A DNA stretch of 64,000 nucleotides from Kordia periserrulae (GTDB taxonomy: Bacteria > Bacteroidota > Bacteroidia > Flavobacteriales > Flavobacteriaceae): positions 1 to 64,000 of the forward strand of contig NZ_QBKT01000001.1 in assembly GCF_003054265.1 (NCBI RefSeq), in the 5' to 3' direction. Under the pieces are notes generated by a model, which was not told the origin of the DNA, made no database searches, and was given only the letters and a program-made list of their open reading frames with translations. The translations under genes were made by a program, and so were the position numbers. Below, in pieces: positions 1 through 64,000 of the stretch (the stretch's first letter is position 1; each line of letters begins with the position of its first letter).

Positions 1-2875
1 GTTCCACTTACGGTAAAGTCCTCGGTTGGTTCGCCTACCAAATCATCGGTGATTGGAACAGATACGTTTACTGTAGTCTGACCCGCTGGAATCGTAGCCG
101 TTACTGTCGTAGTGGTATAATCCGCTGGATCGGTCGCTGAGTTGTCCACCGTAGTGATGCTCACTACCGTATCTACACTGCTTGGATTGTCAATACTTAC
201 TGGTACTGATGCCGTGCCGGCATCTTCTGCAACGGTGACATCGCCTATGCTGAAAGCTGGGGTATCATTATCGGTGATGGTCACTATGCCTGTATCACTT
301 GCATTGCTTGTGTTGCCACTTGTAACAGTTCCACTCACGGTAAAGTCCTCGGTTGGTTCGCCTACCAAATCATCGGTGATTGGAACAGATACATTTACTG
401 TAGTCTGACCCGCTGGAATCGTCGCCGTTACTGTCGTAGTGGTATAATCCGCTGGATCGGTTGCTGAGTTATCCACCGTAGTGATGCTCACTACCGTATC
501 CACACTGCTTGGATTGTCGATACTTACTGGTACTGATGCCGTGCCGGCGTCTTCTGCAACGGTGACATCGCCTATGCTGAAAGCTGGGGTATCATTATCG
601 GTGATAGTCACCGTGCCACTATCACTTGCATTACTTGTGTTGCCACTTGTAACAGTTCCACTCACGGTAAAGTCCTCGGTTGGTTCGCCTACCAAATCAT
701 CGGTGATTGGAACAGATACATTTACTGTAGTCTGACCCGCTGGAATCGTCGCCGTTACTGTCGTAGTGGTATAATCCGCTGGATCGGTTGCTGAGTTGTC
801 CACCGTAGTGATGCTCACTACCGTATCCACACTGCTTGGATTGTCAATACTTACTGGTACTGATGCCGTGCCTGCGTCTTCTGCAATGGTGACATCGCCT
901 ATGCTAAAGCCTGGGGTATCATTATCGGTGATAGTTACTATACCACTATCACTTGCATTGCTTGTGTTGCCACTTACCACAGTTCCACTCACGGTAAAGT
1001 CCTCGGTTGGCTCTCCTACCAAATCATCGGTGATTGGAACAGATACGTTTACTGTAGTCTGACCCGCTGGAATTGTCGCGGTTACTGTCGTAGTGGTATA
1101 ATCCGCTGGATCGGTCGCTGAGTTATCCACCGTAGTGATGCTCACTACCGTATCCACACTGCTTGGATTGTCGATACTTACTGGTACTGATGCCGTGCCA
1201 GCGTCTTCTGCAACGGTGACATCGCCTATGCTAAAGCCTGGGGTATCATTATCGGTGATGGTCACTATGCCTGTATCACTTGCATTGCTTGTGTTGCCAC
1301 TTGTAACAGTTCCACTCACGGTAAAGTCCTCGGTTGGTTCGCCTACCAAATCATCGGTGATTGGAACAGATACATTAACTGTAGTCTGACCCGCTGGAAT
1401 GGTTGCCGTTACTGTCGTGGTGGTATAATCCGCTGGATCGGTCGCACTGTTGTCCACCGTAGTGATGCTCACTACCGTATCTACACTGCTTGGATTGTCA
1501 ATACTTACTGGTACTGATACCGTGCCGGCATCTTCTGCAACGGTGACATCGCCTATGCTGAAAGCTGGGGTATCATTATCGGTGATGGTCACTATGCCTG
1601 TATCACTTGCATTGCTTGTGTTGCCACTTGTAACAGTTCCACTCACGGTAAAGTCCTCGGTTGGTTCGCCTACCAAATCATCGGTGATTGGAACAGATAC
1701 ATTTACTGTAGTCTGACCCGCTGGAATCGTAGCCGTTACTGTCGTGGTGGTATAATCGTTTGGATCGGTCGCTGAGTTATCCACCGTAGTGATGCTCACT
1801 ACCGTATCTACACTGCTTGGATTGTCAATACTTACTGGTACTGATGCCGTGCCTGCGTCTTCTGCCACGGTGACATCGCCTATGCTAAAGCCTGGGGTAT
1901 CATTATCGGTGATGGTCACTATGCCACTATCACTTGCATTACTTGTGTTGCCACTTACCACAGTTCCACTTACTGTAAAGTCCTCGGTTGGCTCGCCTAC
2001 CAAATCATCGGTGATTGGAACAGATACATTAACTGTAGTCTGACCCGCTGGAATCGTCGCCGTTACTGTCGTAGTGGTATAATCATTTGGATCGGTCGCT
2101 GAGTTGTCCACTGTAGTGATGCTCACTACCGTATCTACACTGCTTGGATTGTCAATACTTACTGGTACTGATGCCGTGCCGGCATCTTCTGCAACGGTGA
2201 CATCGCCTATGCTAAAGCCTGGGGTATCATTATCGGTGATAGTTACTATGCCACTATCACTTGCATTGCTTGTGTTGCCACTTGTAACAGTTCCACTCAC
2301 GGTAAAGTCCTCGGTTGGCTCGCCTACCAAATCATCGGTAATTGGAACAGATACATTCACTGTAGTCTGACCCGCTGGAATGGTTGCCGTTACTGTCGTG
2401 GTGGTATAATCGTTTGGATCGGTCGCTGAGTTATCCACCGTAGTGATGCTCACTACCGTATCTACACTGCTTGGATTGTCAATACTTACTGGTACTGATG
2501 CCGTGCCTGCGTCTTCTGCCACGGTGACATCGCCTATGCTAAAGCCTGGGGTATCATTATCGGTGATGGTCACTATGCCACTATCACTTGCATTACTTGT
2601 GTTGCCACTTGTAACAGTTCCACTCACGGTAAAGTCCTCGGTTGGTTCGCCTACCAAATCATCGGTGATTGGAACAGATACGTTAACTGTAGTCTGACCC
2701 GCTGGAATCGTCGCTGTTACTGTCGTAGTGGTATAATCCGCTGGATCGGTTGCACTGTTATCCACTGTAGTGATGCTCACTACCGTATCCACACTGCTTG
2801 GATTGTCGATACTTACTGGTACTGATGCCGTGCCGGCGTCTTCTGCAACGGTGACATCGCCTATGCTAAAGGCTG
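1..2875 (-). repeat. Tandem array of 327-bp (109-aa) Calx-beta units
   Basis: Unit boundaries fall at 1, 328, 655, 982, 1309, 1636, 1963, 2290 and 2617, so the period is exactly 327 bp. There are eight full units plus a ninth ending near 2875, and the array continues past the left edge. Copies differ by a few scattered bases. Each encodes one Calx-beta fold with conserved DNDTPAFSIGDVTVAEDAGT and ITDDLVGEPTEDFTV segments. The near identity points to recent unequal recombination or conversion. Confidence 0.93.
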
Positions 2876-5800
2876 GTAGGATACATGCAGAGGTATCTCC
2901 ACTATCTGTTACTGCTACAGTTGTTCCTTGTTGAGCAGAAGATCCGCTTACTTGCGGAATTCCATTACCATCAACATTGTCTCCTAGACTATCGTCTGTT
3001 CCTGGATTTACAAGGTCTGTAACTATGAATGTTCCTGCTCCTTCAATAGCATCAGCACAGCCATCACCATCACTATCCGTATCTAAATGATCTGGAATTC
3101 CATCTGCATCAGAATTTTGATCAATACAATATGATAGCTCGTATACTTGTAAGGTAATATTATTAGAGCTTACATTGTTTTTTCCAACTTCAATAGTAAA
3201 ACTTGTTATAGGTCCATCTATACTTAAAGCAATACTATTATTGGGTGCATTCCCTGCTGAAGCAGCACTTACAACACTTTGTCCTGTAAATGTTCCATTA
3301 GCTCCAAGGTTTATATCTGTTAAAGTTACTGGAGCAATTACTCCTGAATTTTCCGCACTAAAGTCTGCTCTATCTTGATTGTCTAATCCTCCAAGCTTAT
3401 AATTAACATTGTATACAGGTTGTGAAAATGTAAAGGTGTATATAGCTGTATCACCATTAGCAAAATCAGTATTGTTTGGTTGAATATCAATTAATTCTCC
3501 CGTAACACCAACAGCGGTAGCATTTTGAACACCACTATTCCATGTTGCGCTTCCTTGAAGATCAAAAGTTGCGTTTACATCTACACCATTATATGGATAT
3601 ATATTATTAACAACAACTGGATCGTCCGTGTTATTGTTAAAGGTTTGTCCTAAATCTACAAAACCTGGCGAACAATCAAATTCATCTACGTCTAAGATTC
3701 CATCATTATCATCATCAAGATCACAACCATCAGGCACTAAATCTCCGTCATTATCGGCAGTGTCATCGTAGCCATTACATATATCATTTGCATCAACGAC
3801 TCCGTCATTATCTTGATCACATTGTCCAAAAGCATCAAAAGCGGTATTATCTTGGGAAGTTCCAACTGCTTGACCTGTTGTTGTGTTTACATTATTTGGC
3901 ACTCCTGTTGACGTATTTACAGGACCATTTAACATGTCGCTCCCATCAACGTCTGCTGCTGTTAAATTGTCACCTCCTTCTATGGCATCAGGACAGCCGT
4001 CGCCATCGCTATCTGTATCTAAGAAATCAGGAATGGTATCGTTATCGGTATCAACAACTGCACAAGAATCAAACACAAATTCTAATACATCTGTACCATT
4101 TCCGTCAGGTCCTTCACCTGTAACTTCAAATGTTAGGGTACTTACAATTCCGTATACTTGAATACTTCCTGCGGCAGTTCCTAATCCGCCAGAAGTATCA
4201 GCATCTCCTGAGAGTACTATTGGTATTCCAGGTCCTAAATCTTGACTCGTTTCTCTGTAGAATTGTTTCGAGTTTACAATCAACTGATTGTTCCCAGAGA
4301 TTTTTGCCATGGAGAGATTGGCGTTTTGCAGTGTCCAAAGTGATGAGTTGGAAATGTAATCACCAGAAGGTACTTGCGTATTTCCTCCCAATCTGTCAAT
4401 GTGAATTATTGGGTTGTATGTAGGACTGGCAAAGGTAATGGTTACTGTTCCTACAACTCTGTCGTTACCTGCTGCATCTAGCGGTTCTGCTGAAGTATCC
4501 CAAGTTACTGAGAGTTGCAACGAATTGGCTCCTTGAACTGCTGGATCTGAGAAGAACGCACCAGTTGTCATGGTACCATTTGGCGCATAGTTTATAGCTC
4601 CACCAGCTGGTATGGTGCTTCCAAAAGTAACGGTATTTGTTCCCGCTGTATTTATGTATGGATTGCTTCCTGTCCAAGAACCTGAAGTTAAATCACGAGA
4701 AACACATACGTTTTCATTATCATCAATGATTCCGTCGTTGTCGTTATCAATATCAATATTATCTGTAACACCATCGCCATCTGTATCAACTGATGAAGAA
4801 GCCGAACATGTTGCAGGAGGCGTTACTGTTACATCTACCAATTGACAGGTAGCATCTGCGTCGTCTGTTACTGTAAATACAATGTTTCCGCCAGAAATTG
4901 GAAATGGTCCGAATTGAACAGGCGTATTGTATGAAATATTTGCTTGAGAAATGTCTCCAGAAACGGTGTATGAAGGTCCTAAGAAATCTCCTGACGGACT
5001 AATATAGAAGCTAAATGTATCGTCAGAATCGTCAAAAGGTGTTCCGTTGTCATTACAGAATACGGAGGTTACCGAAGCCGTGTCTAAACCACATACATCG
5101 CAGGCTACTGAGTTTCCTGCATTGGTGACAGCTACGTTGGTACCTGTATATCCACCTTGTCCTGTAACTCGTCCATCTGCTGGATTTACGGTTACAGGCG
5201 AAGTTCCGAGCACACCATCATCATCGTCATCGGTGTGTCCTGCTTCTAATGCATCTGCACAGCCGTCGCCATCACTGTCAGTATCGAGTGAATCTATAAT
5301 TCCGTCATTATCTGTATCTAAACTTGCACAAACACCGTTAAAATTTAACGCACAGTAGTCAGCATCTTGATAGTTTATTGTTCCGTCGCCATCGGCATCG
5401 CCACTTGGATCATCTGACAAACAGCTAAAAGGATTTGTAACAATAGTGTTTACCAAAAAGTTATCTGACTGCGAGAAGGTAGTTGTATCCGTTGGCGAAC
5501 CAAACGTTCTGTTTACAACGATAACGCCGTCAACTAATATTCTATATGAGTTTCCTTGAATTCCGTCTCCGAAGGTATCCGTAATTGAGAAGAAATAGTT
5601 GCCGTTTTCGGTAACAGTTATGTCTTGAGAAACCGTTACATTTCCTGTTCCGTATGTTCCTGTGGGTTGACTAGCTATTGGAGTGCCTCCTAGTGATAAC
5701 GACCAACCTACTTCTGTTGAAAATTGGTCTAAATCGATTTCAATTCGTATTACTGAATCTGGGTTTAATGGTACAGGATTTGTTCCACACAATTCTTGTG

Positions 5801-6872
5801 TATCTAAAATTCCGTCATTATCATCATCTTCGTCTACTAAGTCATTTACACCATCACCATCAGAATCTGGTGGAGACGTTGTTACTGTTAGTGTAGCTTC
5901 GTTTGAAGTTGCTCGTAAGCTTTGACCGTCTTGTGTATAATCATCTTGAACGGTATAATTTAACGTGGCATCACCAAAAAAACCTGCATTTGGTGTAAAT
6001 GTTACCACACCGTTAGCATCTACACTCCAGCTTCCTTCTGCGGTTGTGTTGGTATTTTGGATACCTGCAGTTCCTGGATCTAAATCTACGGTTGAATTGA
6101 CAATACTTCCATCAAAATCAACATCTGTAGAAACTACGTTGAAAGATACTGGAGTTTCAAAAGCTGTGGTAGTACTATTATCATCCGCTACAGGAACGGT
6201 ATTGATAGCATTGAGCGAAACCGATAGGTTTACCGATTCTAAGTTCGCCGTATTATTCCCCATATTGGCTCCTGGGCTAAAAGTAAACGTTCTACTTGTA
6301 GCGGCAGCTGTAAAACGAAAACGGGAAGTTTGCCATGTTTCCTGACCTGTTTGTGTAATATTTATTTGACCAAAGCCTTGAATTTGTACTTGATAGAAAT
6401 CTATGTATTGCGGACTGTATGTCGGCGCTAAGGTAGAATTCGAATAAATGACCAGTTCATACGTTCTTCCTATGGTTAACCCCGTAATTGTTGTTGTGAT
6501 AGATTCTTCTACAGCCAATGTACCAACGTCTCGTACCGTGATCCATGTAGTGTGCCCATTTGGAGGTAGTGGCACTGGCGCATTTGTCCATGTTTCTCCT
6601 TCTCCCAAACCAGCTCCTGGTCCGGCTACCGTAGTAGAATTTGACACATCGGGTGTTCCGCCTGTATCTGCCCATCCTGGAGGTGCACAATTCCCACATG
6701 GAGTTGCTTGTCCGTTGGTAGGTGAAATATTTTGCGAAAACGATTGATTGAATAGTACTGAAAATAGCATTGCAAAAAGCAATAAGCTCATTTTCATTTT
6801 TTCAAAAGAAGCAAAATGCAATCCACAGAGCGTAATCCCCTCTACAGATTGTCTACGAGTAGTTTTGGTCAT
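1..6872 (-). CDS. Giant secreted adhesin-like protein with Calx-beta repeats (3' end outside window)
   Basis: An open frame runs from ATG at 6872 off the left edge, giving 2290 visible codons. I checked that the frame agrees at the start, in the middle (near 3692) and in the repeats (near 329). A hydrophobic segment at residues about 28-46, ending in SFSQ, is a signal peptide behind a 25-residue N-terminal extension; ATG at 6797 (M26) is an alternative start. Residues up to about 1330 alternate lectin-like or jelly-roll-like stretches with type-3-like calcium motifs such as DTDGDGVTDNIDIDNDNDG and DTDSDGDGCADA. After that come 109-residue Calx-beta domains. Such proteins in Flavobacteriaceae are usually exported by type IX secretion through a C-terminal sorting domain, which would lie outside the window (inference). 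Probable role: cell-surface or matrix adhesin. Confidence 0.88.
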   Translation of the reverse strand, partial: MTKTTRRQSVEGITLCGLHFASFEKMKMSLLLFAMLFSVLFNQSFSQNISPTNGQATPCGNCAPPGWADTGGTPDVSNSTTVAGPGAGLGEGETWTNAPVPLPPNGHTTWITVRDVGTLAVEESITTTITGLTIGRTYELVIYSNSTLAPTYSPQYIDFYQVQIQGFGQINITQTGQETWQTSRFRFTAAATSRTFTFSPGANMGNNTANLESVNLSVSLNAINTVPVADDNSTTTAFETPVSFNVVSTDVDFDGSIVNSTVDLDPGTAGIQNTNTTAEGSWSVDANGVVTFTPNAGFFGDATLNYTVQDDYTQDGQSLRATSNEATLTVTTSPPDSDGDGVNDLVDEDDDNDGILDTQELCGTNPVPLNPDSVIRIEIDLDQFSTEVGWSLSLGGTPIASQPTGTYGTGNVTVSQDITVTENGNYFFSITDTFGDGIQGNSYRILVDGVIVVNRTFGSPTDTTTFSQSDNFLVNTIVTNPFSCLSDDPSGDADGDGTINYQDADYCALNFNGVCASLDTDNDGIIDSLDTDSDGDGCADALEAGHTDDDDDGVLGTSPVTVNPADGRVTGQGGYTGTNVAVTNAGNSVACDVCGLDTASVTSVFCNDNGTPFDDSDDTFSFYISPSGDFLGPSYTVSGDISQANISYNTPVQFGPFPISGGNIVFTVTDDADATCQLVDVTVTPPATCSASSSVDTDGDGVTDNIDIDNDNDGIIDDNENVCVSRDLTSGSWTGSNPYINTAGTNTVTFGSTIPAGGAINYAPNGTMTTGAFFSDPAVQGANSLQLSVTWDTSAEPLDAAGNDRVVGTVTITFASPTYNPIIHIDRLGGNTQVPSGDYISNSSLWTLQNANLSMAKISGNNQLIVNSKQFYRETSQDLGPGIPIVLSGDADTSGGLGTAAGSIQVYGIVSTLTFEVTGEGPDGNGTDVLEFVFDSCAVVDTDNDTIPDFLDTDSDGDGCPDAIEGGDNLTAADVDGSDMLNGPVNTSTGVPNNVNTTTGQAVGTSQDNTAFDAFGQCDQDNDGVVDANDICNGYDDTADNDGDLVPDGCDLDDDNDGILDVDEFDCSPGFVDLGQTFNNNTDDPVVVNNIYPYNGVDVNATFDLQGSATWNSGVQNATAVGVTGELIDIQPNNTDFANGDTAIYTFTFSQPVYNVNYKLGGLDNQDRADFSAENSGVIAPVTLTDINLGANGTFTGQSVVSAASAGNAPNNSIALSIDGPITSFTIEVGKNNVSSNNITLQVYELSYCIDQNSDADGIPDHLDTDSDGDGCADAIEGAGTFIVTDLVNPGTDDSLGDNVDGNGIPQVSGSSAQQGTTVAVTDSGDTSACILPAFSIGDVTVAEDAGTASVPVSIDNPSSVDTVVSITTVDNSATDPADYTTTTVTATIPAGQTTVNVSVPITDDLVGEPTEDFTVSGTVTSGNTSNASDSGIVTITDNDTPGFSIGDVTVAEDAGTASVPVSIDNPSSVDTVVSITTVDNSATDPNDYTTTTVTATIPAGQTTVNVSVPITDDLVGEPTEDFTVSGTVTSGNTSNASDSGIVTITDNDTPGFSIGDVTVAEDAGTASVPVSIDNPSSVDTVVSITTVDNSATDPNDYTTTTVTATIPAGQTTVNVSVPITDDLVGEPTEDFTVSGTVVSGNTSNASDSGIVTITDNDTPGFSIGDVTVAEDAGTASVPVSIDNPSSVDTVVSITTVDNSATDPNDYTTTTVTATIPAGQTTVNVSVPITDDLVGEPTEDFTVSGTVTSGNTSNASDTGIVTITDNDTPAFSIGDVTVAEDAGTVSVPVSIDNPSSVDTVVSITTVDNSATDPADYTTTTVTATIPAGQTTVNVSVPITDDLVGEPTEDFTVSGTVTSGNTSNASDTGIVTITDNDTPGFSIGDVTVAEDAGTASVPVSIDNPSSVDTVVSITTVDNSATDPADYTTTTVTATIPAGQTTVNVSVPITDDLVGEPTEDFTVSGTVVSGNTSNASDSGIVTITDNDTPGFSIGDVTIAEDAGTASVPVSIDNPSSVDTVVSITTVDNSATDPADYTTTTVTATIPAGQTTVNVSVPITDDLVGEPTEDFTVSGTVTSGNTSNASDSGTVTITDNDTPAFSIGDVTVAEDAGTASVPVSIDNPSSVDTVVSITTVDNSATDPADYTTTTVTATIPAGQTTVNVSVPITDDLVGEPTEDFTVSGTVTSGNTSNASDTGIVTITDNDTPAFSIGDVTVAEDAGTASVPVSIDNPSSVDTVVSITTVDNSATDPADYTTTTVTATIPAGQTTVNVSVPITDDLVGEPTEDFTVSG

Positions 6873-6933
6873 TCTAGTACATTTAAGGCCGTTAAGGAAA
6901 AAAATTGAATTAGATTTCCTTAACACTTTTTAA

Positions 6934-6945
6934 CAAATATATTTG
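6934..6945. promoter_or_regulatory. Palindromic -7 element CAAATATATTTG upstream of the adhesin gene
   Basis: A perfect 12-bp palindrome contains TATATTTG on both strands, matching the Bacteroidota -7 consensus TAnnTTTG. On the minus strand it lies about 62 nt before the adhesin ATG. No well-spaced -33 TTTG is seen in either direction, so the promoter call is tentative. The rest of 6873-7157 is AT-rich with nothing else recognisable except the prfC -7 candidate. Confidence 0.35.
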
Positions 6946-7129
6946 TTGCTAACAACATATACGCAGTGCATGCTATGAAAGGTTTTCTTTTTTCGTTGAA
7001 ACATATAATAATTTCGTTAAAATGCACTGTCTGTTTTTTTAACACAAATACTTCATTTTTAGCAATAAATAGCACTTTTTCATATAAAATATGTACTTAA
7101 TTTTCTGCTTTTTTTTGATATAAAAATGA

Positions 7130-7137
7130 TATTTTTG
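7130..7137 (+). promoter_or_regulatory. Candidate -7 box (TATTTTTG) of prfC
   Basis: TATTTTTG matches TAnnTTTG and ends 20 nt before the prfC ATG, which would give a very short leader. The nearest upstream TTTG (7114-7117) is only 12 nt away, shorter than usual, so only the -7 half is convincing. Confidence 0.4.
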
Positions 7138-7157
7138 CCCTCGATTAAATACTTCAA

Positions 7158-8744
7158 ATGAACATACAAAAAGAAATACACAAACGAAGAACTTTTGGGA
7201 TTATTTCGCATCCAGATGCGGGGAAAACAACGCTTACGGAAAAGTTACTTTTGTTTGGTGGAGCTATACAGGAAGCAGGTGCCGTAAAGAATAATAAAAT
7301 TAAAAAAGGAGCTACGAGTGACTTTATGGAAATTGAGCGTCAACGTGGAATTTCGGTAGCGACTTCTGTATTAGCATTTATTTATAAAGACAAGAAAATC
7401 AATATTTTAGATACGCCTGGTCACAAGGATTTTGCCGAAGATACGTTCCGTACGTTGAGTGCTGTAGATAGCGTTATTGTGGTGATTGATGTTGCCAAAG
7501 GTGTGGAGGAACAAACCGAAAAACTAGTAGAAGTTTGTCGCATGCGTAAGATTCCGATCATCGTTTTTATTAATAAATTGGATAGAGAAGGAAAAGATGC
7601 GTTTGATTTGCTAGATGAAGTAGAGCAAAAATTAGGACTGCGCGTAACGCCATTGAGTTTCCCTATTGGTATGGGCTATGATTTTAGAGGAATTTACAAT
7701 ATTTGGGAGAAGAATATTAATTTGTTTTCCGGCGAAAACAAACAAACCATTTCAGAAGCCATTCATTTTGAAGATGTTAACAATCCGGAATTGGAAACAT
7801 ATATTGGTGAAACTGCCGCAGAAACATTGCGTGAAGAGTTGGAATTGGTATATGAAGTGTATCCTGATTTTGATAGAGAAGCGTATTTGAAAGGCGAGTT
7901 ACAACCTGTATTTTTTGGCTCTGCGTTGAATAATTTTGGCGTACGCGAATTACTAGATTGTTTTGTGGAAATTGCACCAAGTCCGCAACCAAAAATGTCT
8001 GACGAGCGCTTGGTAGCACCGCAAGAAAACGATTTTTCTGGTTTTGTGTTTAAGATTCATGCGAATATGGATCCGAAGCATCGTGATCGATTGGCGTTTG
8101 TGAAAATTGTTTCAGGTGTTTTTAAACGAAATACACCGTATTTGCATGTACGATTGGATAAGAATTTAAAATTTTCAAGTCCAAACGCTTTTTTTGCTGA
8201 GAAAAAACAGATTGTAGACGAGTCGTTTCCAGGTGATATTGTTGGTTTGCACGACACTGGAAATTTTAAAATTGGTGATACACTAACTGCTGGTGAACAG
8301 TTGAATTATAAAGGTGTTCCAAGCTTTTCGCCAGAGCATTTTAGATATATTAATAATGCAGATCCGATGAAATCCAAGCAGTTATACAAAGGAATCAATC
8401 AGTTGATGGATGAAGGTGTAGCACAATTATTCACATTGGATTTGAACGGTAGAAAAGTAATTGGAACCGTTGGAGCGCTTCAATATGAAGTGATTCAATA
8501 TCGTTTAGAGCATGAATATGGTGCGAAATGTTCGTATGAAAATTTGAACGTTCACAAAGCGTGTTGGGTAGAAGTTAAGGATAAAAAAGATCCTGAGTTT
8601 TTAGATTTTAAACGTGTAAAACAAAAATTTTTAGCGCGCGATAAGGAAAATAAATTGGTCTTTTTAGCCGATTCTGCTTTTTCATTACAAATGACACAGC
8701 AAAAATATCCAAACATCAAATTCCATTTTACGAGTGAGTTTTAG
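7158..8744 (+). CDS. prfC: Peptide chain release factor 3
   Basis: RF3 is a translational GTPase that removes RF1 or RF2 from the ribosome after peptide release. The 528-residue length is normal. The G domain is intact: P-loop HPDAGKTT at residues 18-25, switch II DTPGHKDF near 91-98 and the base-recognition motif NKLDREGKD. Domain 2 and the RF3-specific C-terminal domain follow (GVAQLFTLDLNGRK, GALQYEVIQYRLEHEY). The gene stands alone, divergent from the adhesin gene, and ends in a clear terminator. ATG 7158 begins the conserved N-terminus. The only close alternative is another EF-G-like GTPase, which the C-terminal motifs exclude. Confidence 0.97.
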   Translation: MNIQKEIHKRRTFGIISHPDAGKTTLTEKLLLFGGAIQEAGAVKNNKIKKGATSDFMEIERQRGISVATSVLAFIYKDKKINILDTPGHKDFAEDTFRTLSAVDSVIVVIDVAKGVEEQTEKLVEVCRMRKIPIIVFINKLDREGKDAFDLLDEVEQKLGLRVTPLSFPIGMGYDFRGIYNIWEKNINLFSGENKQTISEAIHFEDVNNPELETYIGETAAETLREELELVYEVYPDFDREAYLKGELQPVFFGSALNNFGVRELLDCFVEIAPSPQPKMSDERLVAPQENDFSGFVFKIHANMDPKHRDRLAFVKIVSGVFKRNTPYLHVRLDKNLKFSSPNAFFAEKKQIVDESFPGDIVGLHDTGNFKIGDTLTAGEQLNYKGVPSFSPEHFRYINNADPMKSKQLYKGINQLMDEGVAQLFTLDLNGRKVIGTVGALQYEVIQYRLEHEYGAKCSYENLNVHKACWVEVKDKKDPEFLDFKRVKQKFLARDKENKLVFLADSAFSLQMTQQKYPNIKFHFTSEF

Positions 8745-8835
8745 TATGAAACTTAAAGATTAAATAATTGAAAGATTAAAAGATTATTTTCTCAAAAAAT
8801 CATTTTAAAGCTTTTTCAGCTATTTTCCATACACA

Positions 8836-8866
8836 AGACGCTAAATTATATTAGTGTCTTTTTTTT
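8836..8866 (+). terminator. Intrinsic terminator of prfC
   Basis: The 9-bp stem agacgctaa / ttagtgtct (one G-U pair) at 8836-8844 and 8851-8859 has a 6-nt loop and is followed by a T tract. It lies 92 nt after the prfC stop. The rest of 8745-9041 is AT-rich and holds no gene I can support. Confidence 0.8.
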
Positions 8867-9041
8867 ATGCTTTAAAATTAAAATATGAAGGTCTAATTTT
8901 ATAAGGTAATTATTAAAATCTATTCTTTATTTTTTTTAATCGATTTTAATAATACCTAAAAATTGTTTTGTTTTGTTCTAAAAACTTATTTTCAAAATGT
9001 TCTCGACTGCGAACTGACATTGAATTATACAAAAAACAAAA

Positions 9042-9065
9042 AACCTCAATTCGAAAATTGAGGTT
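9042..9065. terminator. Bidirectional intrinsic terminator ending the rpoBC transcript
   Basis: The stem aacctcaat / attgaggtt (9042-9050 and 9057-9065) has a 6-nt loop and is flanked by A runs on the left and T runs on the right. On the minus strand it follows the DUF3467 stop by only a few bases, so it closes the rpoB-rpoC-DUF3467 transcript. Confidence 0.85.
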
Positions 9066-9072
9066 TTTTATG

Positions 9073-9381
9073 TTATGCTTCTCCCGTTGGACCGAAATTC
9101 ATCGGAATGGGCGCTTGTTCAAATTCTTTGATTTGTCCATGAGCTTGTTCAAAGCGATGTATGTTTTCACCCAATGCTTTCATTAATCGTTTTGCATGTT
9201 GTGGTGTCAACACAATTCTAGATTTCACTTTTGCCTTTGGTCTCCCTGGCATAATATTTACAAAATCTACCACAAATTCAGTCGCTGAGTGATTGATGAT
9301 TGCTAAATTGGAATAGGTTCCTTCTGCAATCGCTTCATCCAACTCAATGTTGATTTGCTTATCGTTTGGTGTATCGCTCAT
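9073..9381 (-). CDS. DUF3467 family protein
   Basis: A 102-residue protein matching the DUF3467 family by its FVVDFVNIMPGRPKAKVKSR segment and the helix containing LTPQHAKRLMKALGENI. Members are small soluble proteins of unknown biochemical role. The ATG is 3 nt downstream of the rpoC stop, and a terminator follows directly, so it is the last gene of the RNA polymerase operon. This placement after rpoC is common in Bacteroidota and hints at a link to transcription, but nothing in the sequence proves one. Confidence 0.88.
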   Translation of the reverse strand: MSDTPNDKQINIELDEAIAEGTYSNLAIINHSATEFVVDFVNIMPGRPKAKVKSRIVLTPQHAKRLMKALGENIHRFEQAHGQIKEFEQAPIPMNFGPTGEA

Positions 9382-9383
9382 TA

Positions 9384-12300
9384 TTAAAAGTTTATTTCAT
9401 GCTTCGCTGCCATGATTTCGTTGTATTCTTCTTTTGAACCTACAATGATATCATCGTACTTACGCATTCCTGTTCCTGCTGGAATTTTGTGTCCAACAAT
9501 TACATTTTCTTTTAATCCTTCTAATTCGTCTACTTTACCACTTACTGCTGCTTCGTTCAATACTTTAGTCGTTTCTTGGAACGATGCCGCAGAGATAAAT
9601 GATTTCGTTTGTAATGAAGCTCTAGTAATCCCTTGTAAGATTGGTGTTGCCGTTGCTGGCACTACGTCTCTTGCGGTTACTAATTGCTTGTCAGCTCTTC
9701 TCAACAAGGAGTTTTCGTCTCTCAATTCTCTTGGCGAAACAATTTGTCCTGGTTTGAAGTTTTCTGATTCACCTGCATCTTCAATTACTTTTTGACCGTA
9801 AAGGTTATCGTTCTCTGTAATGAAATCATCTTTGTGGATTAGTTGATTTTCTAAGAAAATCGTATCTCCTGGATCATCAATTCGTACTTTACGCATCATT
9901 TGACGAACAATTACCTCAAAGTGCTTGTCATTAATTTTCACCCCTTGTAAACGATATACTTCTTGTACTTCATTTACTAAGTACTGCTGTACTGCAGAAG
10001 GTCCTTTGATATTTAAGATATCGTTTGGTGTAATGGAACCATCAGAAAGTGGCATACCTGCACGTACATAATCGTTCTCTTGAACTAAGATTTGGTTGGA
10101 AAGTTTTACTAAGTATTTTCTAACATCGCCAAATTTAGATTCTACAATAATCTCACGGTTACCTCTTTTGATTTTACCGAAAGATACTACACCATCAATT
10201 TCAGACACTACTGCTGGGTTAGAAGGGTTACGCGCTTCAAACAATTCTGTTACACGTGGTAAACCTCCTGTAATATCTCCAGACTTTGCTGATTTACGAG
10301 GTATTTTTACTAAAATTTTACCAACTTTAATCTTTTCATTATCATCTACCATTAAGTGCGAACCTACTGGTAAGTTGTATGAACGTTGTACTTCACCTTT
10401 GGTATTTAAAATGTGAAGTGTTGGAATTAATTTTTTATTTCTTGATTCTGAAATTACTTTCTCTTGGAATCCTGTTTGCTCGTCAATTTCAACTTGATAC
10501 GTAACACCTTGTTCTACGTTTTCATATTGAATTTTTCCTGCAAATTCAGAGATAATTACACCGTTATATGGATCCCATTGACAAATTGCTTGTCCTTTTT
10601 CGATTTCGTCACCATCTTTAATAAAGATTGAAGAACCGTAAGGAATATTGTTTGTACTTAATGTAATTCCAGTTTTCTTATCAATAACTTTAACTTCAGA
10701 CGTACGAGAAATTACAATGTCAGACATTTTTCCATCTGCATTTTCTCCTTGTACAGTTTTCAATTCTTCGATTTCTACAATACCTGCAAATTTCGCTTTC
10801 AATTGATTTTCCTCAGAAATGTTACTTGCTGTTCCTCCCATGTGGAATGTACGAAGCGTTAACTGCGTACCTGGCTCACCAATAGACTGTGCAGCAACTA
10901 CTCCAACAGCTTCTCCAATTTGAACCATTTTGTTTGTAGAAAGGTTACGTCCGTAACATTTAGCACAGATTCCTTTTGGTGCTTCACACGTTAATGGCGA
11001 ACGCACTTCTACAGTTTCTACTGAAGAATCTTCAATAGCATCTGCAATGTCTTCTGAAATTTCTTTCCCAGCTTCTACCAATAATTTTTCTGATATTGGA
11101 TCATAAACATCGTGAAGAGAAACTCTACCTAAGATACGTTCTTTTAATGGCTCTACTACTTCTTCACTCTTCTTCAATGCTTCTACTTCAACACCACGTA
11201 AGGTTTCACAATCGTGAATATTTACAATAACATCTTGAGAAACATCTACTAAACGACGTGTTAAGTATCCTGCATCGGCAGTTTTTAATGCGGTATCGGC
11301 GAGACCTTTACGCGCACCGTGCGTAGAAATAAAGTATTCTAAGATTGAAAGTCCTTCTTTAAAGTTAGAAAGAATTGGGTTTTCAATAATTTCTCCACCA
11401 CCTGCAGTCGATTTTTTCGGTTTCGCCATCAATCCACGCATACCAGTTAACTGACGAATTTGCTCTTTAGAACCACGCGCTCCAGAATCAAGCATCATAT
11501 ACACAGAGTTAAATCCTTGTTGGTCTTCACTAATGTGTTTCATTGACAATTCTGTCAAATTCGCGTTGGTTGTAGTCCATTTGTCAATTACCTGATTGTA
11601 ACGTTCGTTGTTGGTAATTAATCCCATGTTATAGTTCATGGTAATGGCATCTACTTCTTTATTCGCTTTGTCAATCAACGTTTGCTTTTCTTCTGGAATG
11701 ATGATATCACCTAAACTGAATGATAATCCACCACGGAAAGCAAATCCGTATCCAAGACTCTTAATATCATCTAAGAACGCAGATGTTGTTGGAATATCTG
11801 TCACTTTCAGAATTCGTCCAATGATGTTACGTAATGATTTTTTCGTCAATACTTCATTGATAAACCCTGCTTGTGGTGGTACTTTTTCGTTGAAAAGTAC
11901 ACGTCCAACAGTTGTATCTATAATTTGCGGAACCAATTCGCCTGCCTCATTAAAGTCAATTGCTCTAATTTTGATAGACGCGTTGAGTTCTACTTTTTTC
12001 TCGTTGTATGCCATTACTACTTCTTCCGAAGAGTAGAATGTCAATCCTTCACCTACAATTTTCTTTTCAGGAGTCGATTTACGCAACTTGGTCATATAGT
12101 ATAAACCTAATACCATGTCTTGAGAAGGTACCGTAATTGGCGAACCATTTGCTGGATTCAGAATGTTTTGAGAAGCCAACATTAATAATTGTGCTTCTAA
12201 AATTGCTTCTGGTCCTAATGGTAAATGCACCGCCATCTGGTCACCATCAAAATCGGCGTTGAAGGCTGTACACGCTAATGGGTGTAACTGAATTGCTTTT

Positions 12301-13682
12301 CCTTCAATTAATTTTGGCTGGAAAGCCTGAATTCCTAAACGGTGAAGCGTAGGAGCACGGTTTAGTAATACTGGATGTCCTTTAATTACGTTATCCAAAA
12401 TATCCCAAACTACTGGCTCTTTTTTGTCTATAATTTTCTTTGCAGATTTTACAGTTTTTACAATCCCTCTTTCAATTAATTTACGAATTACGAAAGGCTT
12501 GTATAATTCTGCTGCCATGTTTTTTGGCAATCCACATTCGTATAATTTTAATTCTGGACCAACCACAATTACCGAACGTGCTGAATAATCCACACGTTTA
12601 CCCAATAAGTTTTGACGGAAACGTCCTTGCTTACCTTTTAAGGAATCGGATAATGATTTTAATGGTCTGTTAGAATCTGTTTTTACTGCAGATGATTTAC
12701 GCGTGTTATCAAATAAGGAATCTACCGATTCTTGAAGCATACGCTTCTCGTTACGCAAGATTACTTCAGGAGCTTTGATCTCCATTAATCGCTTTAAACG
12801 GTTGTTTCTGATGATGACACGACGGTATAAATCGTTCAAATCAGAGGTTGCAAAACGACCACCATCTAATGGTACTAACGGACGTAATTCTGGCGGAATT
12901 ACAGGCACCACTTTCATAATCATCCACTCAGGACGATTTTCGCGGTTTTTGTTTGCATCACGTAATGATTCAACAACTTGTAAACGCTTTAATGCTTCTG
13001 TTTTACGTTGCTTAGACGTTTCGTTGTTTGCTTTGTGTCTTAATTCGAATGATAATTCATTCAAGTTGATTCTAGACAACAATTCAATCAAACATTCAGC
13101 TCCCATTTTAGCGATAAACTTGTTAGGGTCTGTATCGTCTAAGTATTGATTTTCTTGCGGAAGCGATTCTAAGATATTCAAGTATTCTTCTTCTGTTAAG
13201 AAATCCATTTTCTGAACATCTTCTCCAGCTTCGTTTTTAGCATTACCTGGCTGAATTACTACATAACGCTCGTAGTAAATAATCATATCTAATTTCTTAG
13301 ATGGTAATCCTAAAAGGTATCCTATTTTGTTTGGTAACGAACGGAAATACCAAATGTGTGCAACTGGCACTACTAAGTTGATATGACCAACTCGGTCTCT
13401 ACGTACTTTCTTTTCAGTTACTTCCACACCACATCTATCACAAACGATTCCTTTGTAACGAATTCGCTTGTATTTTCCACAGGCACATTCGTAATCCTTC
13501 ACAGGACCAAAGATACGCTCACAGAATAATCCGTCGCGCTCTGGTTTGTGCGTACGATAGTTAATTGTTTCAGGTTTTAATACTTCTCCTTTCGAAGCCG
13601 CTAAAATAGACTCCGGAGAGGCTAACCCTATTGAGATTTTGTTAAATCTCTTTACAGTATTCTTATCTTTATTTCTTGCCAT
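9384..13682 (-). CDS. rpoC: DNA-directed RNA polymerase subunit beta'
   Basis: The 1432-residue beta' subunit forms the catalytic centre of RNA polymerase with beta. The Mg-binding loop [14 protein letters not shown] is intact. Both zinc sites are present: the N-terminal cysteines in [15 protein letters not shown] and CDRCGVEV, and the central cluster [15 protein letters not shown]. The bridge-helix region [19 protein letters not shown] is conserved, with the trigger loop following. The start [21 protein letters not shown] is typical for Flavobacteriia. The gene lies 65 nt after rpoB in the same transcript. No truncation or insertion is seen. Confidence 0.99.
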
Positions 13683-13747
13683 ACTAATGGTGATATGAAT
13701 TATGTGTAATTGTAGCCGTGCAACTTGCGTTACACGGCGATTTTATT

Positions 13748-16700
13748 TTATTCCTCTAATCTGATGTCTAATCCAAGACCTTTCAATTCATGCATTAATA
13801 CATTGAATGATTCAGGTAATCCTGGCTCTGGCATTGGCTCTCCTTTTACGATTGATTCGTATGTTTTGGCTCTACCAATGACATCATCAGATTTTACAGT
13901 CAGTATTTCTCTTAGTGTACTAGATGCACCGTATGCTTCTAGTGCCCAAACTTCCATTTCTCCAAAACGCTGACCTCCAAATTGTGCTTTACCACCTAAT
14001 GGTTGCTGCGTAATTAATGAGTAAGGACCGATAGAACGTGCGTGCATTTTATCATCAACCATGTGACCTAATTTCAGCATGTAAATGATACCTACCGTTG
14101 CTGGTTGGTCAAAACGCTCTCCTGTTCCACCATCGTAAAGATACGTGTGTCCAAATCTTGGAATTCCTGCTTCGTCAGTGATTTCGTTGATTTGGTCAAG
14201 AGATGCTCCATCAAAGATTGGCGTTGCATAGTTGCGACCTAGTTTTTCTCCTGCCCATCCTAATACCGTTTCATATATCTGACCGATATTCATACGAGAA
14301 GGTACACCTAATGGATTTAATACAATGTCAACTGGCGTTCCGTCTTCCAAGAAAGGCATATCTTCTTGACGAACGATACGCGCTACGATACCTTTGTTAC
14401 CGTGACGTCCTGCCATCTTATCACCTACTTTTAGTTTACGCTTTTTCGCGATATACACTTTTGCAAGTTTTAAGATTCCTGCTGGTAATTCGTCACCCAC
14501 AGAGATGGTAAATTTATCTCTACGTAAGGCTCCTTGAAGGTCGTTCAATTTGATTTTGTAGTTGTGTACTAAATCTGCAATTGCACTGTTTGTATCGTCA
14601 TCAGTAGTCCAAGTTCCTCCTGTTAAGTGTGCGTAGTCTTCTACAGCATTTAACATTTTTAACGTGAACTTTTTCCCTTTTGGCAATACTTCTTCTCCTA
14701 AATCGTTTTGAACTCCTTGCGACGTTTTTCCGTTGACAATCGTGAATAATTTTTCAATTAAAACACCTCTCAATTCTTCAAACTTCGTTGCATATTCAAG
14801 CTCAAGCGTTGCAATTTCTTCTTTGTCTTTTGCACGTTTACGCTTGTCTTTGATTGCTCTAGAGAATAATTTTTTATTGATTACAACTCCGTGTAATGAT
14901 GGAGATGCTTTTAGTGATGCATCTTTTACATCACCGGCTTTATCACCAAAGATTGCACGTAGTAATTTTTCTTCTGGAGTTGGATCTGATTCTCCTTTTG
15001 GTGTAATTTTACCAATTAAGATATCACCAGGTTTTACTTCTGCTCCAATACGAATCATTCCGTGCTCGTCTAAGTCTTTTGTAGCTTCTTCCGAAACGTT
15101 TGGAATGTCGTTAGTCAATTCTTCCGCTCCTAGTTTTGTATCTCTCACATCCATTGAGTATTCGTCAATGTGAATAGACGTGAAGATATCTTCACGAACT
15201 ACTTTTTCAGAGATTACAATTGCATCCTCAAAGTTGTATCCTTTCCATGGCATGAAGGCAACTTTCATGTTACGCCCAAGTGCTAGTTCTCCTTTTTGAG
15301 TTGCATATCCTTCACAAAGTACTTGTCCTTTTTTCACTCGGTCACCACGTCTTACGATAGGCTTTAAGTTGATAGACGTACTTTGGTTGGTTTTACGGAA
15401 TTTGATTAAGTTATATGTTTTAGAATCACCGTCAAAGCTCACCAATCGTTCTTCATCGGTACGATCGTACTTGATAGTGATTTTATCTGCATCCACGTAT
15501 TCTACTACTCCGTCGCCTTCTGCATTTACCAATACTCTTGAATCAGATGCTACTTGGCGCTCTAATCCTGTTCCTACGATTGGTGCTTGCGGACGTAATA
15601 ATGGTACTGCTTGACGCATCATGTTTGATCCCATCAATGCACGGTTTGCATCATCGTGCTCCAAGAATGGAATTAACGATGCAGAGATAGAAGCGATTTG
15701 GTTTGGTGCCACGTCTGTATATTGAATTTCAGACGGAGACACTACAGGGAAATCACCTTCTTCACGCGCAATTACTTTGTCTACGTTGATTGTACCATCT
15801 TCCTTCAATGGAATGTTTGCTTGCGCAATTTTCATTCCTTCTTCTTCTTCGGCACTTAAATATGAGAACTCGTTGATGTCTACTTTTCCATTTTCTACTT
15901 TACGGTATGGTGTTTCTAAGAATCCCATGGAGTTTACTTTCGCAAATACTCCCAAAGAAGAAATCAAACCAATGTTTGGTCCTTCAGGTGTTTCAATTGG
16001 ACATAAACGACCGTAATGTGTATAGTGAACGTCACGCACCTCAAAACCTGCTCTTTCACGTGAAAGTCCTCCAGGTCCTAAAGCCGATAAACGACGTTTG
16101 TGTGTAATTTCAGCTAATGGATTTGTTTGGTCCATGAACTGTGATAACTGATTCGTTCCGAAGAATGAATTAATTACAGAGGATAACGTTTTCGCATTAA
16201 TCAAATCGATTGGCGTAAATACTTCGTTATCTCTTACGTTCATACGCTCGCGAATGGTTCTTGCCATACGCGCTAAACCAACACCGAATTGTTGTGCTAA
16301 TTGTTCTCCTACGGTACGAACACGTCTGTTAGATAAGTGATCAATATCATCAATTTCCGCTTTAGAGTTAATCAACTCAATTAAGTATTTGATGATAGTG
16401 ATGATATCTTCTTTTGTTAGTACTTGCTTATCCATATCGATATTCAAGCCTAACTTTTTGTTCATACGGTAACGACCTACACCACCAAGATTGTAACGTT
16501 GGTCAGAGAAAAATAATTTATCTATAATACCACGTGCCGTTTCCTCATCTGGCGGTTCAGCATTACGTAATTGTCTATAGATATGTTCTACGGCTTCTTT
16601 TTCAGAGTTCGTAGGGTCTTTTTGTAATGTATTATGTATGATTGCATAGTCACCAGCTTGATTTTCTTCTTTGTGTAAAAGAATTGTTTTTACGCCAGCA

Positions 16701-17557
16701 TCTACGATTTCTTCTATATGTTCCTTTTCTAAGATTGTATCACGGTCTAATACAATTTCGTTACGTTCAATAGATACTACTTCTCCAGTATCTTCATCAA
16801 CGAAATCTTCGTGCCATGTATTTAATACACGAGCAGCCAATTTACGACCCAATACTTTTTTCAGTCCACTTTTAGATACTTTCACTTCTTCTGCAAGGTC
16901 AAAGATTTCAAGAATATCTTTATCACTTTCGAAACCGATGGCTCTAAATAATGTGGTAACTGGTAATTTTTTCTTTCTATCAATATAGGCGTACATCACG
17001 CTATTGATATCTGTAGCAAATTCTATCCAAGAACCCTTAAAAGGAATTACTCTGGCAGAATATAGCTTAGTTCCATTGGCATGGAATGATTGTCCAAAGA
17101 ACACTCCTGGCGAACGGTGCAATTGAGAAACTACGACACGCTCAGCTCCATTGATACAGAATGTTCCACTAGGCGTCATATACGGAATGGTTCCTAAATA
17201 AACATCTTGTACAATAGTTTCGAAGTCTTCATGTTCAGGATCGGTACAGTATAGCTTTAAACGTGCTTTTAACGGCACACTATATGTTAATCCTCTTTCG
17301 ATACATTCTTGAATGTTGTATCGTGGTGGGTCGACGAAGTAATCAAGGAATTCTAATACGAATTGATTACGAGTGTCTGTAATTGGAAAGTTTTCTTGGA
17401 AGGTGTTGTATAATCCTTCTTCGCCACGCTCTTCTGATTTCGTTTCTAATTGAAAGAAATCTTGGAATGATTTGATTTGAATATCTAAGAAATCTGGATA
17501 TTCTGGTGTGTGTTGTGCCGAGGCGAAATTTAATCTTTCAGTCTGATTTATGGACAT
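13748..17557 (-). CDS. rpoB: DNA-directed RNA polymerase subunit beta
   Basis: The 1269-residue beta subunit. I start at ATG 17557 ([13 protein letters not shown]); a TTG codon directly before it is in frame but unlikely. The rifampicin pocket reads [20 protein letters not shown] followed by ALGPGGL, with the Asp, His and Ser at the classical resistance positions all wild type, so rifampicin sensitivity is expected at this target. The C-terminal [12 protein letters not shown] and [12 protein letters not shown] segments, which contact beta' and nucleic acid, are intact. The gene sits between rplL and rpoC. A strong hairpin in the gap before it may tune its output relative to the ribosomal protein genes. 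Confidence 0.99.
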
Positions 17558-17622
17558 CAATGGACAATATTATGATTAAAATAAAATAAAATAAAACGTG
17601 TTCACGCTTATATACACAAAAG

Positions 17623-17659
17623 GGTTTAGGTCTTAGGGACGCTCCCAAAGACCTAAACC
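17623..17659 (-). promoter_or_regulatory. Strong hairpin in the rplL-rpoB gap (possible attenuator or RNA processing site)
   Basis: A perfect 12-bp inverted repeat, ggtttaggtctt and aagacctaaacc, encloses a second stem (ggga cgc tccc), making one long rod with an A-A mismatch. On the minus strand only a short CCCTTTTG follows, so full termination is unlikely. A second small stem (ccaag / cttgg, 17658-17676) lies just after the rplL stop. Confidence 0.6.
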
Positions 17660-17681
17660 AAGTTTTCTTAGCTTGGTAAGC

Positions 17682-18056
17682 TTACTTAAGCTCAACCTCA
17701 GCTCCTGCTTCTTCTAAAGATGCTTTAAGACCTTCAGCCTCGTCTTTAGATACTCCTTCTTTGATTGGAGCTGGTGCAGAATCAACGATTCCTTTAGCCT
17801 CTTTAAGACCTAAACCTGTTAATTCTTTTACTAATTTAACTACTGCTAATTTAGAACCACCTGCAGCTTTTAAGATTACGTCAAACTCAGTTTGCTCATC
17901 TCCACCACCGTCTCCGTCAGTTGGAGCAGCAACAGCAACTGCAGCTGCAGCAGCAGGCTCAATACCGTACTCAGTTTTTAATATATCTGCTAATTCGTTA
18001 ACTTCTTTTACTGTTAAGTTAACTAATTGTTCTGCGAATTCTTTTAAATCTGCCAT
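17682..18056 (-). CDS. rplL: 50S ribosomal protein L7/L12
   Basis: The 124-residue stalk protein that recruits translation factors to the ribosome. It has the N-terminal dimerisation domain (residues 1 to about 35), an Ala-rich flexible hinge with a Gly/Asp patch (about 36-55), and the C-terminal factor-binding domain with [20 protein letters not shown] and [15 protein letters not shown]. It lies 65 nt downstream of rplJ, whose product anchors L12 dimers. Length and order are standard. Confidence 0.98.
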
Positions 18057-18121
18057 TTTCTATCGTTTTAAAATAATGTTTTTGTTAAATATTTGTTTTG
18101 TTAAGTGCGTACTTTATTGAA

Positions 18122-18643
18122 TTATCTTTCAGATAATGTTTTTAAGATACCTGCTAATTTTCCACCACCAGATTGAAGTGCAGAAACAACGTTCTTCGCA
18201 GGAGATTGTAATAATCCAACAATTTCTCCAATAAGCTCTTCTCTAGATTTGATGTCAACTAACGCATCTAATTGATCATCTCCAACGTAAACCGCAGATT
18301 CGATGAAAGCACCTTTTAAAAGAGGTTTTTGCGCTTTCTTTTTCTTTCTGAATTCCTTGATTAATTTCGCAGGAGCGTTTCCAGTTTCTGACAACATTAA
18401 TGAAGTGTTTCCTTTTAATACTTCAGGAAGTTCTCCGAAATCTTTATCAGAAGCTTCCATTGCCTTCGCAAGCAATGTGTTCTTGATTACTGCAAGTTTG
18501 ATATTACTTTTGAAACATGCTCTACGTAAGTCTGAAGTTGCTTCAGCATTTAAACCAGAGATATCTGTTAAGTAAATATTTGTATTTTCAGCTAACTGTG
18601 CAGTTAATTCTTCTATTACTACTGATTTTTCTTCTTTAGTCAT
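18122..18643 (-). CDS. rplJ: 50S ribosomal protein L10
   Basis: The 173-residue base of the ribosomal stalk, binding 23S rRNA through its N-terminal domain and L12 dimers through the C-terminal helix. Recognisable segments are TDISGLNAEATSDLRRACFK, IKLAVIKNTLLAKAM and the C-terminal VSALQSGGGKLAGILKTL. The gap to rplA is 23 nt, so there is no room in it for a long L10 autoregulatory leader of the E. coli kind. Confidence 0.98.
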   Translation of the reverse strand: MTKEEKSVVIEELTAQLAENTNIYLTDISGLNAEATSDLRRACFKSNIKLAVIKNTLLAKAMEASDKDFGELPEVLKGNTSLMLSETGNAPAKLIKEFRKKKKAQKPLLKGAFIESAVYVGDDQLDALVDIKSREELIGEIVGLLQSPAKNVVSALQSGGGKLAGILKTLSER

Positions 18644-18666
18644 GATAAAATCTTTTTAACTACCAA

Positions 18667-19356
18667 TTAAACTGTTTTAGGATCAACAGCTATACTTGGG
18701 CTCATTGTACTAGACATATAAACACTCTTAATGTATGTACCTTTTGCCGCAGTTGGCTTTAATTTGATTAATGTTTGTAATAATTCAGCTGCGTTTCCTT
18801 CTAACTTATCTGGTGAGAATGATGCTTTTCCAATGGCTGCATGAACGATTCCAGTTTTATCAACTTTAAAGTCAATTTTACCAGCTTTTACTTCACTTAC
18901 AGCTTTTGCTACATCCATTGTTACTGTACCAGTTTTTGGGTTTGGCATTAATCCTCTTGGCCCTAAAATTCTACCTAAAGGTCCTAATTTACCCATTACG
19001 CTTGGCATAGTGATGATAACATCAACATCTGTCCAACCTCCTTTGATTTTTTGAAGGTAATCGTCTAATCCAACAAAGTCAGCTCCTGCTTCTTGCGCTT
19101 CCGCTTCTTTGTCTGGAGTTACCAATGCTAAAACTTTTACATCTTTCCCTGTTCCGTGTGGTAATGTTACAACACCACGAACCATTTGATTTGCTTTACG
19201 TGGATCAACTCCTAATCGTACCGCAAGATCTACAGATGCATCAAATTTTACATTTGTTATTTCTTTCACTAAGCTTGATGCTTCACTGATAGAATACAAT
19301 TTGTTTCTATCAATTTTAGCCAAAGCTTCTTTTTGCTTTTTTGTTACTCGTGCCAT
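18667..19356 (-). CDS. rplA: 50S ribosomal protein L1
   Basis: The 229-residue L1 protein of the ribosomal exit-site stalk. The signature [20 protein letters not shown] and the downstream [11 protein letters not shown] segment are intact. It follows rplK after 13 nt, the usual pair order. In other bacteria L1 represses its own operon by binding the mRNA leader; I did not identify such a site here. Confidence 0.98.
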
Positions 19357-19369
19357 TTGTTCTTACGAT

Positions 19370-19807
19370 TTAAAAAGGTTTATCACCAGATACTGTTAAT
19401 CCCATAGATCTTGCAGTTCCTGCAACCATACTCATTGCTGATTCAACTGTAAATGCGTTTAAATCTTGCATTTTGTCTTCAGCAATCGCTTTTACTTGTT
19501 CCCAAGTTACGCTTGCTACCTTTTTACGGTTTGGTTCTCCTGATCCTTTTTTAATCTTTGCCGCTTCCATAAGCTGAACTGCCGCTGGCGCTGTTTTCAC
19601 TACAAAGTCAAACGACTTGTCTTTGTATACAGAAATAACAACTGGAACTACCTTCCCTTGCTTATCTTGAGTTCTCGCATTAAACTGCTTACAGAACTCC
19701 ATGATATTCACTCCGGCAGCACCTAAAGCGGGTCCAACCGGTGGCGACGGATTCGCTGCACCTCCCCTAACTTGTAGCTTAACTACTTTACTTAATTCTT
19801 TTGCCAT
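19370..19807 (-). CDS. rplK: 50S ribosomal protein L11
   Basis: The 145-residue protein of the GTPase-associated centre. It has the N-terminal Pro-rich segment [20 protein letters not shown], target region of thiostrepton-type binding, and the C-terminal rRNA-binding domain ending [12 protein letters not shown]. It follows nusG by 73 nt, in the conserved nusG-rplK-rplA order. Confidence 0.98.
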
Positions 19808-19880
19808 TTTCTTGTTTTTGATTTCGCAGCACTTCTTTGATTGGAAGCTAAAAAAGCACTACTTATATAATGTGTAACAA

Positions 19881-20432
19881 TTATATTTTTTCTACTTGCA
19901 TGTAACTTAGTTCTAATGGAGTTTTTCTTCCAAAAATTTTCACCATTACTTCTAACTTACGTTTTTCTTCATTGATTTTTTCAACAGTTCCATTGAATCC
20001 ATTGAAAGGTCCATCAATTACTTTTACTGTTTCTCCTAATGTAAATGGAATCGCAACATTATCAGTCTTCACAGTCAATTCATCCACTTTACCTAACATT
20101 CTATTTACTTCTGACTGTCGCAATGGAACTGGATCTCCGCCTTTTACTTCTCCCAAGAAACCAATTACATTCGTTACCGATTTGATAACGTGTGTCACTT
20201 CACCAGCTAAATTCGCTTTAATCATAATGTAACCTGGGAAATATACTCTTTCCTTGTTTACTTTTTTGCCATTGCGAATTTGAATTACTTTCTCAGTAGG
20301 AACTAATACTTCTTCCACATAGTCTTCAAGACCTAATCTAGCTATTTCAGTTTCGATATAGTTCTTAACTTTATTTTCCTGCCCACTGACAGCTCTCACA
20401 ACATACCATTTCTTTACATTAGAATCCGCCAT
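19881..20432 (-). CDS. nusG: Transcription termination/antitermination factor NusG
   Basis: A 183-residue NusG starting at ATG 20432 (MADSNVKKWYVVRAVSGQE). A TTG 12 nt upstream is in frame but less likely. The NGN domain includes VYFPGYIMIKANL, and the C-terminal KOW domain includes GETVKVIDGPFNGFNGTVEK. NusG binds RNA polymerase and couples it to Rho or to the ribosome. It sits directly after secE, the near-universal arrangement. Confidence 0.97.
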   Translation of the reverse strand: MADSNVKKWYVVRAVSGQENKVKNYIETEIARLGLEDYVEEVLVPTEKVIQIRNGKKVNKERVYFPGYIMIKANLAGEVTHVIKSVTNVIGFLGEVKGGDPVPLRQSEVNRMLGKVDELTVKTDNVAIPFTLGETVKVIDGPFNGFNGTVEKINEEKRKLEVMVKIFGRKTPLELSYMQVEKI

Positions 20433-20462
20433 AATTTTATTCAATAGTTTTGAGAGTGATTA

Positions 20463-20663
20463 TTAAATTCCTAATACTAATTTATATATAGAACTTAGCA
20501 GCCATGCAAATGCTTCATCTACTCCCCAAATAGCCAATGAGAAAATTATAGAGAACACTGCCACAACAATGGTTAAACGTTGTGCTTCAGCCCAAGGTGT
20601 CCATGTGACATTTGTTCTTAATTCTTCGAAAGATTCTTTTACGTAACTTACTATACCAGCCAT
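20463..20663 (-). CDS. secE: Preprotein translocase subunit SecE
   Basis: A 66-residue single-span SecE. The amphipathic N-terminal helix (YVKESFEELRTNVTWTPWAE) is followed by one transmembrane segment at about residues 30-50. It clamps the SecY channel in the inner membrane. Its position between tRNA-Trp and nusG is conserved in this phylum, which supports the call despite the small size. Confidence 0.95.
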   Translation of the reverse strand: MAGIVSYVKESFEELRTNVTWTPWAEAQRLTIVVAVFSIIFSLAIWGVDEAFAWLLSSIYKLVLGI

Positions 20664-20679
20664 ATTGCGATGTTATTAG

Positions 20680-20752
20680 CACGGGTTGAGAGACTCGAAC
20701 TCCCGACACCTGGTTTTGGAGACCAGTGCTCTACCAACTGAGCTAAACCCGT
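20680..20752 (-). tRNA. tRNA-Trp (CCA anticodon)
   Basis: A 73-nt cloverleaf with acceptor ACGGGTT / AACCCGT, T arm around GTTCGAGTC, and anticodon loop CTCCAAA giving CCA. The 3' CCA tail is not encoded. It lies between tuf and secE in the same direction. Confidence 0.97.
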
Positions 20753-20763
20753 ATTTCATAAAA

Positions 20764-20788
20764 AGGCGTCCCGAATAACGGGACACCT
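20764..20788 (-). terminator. GC-rich hairpin after tuf (weak or partial terminator)
   Basis: The stem aggcgtcccg / cgggacacct (20764-20773 and 20779-20788, one G-U pair) has a 5-nt loop. On the minus strand a short T run follows. It may partly terminate tuf transcription or serve as a processing site before tRNA-Trp. Confidence 0.6.
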
Positions 20789-20812
20789 CTTGTTATTTTA
20801 AATTTATAGAGA

Positions 20813-22000
20813 TTAGTCTAAAATTTCAGTTACCTGACCTGCACCAACAGTTCTACCACCTTCACGGATTGCGAAACGTAATCCTACGTTCATTGCGATA
20901 GCGTTGATTAAGTCAACAGTAATTGTTAAGTTATCTCCAGGCATTACCATCTCAACTCCTTCTGGTAAAGAAATAGTACCTGTTACGTCAGTTGTACGTA
21001 CGTAGAATTGTGGACGGTAGTTATTGTGGAAAGGAGTGTGACGACCACCTTCTTCTTTCTTCAATACATATACCTCAGCTTTGAATTTACTGTGTGGAGT
21101 TACAGAACCTGGCTTACAGATTACCATACCTCTTTTAATTTCAGTTTTTTCAATACCTCTTAATAAGATACCTACGTTATCTCCAGCTTCTCCTCTATCT
21201 AGGATTTTACGGAACATTTCAACTCCTGTAATTGTAGAAGTTAATTTCTCAGCTCCCATACCGATGATTTCTACAGGATCTCCAGTGTTAGCAACACCAG
21301 TTTCGATACGTCCAGTTGCTACTGTACCACGACCTGTAATAGAGAATACATCTTCGATTGGCATTAAGAAATCTTTATCTACATCTCTTTGAGGTAATTC
21401 AATCCAGTTATCAACAGCTTCCATTAATTCTAAAACTGTATCAACCCACTGCTGCTCACCATTTAAAGCTCCTAAAGCAGAACCTTGAATAACAGGTCCG
21501 TTATCACCATCATAGTCGTAGAAAGAAAGTAAATCTCTTACCTCCATATCAACCAACTCTAATAATTCTTCATCATCTACCATGTCACATTTGTTCAAGA
21601 ATACTACAATTCTTGGAACTCCAACCTGACGTCCTAATAAGATATGCTCACGAGTTTGTGGCATTGGTCCATCTGTAGCAGCTACTACTAAGATAGCACC
21701 GTCCATTTGAGCAGCTCCAGTTACCATGTTCTTTACGTAATCGGCGTGACCTGGACAGTCAACGTGTGCGTAGTGACGATTTGCAGTTTGGTATTCTACG
21801 TGAGATGTATTAATTGTAATACCTCTTTCTTTTTCTTCAGGAGCGTTATCGATAGTATCGAAATCTCTTGCTTCAGAAAGACCAGCGTCAGCTAATACTT
21901 TAGTAATAGCAGCTGTTAAAGTAGTTTTACCGTGATCTACGTGTCCAATAGTACCAATATTTAAGTGCGGTTTGGAACGATCAAAAGTTTCCTTTGCCAT
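20813..22000 (-). CDS. tuf: Elongation factor Tu
   Basis: The 395-residue GTPase that delivers aminoacyl-tRNA to the ribosome. The G1 motif GHVDHGKT lies at residues 19-26, followed by [19 protein letters not shown] and the SALGAL loop. Domains 2 and 3 are complete up to [12 protein letters not shown]. It is preceded by four tRNA genes and followed by tRNA-Trp, secE and nusG, so stable RNAs and translation genes probably share transcripts from the promoter at 22495-22524. Confidence 0.99.
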
Positions 22001-22057
22001 GATTTAATAATTTTTTAATCTTAGTTATATATTAGTGTTCAATTTATACATTCTATG

Positions 22058-22129
22058 AGCCAATGACGGGATTTGAACCCGTGACCTCTTCCTTACCAAG
22101 GAAACACTCTACCCCTGAGCTACATCGGC
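22058..22129 (-). tRNA. tRNA-Thr (GGT anticodon)
   Basis: A 72-nt cloverleaf with acceptor GCCGATG / CATTGGC (one G-U), D arm TAGCTCAGGGGTAGAG, anticodon loop TTGGTAA giving GGT, and T loop GTTCAAATC. No encoded CCA. Confidence 0.97.
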
Positions 22130-22142
22130 AAAAAATATATAG

Positions 22143-22215
22143 AGCGAGAGACCGGGTTCGAACCGGCGACATTCAGCTTGGAAGGCTGACGCTCTACCAA
22201 CTGAGCTACTCTCGC
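22143..22215 (-). tRNA. tRNA-Gly (TCC anticodon)
   Basis: A 73-nt cloverleaf with acceptor GCGAGAG / CTCTCGC, anticodon stem TCAGC / GCTGA with loop CTTCCAA giving TCC, and T loop GTTCGAACC. No encoded CCA. Confidence 0.97.
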
Positions 22216-22225
22216 TTTTATTTAG

Positions 22226-22308
22226 TGGGGAGAGCAGGATTCGAACCTGCGAAGGTAAAAACCAACAGATTTACAGTCTGTCCTCGTTGGCCGCTTGAGT
22301 ATCTCCCC
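22226..22308 (-). tRNA. tRNA-Tyr (GTA anticodon)
   Basis: An 83-nt class II tRNA with a long variable arm. Acceptor GGGGAGA / TCTCCCC, anticodon stem ACAGA / TCTGT with loop CTGTAAA giving GTA. No encoded CCA. Confidence 0.97.
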
Positions 22309-22381
22309 AATAAATGTTCAATATTTCAAAGTTTCAACAACTTTACAAGCTTTTTTCACATCGCTTATTATGTTGTTTTTG

Positions 22382-22455
22382 AGCCGATGGAGGGACTCGA
22401 ACCCACGACCTGCTGATTACAAATCAGCTGCTCTAGCCAGCTGAGCTACATCGGC
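22382..22455 (-). tRNA. tRNA-Thr (TGT anticodon)
   Basis: A 74-nt cloverleaf with acceptor GCCGATG / CATCGGC, anticodon stem GCTGA / TCAGC with loop TTTGTAA giving TGT. It is the first gene of the tRNA/tuf cluster and shares its acceptor sequence with the GGT isoacceptor. Confidence 0.97.
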
Positions 22456-22465
22456 TTTTATTCAT

Positions 22466-22492
22466 AAAAAAAGTCCGCTATTTCTAACGGAC
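22466..22492 (-). terminator. Intrinsic terminator downstream of hpf
   Basis: On the minus strand, GTCCGTTA and TAGCGGAC form an 8-bp stem (one G-U) with a GAAA tetraloop, followed by seven T. It ends the hpf transcript and lies only about 10 nt before tRNA-Thr. It overlaps the expected start region of the promoter at 22495-22524. Confidence 0.85.
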
Positions 22493-22494
22493 TG

Positions 22495-22524
22495 CAAATG
22501 TATAGATTATTTTTTTTAAACAAA
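22495..22524 (-). promoter_or_regulatory. Promoter of the tRNA/tuf/secE cluster (TTTG-N18-TACATTTG)
   Basis: TTTG at 22524-22521 and TACATTTG at 22502-22495 are 18 nt apart, an excellent fit to the Bacteroidota primary sigma consensus TTTG-N17..23-TAnnTTTG. It lies between the hpf stop (22549) and tRNA-Thr. Confidence 0.8.
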
Positions 22525-22548
22525 ACTATTTTTTATTTTTTTTTATCA

Positions 22549-22848
22549 TCAATGTGCTCGTACTTTTTCTTTTCGTTTTAGTAAGGCTCTTTGCAGTGAA
22601 CTTGTTGCCTCATCCGTTGCTTCTTCAAAGGTTCTGCATTGTTTTTTTACTATTATATCATCCCCAGGAATATTTACTCTCACTTCTACAATTTTATTTT
22701 CTTTTGCACTGGTGTTGGCTACCTTTAAATAAATATCAGCATCTATGATTTTATCATAATACGTTTCTAGTTTATCCATCTTTCTTTGAATGAAATCTAC
22801 TAACTTACGATCTACCGTAAAGTTTACGGACTGCATGTTTACTTTCAT
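22549..22848 (-). CDS. hpf: Ribosome hibernation promoting factor, short form
   Basis: A 99-residue protein of the HPF/YfiA/RaiA family that binds the 30S decoding region and idles ribosomes under stress. It has the beta-alpha fold pattern: VNFTVDRKLVDFIQRKMDKL near the start, NKIVEVRVNIPGDDIIVKK in the middle, and a basic C-terminus ALLKRKEKVRAH. It lacks the extra C-terminal dimerisation domain of long HPF. It lies 52 nt after xerC and upstream of the tRNA/tuf cluster, a common flavobacterial order. Confidence 0.93.
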   Translation of the reverse strand: MKVNMQSVNFTVDRKLVDFIQRKMDKLETYYDKIIDADIYLKVANTSAKENKIVEVRVNIPGDDIIVKKQCRTFEEATDEATSSLQRALLKRKEKVRAH

Positions 22849-22900
22849 ACGCGGTACTTTTAAGGTTTTTGTTTAGGTTACAGCTGCTTTTTTAAAAAGA

Positions 22901-23788
22901 TTACTTTTTATTTCTAGGGTGCGCTTTGGCATATACATTTTTAAGTTCTGCTAAACTATTATGTGTATATACTTGTGTTGAAGCCAAACTAGCATGACCA
23001 AGTAATTCTTTGACAGCATTTAAGTCGGCACCTTGATTGAGTAAGTGAGTCGCAAAGGTATGTCGTAATATATGCGGACTCTTTTTTACTTTTGTAGATG
23101 CTATACTAAAATAGTCATTTATTATACGATAAACAAGGTTCGGGTAGATTTTATTTCCTTTTGCCGTTAAGAATAACTCGTCTTTTTGATGAGAATCTAC
23201 TTGACTTCGGAAGGATTCATATTCTTGCAGTTGGTCTTCTAATTTTTTTAATAGTGGAACGATTCGTTCTTTGTTTCTTTTTCCTAAAATTCTAATGGTT
23301 TTTGCAGCGTAATCAATATCCGTTTGCTTAAGATTAATAAGTTCAGCTCTTCGCATTCCCGTAGCATACAGCATTTCTATGATAGTTTTGTCACGAACAC
23401 CTTCAAAGTCATTGGAAAATGTCATAGTCGCCAATACTGTTTCCATTTCGTTCTCTGAGAAAGGTACTTGCACTTTTTTAGAGGTTTTTAGTGCTTTGTG
23501 CTTTGCTAAGGGATTGACTTCTATTTGTTTTGTTTTAAGTAGAAACTTGTAATAGGTTTTGAGCGATGATATTTTTCGATTGATAGTCGCGTTTTGCAAA
23601 CCGCTTTCTACTAGAGAAACTATCCAGTTTCGGATTTGCACATAGTGTATGTCAACAATATTGTCATCTTCATATTCTTTTTCACAAAATTCCGAAAAAG
23701 AACGCAAATCATTTTCATACGCTGTGACCGTATGCTGCGAATAGTTCTTTTCGAGTTGTAGATATTCTATGAAAGAGGTGAAGGTCAT
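22901..23788 (-). CDS. xerC: Tyrosine recombinase XerC/XerD type
   Basis: A 295-residue site-specific recombinase that resolves chromosome dimers at dif. The N-terminal SAM-like core-binding domain spans about residues 1-90. The catalytic set is complete: R146 in TGMRRAEL, a Lys near 173, H239 and R242 in HILRHTF, H265 in LGHAS and nucleophile Y274. The symbol is by family; XerC and XerD cannot be told apart from this alone. The start codon directly abuts a (TTGTTTG)4 heptamer tract, so the upstream leader is repetitive. Its neighbours hpf and rpsU match the usual chromosomal context rather than a mobile element. Confidence 0.9.
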   Translation of the reverse strand: MTFTSFIEYLQLEKNYSQHTVTAYENDLRSFSEFCEKEYEDDNIVDIHYVQIRNWIVSLVESGLQNATINRKISSLKTYYKFLLKTKQIEVNPLAKHKALKTSKKVQVPFSENEMETVLATMTFSNDFEGVRDKTIIEMLYATGMRRAELINLKQTDIDYAAKTIRILGKRNKERIVPLLKKLEDQLQEYESFRSQVDSHQKDELFLTAKGNKIYPNLVYRIINDYFSIASTKVKKSPHILRHTFATHLLNQGADLNAVKELLGHASLASTQVYTHNSLAELKNVYAKAHPRNKK

Positions 23789-23815
23789 TGTTTGTTGTTT
23801 GTTGTTTGTTGTTTG
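23788..23815. repeat. Heptamer tract (TTGTTTG)x4 at the xerC start
   Basis: Four exact tandem copies of a 7-base unit begin at the base forming the first letter of the minus-strand xerC ATG. On the coding strand this is CAAACAA repeated immediately before ATG. Confidence 0.95.
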
Positions 23816-23912
23816 TAATGTACTATTTCAATTTAAAATTCAAAATTTAGCATTCAACTATTGTAACTTCGTTATTCGTTTTTTATTAATCCGTTTATTT
23901 TCAGGAATTCAC

Positions 23913-23945
23913 TAATTCCTAATTCCTAATTCCTAATTCCTAATT
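23913..23945. repeat. Heptamer tract (TAATTCC)x4.7
   Basis: Tandem 7-base repeat between xerC and rpsU: four full units at 23913-23940 plus TAATT. No gene covers it. Confidence 0.95.
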
Positions 23946-23988
23946 AAAACTACTAAACTTGTGGCTGAACCCAAAATTATGGTATAAA

Positions 23989-24017
23989 AAAAAGGTTTCC
24001 GAAATGGAAACCTTTTT
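23989..24017. terminator. Terminator after rpsU
   Basis: A perfect 12-bp stem aaaaaggtttcc / ggaaaccttttt with a 5-nt loop, AT-flanked on both sides, 19 nt beyond the rpsU stop on the minus strand. Confidence 0.88.
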
Positions 24018-24036
24018 TATTTTTTTGTCGAGCATC

Positions 24037-24231
24037 TTAGATTTCTTCTTGATCTCTAAGGCGCTGGATATATTGTGCTTTTTGAATTTGTGCACGGCGA
24101 GCTACTGATGGCTTTGTGAAATGCTTTCTAGCTCTTAATTGACGCATTCCTCCTGTACGATCAAATTTTCTTTTGAAACGTTTCAGCGCTCTGTCTATAT
24201 TTTCTCCTTCTTTAACTGGTATTATTAACAT
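24037..24231 (-). CDS. rpsU: 30S ribosomal protein S21
   Basis: A 64-residue basic protein starting at ATG 24231 (MLIIPVKEGENIDRALKRFK), with the family core KFDRTGGMRQLRARKHFTKP. An in-frame TTG 39 nt upstream is inside the promoter-proximal leader and is rejected. AAGGA lies just before the ATG, one of the few Shine-Dalgarno-like sites in the window. It has its own promoter and terminator, so it is a single-gene unit. Confidence 0.96.
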   Translation of the reverse strand: MLIIPVKEGENIDRALKRFKRKFDRTGGMRQLRARKHFTKPSVARRAQIQKAQYIQRLRDQEEI

Positions 24232-24267
24232 AGTCCTTAACCTCCTCTCTTTTAGATTTTGTGGGTG

Positions 24268-24297
24268 CAAATATACATACTATTTTTAAATTACAAA
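24268..24297 (-). promoter_or_regulatory. Promoter of rpsU (TTTG-N18-TATATTTG)
   Basis: TTTG at 24297-24294 and TATATTTG at 24275-24268 are 18 nt apart. The -7 box ends 36 nt before the rpsU ATG. The spacing is identical to that of the tRNA/tuf promoter. Confidence 0.8.
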
Positions 24298-24386
24298 TTG
24301 TTTTTTGATTTTTGTTTGGTTTGTCTGTTTGTTTATTTGTTGTTCGTCTATTCGTTATTTGTCACTCTTAACTCTTAACTCCAGAC

Positions 24387-24423
24387 TCCTGATTCCTGAT
24401 TCCTGATTCCTGATTCCTGATTC
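24387..24423. repeat. Heptamer tract (TCCTGAT)x5.3
   Basis: Five full 7-base units at 24387-24421 plus TC, in the gap between rpsU and the amylase gene. One base per unit separates it from the TAATTCC tract 470 bp away. Confidence 0.95.
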
Positions 24424-24488
24424 AAAAAAAATACACCAATAGTAACTACTGATGCATTTTTATGATTTTTAACTTAGGACTTTATCTT

Positions 24489-25862
24489 TTATTTGACAGA
24501 CCAAACTGAGTAACTTTTTGGTGGTGCTTGAATTTTAACCCAACGTCCGCCCTGCGTTACAGGTTCCCAATTGGAATGTCCTGTGTAGTCTTTAATACGC
24601 GTATTAGACCAATTGGTTTCTACCCAACGCTCTTGCCAATTGTTAGAGTTGTTGATGTATACCACCAATCCTGGACCGTTGTAACCGTTTCTTCTTGCTA
24701 CATATTCATCGGTGTCTGTATAGAGAATTGATGTGTTCCCACTCGCCAAATTGTTATGAATCCAAATGAGGTTGTTCATACGCTCTTTGTTGAGCCAATC
24801 TTCATAATCGCGATAGAAAATAGTTGGATATCCTTCATGTGTTAAAATATACGCATACGCGAGAATTTTATTATTGACAATTTCATCCGTATCATGATTT
24901 GTCACAAACGTCACCGCCTTAGAAGCATTTCGCTTCCATAACATGTCATCATTTAATCGATTTAAGTTGTTTCCTTGAAAAGCATCACGCATTCGGTAGT
25001 AACACGCAAAATCGAACGCACTTACTTCGGCTTGATTTGCCCACCATTCTAACGTAGCTGCATTTCCATCCCAATATTCTCCCACAGAGAATCCGCCAAC
25101 AGCATTTTTCCAATCTTTTACAACCCAAGGCGCAAATCCTTTCACATAATCAAAACGCCAGCCATCAAATCCTACTACGTTTTTATAGTATTTTGCAACA
25201 GAATTAGAATTGTTCCACAACCAATTTTGCACGTAACTTTTGTGATGGCATAAATCAGCAAAACCACCAAAAACGCCTTCGTCATTTGAGTGATAATCAT
25301 TTGGATGGAAGTCATAATAAGTTCTGTTAAACATTCCTGACATTGGTTGATAATTGGTATACGTGTTTGTTCCTTTAAACGGATTGTACTCACTATCACC
25401 ACCACTGTTATGATTTAATACAATATCTGCAATGACACTTAAATTGTTGGTATGTGCGGTATTGATTAAGCTTTGTAACTCGGTTGTTGAGCCAAAACGT
25501 GTTTCTATACTTCCCATTTGGTTGTATTCACCAAAATCGAAATAGTCAAACGGATCGTATCCCATAGAGAAAGGTCCGTTTTGCGCTTTAGATGCTGGCG
25601 GAAGCCAAATAGCATCGATTCCTGCATTGCTCCAATCGGCAACTTTTCCTTTTACTACATTCCACCACGTTCCACCCGCAGGAACGTCCCAATAAAATGC
25701 TTGCATCATCACTCCTGAACCGATGGGTTTTAGGTTTTTTGCAGTAACTGTTTGTTTTGTTGGTTCCTTACTTTGTTCATTTTCATGAGTAATCTCATCT
25801 TTTGAACAGCTTATGATGAAAAGGCTGACCAACAGAAAATAAAATAGTTGTTGTTTTTTCAT
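24489..25862 (-). CDS. Alpha-amylase (GH13) lipoprotein
   Basis: A 457-residue glycoside hydrolase predicted to cleave alpha-1,4-glucan (starch-like) at the cell surface. The lipobox ends at C19 (FIISCSKDE), so it is probably an outer-membrane-attached lipoprotein. GH13 landmarks are DIVLNH at 146-151, nucleophile D238 in GWRFDYVKGF, acid/base E262 in GEYWDG, and D324 in TNHDTDE. The C-terminal beta domain follows. It resembles plant/archaeal-type small alpha-amylases. No SusC/SusD genes are in the window, so it is not in a visible polysaccharide locus. A perfect CGAAAACGTTTTCG palindrome 83 nt upstream suggests control by a LacI-family regulator. Confidence 0.92.
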   Translation of the reverse strand: MKKQQLFYFLLVSLFIISCSKDEITHENEQSKEPTKQTVTAKNLKPIGSGVMMQAFYWDVPAGGTWWNVVKGKVADWSNAGIDAIWLPPASKAQNGPFSMGYDPFDYFDFGEYNQMGSIETRFGSTTELQSLINTAHTNNLSVIADIVLNHNSGGDSEYNPFKGTNTYTNYQPMSGMFNRTYYDFHPNDYHSNDEGVFGGFADLCHHKSYVQNWLWNNSNSVAKYYKNVVGFDGWRFDYVKGFAPWVVKDWKNAVGGFSVGEYWDGNAATLEWWANQAEVSAFDFACYYRMRDAFQGNNLNRLNDDMLWKRNASKAVTFVTNHDTDEIVNNKILAYAYILTHEGYPTIFYRDYEDWLNKERMNNLIWIHNNLASGNTSILYTDTDEYVARRNGYNGPGLVVYINNSNNWQERWVETNWSNTRIKDYTGHSNWEPVTQGGRWVKIQAPPKSYSVWSVK

Positions 25863-25944
25863 GATTGTGTTTTTGGTTAAAAAAAGGTTATTGTTCTCTT
25901 TTAAATTAACTATTTATTCCTGCTTAACGTAATGACACAATCAG

Positions 25945-25958
25945 CGAAAACGTTTTCG
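25945..25958. promoter_or_regulatory. LacI-family-type operator palindrome CGAAAACGTTTTCG
   Basis: A perfect 14-bp palindrome with the central CG and AACGTT core typical of LacI/GalR-family operators, upstream of the amylase gene. The regulator is not encoded in this window. Confidence 0.6.
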
Positions 25959-26085
25959 TGTTGATAAGTTTAACATTTATAGGGTTTTACCGTACATGCA
26001 CAGGGTGACAACCTTTTTTTATTTTTTGGGAGTATTGAGATGTTCGTATGGAATATTGAGATAGCTTTTTACAGAATTATTAGTT

Positions 26086-26640
26086 TCGCAGGCATCTCGA
26101 CTGCGCTTGATGTGACGGCTTTTTTAATGTGTCAATTTGATAATTTGAAAATGTACCAATGATTTGTTATTCACTTTTGTCATAAAATTTGAATGACATT
26201 TTTTATACAAGCTTAGGAAGTCACATGAAAAAATCTCAGTACTAACATCTCAAAATCATCTAAGTTTCACAGCACGTCAGTTCGAGTGGCGAACGTAGTT
26301 CGTTGTATCGAGAACAGCTAAGAATTGCTAAAGTTTATAAGGATTCAAAATTTTAAGGATCAAAGTACTTCTCGATACAAAATTCTTTCAGAATTTCACT
26401 CGAAGTGACGGTTTTTTTAATGTGTCAATTTGAAAATTTGAAAATGTACCAATGGTTTTTATTTAGAAATTAAGACTGAGATAGCCTCATATGAAACGAT
26501 TGCTTTTTTAGAATCTTAAATGCGCTCAATTCGTCAGTAATTTAAAATTCAACATCTAACATTCAAAATTTTTAGTTTTAAAATACTTCTCGATACAAAA
26601 TTCTTTCAGAATTTCACTCGAAGCGACGGTTTGATGTTTT
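26086..26640. repeat. Cluster of REP-like dispersed repeats in the amylase/acyl-CoA dehydrogenase gap
   Basis: The 843-bp gap 25863-26705 has no supportable gene. It contains a class A palindrome (catctcgactgcgcttgatg, 26093-26112) and class B elements near 26280-26330, 26367-26415 and 26583-26632, built on cttctcgataca and tcactcgaag. The phrase tgtcaatttga..aatttgaaaatgtaccaatg occurs twice (about 26130 and 26425). The same class B element recurs, inverted, in the trp operon. Confidence 0.85.
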
Positions 26641-26705
26641 AAGTTTAAGAGTTTAGCTTTTGAAAAAAATCTCAATACTCAATACGAACATCTCACTACT
26701 CCAAA

Positions 26706-27872
26706 CTACGTTGCAGGTTTATAATCCTTCCCGTCGATAATCATTTTGGCGATGATTTCTCGCAATATCTCTGAAGTTCCGCCGCCTATCGGTCCTAAAC
26801 GGCTGTCGCGAAGCAAACGTGCCATTGGATATTCTTCTATGTATCCGTAACCGCCCAACATTTGTAAACATTGGTAGATAACTTTATCAGCCACTTTGGT
26901 CGATTGTAATTTGGACATGGTTGCTTCTTTTACGACATATTCTTTTTTGTCGAGTCTGTAAGCAATGGCATAGTTAAACGTTTTACAGATTTCTACTTCT
27001 GTAGCTAAATCTGCCATCGTATGACGCAATGCTTGAAATTTGTCAATGGTTCTTCCAAAGGCTTCACGTTCTGACATGTATTGCAATGCATATTCAATAG
27101 CAAATTCTGAACGCGCATGCGCATTGATTCCCATAATGAGTCGCTCTAAGGCAAAATGCTGCATAATGTATGGGAATCCCATGTTTTCTTCTCCCATTAA
27201 GTTTTCTACAGGAACTTCTACATTGTCAAAGGCAATTTCGCCCGTATCGGAAGCTCTCCAACCTAGTTTGTCTAATTTGGTTGCCGAAATTCCAGGCATC
27301 TCTCTGTCTAATACAAAAATGCTGATTCCTTTGTTGCCCAACTCAGGATTTGTTTTTGCCGCTACTACTAAGTAGTCGCTATACACGCCGTTCGTAATGA
27401 ACGTTTTTGAACCGTTAATGATATATTTATCACCTTGCTTCACGGCAGTCGTGCGCATTCCTGCAACGTCCGAACCGCCGAAAGGCTCCGTAATACATAA
27501 ACAACCAATTTTTTCACCTGTGATACTTGGTGCTAAATAGCGCTCTTTAATATCGTGACTTCCTTCTTTGTTGATATGTGTCATCGCAAGATATACATGC
27601 GCCCAAATAGCTGCTGCAAATCCGCCAGAGTTGATGCGTTGTAGTTCTTCTAAAAGGATTACTGTATAGAAAAGGTCCAAATCCATACCTCCATATTCTT
27701 CAGGATAGGCTAATCCGAAATAGCCCATTTCACCAAATTTTTCCCAAATAAAACGTTCAATGGTTCCAGTTTCTTCCCACTTTTCAATATGCGGAACGAC
27801 TTCTTTCTTTAAAAAATCTCGTAAACTTTCTCTAAAAAGATGGTGTTCTTCATTGAAGTATATGCTTTCCAT
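26706..27872 (-). CDS. Acyl-CoA dehydrogenase
   Basis: A 388-residue FAD enzyme catalysing the alpha-beta dehydrogenation of acyl-CoA in fatty or branched-chain acid breakdown. ATG 27872 (MESIYFNEEH) is preferred to an in-frame TTG 9 nt upstream. Family motifs are LCITEPFGGSDVAGMRT (FAD/substrate), LGWRASDTGEIAFDNV, and the C-terminal LLRDSRLGPIGGGTSEILRE. Substrate chain length cannot be read off. It lies 22 nt downstream of the HhH gene; a TATATTTG at 27914-27907 could give it its own promoter. Confidence 0.93.
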   Translation of the reverse strand: MESIYFNEEHHLFRESLRDFLKKEVVPHIEKWEETGTIERFIWEKFGEMGYFGLAYPEEYGGMDLDLFYTVILLEELQRINSGGFAAAIWAHVYLAMTHINKEGSHDIKERYLAPSITGEKIGCLCITEPFGGSDVAGMRTTAVKQGDKYIINGSKTFITNGVYSDYLVVAAKTNPELGNKGISIFVLDREMPGISATKLDKLGWRASDTGEIAFDNVEVPVENLMGEENMGFPYIMQHFALERLIMGINAHARSEFAIEYALQYMSEREAFGRTIDKFQALRHTMADLATEVEICKTFNYAIAYRLDKKEYVVKEATMSKLQSTKVADKVIYQCLQMLGGYGYIEEYPMARLLRDSRLGPIGGGTSEILREIIAKMIIDGKDYKPAT

Positions 27873-27894
27873 ATATAGCAATTTTTAGTTTTTT

Positions 27895-28773
27895 TTATTG
27901 TATTTGCAAATATAATTTAATTATCTCTAATTTATCTGATGGAAAGTTTTGAATTTTTGCCAATTCTTCAATTTTTTTAAAACCTTCACGGAGTATTCGT
28001 TGGTTGATGATTTCGTCTGCAAGTTCGTAGTTTATATACGGCACTTTTAGCAATTCCGCTAAGGTACAGGTGTTTAGATTTATAGGCGTAATGATTGGTT
28101 TTTCCAAATAAAACCGTTTCCATACATTTTCAATGACTTCGGGTTTGAGTCCATACACATCATTGAGTTGCGCTTCTGTCACAAATCCGTTGAGTTTTGT
28201 TCTATATTTTACAATTCGCGCCGAGAGTTTTTCGCCAATTCCATAGACTTTTCGCAGTTCTTCAATAGTGGCTTTGTTGATGTCAATCTTTTTAACGACA
28301 ATAGATTCTTTTATGGTTTTATAGCTTGATGTGTACTTGACTTTTTTCTTCTTCTTTTGGGTTACCCATTCGGGGAATTTAAAATACGGTTTGATGTCGT
28401 TGAGTAATGAATCAGAAACCTTCGTTACCGTTTGAAACTCCGCTGCTGAGTTGACATATTTGTTTGTAGCTCTAAACGCGTGTAGTCTATCAATTTCTGC
28501 TGTGGACATTCCCAAAGTAAATCCTTTATAATCGGATATAAAGTTTGGATTGAACGGATAGTGTTTTGGTTTTGTGTTGAGAGCTAATAGTTTGAGCGAA
28601 TCAATTTGTTGTTGATACTGCACTACTTCTGTAGCTGAAAATAAACGCTCAGAAGTTGTTGTGGGATTTGTGTAAAAATAGATGCCTTGCACCAAAAAGA
28701 TAAGGACTATAATACACAAAATCCCACTTCGTTCTGCTTTGAGAAACGTGAAGTGAGATTTGATGTTTTTCAT
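27895..28773 (-). CDS. Membrane-anchored helix-hairpin-helix (ComEA-like) protein
   Basis: A 292-residue protein with one N-terminal transmembrane segment (about residues 16-33), then repeated helix-hairpin-helix motifs in the second half. KIDINKATIEELRKVYGIGE opens the first, followed by GLKPEVIENVWKRF, and INLNTCTLAELLKVPYINYE opens another. ComEA proteins bind incoming DNA during natural transformation. This one is longer and has multiple HhH motifs, so DNA binding at the membrane is likely, while a role in competence is inference. No other competence genes are nearby. Confidence 0.8.
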   Translation of the reverse strand: MKNIKSHFTFLKAERSGILCIIVLIFLVQGIYFYTNPTTTSERLFSATEVVQYQQQIDSLKLLALNTKPKHYPFNPNFISDYKGFTLGMSTAEIDRLHAFRATNKYVNSAAEFQTVTKVSDSLLNDIKPYFKFPEWVTQKKKKKVKYTSSYKTIKESIVVKKIDINKATIEELRKVYGIGEKLSARIVKYRTKLNGFVTEAQLNDVYGLKPEVIENVWKRFYLEKPIITPINLNTCTLAELLKVPYINYELADEIINQRILREGFKKIEELAKIQNFPSDKLEIIKLYLQIQ

Positions 28774-28859
28774 GTTTTCGATGTTTTTTATGAATCGTCA
28801 CATGAATATTTTGGGTTGGTTTATAATTCTACTAATACTATTTATAGATTATTTAGTTT

Positions 28860-30443
28860 TTATTTTTTAATAGCTTTCATATATCGTGAAAGTTCTTCTT
28901 TTACTCTTGGCGCTAATAATACCAATCCAATCATATTAGGAACCATCATGGCAAAGATCATGGCATCGGAGAATCCAATGACTGAATCTAAGCTTGCTGC
29001 TGCACCAACGATAACGAATAAACAGAAAAACACTTTATACGTATATTCTGCTTTTTTAGTTCTTCCAAAAAGGTATGCCCAACCTTGGAAACCATAGTAA
29101 GACCAAGAAATCATCGTACTAAATGCAAATAGTACAACTGCTACTGTTAATACATACGGGAACCAACTAATTACACTACCAAAAGCTCCTGAAGTCATTA
29201 AGATTGCTTCTGCATCGTTTGATGGTCCTCCAGTTGCAAGTGAACCTGTAATGATTAATACCAAAGCTGTCATGGTACACACTACAACTGTATCAATAAA
29301 TGGCTCTAACAATGCTACCATTCCTTCGCTGGCTGCGTATTTTGTTTTTACTGCTGAATGCGCAATGGATGACGAACCAATACCGGCTTCGTTAGAGAAT
29401 GCTGCACGTCTAAATCCTTGAATTAAAACTCCGATGGCACCACCAGCAATTCCTTCTGGGCTAAATGCTCCTGAAAAAATTTGACCAAATGCATCGCCTA
29501 CCATGCCAATATTTGCAAAAATTACGAATAGAGAAGCTGCCACATAAATAACTACCATAAATGGTACAATCTTGTCGGTTACTTTCGCAATTTTCTTGAT
29601 TCCTCCAATAATCACAATACCTACTAATACAGACATTACTAGACCAAATACCCAGCCATAACCATGAAGAAACGATTGTTCTCCTCCTGTAATATTTTCA
29701 ACTAATTGAAATGCTTGGTTTACTTGGAACATGTTTCCGCCTCCAAACGAACCTCCAATTACGAAGATGGCAAATAATACAGCTAATACTTTACCAAGTC
29801 CTGCAAGTCCTTTTGTTTTGAGTCCTTTTGTTAAGTAATACATTGGTCCACCATATACCGTTCCGTCTTCTCCAATGTCTCTATATTTTACACCAAGTGT
29901 ACATTCTACAAACTTGGATGCCATTCCTAAAAACCCCGCAATAATCATCCAAAATGTTGCACCTGCGCCACCAATGGAAACTGCAATGGCAACTCCTGCA
30001 ATATTTCCTAAACCAACAGTAGCAGATAAAGCGGCTGTTAAGGCTTGAAAATGCGAAACTTCTCCTTCATGACCTTCTACTGCTATGGTTTCTATAGCAT
30101 CGCCTCCAGGAGTGGAATCTCCTGCGGCTATCATAGATTCATGATGATCAACTTCGTCATATTTTCCTCTTACAATATTTACTGAGGTAAAGAAGCCTCT
30201 AAAGTTGATAAATTTAAAATATACCGTGAAGTACAATGCTCCTAATATTAACGGAAATAATACCCAGTACACTTTGATGTTTTCTGTAAATGGAATTTGA
30301 TAAAAGATTGCTTGTACAAACCATCCTGTAGCATTTCCAAAAGCTTCATCGATTTGTTTGTCAAGTCCTTTTTCGGCGGCATCTTGAGCAAAAGTTAGTA
30401 ATGGTAATAAGATTGAAAATACTGAAAGAAGATATTTCTTCAT
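28860..30443 (-). CDS. Sodium:alanine symporter family (AGCS) amino acid carrier
   Basis: A 527-residue multi-span inner-membrane carrier for Na+-coupled uptake of alanine or glycine. Family landmarks include GLGNIAGVAIAVSIGGAGAT, KFVECTLGVKYRD and GFRRAAFSNEAGIGSSSIAH. Unusually for a carrier, residues 1-19 look like a cleavable signal peptide (ending TFAQ) followed by an extra periplasmic N-terminal stretch; this form is common in Bacteroidota. It follows the K+ channel gene after 111 nt. Substrate specificity is not certain. Confidence 0.9.
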   Translation of the reverse strand: MKKYLLSVFSILLPLLTFAQDAAEKGLDKQIDEAFGNATGWFVQAIFYQIPFTENIKVYWVLFPLILGALYFTVYFKFINFRGFFTSVNIVRGKYDEVDHHESMIAAGDSTPGGDAIETIAVEGHEGEVSHFQALTAALSATVGLGNIAGVAIAVSIGGAGATFWMIIAGFLGMASKFVECTLGVKYRDIGEDGTVYGGPMYYLTKGLKTKGLAGLGKVLAVLFAIFVIGGSFGGGNMFQVNQAFQLVENITGGEQSFLHGYGWVFGLVMSVLVGIVIIGGIKKIAKVTDKIVPFMVVIYVAASLFVIFANIGMVGDAFGQIFSGAFSPEGIAGGAIGVLIQGFRRAAFSNEAGIGSSSIAHSAVKTKYAASEGMVALLEPFIDTVVVCTMTALVLIITGSLATGGPSNDAEAILMTSGAFGSVISWFPYVLTVAVVLFAFSTMISWSYYGFQGWAYLFGRTKKAEYTYKVFFCLFVIVGAAASLDSVIGFSDAMIFAMMVPNMIGLVLLAPRVKEELSRYMKAIKK

Positions 30444-30554
30444 GATATTGTATCTGATTAGTTAATATTTGTTTTTGGGTGTAATGGACAGCAAGATGCT
30501 AAAAAAAAATTGCTTAATCAAGTTTTGTGTCTTAAATAAGATTTTTCGTCCCTT

Positions 30555-31562
30555 TTATAGATTGTATTTTTCTTTGAGCGATTTGATTTGCTCTGGACGC
30601 CCCAACACAATGATTTTTGAATTTTTTACGAGTTTTAATTCCGCGCCAGGGTTGATAATATACTCGCCTTCAGGAGTTTTGTAACCAATAACAGTACAAC
30701 CTGTTTGATGGCGCAAGTCCAATTCTTTGAGGGTAATTTCTTTGTCGGAACTCGTAATGTCTTCCGTACGTAGTTCTTCAACATTGTTGGTATTTTTTCC
30801 ACCGATGGAGAGATTGTCAATAAATTCTACCAAATCGGGTACTACAACTAGAGACGCCATGTGCTCACCACCAATTTTATCAGGCATAATCACGTTGTCA
30901 GCTCCTGCAAGTTTTAATTTTTTATACGAAGATTCATGCGAAGCTCTACTGATAATCAATAACTTGTTGTTGATTTGACGCGCTGACAATACCACAAACA
31001 AATTGTCTGCATCACTCGGAAGCGCCGTAATTAAACATTTGGCATTGTGGATTCCCGCAGTTTCCAACACTTCGTCTTCACTTGCATTTCCTTCCACAAA
31101 AAACAAATCCGAATTTTCAAACCGTTCAATAACGTTTCTATCTTTTTCAATAATGACAAATTCCTGATTGTGCGTTTGCAGCTTTTCCGCGGCTTCTTTT
31201 CCATTACGTCCAAATCCACATATAATGATATGATTGTCCATACGTCTGATTTTTTTTAGCGTTTTGCGTTGTATAATATTTTTTAGTGTACTTCTACTTA
31301 AAATAAATTCGGTAATCACAGAAATGGCATACGCAAATACAAATACACTAATAATGATTAGAAAGACCGTGAATAATTTTCCATTGTCATCCAACGGTAC
31401 GACTTCTTGAAAACCCACTGTAGTTACCGTAATGACCGTCATGTACACGCCGTCAATCACCGTGCAACCCGTAATAGCCATAAACCCTACGATTCCAATT
31501 ATCAAAACTAGGAATAAGAGTGCCAGCGCAATGTAAAATTTCGACTTAAAAAATCTATACAT
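30555..31562 (-). CDS. Two-TM potassium channel with RCK (TrkA-N/TrkA-C) domains
   Basis: A 335-residue MthK-like channel. Two transmembrane helices (about residues 9-30 and 62-88) flank a pore loop with filter TTVGFQE at 47-53, where the canonical sequence is TVGYGD. A Rossmann RCK_N domain begins IIICGFGRNGKEAA (about 113-125), and a TrkA-C domain occupies roughly 250-335. It probably lets K+ or other cations pass under nucleotide or ligand control. The ATG lies 2 nt after the upstream PspC-like gene's stop, so the two are cotranscribed. Confidence 0.88.
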   Translation of the reverse strand: MYRFFKSKFYIALALLFLVLIIGIVGFMAITGCTVIDGVYMTVITVTTVGFQEVVPLDDNGKLFTVFLIIISVFVFAYAISVITEFILSRSTLKNIIQRKTLKKIRRMDNHIIICGFGRNGKEAAEKLQTHNQEFVIIEKDRNVIERFENSDLFFVEGNASEDEVLETAGIHNAKCLITALPSDADNLFVVLSARQINNKLLIISRASHESSYKKLKLAGADNVIMPDKIGGEHMASLVVVPDLVEFIDNLSIGGKNTNNVEELRTEDITSSDKEITLKELDLRHQTGCTVIGYKTPEGEYIINPGAELKLVKNSKIIVLGRPEQIKSLKEKYNL

Positions 31563-31564
31563 GG

Positions 31565-31792
31565 TTATAGGTCAAACACAGAAGTTCTTTTGGTGTAAAT
31601 TAAGTCTTTTAATCTTAATATAAAAGCTAAGGTAAGATATAATGCAAAACTAAAACCTAAGGTTGCAAACGTAACATATACAAAGAATAAACGCACATTT
31701 TTAGCGCGCATTCCTAAACGTTCTGCCAATCGCGACAGCACGCCGAAGCCGTGTTTTTCAAAAAAATAACGAAGTTTATACACAAATTTCAT
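31565..31792 (-). CDS. Small PspC-domain-like membrane protein
   Basis: A 75-residue protein with a basic N-terminal segment (GVLSRLAERLGMRAKNVRLFF) and one hydrophobic helix (about 38-58), matching the PspC family pattern, whose larger members take part in phage-shock or membrane-stress responses. It is translationally linked to the K+ channel gene, 2 nt away, which suggests a joint membrane function. Confidence 0.75.
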   Translation of the reverse strand: MKFVYKLRYFFEKHGFGVLSRLAERLGMRAKNVRLFFVYVTFATLGFSFALYLTLAFILRLKDLIYTKRTSVFDL

Positions 31793-31844
31793 CTGTAATT
31801 GCTTGCTTTTTTACAATTCGCAAGATAACGCTTTTTCGCATAAA

Positions 31845-31871
31845 AAAAGTCACTAACGCGTAGTGACTTTT
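31845..31871. terminator. Bidirectional terminator after the metalloprotease gene
   Basis: A perfect 11-bp stem aaaagtcacta / tagtgactttt with a 5-nt loop. On the minus strand a T run follows, and it lies about 24 nt beyond the metalloprotease stop. Confidence 0.85.
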
Positions 31872-31894
31872 CAACTTTAAAGATATCTTTTTTT

Positions 31895-32734
31895 TTAGTA
31901 AAGCACCTCTAATGCAGTTTTGTCATTGTTATTAAAATTAATTGCCGGTCCACACGATTGCATGATGGATGTAGAATCTGAACCTGTTGGCGTTCCTGGA
32001 ATGTAGATAGCTCCAACACCAGCACTTCCTTCATTAATGTTTTGTCCACAACTCTGACGTGTTTGGTAATCGGTATGACGCAATCCGATACAGTGTCCTA
32101 TTTCGTGTGCCATTGTTCCAGCCAACTCACTTACGTTTGGCGCAATAGATGATATTTCAAACCAACGACTGTTGATTCCGAAGCCTTTTGCTGGATCTCC
32201 TTTGCGTGTTGGGAAACCTGCAGCTCTTCCTAACGTGATGAATCCGCCAGACTCCAATTCGTAAAATTCCGTTACTTCAATATCTGCTTTATTTGGTCCT
32301 CGCTGTCCGAAATTAACTCTCGTAAACGAAATTCGAAGATTCAAATTGTTATACATATTAATAGTAGCATCAAGCGCATTAGAACCTAAAGTTCCTAAAT
32401 CTGGATCAACACTAATAGTAATGACTCTAGGCAAGCCAGATACTAAGTTTGTCGTACGATAATGCTTTGCTGCTGGGTCAATAGATTGTAACTCATCAAT
32501 TTGCTCGTAGGTAAAAAACATATCTTCTACTGCAACACCTTCTTCTCCCATAAAATTGGTGATAAAAGCCCTAGACGTGTCAAAATACGCAGCATCAAGT
32601 TTTGCTAAAATTTCAGGACTTACTTTTCCTTCTTCTTGTAAAAGTTCGTCTGTTTGGTCTGTTTGACACGCTGTGAATGTTGCAAATACGATTGCGAAAA
32701 CAGCAATTAGTAATGTGAATTTTTTAGTTTTCAT
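31895..32734 (-). CDS. Zinc metalloprotease lipoprotein (HEIGH motif, M57-like)
   Basis: A 279-residue protein starting at ATG 32734 (MKTKKFTLLIAVFAIVF); an upstream in-frame start adds 17 residues before the signal and is rejected. The lipobox ends at C23 (FTACQTD), so it is exported and lipid-anchored. The active-site motif is HEIGHCIGLRH with H210, E211, H214 and H220, as in the dual-action HEIGH peptidases of Bacteroidota. The C-terminal SIMQSCG resembles a Met-turn. Substrate unknown. It forms a single-gene unit ended by the terminator at 31845. Confidence 0.85.
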   Translation of the reverse strand: MKTKKFTLLIAVFAIVFATFTACQTDQTDELLQEEGKVSPEILAKLDAAYFDTSRAFITNFMGEEGVAVEDMFFTYEQIDELQSIDPAAKHYRTTNLVSGLPRVITISVDPDLGTLGSNALDATINMYNNLNLRISFTRVNFGQRGPNKADIEVTEFYELESGGFITLGRAAGFPTRKGDPAKGFGINSRWFEISSIAPNVSELAGTMAHEIGHCIGLRHTDYQTRQSCGQNINEGSAGVGAIYIPGTPTGSDSTSIMQSCGPAINFNNNDKTALEVLY

Positions 32735-32895
32735 ACATAAAAAGTTTTGGGTTTGTTTTTGGTTAATTTGCCATAAACATATCAATTTATTATGATTTTT
32801 ACTACACTATATTTAGATTTTTCGATGAAATACTGTGTTTTTTATAATTCGTTTTGTCTGTTTTATCAGTAACGTTGACAGAATTGACCGATTTT

Positions 32896-34185
32896 TTAGT
32901 TTTGTAGTTGATGCAGTAAGGTACTCCCAATAGCACATTCCAAACACTTATCGCGATTGCAATAATTTTTTTTGAGTTCAAGCAAAGCTTGAGTTTGTAG
33001 CGCGTTTTCAATATTGATATTTTTAGTCGTAAATTTTTGAATGATGGCATTTTTTTCGGGAGAAATGGTACAAAGTAATTGTAAAATTCCATCAACCGCT
33101 AGTTTGCCTTGATACTTTTGATAACAATATTGTAACGGAATGATGCTATTGATAAGCAATACATCTATGAACTTTTTGGATACTTTTTTGATGCGCTTGG
33201 GCGATTGCTTCTCAAACGTATAATGTGTTTCCCAAAATGAACTCGTGGTGACTTGCAATATTGTGTACAATTGCTCTAGCGAAGTTGTGTGGATGACTTT
33301 GGAGAACAAATGTTGTTGCTGGTGATACAACGTCGCTAATTGTGAGATGCGAATGGTAGGAAAATTAGCAGGACGCGTTCTAAAGAATTGCAACGGAATT
33401 GTCGGTGTTTTTTTGTGTTGAAATTTGTGACAGAGATAGGTAAATTCTTTTTGCAATGTCACATAATACTGTTCTTGAGAGGCTTCTTGCGAAAGCAAAC
33501 CAACCATCCCGAATAAAAAGGCTTCTAAAGTTTGTTGTGAATCGCTAAATTTTCGTAGCAAGCCAAAATCCACCGAACAAGCCGCTTCATAGAATGCTTG
33601 ACTGTTGAGTTTGAGTCCGAAACCTTTTGCCATTAAACGGAATAATACAGCTTCCCAATCGTAATTGCTTTCCTTGACGAGTTTTTCAATTTCAGCAGCT
33701 TTCGTTTCCAATCGCTCCAAATACACACGCTCTAGCCAATTTTCAAGTAAAAAATCATTCAACACAGGAAAATCTGCTTCGCAATGCATCCATTTGGGCG
33801 ATTGATGCAGTAGTTTTTGATAGCGTGCCAACATCGCTTCATCGCAATAATTTTTGAGAACTATGGTCGGAATTACAGAATTGTCTTTTCGGTGAACGTC
33901 CATATCGTGATTCCAAACGACATGCAAAATTACGTTATCATAATTGGTATCGTTTTCATGATGATGTACAAACCAATCCGACGATTGCACATGCATTTCC
34001 ACGTTTCCTGCCCACAATTGGCCACCGATTCGCAATTGGGCATTAAAAAAGTCAGGTCCCGCATATTGATTGCGTGTTCCTAAATGCATGATTTCTACTG
34101 TTTCTCCCTGTGAAGTTTCAAGGTTTTGCAGATGTAGTTTGCCAAATTTCCACAAATAATATAAAAAGTCTTCTCGTACCGTCAT
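32896..34185 (-). CDS. DUF2851 family protein
   Basis: A 429-residue soluble protein recognised by the DUF2851 N-terminus: EDFLYYLWKFGKLHLQNLET, then NQYAGPDFFNAQLRIGGQLW and GNVEMHVQSSDWFVHHH. Asp and His residues in this region give it the look of a nuclease-like fold, but the function is not known. The C-terminal CNRDKCLECAIG contains clustered cysteines. It stands between the metalloprotease and the rhodanese genes without tight spacing to either. Confidence 0.88.
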   Translation of the reverse strand: MTVREDFLYYLWKFGKLHLQNLETSQGETVEIMHLGTRNQYAGPDFFNAQLRIGGQLWAGNVEMHVQSSDWFVHHHENDTNYDNVILHVVWNHDMDVHRKDNSVIPTIVLKNYCDEAMLARYQKLLHQSPKWMHCEADFPVLNDFLLENWLERVYLERLETKAAEIEKLVKESNYDWEAVLFRLMAKGFGLKLNSQAFYEAACSVDFGLLRKFSDSQQTLEAFLFGMVGLLSQEASQEQYYVTLQKEFTYLCHKFQHKKTPTIPLQFFRTRPANFPTIRISQLATLYHQQQHLFSKVIHTTSLEQLYTILQVTTSSFWETHYTFEKQSPKRIKKVSKKFIDVLLINSIIPLQYCYQKYQGKLAVDGILQLLCTISPEKNAIIQKFTTKNINIENALQTQALLELKKNYCNRDKCLECAIGSTLLHQLQN

Positions 34186-34297
34186 ATTGATAATTATTAG
34201 GTTGCTAATAATTTCAATGAGAAGTTGTGGTGTATGATTCTACGAGTTGCTTTCTACAAAAATATGTTTTTTGGGGATGTTAACGAAGTATTGAAAA

Positions 34298-34711
34298 TCA
34301 AGGTTTTTCCAGTTTGTAACCTTCAGCCATCCACGCTTTGATTCCACCTTCAACATTGTGCGTTTTGTCATAGCCCAATTCTCGAAGTTTGATAACCGCT
34401 TTGGCACTTCGATTGCCTCCACGACAATACACATATACATCTGTATCTTTTGGAATTTTCGCTGTGGCTTGTTCAATAAAGTTTTCTTCAAAGAAATCGG
34501 CTTCTAAAGCAGTACTTGTTATTTTCCCGTCTGCAATTTCTTGTGGTGTACGCACATCCAACACAATGATATCTTCATTTTGTAATAATTCATGGAGTTC
34601 TGTAACTGTTACATCTTTTTGCTGGGAAGTATCTTCACATCCCACAAAAGAAAAAAACAGTACTAAAAATCCAACCGTAAAAATGACTTTTCGTGCGCTC
34701 ATTGATGCCAT
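34298..34711 (-). CDS. Rhodanese-like lipoprotein
   Basis: A 137-residue single rhodanese domain behind a lipoprotein signal (lipobox FVGC, C25). The active-site loop is CRGGNRS with C96, and VLDVRTPQEIADGKI precedes it. Rhodaneses carry persulfide sulfur on the loop cysteine. Its start is 1 nt after the stop of the cytosolic rhodanese gene, so the two are cotranscribed and put the same activity on two sides of the membrane. ATG 34702 (M4) is an alternative start. Confidence 0.9.
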   Translation of the reverse strand: MASMSARKVIFTVGFLVLFFSFVGCEDTSQQKDVTVTELHELLQNEDIIVLDVRTPQEIADGKITSTALEADFFEENFIEQATAKIPKDTDVYVYCRGGNRSAKAVIKLRELGYDKTHNVEGGIKAWMAEGYKLEKP

Positions 34712-34712
34712 T

Positions 34713-35024
34713 TTAACTTGTTTTATCGCCTTGCCATTCCATAAATCCGCCCATCAAATTGTAGGTGTTTTCAAAACCAACACTGTTCATTACAGCACAT
34801 GCCTGCGCGCTTCGTCCGCCAGAGCGACAATACACATAGTAGTTTTTTGCAGGATCGAGTTTTTTTACTTCATCAATAAAACCTTGTCCTAAAAAGATAT
34901 CGATATGCTTTGCATTGGGAATGTGACCTTCATCCACTTCGTCTTGCGTACGAACATCAATAATGACTGCATTGTCGTCATTTGCCAATTGCTCTTGCCA
35001 TTCTTGTTGCGTTAAATCTGCCAT
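34713..35024 (-). CDS. Cytosolic rhodanese-like sulfurtransferase
   Basis: A 103-residue rhodanese domain with no signal peptide. IIDVRTQDEVDEGHIPNAKH leads to the active-site loop CRSGGRS with C66. Likely role: persulfide transfer in the cytosol. It is the first gene of the rhodanese pair. A -7 element TATCTTTG lies upstream. Confidence 0.92.
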   Translation of the reverse strand: MADLTQQEWQEQLANDDNAVIIDVRTQDEVDEGHIPNAKHIDIFLGQGFIDEVKKLDPAKNYYVYCRSGGRSAQACAVMNSVGFENTYNLMGGFMEWQGDKTS

Positions 35025-35061
35025 AGTATTTTTGTAAATAGTGTTGTTTTGAATGATTTTT

Positions 35062-35097
35062 CAAAGATAATCATTTCGTTCTATAAAAATATTCAAA
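35062..35097 (-). promoter_or_regulatory. Candidate promoter of the rhodanese pair
   Basis: TATCTTTG at 35069-35062 fits TAnnTTTG, with a TTTG at 35097-35094 24 nt further up, slightly longer than the usual spacing. The -7 box ends 37 nt before the ATG. Confidence 0.45.
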
Positions 35098-35134
35098 AAA
35101 CTGCAACTATTGATTTTCACAATAAAAAACAAAA

Positions 35135-35158
35135 AAACCGAAGCAAAAACTTCGGTTT
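35135..35158 (-). terminator. Terminator after the redoxin lipoprotein gene
   Basis: The 8-bp stem aaaccgaa / ttcggttt with an 8-nt loop is followed on the minus strand by TTTTTTTG and more T. It is preceded by a TCTAA-rich tract (35180-35236) just after the redoxin stop. Confidence 0.75.
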
Positions 35159-35238
35159 CTATGTATAATTAAAGTGACTTCTAAAAAAGTCTAAACGTCT
35201 AACTCGTCTAAAATTCTAATAATCTAAAAAGTCTAACA

Positions 35239-35910
35239 TCAAACTTTAATAGAACAACCAATGGCTTTCGTTGTCTTTACCTCAACTTCTTTTCCAGCCA
35301 ATAAGGCATCAACAGCATCTTCCACATAACGTTTTGACACGGAAGAAGCATCTTTGTAATTGTCGTCAATAGCGCCAATATATTTTACTTGGTGTCCTTT
35401 TGGTGTTTTTGCAATTACGTACATGTGTGGCGTGCGCGTTGCGCCAAATTTTGGATATACTTTTTGTCCTTCATCTAGCATGTACGGAAAGGTAAATCCT
35501 TTTTCTTTTGCGCGGACTTTCATCGCTTCAAAACTATCTCCAGGCTTGGTTTCAGGATTGTTTGGATTGATAGCAATGACAGGATAGCCTTTGCTAGCGT
35601 ATTTTTTGTCCAACTCTATCAATCTGTCTTCGTAGGCTACAGAATACGGACAGGTGTTGCAGGTAAATGTTAAAATAAATCCTTTTGCTTCTTTAAAATC
35701 GCTCATAGAAACCATGTTTCCGTCTACGTTTTTCAGTGAAAAATCTGCAACGATATCGCCTACTTGGTAACCATTCACGACTTCTTTTGCTGGTTTTTCC
35801 GTGTTTTCAGCAACGACTTTTGAATCGGTGTTGTTGTCTTCTTTTTTCTTTTCTTCACAAGAAACTGCGACGAAAAGCAATGCTAATAGTGCTACTTTTA
35901 TAGTTTTCAT
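35239..35910 (-). CDS. Thioredoxin-family (AhpC/TSA-like redoxin) lipoprotein
   Basis: A 223-residue exported thiol protein. The lipobox ends at C18 (VAVSCEEKK), followed by a charged linker. The thioredoxin fold has the active site CNTCP (C84 and C87), a redoxin-type motif, and the cis-Pro loop RTPHMYVIA. It ends with conserved AIGCSIKV. It lies 18 nt downstream of the TlpA-like gene, so the two form a periplasm-side thiol-redox operon. The exact substrate, disulfide or peroxide, is not evident. Confidence 0.88.
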   Translation of the reverse strand: MKTIKVALLALLFVAVSCEEKKKEDNNTDSKVVAENTEKPAKEVVNGYQVGDIVADFSLKNVDGNMVSMSDFKEAKGFILTFTCNTCPYSVAYEDRLIELDKKYASKGYPVIAINPNNPETKPGDSFEAMKVRAKEKGFTFPYMLDEGQKVYPKFGATRTPHMYVIAKTPKGHQVKYIGAIDDNYKDASSVSKRYVEDAVDALLAGKEVEVKTTKAIGCSIKV

Positions 35911-35928
35911 TTTGGTGTTTTTTATGGG

Positions 35929-36471
35929 TTAATTGATAAAATTTCGTAATTCACTTTCAAGTTCTGCTTTGGTAAACGAATGCTCGTAAAATTTTCGTTT
36001 TCCTTTTTTGTAAATCACCGTCGCCGGAATAGCACCAGACCATTCTTTGGATACTTTCGGAATCCAGGCGTTTTGGTCAGGATCGTCCAATAATACTTGT
36101 TCGGATTGCAGCTTGTTTTTTGCTAAAAAAGAATTGAGCTTTTTCAGATTAAAATCCAAACTTACCAACAATACTTTGACATTTTTGTCTTTATACTCTT
36201 GATTGACAGCTTCAAAATACGGCAATTCCTTTACACACGGCGCGCACCAAGTTGCCCAAAAATTGACAACATGAATATTATCGTCTTCAATGTTGAGGTA
36301 TTTTTCAAATTGCTCAAAATTCAATACAGGAATATCTGTTTGTGGCGTTGCTTCGCTAGCCGTCGTTTTTACTGTTTCTTTCGTATTTTCTGCGACAACT
36401 TTTGTGGATTTGGTTTCGCTTTTACAAGAGATGAGAACAATTAATAAAAGAATATAACTGACTTTTTTCAT
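35929..36471 (-). CDS. TlpA/ResA-type thioredoxin lipoprotein
   Basis: A 180-residue exported thioredoxin-fold protein with lipobox C16 (VLISCKSET) and the reducing active site WCAPC (C76, C79) in VVNFWATWCAPCVKELP. The cis-Pro region is GAIPATVIYKKGK. ResA/TlpA proteins reduce periplasmic disulfides, for example in cytochrome c maturation. No cytochrome assembly genes are nearby, so the partner is unknown. First gene of the two-gene redox operon. Confidence 0.9.
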   Translation of the reverse strand: MKKVSYILLLIVLISCKSETKSTKVVAENTKETVKTTASEATPQTDIPVLNFEQFEKYLNIEDDNIHVVNFWATWCAPCVKELPYFEAVNQEYKDKNVKVLLVSLDFNLKKLNSFLAKNKLQSEQVLLDDPDQNAWIPKVSKEWSGAIPATVIYKKGKRKFYEHSFTKAELESELRNFIN

Positions 36472-36626
36472 AACGGTTTTTAATAAACATTAAAAATACT
36501 AAAAGTCTCTCGGAAAGCTTTTCTATTTAACACATTTTAAGATTTATAAAGTGACATCTACGGTTTTACCTTACTCAAATTTCACGCTAGTTTGATATCT
36601 TTCAAAAAACTTAAAATGTTACAATC

Positions 36627-36782
36627 ATGAAGAAAAGAAATTTACAAACCATCAAACTGAACAAGCAAACTATTTCAACATTGGATACTGCTATTGTATT
36701 TGGAGGATTTCGTTCGCCAGCAGAAGAAAAATCTGAAGTGAGCAAATGCAACGCTGGAACCAACCGAGTTTGCTGTGCATAA
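36627..36782 (+). CDS. Lanthipeptide-like RiPP precursor peptide (orphan)
   Basis: A 51-residue ORF. The leader starts MKKRNLQTIKLNKQTISTLD, which matches the Bacteroidota class I lanthipeptide-type leader (K-rich start, then LNKxTISxLD), and it reaches a double-glycine at residues 26-27. The remaining 24 residues, FRSPAEEKSEVSKCNAGTNR then VCCA, hold three Cys (41, 49, 50) with Ser30, Ser36, Ser39 and Thr45 that could be dehydrated. It is the only plus-strand gene among minus-strand neighbours. No LanB, LanC, radical SAM enzyme or peptidase-type exporter is in the window, so any modifying enzyme must act from elsewhere. Its stop is only 6 nt from the convergent DUF1501 stop. The family assignment is from memory of leader motifs. 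Confidence 0.75.
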   Translation: MKKRNLQTIKLNKQTISTLDTAIVFGGFRSPAEEKSEVSKCNAGTNRVCCA

Positions 36783-36788
36783 AGCAAT

Positions 36789-37979
36789 TTAAACGATTTT
36801 TATATCGGTAAAAGAACTACGCATCACTTTTGTAGCATCTACATCTAACCAGTTGTTCAAAATGGATGCGTAAATCTTTCTAAAATCTACGTCAAATTGT
36901 ATATCACCATTCTCGTCTAAGTTTGACAAATTGGGCATCGGATTGTAAAATCCTTGTTTCTTCAATTGTTTTCCAATTAAAAATACCTGATTCGCCGTTC
37001 CATGATCAGTTCCGTTAGCAGCATTTTGTTGCACGCGACGCCCAAATTCTGAAAAAGTCATAATCAACGTGTCTTTAAACGAATCTTGCTGTTTTAAATC
37101 CTTGATAAATGCCGCCATCGCTTCATCATACACGCTTAACAACCGTTTTTGTTTGTTGATTTGATTGGCATGCGTGTCAAATCCGCCCAACGACGTGTAA
37201 TAGACTTTCGTTTGCAAACCAGAATTGATAAACTGCGCAACTTGCTTCAGTTGTTTGGCAAATTCGTTTTTCGGATACTCAATTTTAGAAGTATATGTTT
37301 TGGAAGTTTCGTATAAATATTTTGCAGAATTGGAAGCTGTGACCATCGTTTTGTACAAATAGCCCAAATTGTGTTCGCTCAAATGCGAATCATCGTGATG
37401 CTGTACCACTTTCTTAAAATACGGTTCTTGTGTCGTTCTAAAAAACAGTTGTGGATTTTTCGTCGCGATGCCATCTGTTTGTTCTCCTTTCAACAATAAT
37501 GACAAGGTATCGTCTACTTCAATTGCTGCTGTCGAATTGCTTTTGGTAGCGTCCAAATAGCGTCCAACCCAACCCGATTGCAGATATTCATTAGCACTAC
37601 TCGCTGTATGCCAAATATCCGTAGCGCGGAAATGTGAGCGATTCGGATTGGGATATCCTACATTATTCACCACACACAATTCACCATTATGATACAAATC
37701 GCTATGTGCAACAAGACTTTCATGAAAACCGATGTCATCCGTAATGCCAATCAAGCTTGATTTTTGCTGCGCCAGCGACGGACGTTTTTGAAAGTAAATA
37801 TCATTTCGAAAGGGCACAACCGTGTTCAATCCGTCATTTCCACCTGATAATTGAATAATGACCAATTTTTTTCCTGTCGCTACAGCGGAATCAATCAAGT
37901 TGAAACCCGAAACGAATTTCGGCAAGAACATCGCGGTACTTGCTAAGGAAGCTTGTTTTATAAAATCTCTTCTGTTCAT
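36789..37979 (-). CDS. DUF1501 family exported protein
   Basis: A 396-residue protein with a twin-arginine-like start (MNRRDFIKQASLASTAMFLP) and an alkaline-phosphatase-superfamily-like core: KLVIIQLSGGNDGLNTVVPF, GGFDTHANQINKQKRL and MTFSEFGRRVQQNAANGTDH with conserved Asp, His and Ser. DUF1501 proteins are sulfatase-like but their substrate is not established. It is nearly always encoded with a DUF1800 protein, as here (217 nt apart, DUF1800 first). Confidence 0.88.
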   Translation of the reverse strand: MNRRDFIKQASLASTAMFLPKFVSGFNLIDSAVATGKKLVIIQLSGGNDGLNTVVPFRNDIYFQKRPSLAQQKSSLIGITDDIGFHESLVAHSDLYHNGELCVVNNVGYPNPNRSHFRATDIWHTASSANEYLQSGWVGRYLDATKSNSTAAIEVDDTLSLLLKGEQTDGIATKNPQLFFRTTQEPYFKKVVQHHDDSHLSEHNLGYLYKTMVTASNSAKYLYETSKTYTSKIEYPKNEFAKQLKQVAQFINSGLQTKVYYTSLGGFDTHANQINKQKRLLSVYDEAMAAFIKDLKQQDSFKDTLIMTFSEFGRRVQQNAANGTDHGTANQVFLIGKQLKKQGFYNPMPNLSNLDENGDIQFDVDFRKIYASILNNWLDVDATKVMRSSFTDIKIV

Positions 37980-38000
37980 ACAAAAAATTTATTTTTTGTA

Positions 38001-38060
38001 TTCCCGTAAAAACGGGAACCTCATACTAACACTACATTTTATATTCCCACGAAAGTGGAA
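38001..38060. repeat. Two short REP-like hairpins between DUF1800 and DUF1501
   Basis: ttcccgt-aaaa-acgggaa (38001-38018) is a perfect 7-bp stem with a 4-nt loop. A second, imperfect copy, ttcccac-gaaa-gtggaa, lies at 38044-38060. They resemble the class D hairpins of the trp operon. Confidence 0.8.
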
Positions 38061-38195
38061 ATCGCATTGAATTACTTTTATTTTGTTACGAAATCAGACA
38101 TCAGCAAACTATCAAAATCTTCGTTTCTCAGCTATTTACGACTACGCTCAAACTGACATTTCTATAATTTTCTTTTTGTTCATAATTACAACGAA

Positions 38196-39572
38196 TTAAC
38201 ACAATTGATACTCTGGCAACGACATCAACTGTATACAGGTTTCTTTCAAATCTTGATCTGCTAGCTTCTCCAAATACGTTTCTGTTCCTGTATTTATCGG
38301 ACTCGTTAGCAAACTTTGTTGCAATTGCGCTGCGGTTATAGTTGTATGATTTGTGTAAAATGTATTCCAATCGGGCGTGACTTTCAATCTTCGTTGACGA
38401 TTTCGTTTGTCATTAAATCGCTGAAAATCGTCTTCAAATTCGCCTTTTTCGTCTAACGCAATTTCGCCATTTGCCAATAAAATGGAAGGCAATCGCAGTC
38501 GTAACATCATCGTATTCGGGTTGATCCAATTTCTGCCGCCTTTCCATCCTGCTACATTCGGCGGAAACAATAAATGTTGTCCTAAAAGTTTCTGTAAATA
38601 CACAAGTTCGCGTTCTTTTTCAAATTTCATAGGCACGACTCTGTGCATTCCGATTAAAAATTCTACGGGCGATTTTATTTTAATTCCGATATTTTTTGGG
38701 TCATAAAACCAATCAGAAGTCAACACAAAACGCAGTAAGTTTTCAATATTATAGTCTTTATAAAAAATGTCGGTCATTTCGCTTACGCGGGATGCATCTA
38801 CTTCATCATTCACAAAATAACGGTAGATTTTCTCGCAGATAAATCGCGCACATTGTTTTTGCTGTAAAATGATGTCGATGATATCTTCGCCGCCAAAATC
38901 TCCTGTTTTTCCAAGAAAGGTTTTTTCTCCGTAATCGTGTTGAAAACGGCGCAAACGGAAATTTCCACGCAAATCATGATTCCATCCTGTAAACGCGCGG
39001 GCAGCTTCTTTAATATCTTTTTCATCATACACATTATCGCGCCCAAGCGTAAACAATTCTAACAACTCACGCGCAAAATTCTCGTTCGGTTTTTGCTTTT
39101 TATTTTGTTTGTTGTTTAAATATTTAATCATGGATGCTTCTTTCGAAATTGCAATGACAAATTCTTTAAAATTCCCCAAAGCATGTGTACGAAGCGTATT
39201 GTTGTACTGTTCAAAATGCAAGATATTTTTATCATGACACACGAAATGATTTGCCCAAAAAAGCGTCATTTTTTCGCGAAGTAACTGCTCAGTTGTTCCT
39301 AGTTTATACAACCATGCACTATTCAATTCGTGTATTTTTTTGACGCTATCTTTAATCAGCGAACGAATCTTTTCGCGATCTTTTAAATTGAGTCCTTTCA
39401 AGCCATTTCGCAATTCCGTTAGATTGATGGTCAACGGTTCAACTTTTTGAGAAGCATTAAACAATTGCGAAACTAGTTGTGTACGCGACAAGCCTTGCAA
39501 AGATTTGGCTTCTTTGGCAGAAATTCCAAATCCGACTCTATTATATACATGTACAATTTCTGAAATGGTCAT
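38196..39572 (-). CDS. DUF1800 family protein
   Basis: A 458-residue protein with the DUF1800 landmarks VYNRVGFGISAKEAKSL near the start, LREKMTLFWANHFVCHD, NENFARELLELFTLGRDNVY, and AARAFTGWNH in the centre. No clear signal peptide is seen at its N-terminus. It is the upstream partner of the DUF1501 gene. The pair is widespread, probably envelope-associated, and of unknown biochemical role. Confidence 0.88.
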   Translation of the reverse strand: MTISEIVHVYNRVGFGISAKEAKSLQGLSRTQLVSQLFNASQKVEPLTINLTELRNGLKGLNLKDREKIRSLIKDSVKKIHELNSAWLYKLGTTEQLLREKMTLFWANHFVCHDKNILHFEQYNNTLRTHALGNFKEFVIAISKEASMIKYLNNKQNKKQKPNENFARELLELFTLGRDNVYDEKDIKEAARAFTGWNHDLRGNFRLRRFQHDYGEKTFLGKTGDFGGEDIIDIILQQKQCARFICEKIYRYFVNDEVDASRVSEMTDIFYKDYNIENLLRFVLTSDWFYDPKNIGIKIKSPVEFLIGMHRVVPMKFEKERELVYLQKLLGQHLLFPPNVAGWKGGRNWINPNTMMLRLRLPSILLANGEIALDEKGEFEDDFQRFNDKRNRQRRLKVTPDWNTFYTNHTTITAAQLQQSLLTSPINTGTETYLEKLADQDLKETCIQLMSLPEYQLC

Positions 39573-39652
39573 ACGAAGTAATTTGTGTAGGTATGACTCT
39601 AAAACGCAGAAAAAGTTTAATTTGGTATTTTAATACACTAAATAAAAATAGA

Positions 39653-40105
39653 ATGTGTGAAGTTTCTAAAACAATTAAATTCTGTAGCTGCAAGGATAAT
39701 CTTTCAGAGGCACACAAACATGCTAAAAGTATGTATTACGTTTGGACGTTGGAACGCGTAACTGGATTAAGTGAATTAGCAATGGACGGACTCTTAATGG
39801 AAGAGCCTACTCAACTAGATGAATTATCAGCCGAGAAGATTGTAAAAGAACTTAACTCAAAAAACTTATTTGACTTTGATTATCAACCAATAAATGATGA
39901 CACTTTAGAAATTAAACGCGTACAACCTAAAAAGAGATATCCGAAAAATAGACGCAACAAAACGAAACTTATCGGTTCGCATCTTTCTTTTTATTATTGG
40001 TTAGATAAATGGCATATAGGATATGCTGGAGGTTTTGAAAATATATATAAAATTTACAAAAGCGGAAAAGTTGAAATAATAGACAAGGAGAATGAAAACC
40101 ACTGA
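39653..40105 (+). CDS. Hypothetical protein with Cys-containing N-terminus
   Basis: A 150-residue protein starting at ATG 39653 (MCEVSKTIKFCSCKDN); a longer frame upstream overlaps the divergent DUF1800 gene and is rejected. Visible features are three Cys in the first 13 residues (possible metal site), an acidic middle (LMEEPTQLDELSAEKI), a basic patch (KRVQPKKRYPKNRRNK) and an aromatic C-terminal section. I do not recognise a family. No transmembrane segment or signal. Codon use looks native. Confidence 0.65.
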   Translation: MCEVSKTIKFCSCKDNLSEAHKHAKSMYYVWTLERVTGLSELAMDGLLMEEPTQLDELSAEKIVKELNSKNLFDFDYQPINDDTLEIKRVQPKKRYPKNRRNKTKLIGSHLSFYYWLDKWHIGYAGGFENIYKIYKSGKVEIIDKENENH

Positions 40106-40265
40106 GAATCCTTACTATTCTAAATAAAGTTCTACACAAGATACAGAACTGAAAAAATTTAAGAATCCAAAGCAATCTAACTTCTAACAGCGAAAGCAAT
40201 TCTAACCATCTGAAAAATTAATAAACTTTTAACACTACCCTACATTTCCATATTCAAAATATCAC

Positions 40266-40284
40266 TACATTTGTATATACAAAT
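40266..40284. promoter_or_regulatory. -7 box TACATTTG overlapping a 16-bp palindromic operator
   Basis: TACATTTG (40266-40273) fits the -7 consensus. A perfect palindrome ATTTGTATATACAAAT (40269-40284) overlaps its 3' half and the expected start site, 15 nt before the marR-type ATG. This layout suits autorepression by the MarR protein. Confidence 0.7.
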
Positions 40285-40299
40285 ATTGTACAGACAACT

Positions 40300-40764
40300 A
40301 TGAAATTAGAAGAAGTTTTAAAAAGTGATGCCGTATTGCCTTTATCCAAAAGAACCGCCATCAACTTTTTTGTGACAAATCATATTTTTATGGAGAACTA
40401 CACAAGCTTCTTCAAGCAGTACGATATTTCATTACAACAGTTTAATGTGTTGCGCATTTTAAAAGGTCAAAAAGGAAAACCTGCCAATTTGGCTACGATT
40501 CAGGAACGCATGGTGCATAAAAATAGCAACACTACACGATTGATTGACAAATTGATTACAAAAGACTTGGTAGAACGTTCTATTTGTCCAGAAAATCGTA
40601 GAAAAGTGGAAATAGTCATTACCAAAAACGGTTTGGAATTGTTGGAAACTATCAATCCCAAATTGAATGCGCTAGAAGAAAACATGATGCGATTATTAAC
40701 AATTAACGAAGCAGAAACGCTCAATATATTATTAGAAAAATTAAGAGGTTCGCAATCCGACTAA
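40300..40764 (+). CDS. MarR family transcriptional regulator
   Basis: A 154-residue winged-helix regulator. The recognition region is in LQQFNVLRILKGQKGKPANL and IQERMVHKNSNTTRLIDKL, and the wing carries CPENRRKVEIVITKNG. MarR proteins bind short palindromes as dimers and release them on ligand or redox change. One lies directly upstream (40269-40284), so autorepression is likely. It is followed after 42 nt by a YceI gene, which it probably controls. C at the wing base might sense oxidants (inference). Confidence 0.93.
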   Translation: MKLEEVLKSDAVLPLSKRTAINFFVTNHIFMENYTSFFKQYDISLQQFNVLRILKGQKGKPANLATIQERMVHKNSNTTRLIDKLITKDLVERSICPENRRKVEIVITKNGLELLETINPKLNALEENMMRLLTINEAETLNILLEKLRGSQSD

Positions 40765-40806
40765 AATTGCCCAAAAAACAAATCGACATTTATTAAAAAC
40801 AAGAAA

Positions 40807-41370
40807 ATGAAAACACGTATCTTAACATTGGTTGCATTATTTTTTGCAGCATCAGCAACAACATTTGCACAAAGCAAACAAATTGACACAAAAGAAAGTA
40901 ACGTAAACTGGACAGGTTATAAAGTAACCGGACAGCACGAAGGAACTATCAATTTCAAATCGGGAACGTTAGAATTTGAAGATGGAAAGTTAGTTGGTGG
41001 AACGTTTGTAATTGATATGGCATCTATCAACACTACAGATTTGAGTGGTAAAAGCAAACAAAGTTTGGACGGACACTTAAAATCTGATGACTTTTTTGGT
41101 GTAGCAACGTACCCAACAGCAACCTTAATATTTAAAAAAGTAGTAGAAACTGACGACAATGTATACAGAGTTGCAGCAGATTTAAAAATCAAAGAAAGTA
41201 CGTCGCGCGTAGCTTTTGACATTGAATTGGAAGATGATTCTGCCCAAACAACCTTCAAAGTTGACCGTACGAAATTCGGTATCAAATACGGTTCGGCTTC
41301 GTTCTTTGACGGATTGAAAGACAAAGCTATCAACGACGAATTTGACTTAGCAGTTTCGTTAAAGTATTAA
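40807..41370 (+). CDS. YceI family exported lipid-binding protein
   Basis: A 187-residue protein with a signal peptide cut after about residue 22 (TTFAQSKQ). The YceI beta-barrel landmarks are SNVNWTGYKVTGQHEGTINF at the start, GHLKSDDFFGVATYPTATLIF in the middle and KDKAINDEFDLAVSL at the end. Family members bind isoprenoid or amide lipids in a hydrophobic pore in the periplasm. It is in an operon with the MarR gene. No separate terminator is evident before the trp leader. Confidence 0.93.
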   Translation: MKTRILTLVALFFAASATTFAQSKQIDTKESNVNWTGYKVTGQHEGTINFKSGTLEFEDGKLVGGTFVIDMASINTTDLSGKSKQSLDGHLKSDDFFGVATYPTATLIFKKVVETDDNVYRVAADLKIKESTSRVAFDIELEDDSAQTTFKVDRTKFGIKYGSASFFDGLKDKAINDEFDLAVSLKY

Positions 41371-41411
41371 TTTTTTATAAAAAATCTTTTTTTAATTCAA
41401 ATATTCGTTTT

Positions 41412-41419
41412 TATATTTG
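41412..41419 (+). promoter_or_regulatory. -7 box (TATATTTG) of the trp operon
   Basis: TATATTTG fits TAnnTTTG and would start transcription near 41426, about 11 nt before the leader peptide ATG. No good -33 TTTG is found at 17-23 nt upstream. Confidence 0.65.
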
Positions 41420-41436
41420 TGCAACACAAAGAGATA

Positions 41437-41493
41437 ATGAAAATAAATTTTGTAAATACTTGGTGGTGGAACTTACGAACTTCGGAATCGTGA
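41437..41493 (+). CDS. trpL: trp leader peptide (MKINFVNTWWWNLRTSES)
   Basis: An 18-codon ORF with three consecutive Trp codons (41461-41469) and a TGA stop at 41491, ahead of trpE and within an RNA that can form alternative hairpins. A ribosome stalled on the TGG codons reports charged tRNA-Trp shortage. Confidence 0.9.
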   Translation: MKINFVNTWWWNLRTSES

Positions 41494-41563
41494 GGAAAGT
41501 CCCTATTTACAAATAATAGATATCAAAGAAGACTTGTCAATCACGACAAGTCTTTTTTTTTTT
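41472..41563 (+). promoter_or_regulatory. Ribosome-mediated Trp attenuator
   Basis: Three competing pairings can be drawn. 1:2 is cttacga (41472-41478) with tcgtgag (41488-41494). 2:3, the antiterminator, is tcgtga (41488-41493) with tcacga (41541-41546), plus aagtc (41497-41501) with gactt (41531-41535). 3:4, the terminator, is gacttgtc (41531-41538) with gacaagtc (41545-41552) plus an 11-T run. Stalling at the Trp codons frees segment 2 to block the terminator; reaching the stop codon lets it form. Probably related to the described Bacteroidetes trp leader motif (from memory). Confidence 0.85.
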
Positions 41564-41578
41564 GAAATAAATTGAGCT

Positions 41579-42973
41579 ATGTACAAACTGAAAACAACCC
41601 ATAAAAAAATCTTAGCAGATACCATCACGCCTGTGAGTGTCTACTTGAAAATCAGAGATAAATTTCCAAACAGTCTGCTGTTGGAAAGTAGTGACTATCA
41701 CGCCAGCGATAACAGTTTTTCGTATGTATGTTGCAATCCGATTGCGAGTATTAAGGTGGAAAATGAAACGCTTACGCGAGAATTTCCAAATGGTTCCTCA
41801 AATGCAACGCCAATTACCGCAACCACCAATGTTCCTGAGCTGATTCACGAGTTTTCGCAACAGTTTGAAACGGATGAAAACGACTTTAAATTTATCAACA
41901 ATGGTTTGTTTGGCTACATTGCTTACGATGCGGTTCGTTACTTTGAATCAGTCGAAATTTCCAAAAAAGAACAATCGCTTCACATTCCCGACATGTACTA
42001 CGCGATTTACCAAAATATCATTGCGTTCAATCATTTCAAAAATGAAGCGTATCTCTTTTCACATTGCTATGAAAAAGAAAACAATATTGCCGAAATTGAA
42101 CATTTATTAAGTACCAAAAACTTTGCTACCTATAAATTTTCAATCGACGGCGAACGCGAATCCAACATGGACGATGCGCAATTCAAGCAAAATGTGGCGC
42201 TGGCAAAAAAGCATTGTTATCGTGGTGATGTGTTTCAGTTGGTGTTGTCGCGACGATTCATTCAAAAATTTAAAGGAGACGAATTCAATGTATATCGCGC
42301 ATTGCGAAGTATCAATCCGTCGCCATATTTGTTCTATTTTGACTATGGCGATTTTAAAATCTTTGGTTCCTCGCCCGAAGCACAATTGGTCGTGAATGAA
42401 GGTCACACCGAAATTCACCCAATTGCAGGAACTTTTAAACGTACTGGAAATGATGAAGAAGATGCCGCTTCCGCGAAAAAATTGTTCAACGATCCAAAAG
42501 AAAATGCCGAACACGTGATGCTGGTAGATTTAGCGCGAAATGATTTAAGCCGAAATGGAAATCAAGTCAAAGTGGAAACCTATAAAGAATTGCAATTCTT
42601 TTCGCATGTGATTCATTTGGTATCAAAAGTCACAGCCAAAAAGCACGAAAACGTACCAACCATGCAAGTTGTGGCAGACACATTTCCCGCAGGAACGCTG
42701 AGTGGCGCACCAAAACACAAAGCTATGCAATTGATAGAAAAATACGAAACCTCTAACCGCGATTTTTACGGTGGCGCGATTGGCTTTATGGACTTTCAAG
42801 GAAACTTCAATCACGCGATCATGATTCGAACATTTCTAAGCAAAAACCACAAATTGCACTATCAAGCAGGCGCAGGAATTGTAGCAAAATCAAACGAAGA
42901 AAATGAAAACCAAGAAGTATATAACAAACTCAGAGCCTTAAACACAGCACTGGAAATTGCAGAAACAATCTAG
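41579..42973 (+). CDS. trpE: Anthranilate synthase component I
   Basis: A 464-residue enzyme making anthranilate from chorismate and ammonia with TrpG. Motifs are LLLESSDYHASDN near residues 34-46 (the Trp feedback-binding LLESS), GDVFQLVLSRRF, IFGSSPEAQLVV, LVDLARNDLSRNG, and the catalytic GTLSGAPKHKAMQLIEKYE. It begins 26 nt after the attenuator stem. Its feedback site looks intact, so both attenuation and allostery are expected. A 254-nt repeat-filled gap separates it from trpG. Confidence 0.98.
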   Translation: MYKLKTTHKKILADTITPVSVYLKIRDKFPNSLLLESSDYHASDNSFSYVCCNPIASIKVENETLTREFPNGSSNATPITATTNVPELIHEFSQQFETDENDFKFINNGLFGYIAYDAVRYFESVEISKKEQSLHIPDMYYAIYQNIIAFNHFKNEAYLFSHCYEKENNIAEIEHLLSTKNFATYKFSIDGERESNMDDAQFKQNVALAKKHCYRGDVFQLVLSRRFIQKFKGDEFNVYRALRSINPSPYLFYFDYGDFKIFGSSPEAQLVVNEGHTEIHPIAGTFKRTGNDEEDAASAKKLFNDPKENAEHVMLVDLARNDLSRNGNQVKVETYKELQFFSHVIHLVSKVTAKKHENVPTMQVVADTFPAGTLSGAPKHKAMQLIEKYETSNRDFYGGAIGFMDFQGNFNHAIMIRTFLSKNHKLHYQAGAGIVAKSNEENENQEVYNKLRALNTALEIAETI

Positions 42974-42976
42974 GAA

Positions 42977-43067
42977 TGTTGAATGTTGAATGTTGAATGT
43001 TGAATGTTGAATGTTGAATGTTGAATGTTGAATGTTGAATGTTGAATGTTGAATGTTGAATGTTGAA
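42977..43067. repeat. Heptamer tract (TGTTGAA)x13
   Basis: Exactly thirteen 7-base units (91 nt) start two bases after the trpE stop codon. No ORF function is proposed. Confidence 0.97.
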
Positions 43068-43068
43068 T

Positions 43069-43185
43069 AAAAATTATGAACTCAAAAGAAAACATTGGTA
43101 CATTTTCAAATTATCAAATTGTTACATTAAAAAACGTCACTTCGAGTATTTTTCTGAAAGAAAAATGTATCGAGAAGGACTATGA
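43069..43185. repeat. Dispersed repeat (class B), copy in the trpE-trpG gap
   Basis: The block runs from the end of the heptamer tract through aaagaaaacattggtacatt, caaattatcaaattgttaca, cgtcacttcgag and tgtatcgagaag. It is almost identical to 43924-44040 and recurs inverted at 26360-26460. Only a few substitutions separate the two trp copies. Confidence 0.9.
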
Positions 43186-43227
43186 AACTAAAAAAAAGCA
43201 ACAGCCAAAGGCTAAAAGCAAAAACAA

Positions 43228-43794
43228 ATGAAAAAAGTATTAGTCATAGACAATTACGACAGCTTCACCTACAATCTTGTCCATTATTTGGAAGATTTGG
43301 AGTGTGATGTCACGGTCAAAAGAAACGACCAATTATCGCTAGAAGAAGTTGCAGCGTATGAAAAAATCATTCTTTCGCCAGGACCAGGAATTCCAGATGA
43401 AGCAGGTTTGCTAAAGCCAATCATTGAAAAATACGCGGCAACCAAAAGTATTTTGGGTGTGTGTTTGGGACAGCAAGCGATTGGAGAAGTTTTTGGAGGT
43501 TCGCTTACCAATTTAGAACAAGTATATCACGGCGTTGCGACAAAAGTGAACGTTACTGTGGATGATGAATCTTTATTTAAAGATTTACCAGAAACTTTTG
43601 ACGTGGGACGTTACCATTCGTGGATTGTCGCAAGTCCGCTTCCAGAAACCCTAGAAGCAACTTCGTATGATGAAAACGGACAAATCATGTCGTTGCGCCA
43701 TAAAGAATACGATGTGCGTGCTGTGCAATACCATCCAGAATCGGTACTCACGCCACATGGAAAACAGATACTTGAAAATTGGGTGCGTAGTTAG
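43228..43794 (+). CDS. trpG: Anthranilate synthase component II (glutamine amidotransferase)
   Basis: A 188-residue class I glutamine amidotransferase that feeds ammonia to TrpE. The nucleophile C79 is in LGVCLGQQAIG, and the His-Glu pair is in AVQYHPESVLTPHG near the C-terminus. The oxyanion region SPGPGIPDEAG is intact. The stop is directly followed by an 18-copy heptamer tract. Some TrpG proteins also serve folate synthesis; the operon context favours tryptophan. Confidence 0.97.
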   Translation: MKKVLVIDNYDSFTYNLVHYLEDLECDVTVKRNDQLSLEEVAAYEKIILSPGPGIPDEAGLLKPIIEKYAATKSILGVCLGQQAIGEVFGGSLTNLEQVYHGVATKVNVTVDDESLFKDLPETFDVGRYHSWIVASPLPETLEATSYDENGQIMSLRHKEYDVRAVQYHPESVLTPHGKQILENWVRS

Positions 43795-43797
43795 GAA

Positions 43798-43923
43798 TGT
43801 TGAATGTTGAATGTTGAATGTTGAATGTTGAATGTTGAATGTTGAATGTTGAATGTTGAATGTTGAATGTTGAATGTTGAATGTTGAATGTTGAATGTTG
43901 AATGTTGAATGTTGAATGTTGAA
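43798..43923. repeat. Heptamer tract (TGTTGAA)x18
   Basis: Exactly eighteen 7-base units (126 nt), starting three bases after the trpG stop. Same unit as 42977-43067 but five copies longer, direct evidence that copy number varies. Confidence 0.97.
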
Positions 43924-44040
43924 TAAAAATTATAAACTCAAAAGAAAACATTGGTACATTTTCAAATTATCAAATTGTTACATTAAAAAACGTCACTTCG
44001 AGTGTTTTTCTGAAAGAAAAATGTATCGAGAAGTACTATG
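43924..44040. repeat. Dispersed repeat (class B), copy in the trpG-trpD gap
   Basis: Near-exact duplicate of 43069-43185, in the same order behind its heptamer tract. After 44041 the two gaps diverge. The remainder of this 374-nt gap (44041-44168) holds only AT-rich phrases such as caatcttttaatc. Confidence 0.9.
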
Positions 44041-44168
44041 AAACAAAAAAATAATCATAAAAAGTCAAAGTCTCTGAGAAACCATCTCAATACTCAATAC
44101 TAAGAAAAAACAACCATAAAACTTGAAGCATTCAATCATTAAATGTTTCAATCTTTTAATCAAAATAC

Positions 44169-45161
44169 ATGAAAAAACTATTAAACAGACTCATCAACCA
44201 CGAAAGCATCTCAGAAGAAGAAGCCAAACAAGTCTTAGTCAATATTTCGAAAGACATGTACAATCCCAGTCAGATTGCTTCTTTTCTAACCGTTTTTATG
44301 ATGCGAAGCGTTACACTGGAAGAGCTCAAAGGTTTCCGAGACGCGTTATTGGAATTATGCATTCCTGTAGATTTATCAGCGTATAATGCCATTGATTTAT
44401 GCGGAACTGGCGGCGACGGAAAAGACACGTTTAATATTTCAACCTTGGCATCATTCATCACGGCTGGAGCTGGCGTACATGTTGCCAAACACGGAAACTA
44501 CGGTGTTTCTTCGGTCAGCGGTTCATCAAACGTAATGGAACATTTAGGTATCAAATTTACTAGTGATGTTGATTTCTTAGAGAAATGTATAGAGCATGCA
44601 GGCATTTGTGTCTTACACGCACCATTATTTCATCCAGCTATGAAAAATGTAGCACCCATTCGACGTGAATTAGGAGTGAAAACGTTCTTTAATATGTTAG
44701 GTCCAATGGTAAATCCAGCGTTTCCTAAAAACCAAATGGTGGGTGTTTTCAACTTAGAATTGGCGCGTATGTATGGCTATTTATATCAAAATACTGATAA
44801 AAACTATACCATTTTGCACGCATTAGACGGTTACGATGAAATTTCACTAACAGGAGCTACCAAAGCGATCAGAAACCATTCGGAAGAAATGCTAACTGCG
44901 GCCGATTTCGGCGTTCCACAACATACACAAGCAGACATTTACGGCGGCGATTCGGTAGCGTCTGCCGCAAAAATATTTACAGATATATTAGAAGGCAACG
45001 GAACCAATCCGCAGAACAATGTCGTGTGTGCCAATGCAGGAATGGCAATTGCCACCGTAAAAGGTTTGGATGCAAAAGAAGGTTTTGAAATTGCCAAAGA
45101 ATCCTTGCAATCTGGGAAAGCATTAAACGTGTTAAAAACATTGCAGGAATTAAGTAGATAG
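44169..45161 (+). CDS. trpD: Anthranilate phosphoribosyltransferase
   Basis: A 330-residue enzyme joining anthranilate to PRPP. The PRPP loop CGTGGDGKDTFNIST and the second motif KHGNYGVSSVSGSSNVMEHL are complete, and HPAMKNVAPIRRELGVKTFF forms the anthranilate side. Length is normal. The 112-nt gap to trpC carries two REP-like elements. Confidence 0.98.
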   Translation: MKKLLNRLINHESISEEEAKQVLVNISKDMYNPSQIASFLTVFMMRSVTLEELKGFRDALLELCIPVDLSAYNAIDLCGTGGDGKDTFNISTLASFITAGAGVHVAKHGNYGVSSVSGSSNVMEHLGIKFTSDVDFLEKCIEHAGICVLHAPLFHPAMKNVAPIRRELGVKTFFNMLGPMVNPAFPKNQMVGVFNLELARMYGYLYQNTDKNYTILHALDGYDEISLTGATKAIRNHSEEMLTAADFGVPQHTQADIYGGDSVASAAKIFTDILEGNGTNPQNNVVCANAGMAIATVKGLDAKEGFEIAKESLQSGKALNVLKTLQELSR

Positions 45162-45165
45162 TTAT

Positions 45166-45254
45166 CGTCATGCGGAACCCTATGCTCAACTTGATTGGGT
45201 ATTGATTCAGCATCACACAAAAAGAGAAAAGTAGATTCCTGCCTGCGCAGGAAT
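45166..45254. repeat. REP-like elements (classes C and D) in the trpD-trpC gap
   Basis: Class C: cgtcatgcggaaccctatgc, then tcaacttgattgggtattga and ttcagcatcacac. Class D: attcctgc-ctgc-gcaggaat (45235-45254), a perfect 8-bp stem with a 4-nt loop. Confidence 0.85.
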
Positions 45255-45273
45255 GACAAAAAGAAATATTGAG

Positions 45274-46065
45274 ATGACCATTTTAGACAAAATTATAGCA
45301 GATAAATACAAAGAAGTTTCACTTAAAAAAAGCATCGTACCCATGTCGTTTTTGGAGCGTTCGGCATTATTCGGTCGTGAAACTTCTTCTTTATCTGCGG
45401 CGTTGAGAGCGAGTGACACAGGAATTATTGCCGAATTCAAACGTCGTTCGCCATCCAAGGCAGTTATCAACCAAAGTGCCAGTATGTACGATGTGGCTTC
45501 AGGCTATGAAAAGGCAGGTGTTTGTGGCATGTCGGTATTGACCGACGGAACATATTTTGGCGGCTCGCTTGATGATGTTTTGTTAGCTAGAGCAAGTGTC
45601 CAAATGCCCATTTTACGTAAAGAATTTATCATAGATGAATATCAAATTATAGAAGCCAAATCGTATGGTGCAGATGTAATTTTGCTTATCGCAGCTGTAT
45701 TGACACGTGAAGAAATCAAAACGTTTTCTGAAACAGCAAAAAGTCTCGGGTTGGATGTCTTGCTCGAAGTCCACAATTTGGAAGAATTGCAAAAATCCAT
45801 CATGCCGTCGTTGGACATGTTAGGTGTAAACAACAGAAACTTAAAAACCTTTGAAGTCAGTACCGATATCAGCAAAGAACTTTCGGTACATATTCCTGAT
45901 GATTTTGTAAAAGTATCGGAAAGTGGCATCAGTTCTGTGGAAGCTATTAAAGACTTACGCCCGTATGGTTATCAAGGTTTCCTAATTGGTGAAAATTTTA
46001 TGAAAACGGACAATCCAGGTAACAGTGCGTTGGAGTTTATTGGGGAATTAGGTCTTGGGTGTTAG
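45274..46065 (+). CDS. trpC: Indole-3-glycerol phosphate synthase
   Basis: A 263-residue TIM-barrel enzyme. ATG 45274 (MTILDKIIADKYKEVS) is chosen over a start 21 nt earlier that would translate the tail of a REP element. Motifs are IIAEFKRRSPSKAVIN with the catalytic Lys, CGMSVLTDGTYFGGS, LRKEFIIDEYQI, LGVNNRNLKTF and VSESGISS. The stop codon lies inside a short TGTTAGN x3 heptamer run (46060-46080), followed by 46 nt before trpF. Confidence 0.97.
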   Translation: MTILDKIIADKYKEVSLKKSIVPMSFLERSALFGRETSSLSAALRASDTGIIAEFKRRSPSKAVINQSASMYDVASGYEKAGVCGMSVLTDGTYFGGSLDDVLLARASVQMPILRKEFIIDEYQIIEAKSYGADVILLIAAVLTREEIKTFSETAKSLGLDVLLEVHNLEELQKSIMPSLDMLGVNNRNLKTFEVSTDISKELSVHIPDDFVKVSESGISSVEAIKDLRPYGYQGFLIGENFMKTDNPGNSALEFIGELGLGC

Positions 46066-46124
46066 ATGTTAGGTGTTAGTAATTAATCGTTCAATCTTTT
46101 AATCTTTTAATTTTTAATCATGTA

Positions 46125-46835
46125 ATGAAAAACTTGAAACTCAAAATATGCGGAATGAAATACGAAGACAATATAACAGCTGTAAGTCACTTACTGCCTG
46201 ACTATTTGGGTTTTATATTTTACAGAAAATCGTCACGCTTTTTCGAGACCGTCATTCCTGAGATTCCAAAAGAAATAAAGAAAACTGGGGTTTTTGTAAA
46301 TGCTTCTGTCGAAGAAATCATCAAAAAAGTCACCTTATACGATTTACAAGCGATACAATTACATGGAAGTGAAAGTCCTGAATTTTGTGAAGAATTGAAA
46401 AAAGCATGTCACATCGAGCGCAGTCGAGATGCACATGATAAGATGCGGAATCAAGTTCAGCATGATGATTTCAATTTGCACGTTGCGCCAATTGAAATCA
46501 TCAACGTATTTTCAATAAAAGACGAATTTGACTTTGCTACTTTGCAACCATACGAGCCTTTTGTAGACTATTTTTTGTTTGATACGAAAGGAAAATTACC
46601 TGGCGGAAATGGTGTTGCGTTTGATTGGACGGTTTTGGAAAACTATCCGTCTACCAAACCATTTTTCTTGAGTGGCGGCATTGGACTGGAAACTATCACA
46701 AAATTGAACGATTTTATGAAAAGTAATGCGTCAACATATTGTTATGCGTTGGATGTAAATAGTAAATTTGAAATCGTTCCAGGATTGAAGCATATTGAAG
46801 ATTTGAAAGTTTTTAAAGAAGAAATTAATTGTTAG
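46125..46835 (+). CDS. trpF: Phosphoribosylanthranilate isomerase carrying an in-frame REP insertion
   Basis: A 236-residue TIM-barrel isomerase, longer than the usual 200-215. The N-terminal KICGM with catalytic Cys9 and the D of FLFDTKGKLPGGNGVAFDW are intact, as are the phosphate sites FFLSGGIGLET and YALDVNSKFE. Residues about 95-118 (CHIERSRDAHDKMRNQVQHD plus a few more) have no place in the family and are encoded by REP-like DNA (46408-46475), located after the LHGSES strand and an outer helix. The frame stays open across it, and the catalytic residues lie outside it, so the enzyme may well be active. Confidence 0.93.
   Translation: MKNLKLKICGMKYEDNITAVSHLLPDYLGFIFYRKSSRFFETVIPEIPKEIKKTGVFVNASVEEIIKKVTLYDLQAIQLHGSESPEFCEELKKACHIERSRDAHDKMRNQVQHDDFNLHVAPIEIINVFSIKDEFDFATLQPYEPFVDYFLFDTKGKLPGGNGVAFDWTVLENYPSTKPFFLSGGIGLETITKLNDFMKSNASTYCYALDVNSKFEIVPGLKHIEDLKVFKEEINC
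46408..46475. repeat. REP-like elements (classes A and C) inside trpF
   Basis: Class A core catcgagcgcagtcgagatg (46412-46431) equals 56091-56110 exactly. Class C core gcggaatcaagttcagcatg follows at once. Together they add about 24 codons in frame. Confidence 0.88.
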
Positions 46836-46850
46836 CTGCTTTATGAGAGC

Positions 46851-46978
46851 CTGAATCAAGTTCAGGCTGACATAAGAAAACAAAATATCATCACGCTGAA
46901 CCTTGTACTCAACTTGATTGGGTATCGACTCAGCATCACACAAGAAAAACACATAAAAGTTTCCCGATTGCTCGGGAA
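46851..46978. repeat. REP-like elements in the trpF-trpB gap
   Basis: gcctgaa-tcaag-ttcaggc (about 46851-46869) is a 7-bp hairpin. A class C copy follows at about 46890-46940 (tcacgctgaaccttgtactc, tcaacttgattgggtatcga). ttcccga-ttgc-tcgggaa (46961-46978) is a class D hairpin ending 18 nt before trpB. Confidence 0.85.
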
Positions 46979-46996
46979 TAAAAATTGAAAATTTTT

Positions 46997-48184
46997 ATGA
47001 AAAAAACCTATCACGTAAATGAAAAAGGATACTACGGCACATTTGGTGGCGCGTATATTCCTGAAATGCTGTATCCAAATGTGGAAGAGTTGCGTCAACA
47101 ATATTTGGAGATTATGTATGAAGATTCTTTTCAAAAAGAATTCAAACAGTTGTTGAAGGATTACGTTGGTCGTCCGTCTCCGCTGTTTTACGCCGAACGC
47201 TTATCTGCCAAATACAATACAAAAATTTATCTCAAAAGAGAAGATTTAAACCATACAGGCGCACACAAAGTCAACAATACCATCGGACAAATTTTGATGG
47301 CAAAACGACTTGGAAAAACACGAATTATTGCCGAAACAGGCGCAGGACAACATGGCGTCGCAACTGCCACAGTCTGCGCGCTCATGGGCATGGAATGTAT
47401 TGTATATATGGGCGAAATTGACATTGCACGACAAGCTCCGAATGTAGCCCGTATGAAAATGTTGGGCGCTGAGGTGCGTGCCGCAAAATCAGGCAGTAGA
47501 ACGTTAAAAGATGCTACTAATGAAGCCATTCGCGATTGGATTAGCAATCCTGTAGATACCCATTACATCATCGGTTCGGTGGTAGGGCCGCATCCGTATC
47601 CAGACATGGTAGCGCGTTTTCAAGCGGTAATTTCGGAAGAAATTGAATGGCAATTGCAAGAAAAAGAAGGTCGCTCCTACCCTGATCATGTAATTGCGTG
47701 TGTTGGCGGTGGAAGTAATGCCGCAGGTGCTTTTTATCAATATTTAGATGATGAACGTGTAAATTTAATCGCGGTGGAAGCAGCTGGAAAAGGAATTCAC
47801 TCCGGAGAAAGTGCGGCAACTTCTGCGTTGGGCGAAGACGGAATCATTCACGGAAGTAGAACCTTGTTAATGCAAACCAAAGACGGACAAATTACAGAGC
47901 CGTATTCTATTTCTGCGGGATTGGATTATCCTGGCGTTGGTCCCATGCACGCACATTTATACGAAAGCAAACGCGCGGAATTCATTTCCATTACCGACGA
48001 CGAAGCCATGACCGCAGGATTGGAATTATCGCAACTCGAAGGAATCATTCCAGCCATAGAAACTTCGCACGCACTGGCGGTTTTTGATACGAGAAAATTC
48101 AAGGAAGACGATATTGTAGTGTTGAATCTCTCTGGTCGTGGTGATAAAGATTTGAATACGTATATTGATTATTTTAAACTTTAG
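46997..48184 (+). CDS. trpB: Tryptophan synthase beta chain
   Basis: A 395-residue PLP enzyme condensing indole with serine. ATG 46997 ([20 protein letters not shown]) is preferred to a TTG 12 nt upstream. The PLP Lys is in [13 protein letters not shown], the phosphate-binding loop is [11 protein letters not shown], and the catalytic Glu is in [13 protein letters not shown]. It belongs to the classical TrpB1 type that pairs with TrpA, encoded 134 nt downstream. Confidence 0.98.
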
Positions 48185-48280
48185 TAATGAGTTATGAGCA
48201 TTGAGGTTTTAGACAAAACTAGAGCAATATCAATACTAACAACTCAATTCTCAATACTATTGAAAACTCAGACTATAAAG

Positions 48281-48300
48281 ATTCCTGCGCAGGCAGGAAT
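48281..48300. repeat. REP-like hairpin (class D) in the trpB-trpA gap
   Basis: attcctgc-gcag-gcaggaat is a perfect 8-bp stem with a 4-nt loop, 18 nt before the trpA ATG. It has the same stem as 45235-45254 with a different loop. Confidence 0.88.
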
Positions 48301-48318
48301 TCAAAAATAAATTTTTGA

Positions 48319-49086
48319 ATGAACAGAATAAACCAAAAATTACAAGAAGATAAAAAACTACTCTCCATTTACTTTACGGCGGGCTATCCGAGTTTGAATG
48401 ATACGGCTGGCGTGATTGAAGATTTGGAAAAAAGTGGTGTGGATATGATTGAAATTGGCTTGCCATTTAGCGATCCGTTGGCGGATGGACCAACCATTCA
48501 AGAGAGTTCTACGAAAGCATTGGAAAACGGAATGACGAGCGAATTGTTGTTTGAGCAAATTGCCAATATTCGTGAAACAGTTTCCATTCCGCTGATTATT
48601 ATGGGCTATTTGAATCCGATGATGCAATACGGAATTGAAGCGTTTTGCTCCAAATGCAAGGAAGTCGGTATTGACGGATTGATTATTCCAGACATGCCTG
48701 TGGATGTGTATCACGAGCAATACCAAGCGATTTTTGAAAAATACGGTTTGCTTAATGTGTTTTTAATCACGCCGCAAACTTCGGAAGAACGCATCCGATT
48801 TATCGACAGTATTTCTAACGGATTTATCTATATGGTAAGTTCGGCAGGAACGACAGGTGCAAAAAATAGCTTTGGAAATGCACAAGAAACCTATTTTGAC
48901 CGCATTGGGAATATGAATTTGAAAAATCCTCAAATTGTCGGTTTTGGAATTTCCAATCATGAAACGTTTATGCAAGCTACGAAGAAGGCTAAAGGTGCGA
49001 TTATTGGAAGTGCATTTATCAAACATCTTACTAAAAATGGTACGGAAAGTATCAAAGAATTTGTGGATATGGTGCTGGATAAGTAA
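48319..49086 (+). CDS. trpA: Tryptophan synthase alpha chain
   Basis: A 255-residue TIM barrel releasing indole from indole-3-glycerol phosphate. Both catalytic acids are in MIEIGLPFSDPLADGPTIQE (Glu of EIG, Asp of LADG). The flexible loop and phosphate site are in VSSAGTTGAKNSFG and GFGISNHETF. Last gene of the operon. The 283-nt region that follows holds a REP-like phrase (about 49140-49215) and no clear terminator. Confidence 0.98.
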   Translation: MNRINQKLQEDKKLLSIYFTAGYPSLNDTAGVIEDLEKSGVDMIEIGLPFSDPLADGPTIQESSTKALENGMTSELLFEQIANIRETVSIPLIIMGYLNPMMQYGIEAFCSKCKEVGIDGLIIPDMPVDVYHEQYQAIFEKYGLLNVFLITPQTSEERIRFIDSISNGFIYMVSSAGTTGAKNSFGNAQETYFDRIGNMNLKNPQIVGFGISNHETFMQATKKAKGAIIGSAFIKHLTKNGTESIKEFVDMVLDK

Positions 49087-49369
49087 TGTAGTGTATAGGT
49101 TTAAGTTTTATACTCACATATTGTTTGTCATTTCTGCGACTTGTACTGAGCTTGTCGAGGTAAGGCAAGAATCCTTGTGGCTTCATAATGGATTTCGCAA
49201 CAAGTGCGAAGTGACAATCTTTAAAATGCTATCATTTTTCACGTATTAGCTGAAGTATCTCTCTTTTAGGATAAGTCCATTGATTTTGCTTTTGTTAAAT
49301 CCTTCCAAATGACGTTTCTAATCTTTTAAAAAACACTATTTTTAAACCTCACTAATCCAAATCAAACAC

Positions 49370-51148
49370 ATGAAAAAAATCGTATTACTACTTGCGTTTC
49401 TAACCTTGATTTCTTGCGGAAGCGACGAAAAAAAGGAAATTCCTAAAAGTGAATTTTCGTTTGCGGGCGTTTTAGAAGCGTATCACGACCAAAGTTTAGC
49501 ACTAAATCCTATCAATGCGACGGCAGCTGGCGATACACGCTATAACGACCAGTTTCCGAATTTTTTATCGGATGAATATCAAGACAAATTAAAAGCACAT
49601 TACCACAAATTTAGAGATACGCTACAGAATTTTGACGATACCAATCTCACCGAAAGTGAGCAAATGAGCAAAGATATTTTGTATTGGGAATGCGATATGA
49701 ATTTGAGAGGATTGAGTTTTCAAAACAGTCGCTTGTTGCCGATTGATCAAATGTGGTCAATTAATTTAGTAGTGGGACAATTTGCAAGTGGCACTTCTGC
49801 ACAACCTTTTAATACTGAGGAAGATTACGAAAATTGGCTCAAACGTTTGGAAGGTTTTAATACTTGGTTGCAAACCGCAAAAACCAATATGCAAGAAGGG
49901 ATTGAAGAAGGTTTTGTATTGCCTAAATCATTAATTAAAAAGGTGATTCCGCAATTTGAAGTGTTGGCGACAACTCCATTGAATACACATTTATTTTATG
50001 CGCCCATCAACAATTTTCCTGCTGATTTTACAAGCGAAGCTAAAGACAAACTCACCAAAGCGTATACTACTTTTTTAACAGAAACCTTAGTGCCATCTTT
50101 TAATGAAATGTATCAATTTTTAAAGACGGATTACCTCAACGCAGGTAGAGAAAGTAGCGGAATTGCAGATACACCTTACGGAGATGCGTATTACGAATAT
50201 TCCATCAAAAAATATACAACTACCGACATGACTGCCGATGAAATTCACGAATTAGGTTTGCAAGAAGTAGCGCGAATTTTAAGCGAAATGGAAAAAGTGA
50301 AACAGCAAGTTGGTTTCAAAGGCGATATAAAGTCGTTTTTTAATGATGTGCGAAAAAATAAAAACTTGATGCCGTATTCAGAACCACAACAAATTATTGA
50401 CAATTTCAACGCGATTCATGACAAAATGCAACCGCAAATCAATCAATTGTTTGATGTAAAACCAAAAACGCCTTTTGAAGTGAGACGTACGGAAGCTTTT
50501 CGAGAAGCTTCTGCGAGTGCAGAATACAATCCGGGTTCGTTAGATGGTACACGACCGGGCATTTTTTACGTTCCCATTCCTGATGCGGCAAGCTATAATG
50601 TGTTTTCGGATGAAGCGTTGTTTTTGCACGAAGCGATTCCGGGACACCATTATCAAATTTCGTTAACGCAAGAAAATGAAGCCTTACCAGATTTTAGAAA
50701 AACATTGTGGTACAGCGCGTATGGCGAAGGTTGGGCATTGTACACGGAATCGTTAGGAAAAGAATTAGGTTTGTATACGGATCCGTATCAATATTTTGGA
50801 ATGTTGAGTGCCGAAATGCACCGCGCGATTCGTTTGGTGGTTGACACAGGATTGCACGCCAAAGGCTGGACCCGTGAACAAGCCATTCAGTATTCATTAG
50901 ACAACGAAGCCGAAAGCGAAGCGAGTATTATTGCTGAAATTGAACGTTACATGGCAATGCCTGGACAAGCGTTGTCGTACAAAATTGGACAATTAAAAAT
51001 TCGCGAATTGCGTACCAAAGCAGAAAAAGAATTGGGCGAAAACTTTGACATCAAACAGTTTCACAATCAAGTGTTGGAGACTGGTTGTGTTCCATTGCAA
51101 TTGTTGGAAGATAAGATAAATGCTTGGATTGAGATGAAGAAGAAGTAA
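49370..51148 (+). CDS. DUF885 family metallopeptidase-like lipoprotein
   Basis: A 592-residue exported protein with lipobox C16 (TLISCGSDE). DUF885 members resemble gluzincin peptidases. The metal motif HEAIPGHHYQ begins at residue 420, and the downstream YGEGWALYTESLGKELG supplies further acidic ligands. Other family blocks are GDTRYNDQFPNFL near the N-terminus and LRTKAEKELGENFDIKQFHN near the end. Probably a periplasmic or surface peptidase; substrate not known. A single-gene unit with a strong terminator. Confidence 0.9.
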   Translation: MKKIVLLLAFLTLISCGSDEKKEIPKSEFSFAGVLEAYHDQSLALNPINATAAGDTRYNDQFPNFLSDEYQDKLKAHYHKFRDTLQNFDDTNLTESEQMSKDILYWECDMNLRGLSFQNSRLLPIDQMWSINLVVGQFASGTSAQPFNTEEDYENWLKRLEGFNTWLQTAKTNMQEGIEEGFVLPKSLIKKVIPQFEVLATTPLNTHLFYAPINNFPADFTSEAKDKLTKAYTTFLTETLVPSFNEMYQFLKTDYLNAGRESSGIADTPYGDAYYEYSIKKYTTTDMTADEIHELGLQEVARILSEMEKVKQQVGFKGDIKSFFNDVRKNKNLMPYSEPQQIIDNFNAIHDKMQPQINQLFDVKPKTPFEVRRTEAFREASASAEYNPGSLDGTRPGIFYVPIPDAASYNVFSDEALFLHEAIPGHHYQISLTQENEALPDFRKTLWYSAYGEGWALYTESLGKELGLYTDPYQYFGMLSAEMHRAIRLVVDTGLHAKGWTREQAIQYSLDNEAESEASIIAEIERYMAMPGQALSYKIGQLKIRELRTKAEKELGENFDIKQFHNQVLETGCVPLQLLEDKINAWIEMKKK

Positions 51149-51165
51149 AAATTAAAAATTGGAAA

Positions 51166-51202
51166 AAAGAAAGCTTTAGTGTAAATAACTAAAGCTTTCT
51201 TT
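51166..51202 (+). terminator. Terminator after the DUF885 gene
   Basis: A perfect 15-bp stem aaagaaagctttagt / actaaagctttcttt with a 7-nt loop. The T tract is short. TATATTTG at 51202-51209 begins at its last base and fits a -7 box for the next gene, 21 nt ahead. Confidence 0.75.
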
Positions 51203-51229
51203 ATATTTGATTATATTAAAACTTTTATT

Positions 51230-51736
51230 ATGATACAAAAATTATGCACTATTACTTTGCTTTTGTGCGCTTTCGTAACAGTTCAAGCACAAGAATTCGA
51301 AATTCCTGATTACACATTAAAAAAAGCGGAAGATTACGCTAAATACGAAAAAGATGTCGTTGCTGCCACAAAATGGCTTATTCAGACACCTGTAAATTCA
51401 CAAAAAAACAAGCGTACGATGGTACATGCTTTTTTGTTAAAATGGTTTGAAGGTACACCTAGTATTACTTTTGACATCAATGCTGAAATCGTTACTTTCA
51501 TGGAAGAATCGCCTGAATCATTTATGATTTATTTATCAGGATGGGCATCGTATTGCATAGAAAATAAAGATTATAAAAATAGTTTACAGGGAAATGTTCA
51601 AGGAATTGAAAGTGTCATTGCTTTTTATGATGCTAATAAAAAAATTACAGGCAAAATAAAACCTATTGAACGCTATAAAAAATTAAAGAAAAAAGGAAAG
51701 CTAGAAGCGCATTTAAAATCAAAACTTAAGTCTTAA
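51230..51736 (+). CDS. Exported hypothetical protein
   Basis: A 168-residue protein with a signal peptide (MIQKLCTITLLLCAFVTVQA, cut near residue 20-21). The mature part has charged helices, FLLKWFEGTPSITFDINAEI in the middle and a very basic tail (KKLKKKGKLEAHLKSKLKS). Small proteins of this look are common in Flavobacteriaceae but I cannot assign a family. Its stop overlaps the convergent glycosylase-like gene by 4 nt. A -7 box TATATTTG lies at 51202-51209. Confidence 0.75.
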   Translation: MIQKLCTITLLLCAFVTVQAQEFEIPDYTLKKAEDYAKYEKDVVAATKWLIQTPVNSQKNKRTMVHAFLLKWFEGTPSITFDINAEIVTFMEESPESFMIYLSGWASYCIENKDYKNSLQGNVQGIESVIAFYDANKKITGKIKPIERYKKLKKKGKLEAHLKSKLKS

Positions 51737-52455
51737 AAAAACTCCTTATACTGCATCACCCGAAAGTCAAAAGTTGTGAATTTCGGGTTTTGTTTTTTTA
51801 GCTTTTTATAGAGTGAAATGCTTCCAATAGCACGATTTGCCGCGCCTGAAGATGACGTTAAGGAAACGGTTTTTATCCATCTCGACTGCACTCGATGTGA
51901 CAATGAATGTTTTGAAGAAGATTCTTGTTCAGCATGACGTCTTTTTTGAGCTAGACTCAAATCAAATTTATGAATTCTTGGAACTTCGTTGGAAACGACT
52001 TCTAGTTGTAATTTGTATTGCTTGATGTGTTTTCGGAAGAAATATTCAGGTCCGTTTTTAGAGTTTCCACCTGTAAATAATAACGTATGAATATTTGGAA
52101 ACTTTTGTAAATATCCAATAACATCGCGTAATTGTATGTTTTGCATGCCCAAATCGGATGCATCAATTTTTTCGCGTTTACAGCTGTCTACAATGTCACA
52201 AACGCCGATTTTATGCTGTATTAAAAAGTCTTTTCGCTGGTCAATTGCTTCTTGTGAATTGTCGTAACGAAGTTTTAAATCATAAATTTCATCCAAAAAC
52301 AACCATAAGGAATTGTAATAACTTCCATAGCAGAAATCCACATCTTTTTCGAGTAAATCACCTGTAGAAAATCGCGGCGGCGGCAAAGTTCCTACAATAA
52401 GTTTCTCAGTATCATCGTGAATAAAAGGTGCGTATGGATGCTTGTGAAAAAACAT
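51733..52455 (-). CDS. Uracil-DNA glycosylase-like protein with an in-frame REP insertion
   Basis: A 240-residue protein resembling the uracil-DNA glycosylase superfamily (VGTLPPPRFSTGD near residue 21, SYYNSLWLFLDEI, and TLLFTGGNS at 124-132). The exact subfamily is uncertain. Residues about 168-193 (AQKRRHAEQESSSKHSLSHR and following) are low-complexity, basic and coded by REP-like DNA. After them the protein resumes as IKTVSLTSSSGAANRAIGS, which resembles the family's C-terminal SPS/Asn region. The frame is open throughout, so it is annotated as intact. Confidence 0.75.
   Translation of the reverse strand: MFFHKHPYAPFIHDDTEKLIVGTLPPPRFSTGDLLEKDVDFCYGSYYNSLWLFLDEIYDLKLRYDNSQEAIDQRKDFLIQHKIGVCDIVDSCKREKIDASDLGMQNIQLRDVIGYLQKFPNIHTLLFTGGNSKNGPEYFFRKHIKQYKLQLEVVSNEVPRIHKFDLSLAQKRRHAEQESSSKHSLSHRVQSRWIKTVSLTSSSGAANRAIGSISLYKKLKKQNPKFTTFDFRVMQYKEFF
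51877..51954. repeat. REP-like elements (classes A and C) inside the glycosylase-like gene
   Basis: Class A catctcgactgcactcgatg, then tgacaatg, then class C gattcttgttcagcatgacg. The same two classes occur together inside trpF, but in a different relative order and orientation. Confidence 0.85.
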
Positions 52456-52463
52456 AAAATGAG

Positions 52464-53195
52464 TTACTGTAGTTCCGCTCTAAATTTTTTCACTTCTTGA
52501 ACCACAGGACGATACATTCTTTTGTTATGGTTGGACATGTGTTCTGATTCTGCAATAATTTCGTCTAATATTTCAATAGCAGCGGCACTTTTTCCATTAC
52601 GTTCGTAAAACTTCGCTAAGACCAATCGTTCTGCATAATTAGAATACCGCTGATCTATCGTTTTCAGATTTTCTTCTGCTTCTTCTGTGCGTCCGACTGC
52701 ATCTAGCGCCAATCCATAAACATATTGTGCTTTTGAGTTTTTAAATTCCTGTTTGTTTTTAACTTTCGCTGCAAGTTGAATGACTTCTTCATACTGTTCT
52801 AAATAATAATTCGAACTAATCAGTTGCGATATCACATAAAAATCATTTTGAAAATTTCCCTTCAAAACGGCACTGTAGTGTGTGCTCGCCTCTTCAAAGT
52901 TTCCATTTTCAAAATGCGCATCGGCAAGTGCTACTCTGTTTTGAAATGTATCTGCAAAAGCCAATCGTTTTTCAGCATCTTTTACTTTTTTTGAAGGAAT
53001 AATCGCTGTAGCAATTTCATCTGTAACTTTTTCAATATCAGCTTTGTTAAATACTTGCGTGATGAGATAAATTATCGCGCCAACTAACGGAAGCATTAAT
53101 ATTAATAAATACCAAAAGTAGTCTTTCCTGTTTTTGTATGCGTGATACAAACAGAATAGTTGTAATATCAATACAGGAGTAAAAAATCGAATCAT
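52464..53195 (-). CDS. Membrane-anchored TPR protein with PLDc_N-like segment
   Basis: A 243-residue protein. The N-terminal two-helix membrane segment (about residues 5-48, with FCLYHAYKNRKDYFWYLLI and PLVGAIIYLI) resembles the PLDc_N anchor. The rest is tetratricopeptide-like helices (FENGNFEEASTHYSAVLKGN, YVYGLALDAVGRTEEAEENL, FYERNGKSAAAIEILDEI). Probably a scaffold on the cytoplasmic face of the membrane. It lies 4 nt after yaaA and 8 nt before the glycosylase-like gene, so the three are cotranscribed. Confidence 0.8.
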   Translation of the reverse strand: MIRFFTPVLILQLFCLYHAYKNRKDYFWYLLILMLPLVGAIIYLITQVFNKADIEKVTDEIATAIIPSKKVKDAEKRLAFADTFQNRVALADAHFENGNFEEASTHYSAVLKGNFQNDFYVISQLISSNYYLEQYEEVIQLAAKVKNKQEFKNSKAQYVYGLALDAVGRTEEAEENLKTIDQRYSNYAERLVLAKFYERNGKSAAAIEILDEIIAESEHMSNHNKRMYRPVVQEVKKFRAELQ

Positions 53196-53199
53196 TTAG

Positions 53200-53958
53200 T
53201 TATCGTGTAAATACCAATTCATTTCCGCTTGAAAGTTCTTCGCTGTAGCCATATCCTTCGTAATCAAATCCTTTTAAATCGTCGAGCGTTTTAGCATCTT
53301 TTTCAATAATATAACGTGTCATGTAGCCTCTTGCCAATTTCGCGTAGGTCATGATGGTTTTGTACTTTCCGTTCTTAAAATCTTTAAAAACGGGCGTAAT
53401 TACAGGAACTTTCAATGCTTTTGCATCGACTGCTTTGTAATATTCATTGCTGGCTAAATTCACAAACAATTCATCATCTTCCAATTCGTCATTGAGTTGT
53501 GTTGTGATTTTCTTTTGCCAGAATTCGTACAGGTTTTTATTTTTCCCGACAGGTAATTTTGTGCCCATTTCCAAACGATAGGGTTGCATTAAATCCAACG
53601 GTTTTAACAATCCGTATTGCCCTGAAAGAATGCGCAAGGTATGTTGAAGCGTATCAATTTTATCTTCAGGAAGTGTAAACGCATCCAATCCTTGAAATAC
53701 TTGTCCGCTAAACGTGTAAATACTCGGACGCGCGTTTTCAGTGGTAAATGGCAATTCCCATTCTTGGTTTCGCTGATAGTTTAAATCTGCCAAAGAATCA
53801 GAAATATTCATCAAGGTTGATAATTGCTTGCGCGATTTTTTCTTTAAAATTTTACTCAATTGTTCCGCTTCTTTTAAAAAACAAGCTTCCGTATGTTTTT
53901 GGGTTGGAAGACTACTTTCTAAATCTAAAGACTTTGCAGGAGATATGACTATTTTCAT
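53200..53958 (-). CDS. yaaA: Peroxide stress protein YaaA
   Basis: A 252-residue protein of the YaaA/UPF0246 family. Signature blocks are [12 protein letters not shown] at the start, [37 protein letters not shown] plus [20 protein letters not shown], and the C-terminal [16 protein letters not shown]. In E. coli YaaA limits intracellular free iron and DNA damage during peroxide stress and binds DNA. First gene of a three-gene minus-strand operon ending in a DNA-repair-like gene, a plausible functional theme (inference). Confidence 0.95.
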
Positions 53959-53987
53959 GTTTCAATTTCTTTTTTTGAGTGTTAAAA

Positions 53988-54644
53988 TTACGGTTTTTTG
54001 GCGACTATATTTCCGTTTACAAACGCAAAATTATAATCACCTGTAATATGAAAATCAGCAGGAAATGCTTCTTCTAAAGTCGGATACCATTTTTTCTTGG
54101 TGTGATTTACCAAAATGAACAACCCTTCTGGAGTTCCCAAAGCGCAAAATTTATCAAAATCACCATCATATACTTCAATCGGACGCATGTCATTAATTTG
54201 ATGATAGATGGCTTTATTATCTGTAGAAACGATGCCAATTTCGCTAATGCTTAACAAATCTGCCGTCGAAAACGGATGCGTATTCACCACGTCTAAGTCT
54301 TTTCGCGCGATGAATTCGACAATATTTCGGTCTTTATCATAAAAATACAAGGCTTCTGCGTTCCATCCAGAAAAATCAGCAATTGGTTCGCCATCACACC
54401 ATAAAATATCGGTACGCTTTTGAATCCATTGCAACGCTTGTTGAATTTTATATGAAGAAATATTAATGGCAAAATGTGCTTGCCGACTACGATTCGATTT
54501 TACAAACGTGAGCGAAGAAACACCCAATTTTACCGTAAATTTTTCCGCGTTTGCAGCTACCAAAGGCAATTCTAACACCTGAGTGTAAAAATGCTGCTGT
54601 GCTTCTAAATTTGTAGTAAAAAGAGTGAGTTCGCCAATTTTCAT
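53988..54644 (-). CDS. VOC family (glyoxalase/bleomycin resistance-like) protein
   Basis: A 218-residue protein with two betaalphabetabetabeta modules: GELTLFTTNLEAQQHFYTQV then LYFYDKDRNIVEFIARKDL, and a second half beginning ISEIGIVSTDNKAIYHQIND. The E of VEFIAR is a usual metal ligand position. VOC proteins bind a metal and varied small molecules; the substrate is unknown. It lies 29 nt before yaaA on the same strand and may head that operon. Confidence 0.88.
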   Translation of the reverse strand: MKIGELTLFTTNLEAQQHFYTQVLELPLVAANAEKFTVKLGVSSLTFVKSNRSRQAHFAINISSYKIQQALQWIQKRTDILWCDGEPIADFSGWNAEALYFYDKDRNIVEFIARKDLDVVNTHPFSTADLLSISEIGIVSTDNKAIYHQINDMRPIEVYDGDFDKFCALGTPEGLFILVNHTKKKWYPTLEEAFPADFHITGDYNFAFVNGNIVAKKP

Positions 54645-54811
54645 AGTTTAAAAATACTATAATTTCATGAGCTACAATAACGATTCAAACAGTTATCATT
54701 TATAGAAAAATAGACATTGCTTATCATTTGAAAACGAAGTAATTCCACAACTTTAACGTTTCAATAACAACTTTACGGACAAATTTTCGGAACTTATAAA
54801 AAAGTTATTTT

Positions 54812-55366
54812 ATGAAAATAAAGTCCAACGCTTTGCCACAAGAACACGATTCGCCTCATTATGAGGTCAATCGACAGTTTTGTGAAGATTTTGAGCGATA
54901 TGTTGCTACTAAAAACGGCAACGTAAAAGGCAGTTATAATGCGTGGTCTTTTCTCGTTTCTGGAAAAATTGAAGGCAAAAAGCCATGGACAATTAAATAC
55001 AAAAAAGCGACATTTTCAGGTGCTCCTACAATTTTATGGCGTTCTACAAAATCGCAAAGCATATTTACGTCTGTTACTTGGACTTGCGAAGCCATCAATA
55101 CGAGCAATTCTAAAATTTTTATCCGAAAAAAAAGAGCCGCAGACCGTTTCAATCCACGATTTAAGCAATTTAAGCATTACAAACGTTACGTCATTAAATC
55201 GAATACAAAAGAAACGGAATTACTTTGTCAGGTTTTTGATATTTTGAGATCGCTTTTCGTTTCTGAGGAAATTTACCGACTTCAAATTAAAAACAATAAA
55301 ATCATCATTGAATTGCGATGTGAAGTCCATTATTTTAAGATTTTGGATAAGCTTCTTGAACTTTAG
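54812..55366 (+). CDS. Hypothetical protein
   Basis: A 184-residue soluble protein without signal or membrane segment. The first half is mixed beta-rich (WSFLVSGKIEGKKPWTIKYK), and a basic stretch RKKRAADRFNPRFKQFKHYK lies near residues 104-125, followed by a helical section. I do not recognise a family. It is a single gene, followed by a heptamer tract. Confidence 0.65.
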   Translation: MKIKSNALPQEHDSPHYEVNRQFCEDFERYVATKNGNVKGSYNAWSFLVSGKIEGKKPWTIKYKKATFSGAPTILWRSTKSQSIFTSVTWTCEAINTSNSKIFIRKKRAADRFNPRFKQFKHYKRYVIKSNTKETELLCQVFDILRSLFVSEEIYRLQIKNNKIIIELRCEVHYFKILDKLLEL

Positions 55367-55430
55367 TTTTTGTTGTTTGTTGTTCGTGGTTTCATGAATA
55401 AATTTGTAAACCGACGAAAAAATCTCAACT

Positions 55431-55491
55431 CCAACACCCAACACCCAACACCCAACACCTAACACCTAACACCTAACACCTAACACCTAAC
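55431..55491. repeat. Heptamer tract (CCCAACA)x3 grading into (CCTAACA)x5
   Basis: About 8.7 units of a 7-base repeat in which the first copies read cccaaca and the later ones cctaaca, a C-to-T change at one unit position. Its reverse complement, TGTTGGG/TGTTAGG, is one or two bases from the TGTTGAA unit of the trp operon. Confidence 0.93.
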
Positions 55492-55529
55492 AAAAAAACA
55501 CTATCTTGCAGCCCTAAAAATTTGAACGT

Positions 55530-55970
55530 ATGAAATTATTGAAATCCGTAGATAAAGTATTGGCACGTATGGGAAGTTCCAAAGCTACTGAACGTGCATA
55601 TAACGAACCTTTAACCGCAGAAATGATACAACAAATTCCAGGAGAGCAACTAGGCGTTTCCGAAGCTGGTGGTATTTGGGCTGGAATTCAAGAATTGAAT
55701 GGATATGTATTTATGGAATTGATTATTTTAGATACAACCAAAATCAAGACGTTTAAAGGCGTTACAGTCACTTTTTCAGGCGAAAATGAATTGAAGCTCG
55801 AATCGGATACGAAAGAAGTCAATTCTGAATTTTCAGATATCTTTAATCGTTGGTTAACGCAAATTAGCGTAGAAATTTCAAAGAAAAAGTTAAACTTCAT
55901 CAAGAAGAAAAAATACCATCAAATTCAACTCGGTTTTAAGAAGAAAACGCTTTTGTATGAAGTGAAGTAG
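55530..55970 (+). CDS. Hypothetical protein
   Basis: A 146-residue protein. An N-terminal helix with a basic patch (KSVDKVLARMGSSKATERAY) precedes a beta-rich segment (GYVFMELIILDTTKIKTFKG), and the tail is strongly basic (EISKKKLNFIKKKKYHQIQL). No signal or membrane span. No family recognised; length and codon use look like a real gene. The gap that follows contains degenerate cctaaaac phrases and a class A REP. Confidence 0.65.
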   Translation: MKLLKSVDKVLARMGSSKATERAYNEPLTAEMIQQIPGEQLGVSEAGGIWAGIQELNGYVFMELIILDTTKIKTFKGVTVTFSGENELKLESDTKEVNSEFSDIFNRWLTQISVEISKKKLNFIKKKKYHQIQLGFKKKTLLYEVK

Positions 55971-56090
55971 TTGTTTGTGTTTTGTTCTTTGTTTTTTGTG
56001 GTTTCGAAAGTAAAGTTACACACAACCGAAAAACATCTCAAAACTACTAATACCTAAAACCCAAAACCAAACACCTAAAACCTATCACCA

Positions 56091-56110
56091 CATCGAGCGC
56101 AGTCGAGATG
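56091..56110. repeat. REP-like class A palindrome near the rluD stop
   Basis: catcgagcgcagtcgagatg, identical to the core inside trpF (46412-46431). It lies 5 nt beyond the minus-strand RluD stop. Confidence 0.88.
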
Positions 56111-56115
56111 AAAAC

Positions 56116-57156
56116 CTACATATCCACATGCTTGGCATAGTTGCGCCATTTTTCAATACATTCGGTCATGTCTTGTGGAACTTCTGAATCGAAACGCATC
56201 TTTTCTCCCGTTGTTGGATGCACAAAACCTAAGGTTTTTGCATGTAAAGCTTGACGCGGTAAAATTTTGAAACAGTTTTCTACAAATTGCTTGTATTTTG
56301 AAAAAGTGGTTCCTTTTAAAATGCGCTCGCCGCCATAACGTTCGTCGTTGAATAAAGTATGACCGATATGCTTCATGTGCACACGAATTTGATGCGTACG
56401 TCCTGTTTCTAATTGACACGAAACTAGCGTGACATAGCCAAATCGCTCAAGGACTTTGTAATGTGTTACCGCAGGTTTTCCTTTGTCAGCATCATCGCCC
56501 GTGTACACCGTGTTTTGAAGTCTGTTTTTAGGATGACGTCCAATATTTCCTTCTACCGTACCTTCATCTTCTTCCACATTTCCCCAAACTAGCGCGTAAT
56601 ACAAACGCTCTGACGTTTTATCAAAAAATTGTTTTGCCAAGTGCGTCATGGCTTCTTCTGTTTTGGCAACAACCAACAATCCGCTCGTATCTTTGTCAAT
56701 TCTGTGTACCAATCCTGGACGTTCGTTGGAGTTTTTTGGCAAATTATCAAAATGATAAATCAGCGCGTTAATCAAGGTTCCTGAGTAGTTTCCATGTCCT
56801 GGATGCACCACCATTCCCGCAGGTTTATTCACAACAAGTACATCATCATCTTCATACACTACATCAATCGGAATGTCTTCTCCCACCAACAAATGCTCGT
56901 ACGGCGGATATTCAAACAATACTTTAATGACGTCGTTTCCTTTTACTTTGTAATTGGACTTTACAGGTTTGTCATTCACATAAATATTACCATCTTTTGC
57001 CGCTTGTTGAATTTTATTTCGGGTAGCACCTTCTATAAAATTCATCAAATATTTATCAACGCGCAACGGTTGCTGCCCTTTTTCGGCAGTAAATGAATAG
57101 TGTTCGTATAAATCGTCTGATTCGTCTTGTGGTAGTGGAAAATTATTCTCCTGCAT
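56116..57156 (-). CDS. rluD: Ribosomal large subunit pseudouridine synthase, RluD family
   Basis: A 346-residue enzyme if started at ATG 57156 (MQENNFPLPQDESDD); an upstream in-frame ATG at 57201 overlaps the PASTA gene more deeply. It has an S4 RNA-binding domain (RVDKYLMNFIEGATRNKIQQ) and the catalytic Asp motif GLVHRIDKDTSGLLVVAKTE, followed by LETGRTHQIRVHMKHIGHTL. It converts uridines in 23S rRNA, probably the helix 69 sites. The start overlaps the PASTA gene by 14 nt, implying translational coupling. Confidence 0.94.
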   Translation of the reverse strand: MQENNFPLPQDESDDLYEHYSFTAEKGQQPLRVDKYLMNFIEGATRNKIQQAAKDGNIYVNDKPVKSNYKVKGNDVIKVLFEYPPYEHLLVGEDIPIDVVYEDDDVLVVNKPAGMVVHPGHGNYSGTLINALIYHFDNLPKNSNERPGLVHRIDKDTSGLLVVAKTEEAMTHLAKQFFDKTSERLYYALVWGNVEEDEGTVEGNIGRHPKNRLQNTVYTGDDADKGKPAVTHYKVLERFGYVTLVSCQLETGRTHQIRVHMKHIGHTLFNDERYGGERILKGTTFSKYKQFVENCFKILPRQALHAKTLGFVHPTTGEKMRFDSEVPQDMTECIEKWRNYAKHVDM

Positions 57157-57739
57157 TGTTATCGTTTTCGTCTGTATTGCTAGAACCTGGACGTTTTCCA
57201 TTTCCTAAAATCAATTCGAGTTTGGACATTTTTGGAAGTCGGTCATTTGGCTGAATTGGTTTTCCATTGTGTTTTAAACCTAACACCATATCCTTTCCAA
57301 TATTGTCTTTGTACGTTACTTTTTCCACCTCAAACCCGACAGCATTTAGGGTAGATTCTGCTGTTCTTCTCGTAATTTGAATCACGTACGGAATGGTCAC
57401 TTCACGGTATTTTGACGGATTGATTTTTAAGTAGATTTTTCGTCCTTCTTTTACTTTATCTCCCGCATACGGATATTGCTCAATGATAGAATACGCGGGA
57501 AAATCGGGATTGTAATTTACGGTATCTTGCAATAAATAATTCAAGTCGTTTTCTTCAAGTTTTGCTTTGGCTTCTTCAAATGAAAGTTTTGCCAAATCAG
57601 GAACCGTTTTAAATTCGCCTTTATTGGTTGAATAATCAAGCCATTGTGTCATTAAAAAAACCAATACAATGATGATTCCGACAGCTATTCCTAATTGTTT
57701 TAAAAATACTTTTGACGTAAGAAACTTTAAAAAATCCAT
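57143..57739 (-). CDS. Membrane-anchored PASTA domain protein
   Basis: A 198-residue protein with one transmembrane helix (about residues 15-33, IAVGIIIVLVFLMTQWL), then two PASTA domains (VPDLAKLSFEEAKAKLEEND; IPYVIQITRRTAESTLNAVG) and an acidic Asn-rich tail. PASTA domains often bind peptidoglycan. Unlike PknB there is no kinase domain. Overlap with rluD and nearness to ddl are typical in Flavobacteriaceae. TATATTTG lies at 57767-57760. Confidence 0.9.
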   Translation of the reverse strand: MDFLKFLTSKVFLKQLGIAVGIIIVLVFLMTQWLDYSTNKGEFKTVPDLAKLSFEEAKAKLEENDLNYLLQDTVNYNPDFPAYSIIEQYPYAGDKVKEGRKIYLKINPSKYREVTIPYVIQITRRTAESTLNAVGFEVEKVTYKDNIGKDMVLGLKHNGKPIQPNDRLPKMSKLELILGNGKRPGSSNTDENDNNAGE

Positions 57740-57759
57740 TTACAATCCGTTTTAAAAGA

Positions 57760-57767
57760 CAAATATA
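57760..57767 (-). promoter_or_regulatory. -7 box (TATATTTG) of the PASTA/rluD operon
   Basis: TATATTTG ends 20 nt before the PASTA gene ATG. No TTTG at the usual -33 distance was found. Confidence 0.45.
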
Positions 57768-57902
57768 CATACTATTATTGAACTCGTCTCGACTTTTCCA
57801 TCTCAAAAAAATACCGAGATTCTGCTACTTTTCTGCTTTGATTTGTCCACAAATACAGTTACTTTCGTTTAATAACGTTTATTTGAGTTATTTCTTATTG
57901 GA

Positions 57903-58883
57903 ATGAAGAAAAATATTGCCATCATTATGGGCGGTTATTCTAGTGAATACGCCATTTCATTAAAAACGGGAAATGTTGTTTACAAACATTTAAACAAAGA
58001 ATTATACAATGTCTTTAAAGTGCATATTTTTCTCGAAAAGTGGGTTTGTATGACCGATTTTGGCGAAGAGTTTCCTATTGATAAGAATGACTTTTCCGTG
58101 ACTATCAATGCGGTTAAAATTACGTTCGACTGTGTGTTTAACGCCATTCACGGAACGCCAGGCGAAGATGGTTACATGCAAGGCTATTTAGATTTGTTGG
58201 GAATTCCGCATACGAGTTGTGGTATGTACCAAGCGGCATTGACTTTTAATAAACGTGATTTGCTAGCGACTTTGAAACCCTATGGTATTAAAAGTGCTAC
58301 TTCTTACTATTTGAACGTGGGCGATGCTATTGACGAAACTGCTATTATTGAAACGGTTGGCTTGCCTTGTTTTGTAAAAGCGAACAAAGCAGGAAGCAGT
58401 TTTGGAGTCTCCAAAGTTCATGAAGTTTCCGAATTGCAAGAAGCAATTGCGGTCGCTTTAAAAGAAGATGATGAAGTCATTATTGAATCGTTTTTAGATG
58501 GTGTTGAAGTTTCTGTCGGTGTGATTAATTATAAAGGAAAAGTAACCGTGTTGCCAATTACAGAAATTGTGTCTGAAAATGACTTTTTTGATTACGAAGC
58601 GAAGTATTTAGGGAAATCACAAGAAATTACACCTGCACGAATTTCGGCAGAATTGACCGAGAAAGTTTCCAAAGTAGCCAAACATATTTATGAAGTATTA
58701 AAAATGGAAGGCTTTTCGCGAAGTGAATTTATTTTTAAAGATGACGAACCGTATTTGTTGGAAGTAAATACCGTACCAGGAATGACCGAAGAAAGTATTT
58801 TACCACAACAAGCAAAAGCCGCAGGAATTTCGTTAGAAGCACTCTTTGGAAATGCTGTTGCCTTAGCTTTGGCTAAAAAATAG
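57903..58883 (+). CDS. ddl: D-alanine--D-alanine ligase
   Basis: A 326-residue ATP-grasp ligase making D-Ala-D-Ala for peptidoglycan. The N-terminal GGYSSEYAISLKTG holds a substrate Glu, then HGTPGEDGYMQGYLDLLGIP, the ATP-site CFVKANKAGSSFGVSKV, and the metal-binding LLEVNTVPGMTEES. Length is normal. It faces away from the PASTA/rluD operon and is followed after 35 nt by coaD. Confidence 0.97.
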   Translation: MKKNIAIIMGGYSSEYAISLKTGNVVYKHLNKELYNVFKVHIFLEKWVCMTDFGEEFPIDKNDFSVTINAVKITFDCVFNAIHGTPGEDGYMQGYLDLLGIPHTSCGMYQAALTFNKRDLLATLKPYGIKSATSYYLNVGDAIDETAIIETVGLPCFVKANKAGSSFGVSKVHEVSELQEAIAVALKEDDEVIIESFLDGVEVSVGVINYKGKVTVLPITEIVSENDFFDYEAKYLGKSQEITPARISAELTEKVSKVAKHIYEVLKMEGFSRSEFIFKDDEPYLLEVNTVPGMTEESILPQQAKAAGISLEALFGNAVALALAKK

Positions 58884-58918
58884 TACCTTGTCAACGATTT
58901 TCATCTCAAATTAAGCAC

Positions 58919-59371
58919 ATGAAACGAGCTATTTTCCCAGGATCTTTCGATCCAATTACTTTAGGACATTATGATATTATCAAGCGTGGCATCCGATTGT
59001 TTGATGAAGTTATTGTCGCTATTGGCGTGAATTCTGCAAAAAAATACATGTTCAGTTTGGAACAACGCAAGCAATTTATTGAAGCTGCATTTAAAGACGA
59101 ACCGCGTGTAAAAGTAGTTACGTATGAAGGTTTAACTGTTGATTTTTGCATGAAACACAAGGTAGATTTTATTCTGCGCGGACTTCGAAATCCCGCTGAT
59201 TTTGAGTTTGAAAAAGCCATTGCACATACCAATCGTGATTTGGCACCTGTAGAAACTGTTTTTCTGTTAACTGCCGCAAAAACTTCCTATATCTCCTCTT
59301 CCATCGTTCGCGAAGTCATTCGCCATAATGGCGATTATACCTTGCTAGTTCCAGATTCGGTTCGAGTTTGA
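58919..59371 (+). CDS. coaD: Phosphopantetheine adenylyltransferase
   Basis: A 150-residue nucleotidyltransferase catalysing the fourth step of coenzyme A synthesis. The ATP-binding FPGSFDPITLGHYDIIKRG near residues 5-23 and the C-terminal YISSSIVREVIRHNGD are complete. It follows ddl closely and is probably cotranscribed. The stop codon runs straight into a short TGTTGAA/TGTTGGA heptamer tract. Confidence 0.97.
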   Translation: MKRAIFPGSFDPITLGHYDIIKRGIRLFDEVIVAIGVNSAKKYMFSLEQRKQFIEAAFKDEPRVKVVTYEGLTVDFCMKHKVDFILRGLRNPADFEFEKAIAHTNRDLAPVETVFLLTAAKTSYISSSIVREVIRHNGDYTLLVPDSVRV

Positions 59372-59399
59372 TGTTGAATGTTGGATGTTGGATGTTGGA
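59372..59399. repeat. Heptamer tract, TGTTGAA + (TGTTGGA)x3
   Basis: Four 7-base units start directly after the coaD stop. The unit differs by one base from the trp operon tracts. Confidence 0.95.
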
Positions 59400-59488
59400 T
59401 TTTGAAATTATAAAAAAGAAGTATCTAAAAGCGCAGCGGTCTAAGAGATTTCGCATTCGCAGAAACAAGTCTAAAAGCAACAGTGCAT

Positions 59489-60511
59489 CTAAGAAATCAC
59501 ATTCACTTCCGCTTCAATCGCAATATTGAATTTTTCTAAAACGGTTTCTTGTATTTTTTTCGCTAAGGCTAAAATTTCCGATCCTTTGGCATTTCCGTAA
59601 TTCACCAATACTAAGGCTTGATGCTTATGTACACCTGCATCTCCAAAGCGTTTTCCTTTAAATCCACATTGCTCAATGAGCCAACCTGCAGGCACTTTAA
59701 TTTCCGTATCTGAAACGACATAATGCGGTGCATTGGGATAGTTTTTTTGTAAAGCTTCAAAGGCGGTTTTTAGAATTATCGGATTTTTAAAGAAACTTCC
59801 ACTATTGCCAATTTCTTTCGGATTGGGAAGTTTTCGTTGACGAATCGCAATCACGGCATTACTCACATCTTTGATGGTCGGATTGGTTATGTTATTGCTT
59901 TCCAATTCTTGTTGAATGGCTCCGTAAGAGATATTCAATGAATGCTTACGCGAAGTCAATTCGAAAAAAACAGAAGTGATAATATAGTTGCCTTTCGCTT
60001 CGTTTTTAAAAATAGAATTTCGATATCCAAATTGGCAATCTTCTAATGTAAATACTTTTTCTTCTTGCGTTTTTATATCAATGGCGATGCAATGCGAAAA
60101 AACATCTTTCAATTCTACGCCATACGCACCAATATTCTGAATAGGAGACGTTCCTACATTTCCTGGAATGAGCGATAAGTTTTCAACGCCGCCGTAATTA
60201 TTTTCCAAACACCACAATACAAATTCATGCCAATTTTCGCCAGCTTGAACTTCCACAATCACAGTTTCTGAAGAGGCAGCCACCACTTCTTTCCCTTTTA
60301 AATTGACATGCAATACAGGAGTTTCAACATCGCGAGTGAGGAGCATGTTACTACCGCCACCAAGTACAAAATAATCTTGAAATTCGGGTAATTTCAAAAC
60401 TTCAATCAATTCCTTTTTGGTAGAAACTGAAATAAAATACTTCGCGTTGACATCGATGCCAAACGTGTTGAAATCTTTTAGCGAAACTTTATGTTGTATG
60501 GTGATTTGCAA
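59489..60511 (-). CDS. murB: UDP-N-acetylenolpyruvoylglucosamine reductase
   Basis: A 340-residue FAD enzyme completing UDP-MurNAc synthesis. The N-terminal FNTFGIDVNAKYFISVSTKK and YFVLGGGSNMLLT bind FAD. The catalytic Ser is in GNSGSFFKNP, and AGWLIEQCGFKGKRFGDAGV matches the type I (E. coli-like) form, as does the length. The terminal EAEVNVIS holds the catalytic Glu. It starts 2 nt after the aminotransferase stop, so the two share an mRNA. Confidence 0.96.
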   Translation of the reverse strand: MQITIQHKVSLKDFNTFGIDVNAKYFISVSTKKELIEVLKLPEFQDYFVLGGGSNMLLTRDVETPVLHVNLKGKEVVAASSETVIVEVQAGENWHEFVLWCLENNYGGVENLSLIPGNVGTSPIQNIGAYGVELKDVFSHCIAIDIKTQEEKVFTLEDCQFGYRNSIFKNEAKGNYIITSVFFELTSRKHSLNISYGAIQQELESNNITNPTIKDVSNAVIAIRQRKLPNPKEIGNSGSFFKNPIILKTAFEALQKNYPNAPHYVVSDTEIKVPAGWLIEQCGFKGKRFGDAGVHKHQALVLVNYGNAKGSEILALAKKIQETVLEKFNIAIEAEVNVIS

Positions 60512-60513
60512 AA

Positions 60514-61704
60514 TTAAGCGTTGTAAGCTTTCAAAGCTTCTTTAAGTATTTTGATAGATTTTTTCAAACTATTTTCATTCAACACATACGCAATTCTAAT
60601 TTGATTGAGTCCTGTGTTTGGTGTAGAGTAAAATCCTGCTGCTGGTGCAACCATAATGGTTTCGCCGTTGTAATCAAAGCTTTCCAACAACCACTTTGCA
60701 AAATCTTCTGCATTTTCAACAGGCAATTCTGCCACGCAATAAAAAGCACCTTTCGGATTTGCCACACGCACACCTTCAATTTCTTTCAATCCCGTGATAA
60801 GCGTATTACGTCTGCTTACATATTCTTCAATAACATCATCAAAATAACTTTGCGGTGTTTGTAAAGCAGCTTCACTGGCAATTTGGGCAAATGTTGGAGG
60901 CGACAAGCGCGCTTGCGCAAATTTCATCGCAGTTTCCATTACCTCTTTGTTTTTTGATATAATACAACCAATACGCGCTCCACACATGCTATAGCGTTTG
61001 GAAACAGAATCGACCATAATCGCATGTTGTTCCAAATTAGGTTCTTGCATAATGGAATAGTGCTGCACACCATCATAAGCGAATTCGCGATATACTTCAT
61101 CCGCAATTAAAAATAAATCGTGTTTTTGTACAATTTTAGCCAGTTTTTGAATTTCTTCTTTGGTATATAAATAGCCTGTTGGATTTCCAGGATTGCAAAT
61201 AAGAATTGCTTTTGTTTTTGGCGTGATTAATTTTTCAAATTCTTCAATTGGAGGCAACGCAAAATTGTTCTCTATCTTAGAAATTACAGGAACCACTTTT
61301 ACGCCAGCAGCGACTGAAAAACCGTTGTAATTGGCATAAAAAGGCTCAGGGATTATCACTTCATCATCTACGTCCATTGTACTTCCAAAAGCAAATGCTA
61401 AGGCTTCACTTCCACCTGTTGTCACTATAATATCATCTGCATCTACTTCAATGTCATGCTTTGCATAATAATTGGCAATTTTTTTTCTATATTCTTCCGA
61501 ACCGTCTGATTTTGTGTACGCCAATACATCTAACATGTGCACTTTTACAGCGTCCATTGCAATTTGCGGCGTTTTAATATCAGGTTGCCCAATGTTTAAG
61601 TGATATACTGTTTTTCCTTGTTTATAAGCCTTTTCAGCATACGGAACAAGTTTACGAATAGGCGATTGAGGCATTGCAATTCCTTTGTTGGAAATAGTTG
61701 GCAT
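60514..61704 (-). CDS. Pyridoxal phosphate aminotransferase (aspartate aminotransferase type)
   Basis: A 396-residue class I aminotransferase. The N-terminal VYHLNIGQPDIKTPQIAMDA, the AICNPGNPTGYLYTKEEI-type loop, and the PLP Lys in SVSKRYSMCGARIG are intact, and the substrate Arg lies in NQIRIAYVLN near the C-terminus. It probably transfers amino groups between aspartate or similar acids and 2-oxoglutarate; exact specificity is uncertain. First gene of a two-gene unit with murB, divergent from the aspartyl protease gene. Confidence 0.92.
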   Translation of the reverse strand: MPTISNKGIAMPQSPIRKLVPYAEKAYKQGKTVYHLNIGQPDIKTPQIAMDAVKVHMLDVLAYTKSDGSEEYRKKIANYYAKHDIEVDADDIIVTTGGSEALAFAFGSTMDVDDEVIIPEPFYANYNGFSVAAGVKVVPVISKIENNFALPPIEEFEKLITPKTKAILICNPGNPTGYLYTKEEIQKLAKIVQKHDLFLIADEVYREFAYDGVQHYSIMQEPNLEQHAIMVDSVSKRYSMCGARIGCIISKNKEVMETAMKFAQARLSPPTFAQIASEAALQTPQSYFDDVIEEYVSRRNTLITGLKEIEGVRVANPKGAFYCVAELPVENAEDFAKWLLESFDYNGETIMVAPAAGFYSTPNTGLNQIRIAYVLNENSLKKSIKILKEALKAYNA

Positions 61705-61856
61705 GATATACGATTTTTAGAGCTACAAAAATGCAAAATATATTTCAGAAATATAACGAATATGACATATTTTCAACAACGTTAAAAAAGAAGTATTTTT
61801 CGGAAAAAAGAAGGTTTTTTTGTATATTAGTTTGTTACCAAAACCCCTCAATAATT

Positions 61857-63200
61857 TTGCGAAAGTTAAAAATACATATATTTCTGCTGTTATTTTGTAT
61901 ATCTGGAATTGCACAGGCGCAAAGTAAGTTTCACATCATCGATGGAAAAGAAAAGGCATCTGTAAGTTTTAAATTGATTAACAACTTGATTGTCCTTCCT
62001 GTTGAAATTAATGGTGTAAGCATGTCTTTTCTGTTAGATTCTGGCGTTAATAAACCCATTATGTTTAGCTTGAATCCTGGCGATTCATTATCTATTGAGC
62101 AAAAAGAGCGCATTCAACTTCGCGGTTTGGGTTCTGGAGAATCAATTGATGCCGTAAAAGCGCGTTCGGATACGTTTAGAATCAACAATCTTCTCAAAAA
62201 TAATTTAGAATTATACATCATTCTCGACCAAGATATCAACATGTCTACTCGTTTAGGTGTTCCAATACATGGTATTATTGGTTATGATGTGTTTAAAGAT
62301 TTTATTGTGGAAATTAATTATGCCACGGAAAAAATCAAGTTTTACAACCCAAAAACATATAAGTATCGTAATTGTAAAAAATGTACCGATTTACCACTGA
62401 CATTTCGAAATAACAAACCGTATATTGATGTCACAGTTGCCATTGAAGAAGATACAGAACCTAATATTCCTGTAAAATTATTAATTGATTCTGGCGGAAG
62501 CGATGCCTTGTGGTTGTTTGAAGATAAAGAAAAACAAATTACCATTCCTGAGAAAAAATTTGATGATTTTCTAGGTCGCGGATTGAGTGGAAGTATCTAC
62601 GGAATGCGTTCGCGGGTAAAGAAATTTAACGTGGGACAATTTACATTTGAAAACGCAAAAGTCGCTTTTCCAGATTCTACTGCAATCACCTACGTAAAAA
62701 ACTTTAAAGAGCGCAATGGAAGTATTGGTGGCGAAATTTTAAAGCGCTTCAGAGTCATTTTCGATTATGGCAATGAACGTATCCGACTTCGAAAAAGTAA
62801 ATACTTCTCCGACCCATTTCGTTACAATATGAGCGGTATTGAACTGCAACACAATGGCATGCGCGTGGTGCAAGAAATAAAAAAACGTAGTAATGGTGTT
62901 ACCAATTATGGTCGCCAAACAGGCAATGGTGAAATCAGCGTTGTTTTTGAACATTACAACACGTTCAATCTTGTAAAAGCTTATGAAATTGCTGAAATCC
63001 GAAAAAATTCCCCAGCAGAATTAGCAGGATTAAAAAAAGGTGATGTGATTGTTTCTATCAACGCAAAAACAGTTGATAAAATGTCTCTAAGTGAAGTCAC
63101 AGAACTACTGCAAGGAAAGGAAGATAAAAAAATGCGTATCAAAGTCTTACGCGGTCCGATGGAATTAAAATTTGAGTTTCGTTTAAAAGACGTACTTTGA
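61857..63200 (+). CDS. Exported retropepsin-like aspartyl protease with C-terminal PDZ domain
   Basis: I choose TTG 61857 because it yields a clean signal peptide (MRKLKIHIFLLLFCISGIAQAQ); the frame is also open from ATG 61731 but that adds a 42-residue non-hydrophobic leader. The 447-residue product has two catalytic-type motifs, FLLDSGVNKPI and LLIDSGGSDALW, as in bilobal aspartic proteases, then a PDZ domain from about 375 (AEIRKNSPAELAGLKKGDVI). Likely a periplasmic or surface protease that selects substrates by PDZ. Bacteroidota have many such proteins of unknown target. Confidence 0.85.
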   Translation: MRKLKIHIFLLLFCISGIAQAQSKFHIIDGKEKASVSFKLINNLIVLPVEINGVSMSFLLDSGVNKPIMFSLNPGDSLSIEQKERIQLRGLGSGESIDAVKARSDTFRINNLLKNNLELYIILDQDINMSTRLGVPIHGIIGYDVFKDFIVEINYATEKIKFYNPKTYKYRNCKKCTDLPLTFRNNKPYIDVTVAIEEDTEPNIPVKLLIDSGGSDALWLFEDKEKQITIPEKKFDDFLGRGLSGSIYGMRSRVKKFNVGQFTFENAKVAFPDSTAITYVKNFKERNGSIGGEILKRFRVIFDYGNERIRLRKSKYFSDPFRYNMSGIELQHNGMRVVQEIKKRSNGVTNYGRQTGNGEISVVFEHYNTFNLVKAYEIAEIRKNSPAELAGLKKGDVIVSINAKTVDKMSLSEVTELLQGKEDKKMRIKVLRGPMELKFEFRLKDVL

Positions 63201-63318
63201 TAGGCAATAGACTTCTTAGATTTTAAGATTTGTTAGATTTTTAGACTTTTAGACTTTTTAGAAACACTTTGCTTTTACAAATAACTCTAAGACAAATCAA
63301 CGAATCCACAAAAAACAT

Positions 63319-63349
63319 AAAAAAAACGCCCAATCAAAACTGAAAGGGC
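63319..63349 (-). terminator. Terminator after the DUF1573 gene
   Basis: On the minus strand, GCCC-tt-TCA-gttt-TGA-tt-GGGC forms a stem with a T-T internal loop, followed by G and eight T. It lies about 30 nt past the DUF1573 stop. On the other side, 63205-63260 is a TCTAA/TTAGA-rich tract. Confidence 0.7.
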
Positions 63350-63378
63350 ATTTTCTAAAATTATAGGGTTGTCAGAGA

Positions 63379-63804
63379 TTAAGACTCAATTTCTGATTTA
63401 TCTTTCATCATAATACTTTTCTGCTTGCTAGGATCCACAATTTTTCCTTTAATCTTGATAGCTTTCGTTGGCTCATCTGCATTAGAATATACCGTAATGG
63501 TCTTTCTAATTGGTCCTACACGCTTTGTATCGTACTTCACTTCAATAATTCCAGTCTTTCCTGGTAAAATTGGAGCATCTGGTTTTTTAGGAATAGTACA
63601 TCCGCAACTTGAATATACTCTTGTAATTACCAAAGGCGCTGTTCCTGTGTTCGTAAATTCGAATACACGTACGCCGTCGGCTCCTTTTTCAATCGTTCCG
63701 TAATCAATCGTTTCTGTTTTAAACTCAATCTTTGCGGTTTTTTCCTGCGCTTGTAAAGCAATAGTAAATAAACCTACAAACAATATCGTAACTATTTTTT
63801 TCAT
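63379..63804 (-). CDS. DUF1573 family exported protein
   Basis: A 141-residue protein with a signal peptide (ending LQAQ, about residue 20) and a DUF1573 immunoglobulin-like fold: FKTETIDYGTIEKGADGVRV, FEFTNTGTAPLVITRVYSSC plus GCTIP, then a GKTGIIEVKYDTKRVGPIRK strand set. The conserved CGCT pair may form a disulfide or bind metal. Role unknown, cell-envelope located. The upstream region 63805-64000 is AT-rich with no other feature recognised. Confidence 0.9.
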   Translation of the reverse strand: MKKIVTILFVGLFTIALQAQEKTAKIEFKTETIDYGTIEKGADGVRVFEFTNTGTAPLVITRVYSSCGCTIPKKPDAPILPGKTGIIEVKYDTKRVGPIRKTITVYSNADEPTKAIKIKGKIVDPSKQKSIMMKDKSEIES

Positions 63805-64000
63805 CTTCTTTGAATTTAGTATTAGTGTAAAATTAGGTGCTTATTTATAATTTTACAAAAATTATTTCACAAAAAACAAAGTAACTCGTATCAAATACAC
63901 ATATTTCGCAATTAACTGCAAAAGTGATAAAACACTTTTTAAATAGTGTAGATATAAGTACTTTTGTCAACTTAAATAATACAAAAACAATACCAAAATG

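Follow-up and report, generated by a model that had tools for sequence, protein, structure and literature searches.

BIMEs and RAYT-mobilised REPs consist of tagged hairpins in alternating orientation. REPs tagged by CGTC or TGTC are known to include copies inside the ORFs of many genes, and RPE-4 and RPE-6 of Rickettsia have been placed in the CGTC group, as far as the consulted part of the source describes it (PMC3733652). As given there, the CGTC superfamily is defined by a CGTC/TGTC tag, a stem of 8-9 bp that starts with A/T pairs, and a loop of 4-5 bases (PMC3733652). In recB of Xanthomonas, the REPs of X. campestris and X. oryzae differ from each other but lie at nearly one position; apart from this case, REPs in genes of the same category are described there as occupying different sites (PMC3733652). 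The main text of that paper names Bacteroidetes once and contains no word beginning with "flavobacter", and a 2025 REP survey includes two Flavobacterium species, the word "intragenic" being absent from the consulted part of its text (PMC12306157). In the open-licence literature, at the level of titles and the beginnings of abstracts, no description of REPs in TrpF or of intragenic REPs in Flavobacteriia was found.

The locus compared here with these systems lies in the genome of Kordia periserrulae, and the window denotes the whole stretch of DNA analysed (64,000 nucleotides), which belongs to a genome of the genus Kordia. The features concerned are as follows.

46125..46835, plus strand: trpF, phosphoribosylanthranilate isomerase of 236 aa, the host gene (open ORF; PRAI profile; PDB homologues)
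46407..46431, plus strand: class A REP-type palindrome with a TGTCA tag, read in frame as CHIERSRD (exact copies elsewhere; tag; covarying arms)
46432..46441, plus strand: ten-base spacer between the class A and class C palindromes (interval between both matches)
46442..46469, minus strand: inverted class C element of the CGTC type (46442-46464) and its degenerate tag; in-frame translation KMRNQVQHDD (match to the class C consensus)
46416..46481, plus strand: codons 98-119, the predicted disordered part of the alpha4-beta5 loop (AlphaFold2 pLDDT)
46851..46865, minus strand: core of a class C element between trpF and trpB, listed as a comparison (sequence match)
56091..56110, plus strand: exact class A copy outside ORFs of at least 200 aa, for comparison (sequence match)

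The host ORF scores 100.1 bits against the PRAI profile (cut-off 22.7), its product has the TrpF structures 1dl3 and 1lbm/1nsj as PDB homologues, and it is flanked by ORFs read as trpC and trpB. The insert proper covers 46407-46469 (residues 95-115, about 21 codons) and is composed of two palindromes in opposite orientations, class A direct and class C inverted, with their tags at the outer ends. On the minus strand, the class C copy at 46442-46464 has one mismatch to the class C consensus, and its tag is degenerate in K. periserrulae (ATCAT) and intact (CGTCA) in Kordia sp. TARA_039. Relative to the solved TrpF structures, the alignment breaks at the insert: the first part stops at residue 92-95, and the second starts at residue 124 in 1lbm (strand beta5) and at residue 131 or beyond in the other structures. 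An AlphaFold2 model built from 26 sequences has a mean pLDDT of 85.9, with values below 50 at residues 98-119, between a helix (85-94) and a strand (124-131); in this model, the insert is the predicted disordered alpha4-beta5 loop on an otherwise well-predicted, intact barrel. The initial annotation had claimed that dispersed palindromic repeat DNA is inserted in frame within trpF, with the frame kept and the catalytic residues outside, and had asked whether it forms a surface loop. The presence of two dispersed repeats in frame is borne out (class A recurs at 56091, and both classes genome-wide), as are the open frame of 236 aa, the position of the catalytic Cys and Asp, which we take to be C9 and D153, outside the insert, and the placement in a loop of the predicted structure; the proposed extent of about 24 codons (46408-46475) gives way to the shorter interval above.

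Both classes are repeat families of this genome. The class A 20-mer occurs exactly at 46412-46431 and 56091-56110 and with one mismatch at 26093-26112 and 51878-51897, and at up to three mismatches these amount to four places in the window, compared with none in 100 shuffles of it. Genome-wide at the same threshold, there are 80 class A and 33 class C places, and the reversed-pattern controls for both classes gave none in the K. periserrulae genome; from these 113 places, 108 distinct copies with flanks were taken into the counts below (77 class A and 31 class C). Class A is preceded by GTCA in 68 of 77 copies, the positions before the hairpin being T 94, G 91, T 96, and C 96 percent, followed by A 96 percent. 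Its outer arms covary (pair 1-20 is CG in 44, AT in 21, and TA in 8 of the 77; the fourth pair is CG in 68 and TA in 8), and its fold comprises four paired positions, two tandem conserved G-A mismatches, one pair, and a 6-base loop. Class C carries CGTC in 24 of 31 copies and TGTC in 2 more, and it forms an 8-bp stem with a 5-base loop, whose first pair is AT in all 31 copies and whose second is TA in 25 or AT in 6; the bases after its core are mostly TCA (T 65, C 74, and A 77 percent), the tail consensus of the superfamily being CCA. A stop-poor design of the repeats was considered and rejected, as class A variants are open in 4-5 of six frames and class C in three of six, no more than in shuffled sequences.

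Other repeats are present in the window. The spacers before trpC (45163-45223) and trpB (46886-46946) share a 61-base repeat (85% identity) that resembles a longer class C element. Positions 1-2916 hold nine tandem units of 327 bases (86-97% alike to the first) within a long ORF on the minus strand that extends past the first position of the window. The heptamer GTTGAAT forms two arrays (42950-43092 and 43771-43948) adjoining repeated flanks, 42974-43195 and 43830-44051 being 98% alike.

All 11 Kordia genomes searched contain trpF, and the same combination of class A and class C is found in five of them (K. periserrulae and four of the ten others), with identical arrangement and boundaries across species and an open trpF frame in each. 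By the initial annotation, relatives carrying the segment as conserved amino acids without DNA likeness to the repeats would have spoken against its reading; in all five carriers, the insert DNA is still recognisable as repeat DNA, deviating from the core motifs by no more than one mismatch for class A and two for class C. In three of the 11, including K. algicida, class A occupies the same place in the opposite orientation, and of the remaining loops, one has a class A-like piece and two have no motif.

The same loop was then surveyed across the family, where 370 of 397 genomes gave a TrpF match, of which the best-scoring were listed. For the survey, 100 loci were drawn (11 from Kordia, 29 further ones from the best-scoring matches listed, 40 picked mainly for long spans, and 20 named), four of which failed the loop pattern. 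A REP motif was present in 42 of the 96 loops analysed; as the sample was picked partly for long spans, long loops are overrepresented in it, and this share is not a frequency in the population. The motif occurred in 74 of 4800 codon-shuffled loops (1.5%) and, among pieces of equal length taken from other parts of these genes, in 6 of 594. Of the 42, nine come from Kordia and 26 from genomes that belong to 22 other genus codes; the others are G034 and six named loci. G034, L090 (one of the named loci), and G244 (one of the 26) are marginal (class C at three mismatches), and G156, also one of the 26, is counted although its genome has no class C or class A place. Outside Kordia, the loop often contains other REP-type DNA: class C, read as RHAELVSAS or, reversed, as MLKQVQHD; family D, a CGTCATTACGAGG element of greater length, whose translation is RHYEE...; class A variants; and, in Aquimarina, a threefold HTEPVEW repeat. 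Two further loops, in G332 and G107, are D-like by translation only; they were missed by the DNA pattern and stand outside the 42.

Fillings differ even between genomes of one genus, G331 having class A where G143 has the RHYEE element, and G140 having class C where G328 has RHYEE (the latter read by eye, as it failed the loop pattern). On a TrpF tree built without the loop, with half of its forks drawn open, G244, G034, and L090 scored as "none", and G332 and G107 scored as D, the gain or loss of a REP has to be assumed at least 21 times and a change of REP type at least 36 times. Many relatives have a short TrpF loop without a motif, and no REP motif matched the long Polaribacter loops L097, L101, and L102. 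In 32 genomes from other families of the order, many of them from two families, the TrpF match spans at most 642 bases, compared with up to 741 inside the family among the matches listed; only spans were compared, and short REPs could hide within them. Two side observations concern individual TrpF genes. G348 (L175) has an intact class C REP, whereas all that is present in G169 (L133), which has the same genus code, is CGTCATGCT and a short remainder, resembling a REP that has been deleted in part. Among the matches listed, open frames of about 610-640 codons surround TrpF in G059, G061, G274, and others, suggesting a fusion of TrpF with a neighbour, perhaps TrpB.

The repeats that fill these loops are also found elsewhere in the genomes concerned. 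Of 59 genomes searched, the class C pattern was found in 49 and the class A core in 56, with reversed controls giving no match for C and one for A. Fifteen of the 17 searched non-Kordia genomes with class C in the loop have 2 to 18 class C places, a count that may include the trpF copy itself, the exceptions being G029 (one place) and G156 (none, nor class A), and all seven non-Kordia genomes with a class A loop motif have at least four class A cores. The strict family D pattern, whose fixed spacing may miss copies, was found in 12 of the 59 genomes and in three of the ten searched genomes with a D loop by motif or translation. Thus, the repeats of filled TrpF loops are dispersed in most of the genomes concerned for A and C; for D, dispersal is not evident in most of the D-loop genomes searched. 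Most of the short-loop genomes searched also carry A or C, so the presence of REPs in a genome does not force a filled TrpF slot.

Genes other than trpF are affected as well. In the K. periserrulae genome, seven genes contain ten of the 108 class A and C copies in frame: two each in trpF (one A, one C), a 3-hydroxyacyl-CoA dehydrogenase, and an RND-type pump, and one each in hisA, purL, leuS, and a glycosylase-like gene; the six genes besides trpF all carry in-frame class A copies. HisA, PurL, and the dehydrogenase were named from matches above profile cut-offs, LeuS from a separate search, and the RND-type pump by reading; a 132-aa ORF in L013 spanning a class A copy was judged spurious and left out of the count. 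Besides trpF, one of these genes lies in the window.

51733..52455, minus strand: DNA-deoxyinosine glycosylase-like gene of 240 aa with in-frame REP DNA (TIGR04274, below cut-off)

This gene matches TIGR04274 with 44.8 bits, under the cut-off of 80, and has no Pfam match; it contains class A at 51878-51897 and a class C-like stretch at 51907-51937, and at this site relatives show REP-like DNA of other kinds, as judged by eye. Among the 11 Kordia species, the LeuS slot holds class A in three, a class C-like repeat in three, and no insert in five; the HisA slot is filled in four; and the PurL and dehydrogenase slots contain several kinds of REP-like DNA in nearly all (by eye). On a tree of the 11 Kordia species, for which four of these genes supplied 1612 columns, and with slot states assigned by eye, the changes needed are six for TrpF, six for LeuS, seven for PurL, four for HisA, and seven for the dehydrogenase. 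The slots in PurL, LeuS, the dehydrogenase, HisA, the RND-type pump, and the glycosylase behave like that of TrpF in Kordia. In non-Kordia genera, the LeuS slot is filled in two of 12 genes read and the PurL linker in three of 28. As a separate observation, the PurL linker of L367 (G037) has a different C-rich palindrome, CCCTCC-AAA-GGAGGG, in the same place.

We consider it quite probable that REP insertion is filtered by tolerance, that disordered loops are permissive slots open to refilling, and that the encoded peptide is most likely a functionless spacer. On this view, a REP would enter either alone or as part of an inverted pair, and it may have been mobilised in trans by a transposase of the Y1 (RAYT) type, although K. 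periserrulae itself has no match to one. Most coding insertions would be lost, and the survivors would be those that keep the frame and land in a disordered surface loop or linker. Such loops would then become permissive slots, in which REP copies may decay, be deleted, or give way to other REPs, and this turnover would result in different REPs at homologous codons among species; the spacer itself would most likely be tolerated, with little or no function of its own.

With regard to the mobiliser, no Y1_Tnp match was obtained in the K. periserrulae genome, and weak matches, one or two per genome, were obtained in six of the remaining ten Kordia, including G005, G006, and G007 in addition to the scanned loci L246, L248, and L252. 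At these three loci, no A, C, or D motif was found, and a REP-flanked transposase was rejected for them on these grounds. Of 30 Y1_Tnp loci of relatives, 18 were scanned: in L247, some 90 bp separate a class C core from the Y1 gene, L233 has such a core further off, and the remaining loci have no REP close by. As K. periserrulae has no Y1_Tnp of its own and a firm REP-transposase linkage was not seen, we only infer RAYT-type mobilisation.

In the five A+C species, 7 of 23 third codon positions are variable in the insert compared with 132 of 206 elsewhere in trpF (p 0.003); for first and second positions, the counts are 9 of 46 and 86 of 412 (p 1.0). The total DNA divergence of the insert is below the synonymous divergence of its host gene; in the spacer, 5 of 11 sites (46432-46442) are variable. 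The low third-position variation makes plain neutrality since one shared insertion insufficient as an account, and DNA-level constraint, recombination with other copies, or later gain could explain the low divergence. Uniformity through gene conversion with other REP copies, or through repeated recent gain of A+C, is conceivable in this light, though we do not favour it, as the five species have the same arrangement and boundaries, which speaks for one insertion. Such events would supplement insertion filtered by tolerance rather than displace it.

A stronger proposal, to which we give only limited credence, is that REPs preferentially find standing coding slots and are exchanged among them by recombination, being targeted or selected at the nucleic-acid level beyond mere tolerance. 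If so, REPs would have a stable coding niche, and loops of housekeeping proteins would be continually exchanged in this Flavobacteriales family. With respect to targeting, an empty LeuS slot in L258 keeps GTCA where filled genes have GTCA plus a hairpin. At empty TrpF slots, GTCA/TGAC was not clearly enriched (10 of 41 loops; 13 in 2655 bases compared with 85 in 23849), so target choice by the tag is unproven.

It also appears unlikely that the REPs persist because they serve the trp operon at the level of DNA or RNA, for instance in message stability or differential expression, with coding being incidental. The small variation at third positions agrees with such a role, as do intergenic copies and, in the window, the class C core that separates trpF from trpB. 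Among the trp loci read, a set chosen as TrpF relatives in which some genomes are present twice, 48 REP matches lie in spacers; trpF has 31 and other ORFs have 3, which favours insertion filtered by tolerance. However, RNA folding of the insert and its two halves was not clearly better than in shuffles (z -1.40, 0.13, and -0.50), on which basis stable RNA hairpins were discarded; many relatives have the short motif-free loop, and comparable slots exist in unrelated genes. Separately, at L079-L081, L083, L120, L121, and L123, which represent different genera, class C was observed in several spacers of the trp region, as if these collected REPs.

The initial annotation had spoken of repeat DNA exapted into coding sequence and had implied that the segment might be unique. 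Exaptation, in which the peptide would form a useful TrpF loop, for example by contacting a partner or adding stability, now seems improbable: five Kordia species retain one and the same insert of 21 codons, but other species have unrelated peptides or none in the same loop, the segment is predicted to be disordered, and there is no codon-position bias within the insert (p 0.37; five A+C species), so that purifying selection on codons leaves no visible signal, 23 codons giving little power. Nor is the segment unique, as four of the ten other Kordia share it, other genera fill the same loop, and six more genes have in-frame copies. Chance resemblance, an assembly error, or a broken gene has nothing in its favour and can be dismissed in view of the shuffled windows, the open frame in all five carriers, and the origin of these carriers in separate records.

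These observations place nominally "extragenic" elements in frame in core enzymes, with one enzyme loop holding different repeat types in many genera. The shared loops amount to a natural insertion experiment on where enzymes tolerate new sequence and provide a countable system for repeat DNA becoming coding sequence, in which filled and empty slots allow tolerance to be told from targeting. They also suggest that peptides such as VTSSAVEK, RHAELVSAS, or MLNQVQHD in proteins of these bacteria are translated repeats.

Compared with the described systems, the elements share tagged, alternating hairpins with BIMEs and RAYT-mobilised REPs, whereas K. periserrulae has no Y1_Tnp match and no firm REP-transposase linkage emerged. 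Their end tag, AT-first stem, opposite-orientation pairs, and intra-ORF copies resemble the CGTC superfamily as it is described in the consulted part of its source (PMC3733652). By that description, class C agrees with the superfamily in tag, stem, and loop (PMC3733652). Class A has the TGTC variant of the tag, but not the stem of 8-9 bp or the loop of 4-5 bases, and is therefore called REP-like rather than a superfamily member; its four-pair outer stem, two G-A mismatches, and 6-base loop lie outside the four families as described there (PMC3733652). The likeness to Rickettsia palindromic elements, already noted in the initial annotation, is sound by description, both being short palindromes in frame in conserved genes (10 of 108 copies here); the difference, again by description, is that several REP types share slots across a bacterial family. 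Xanthomonas recB, as far as that source describes it, is the nearest precedent for a shared slot (PMC3733652), involving one gene in two species, in contrast to many genera for TrpF and several genes in Kordia. In-frame REPs themselves are known; for coding slots that many genera have in common and in which REPs turn over on the scale seen here, no description was found in the literature searched.
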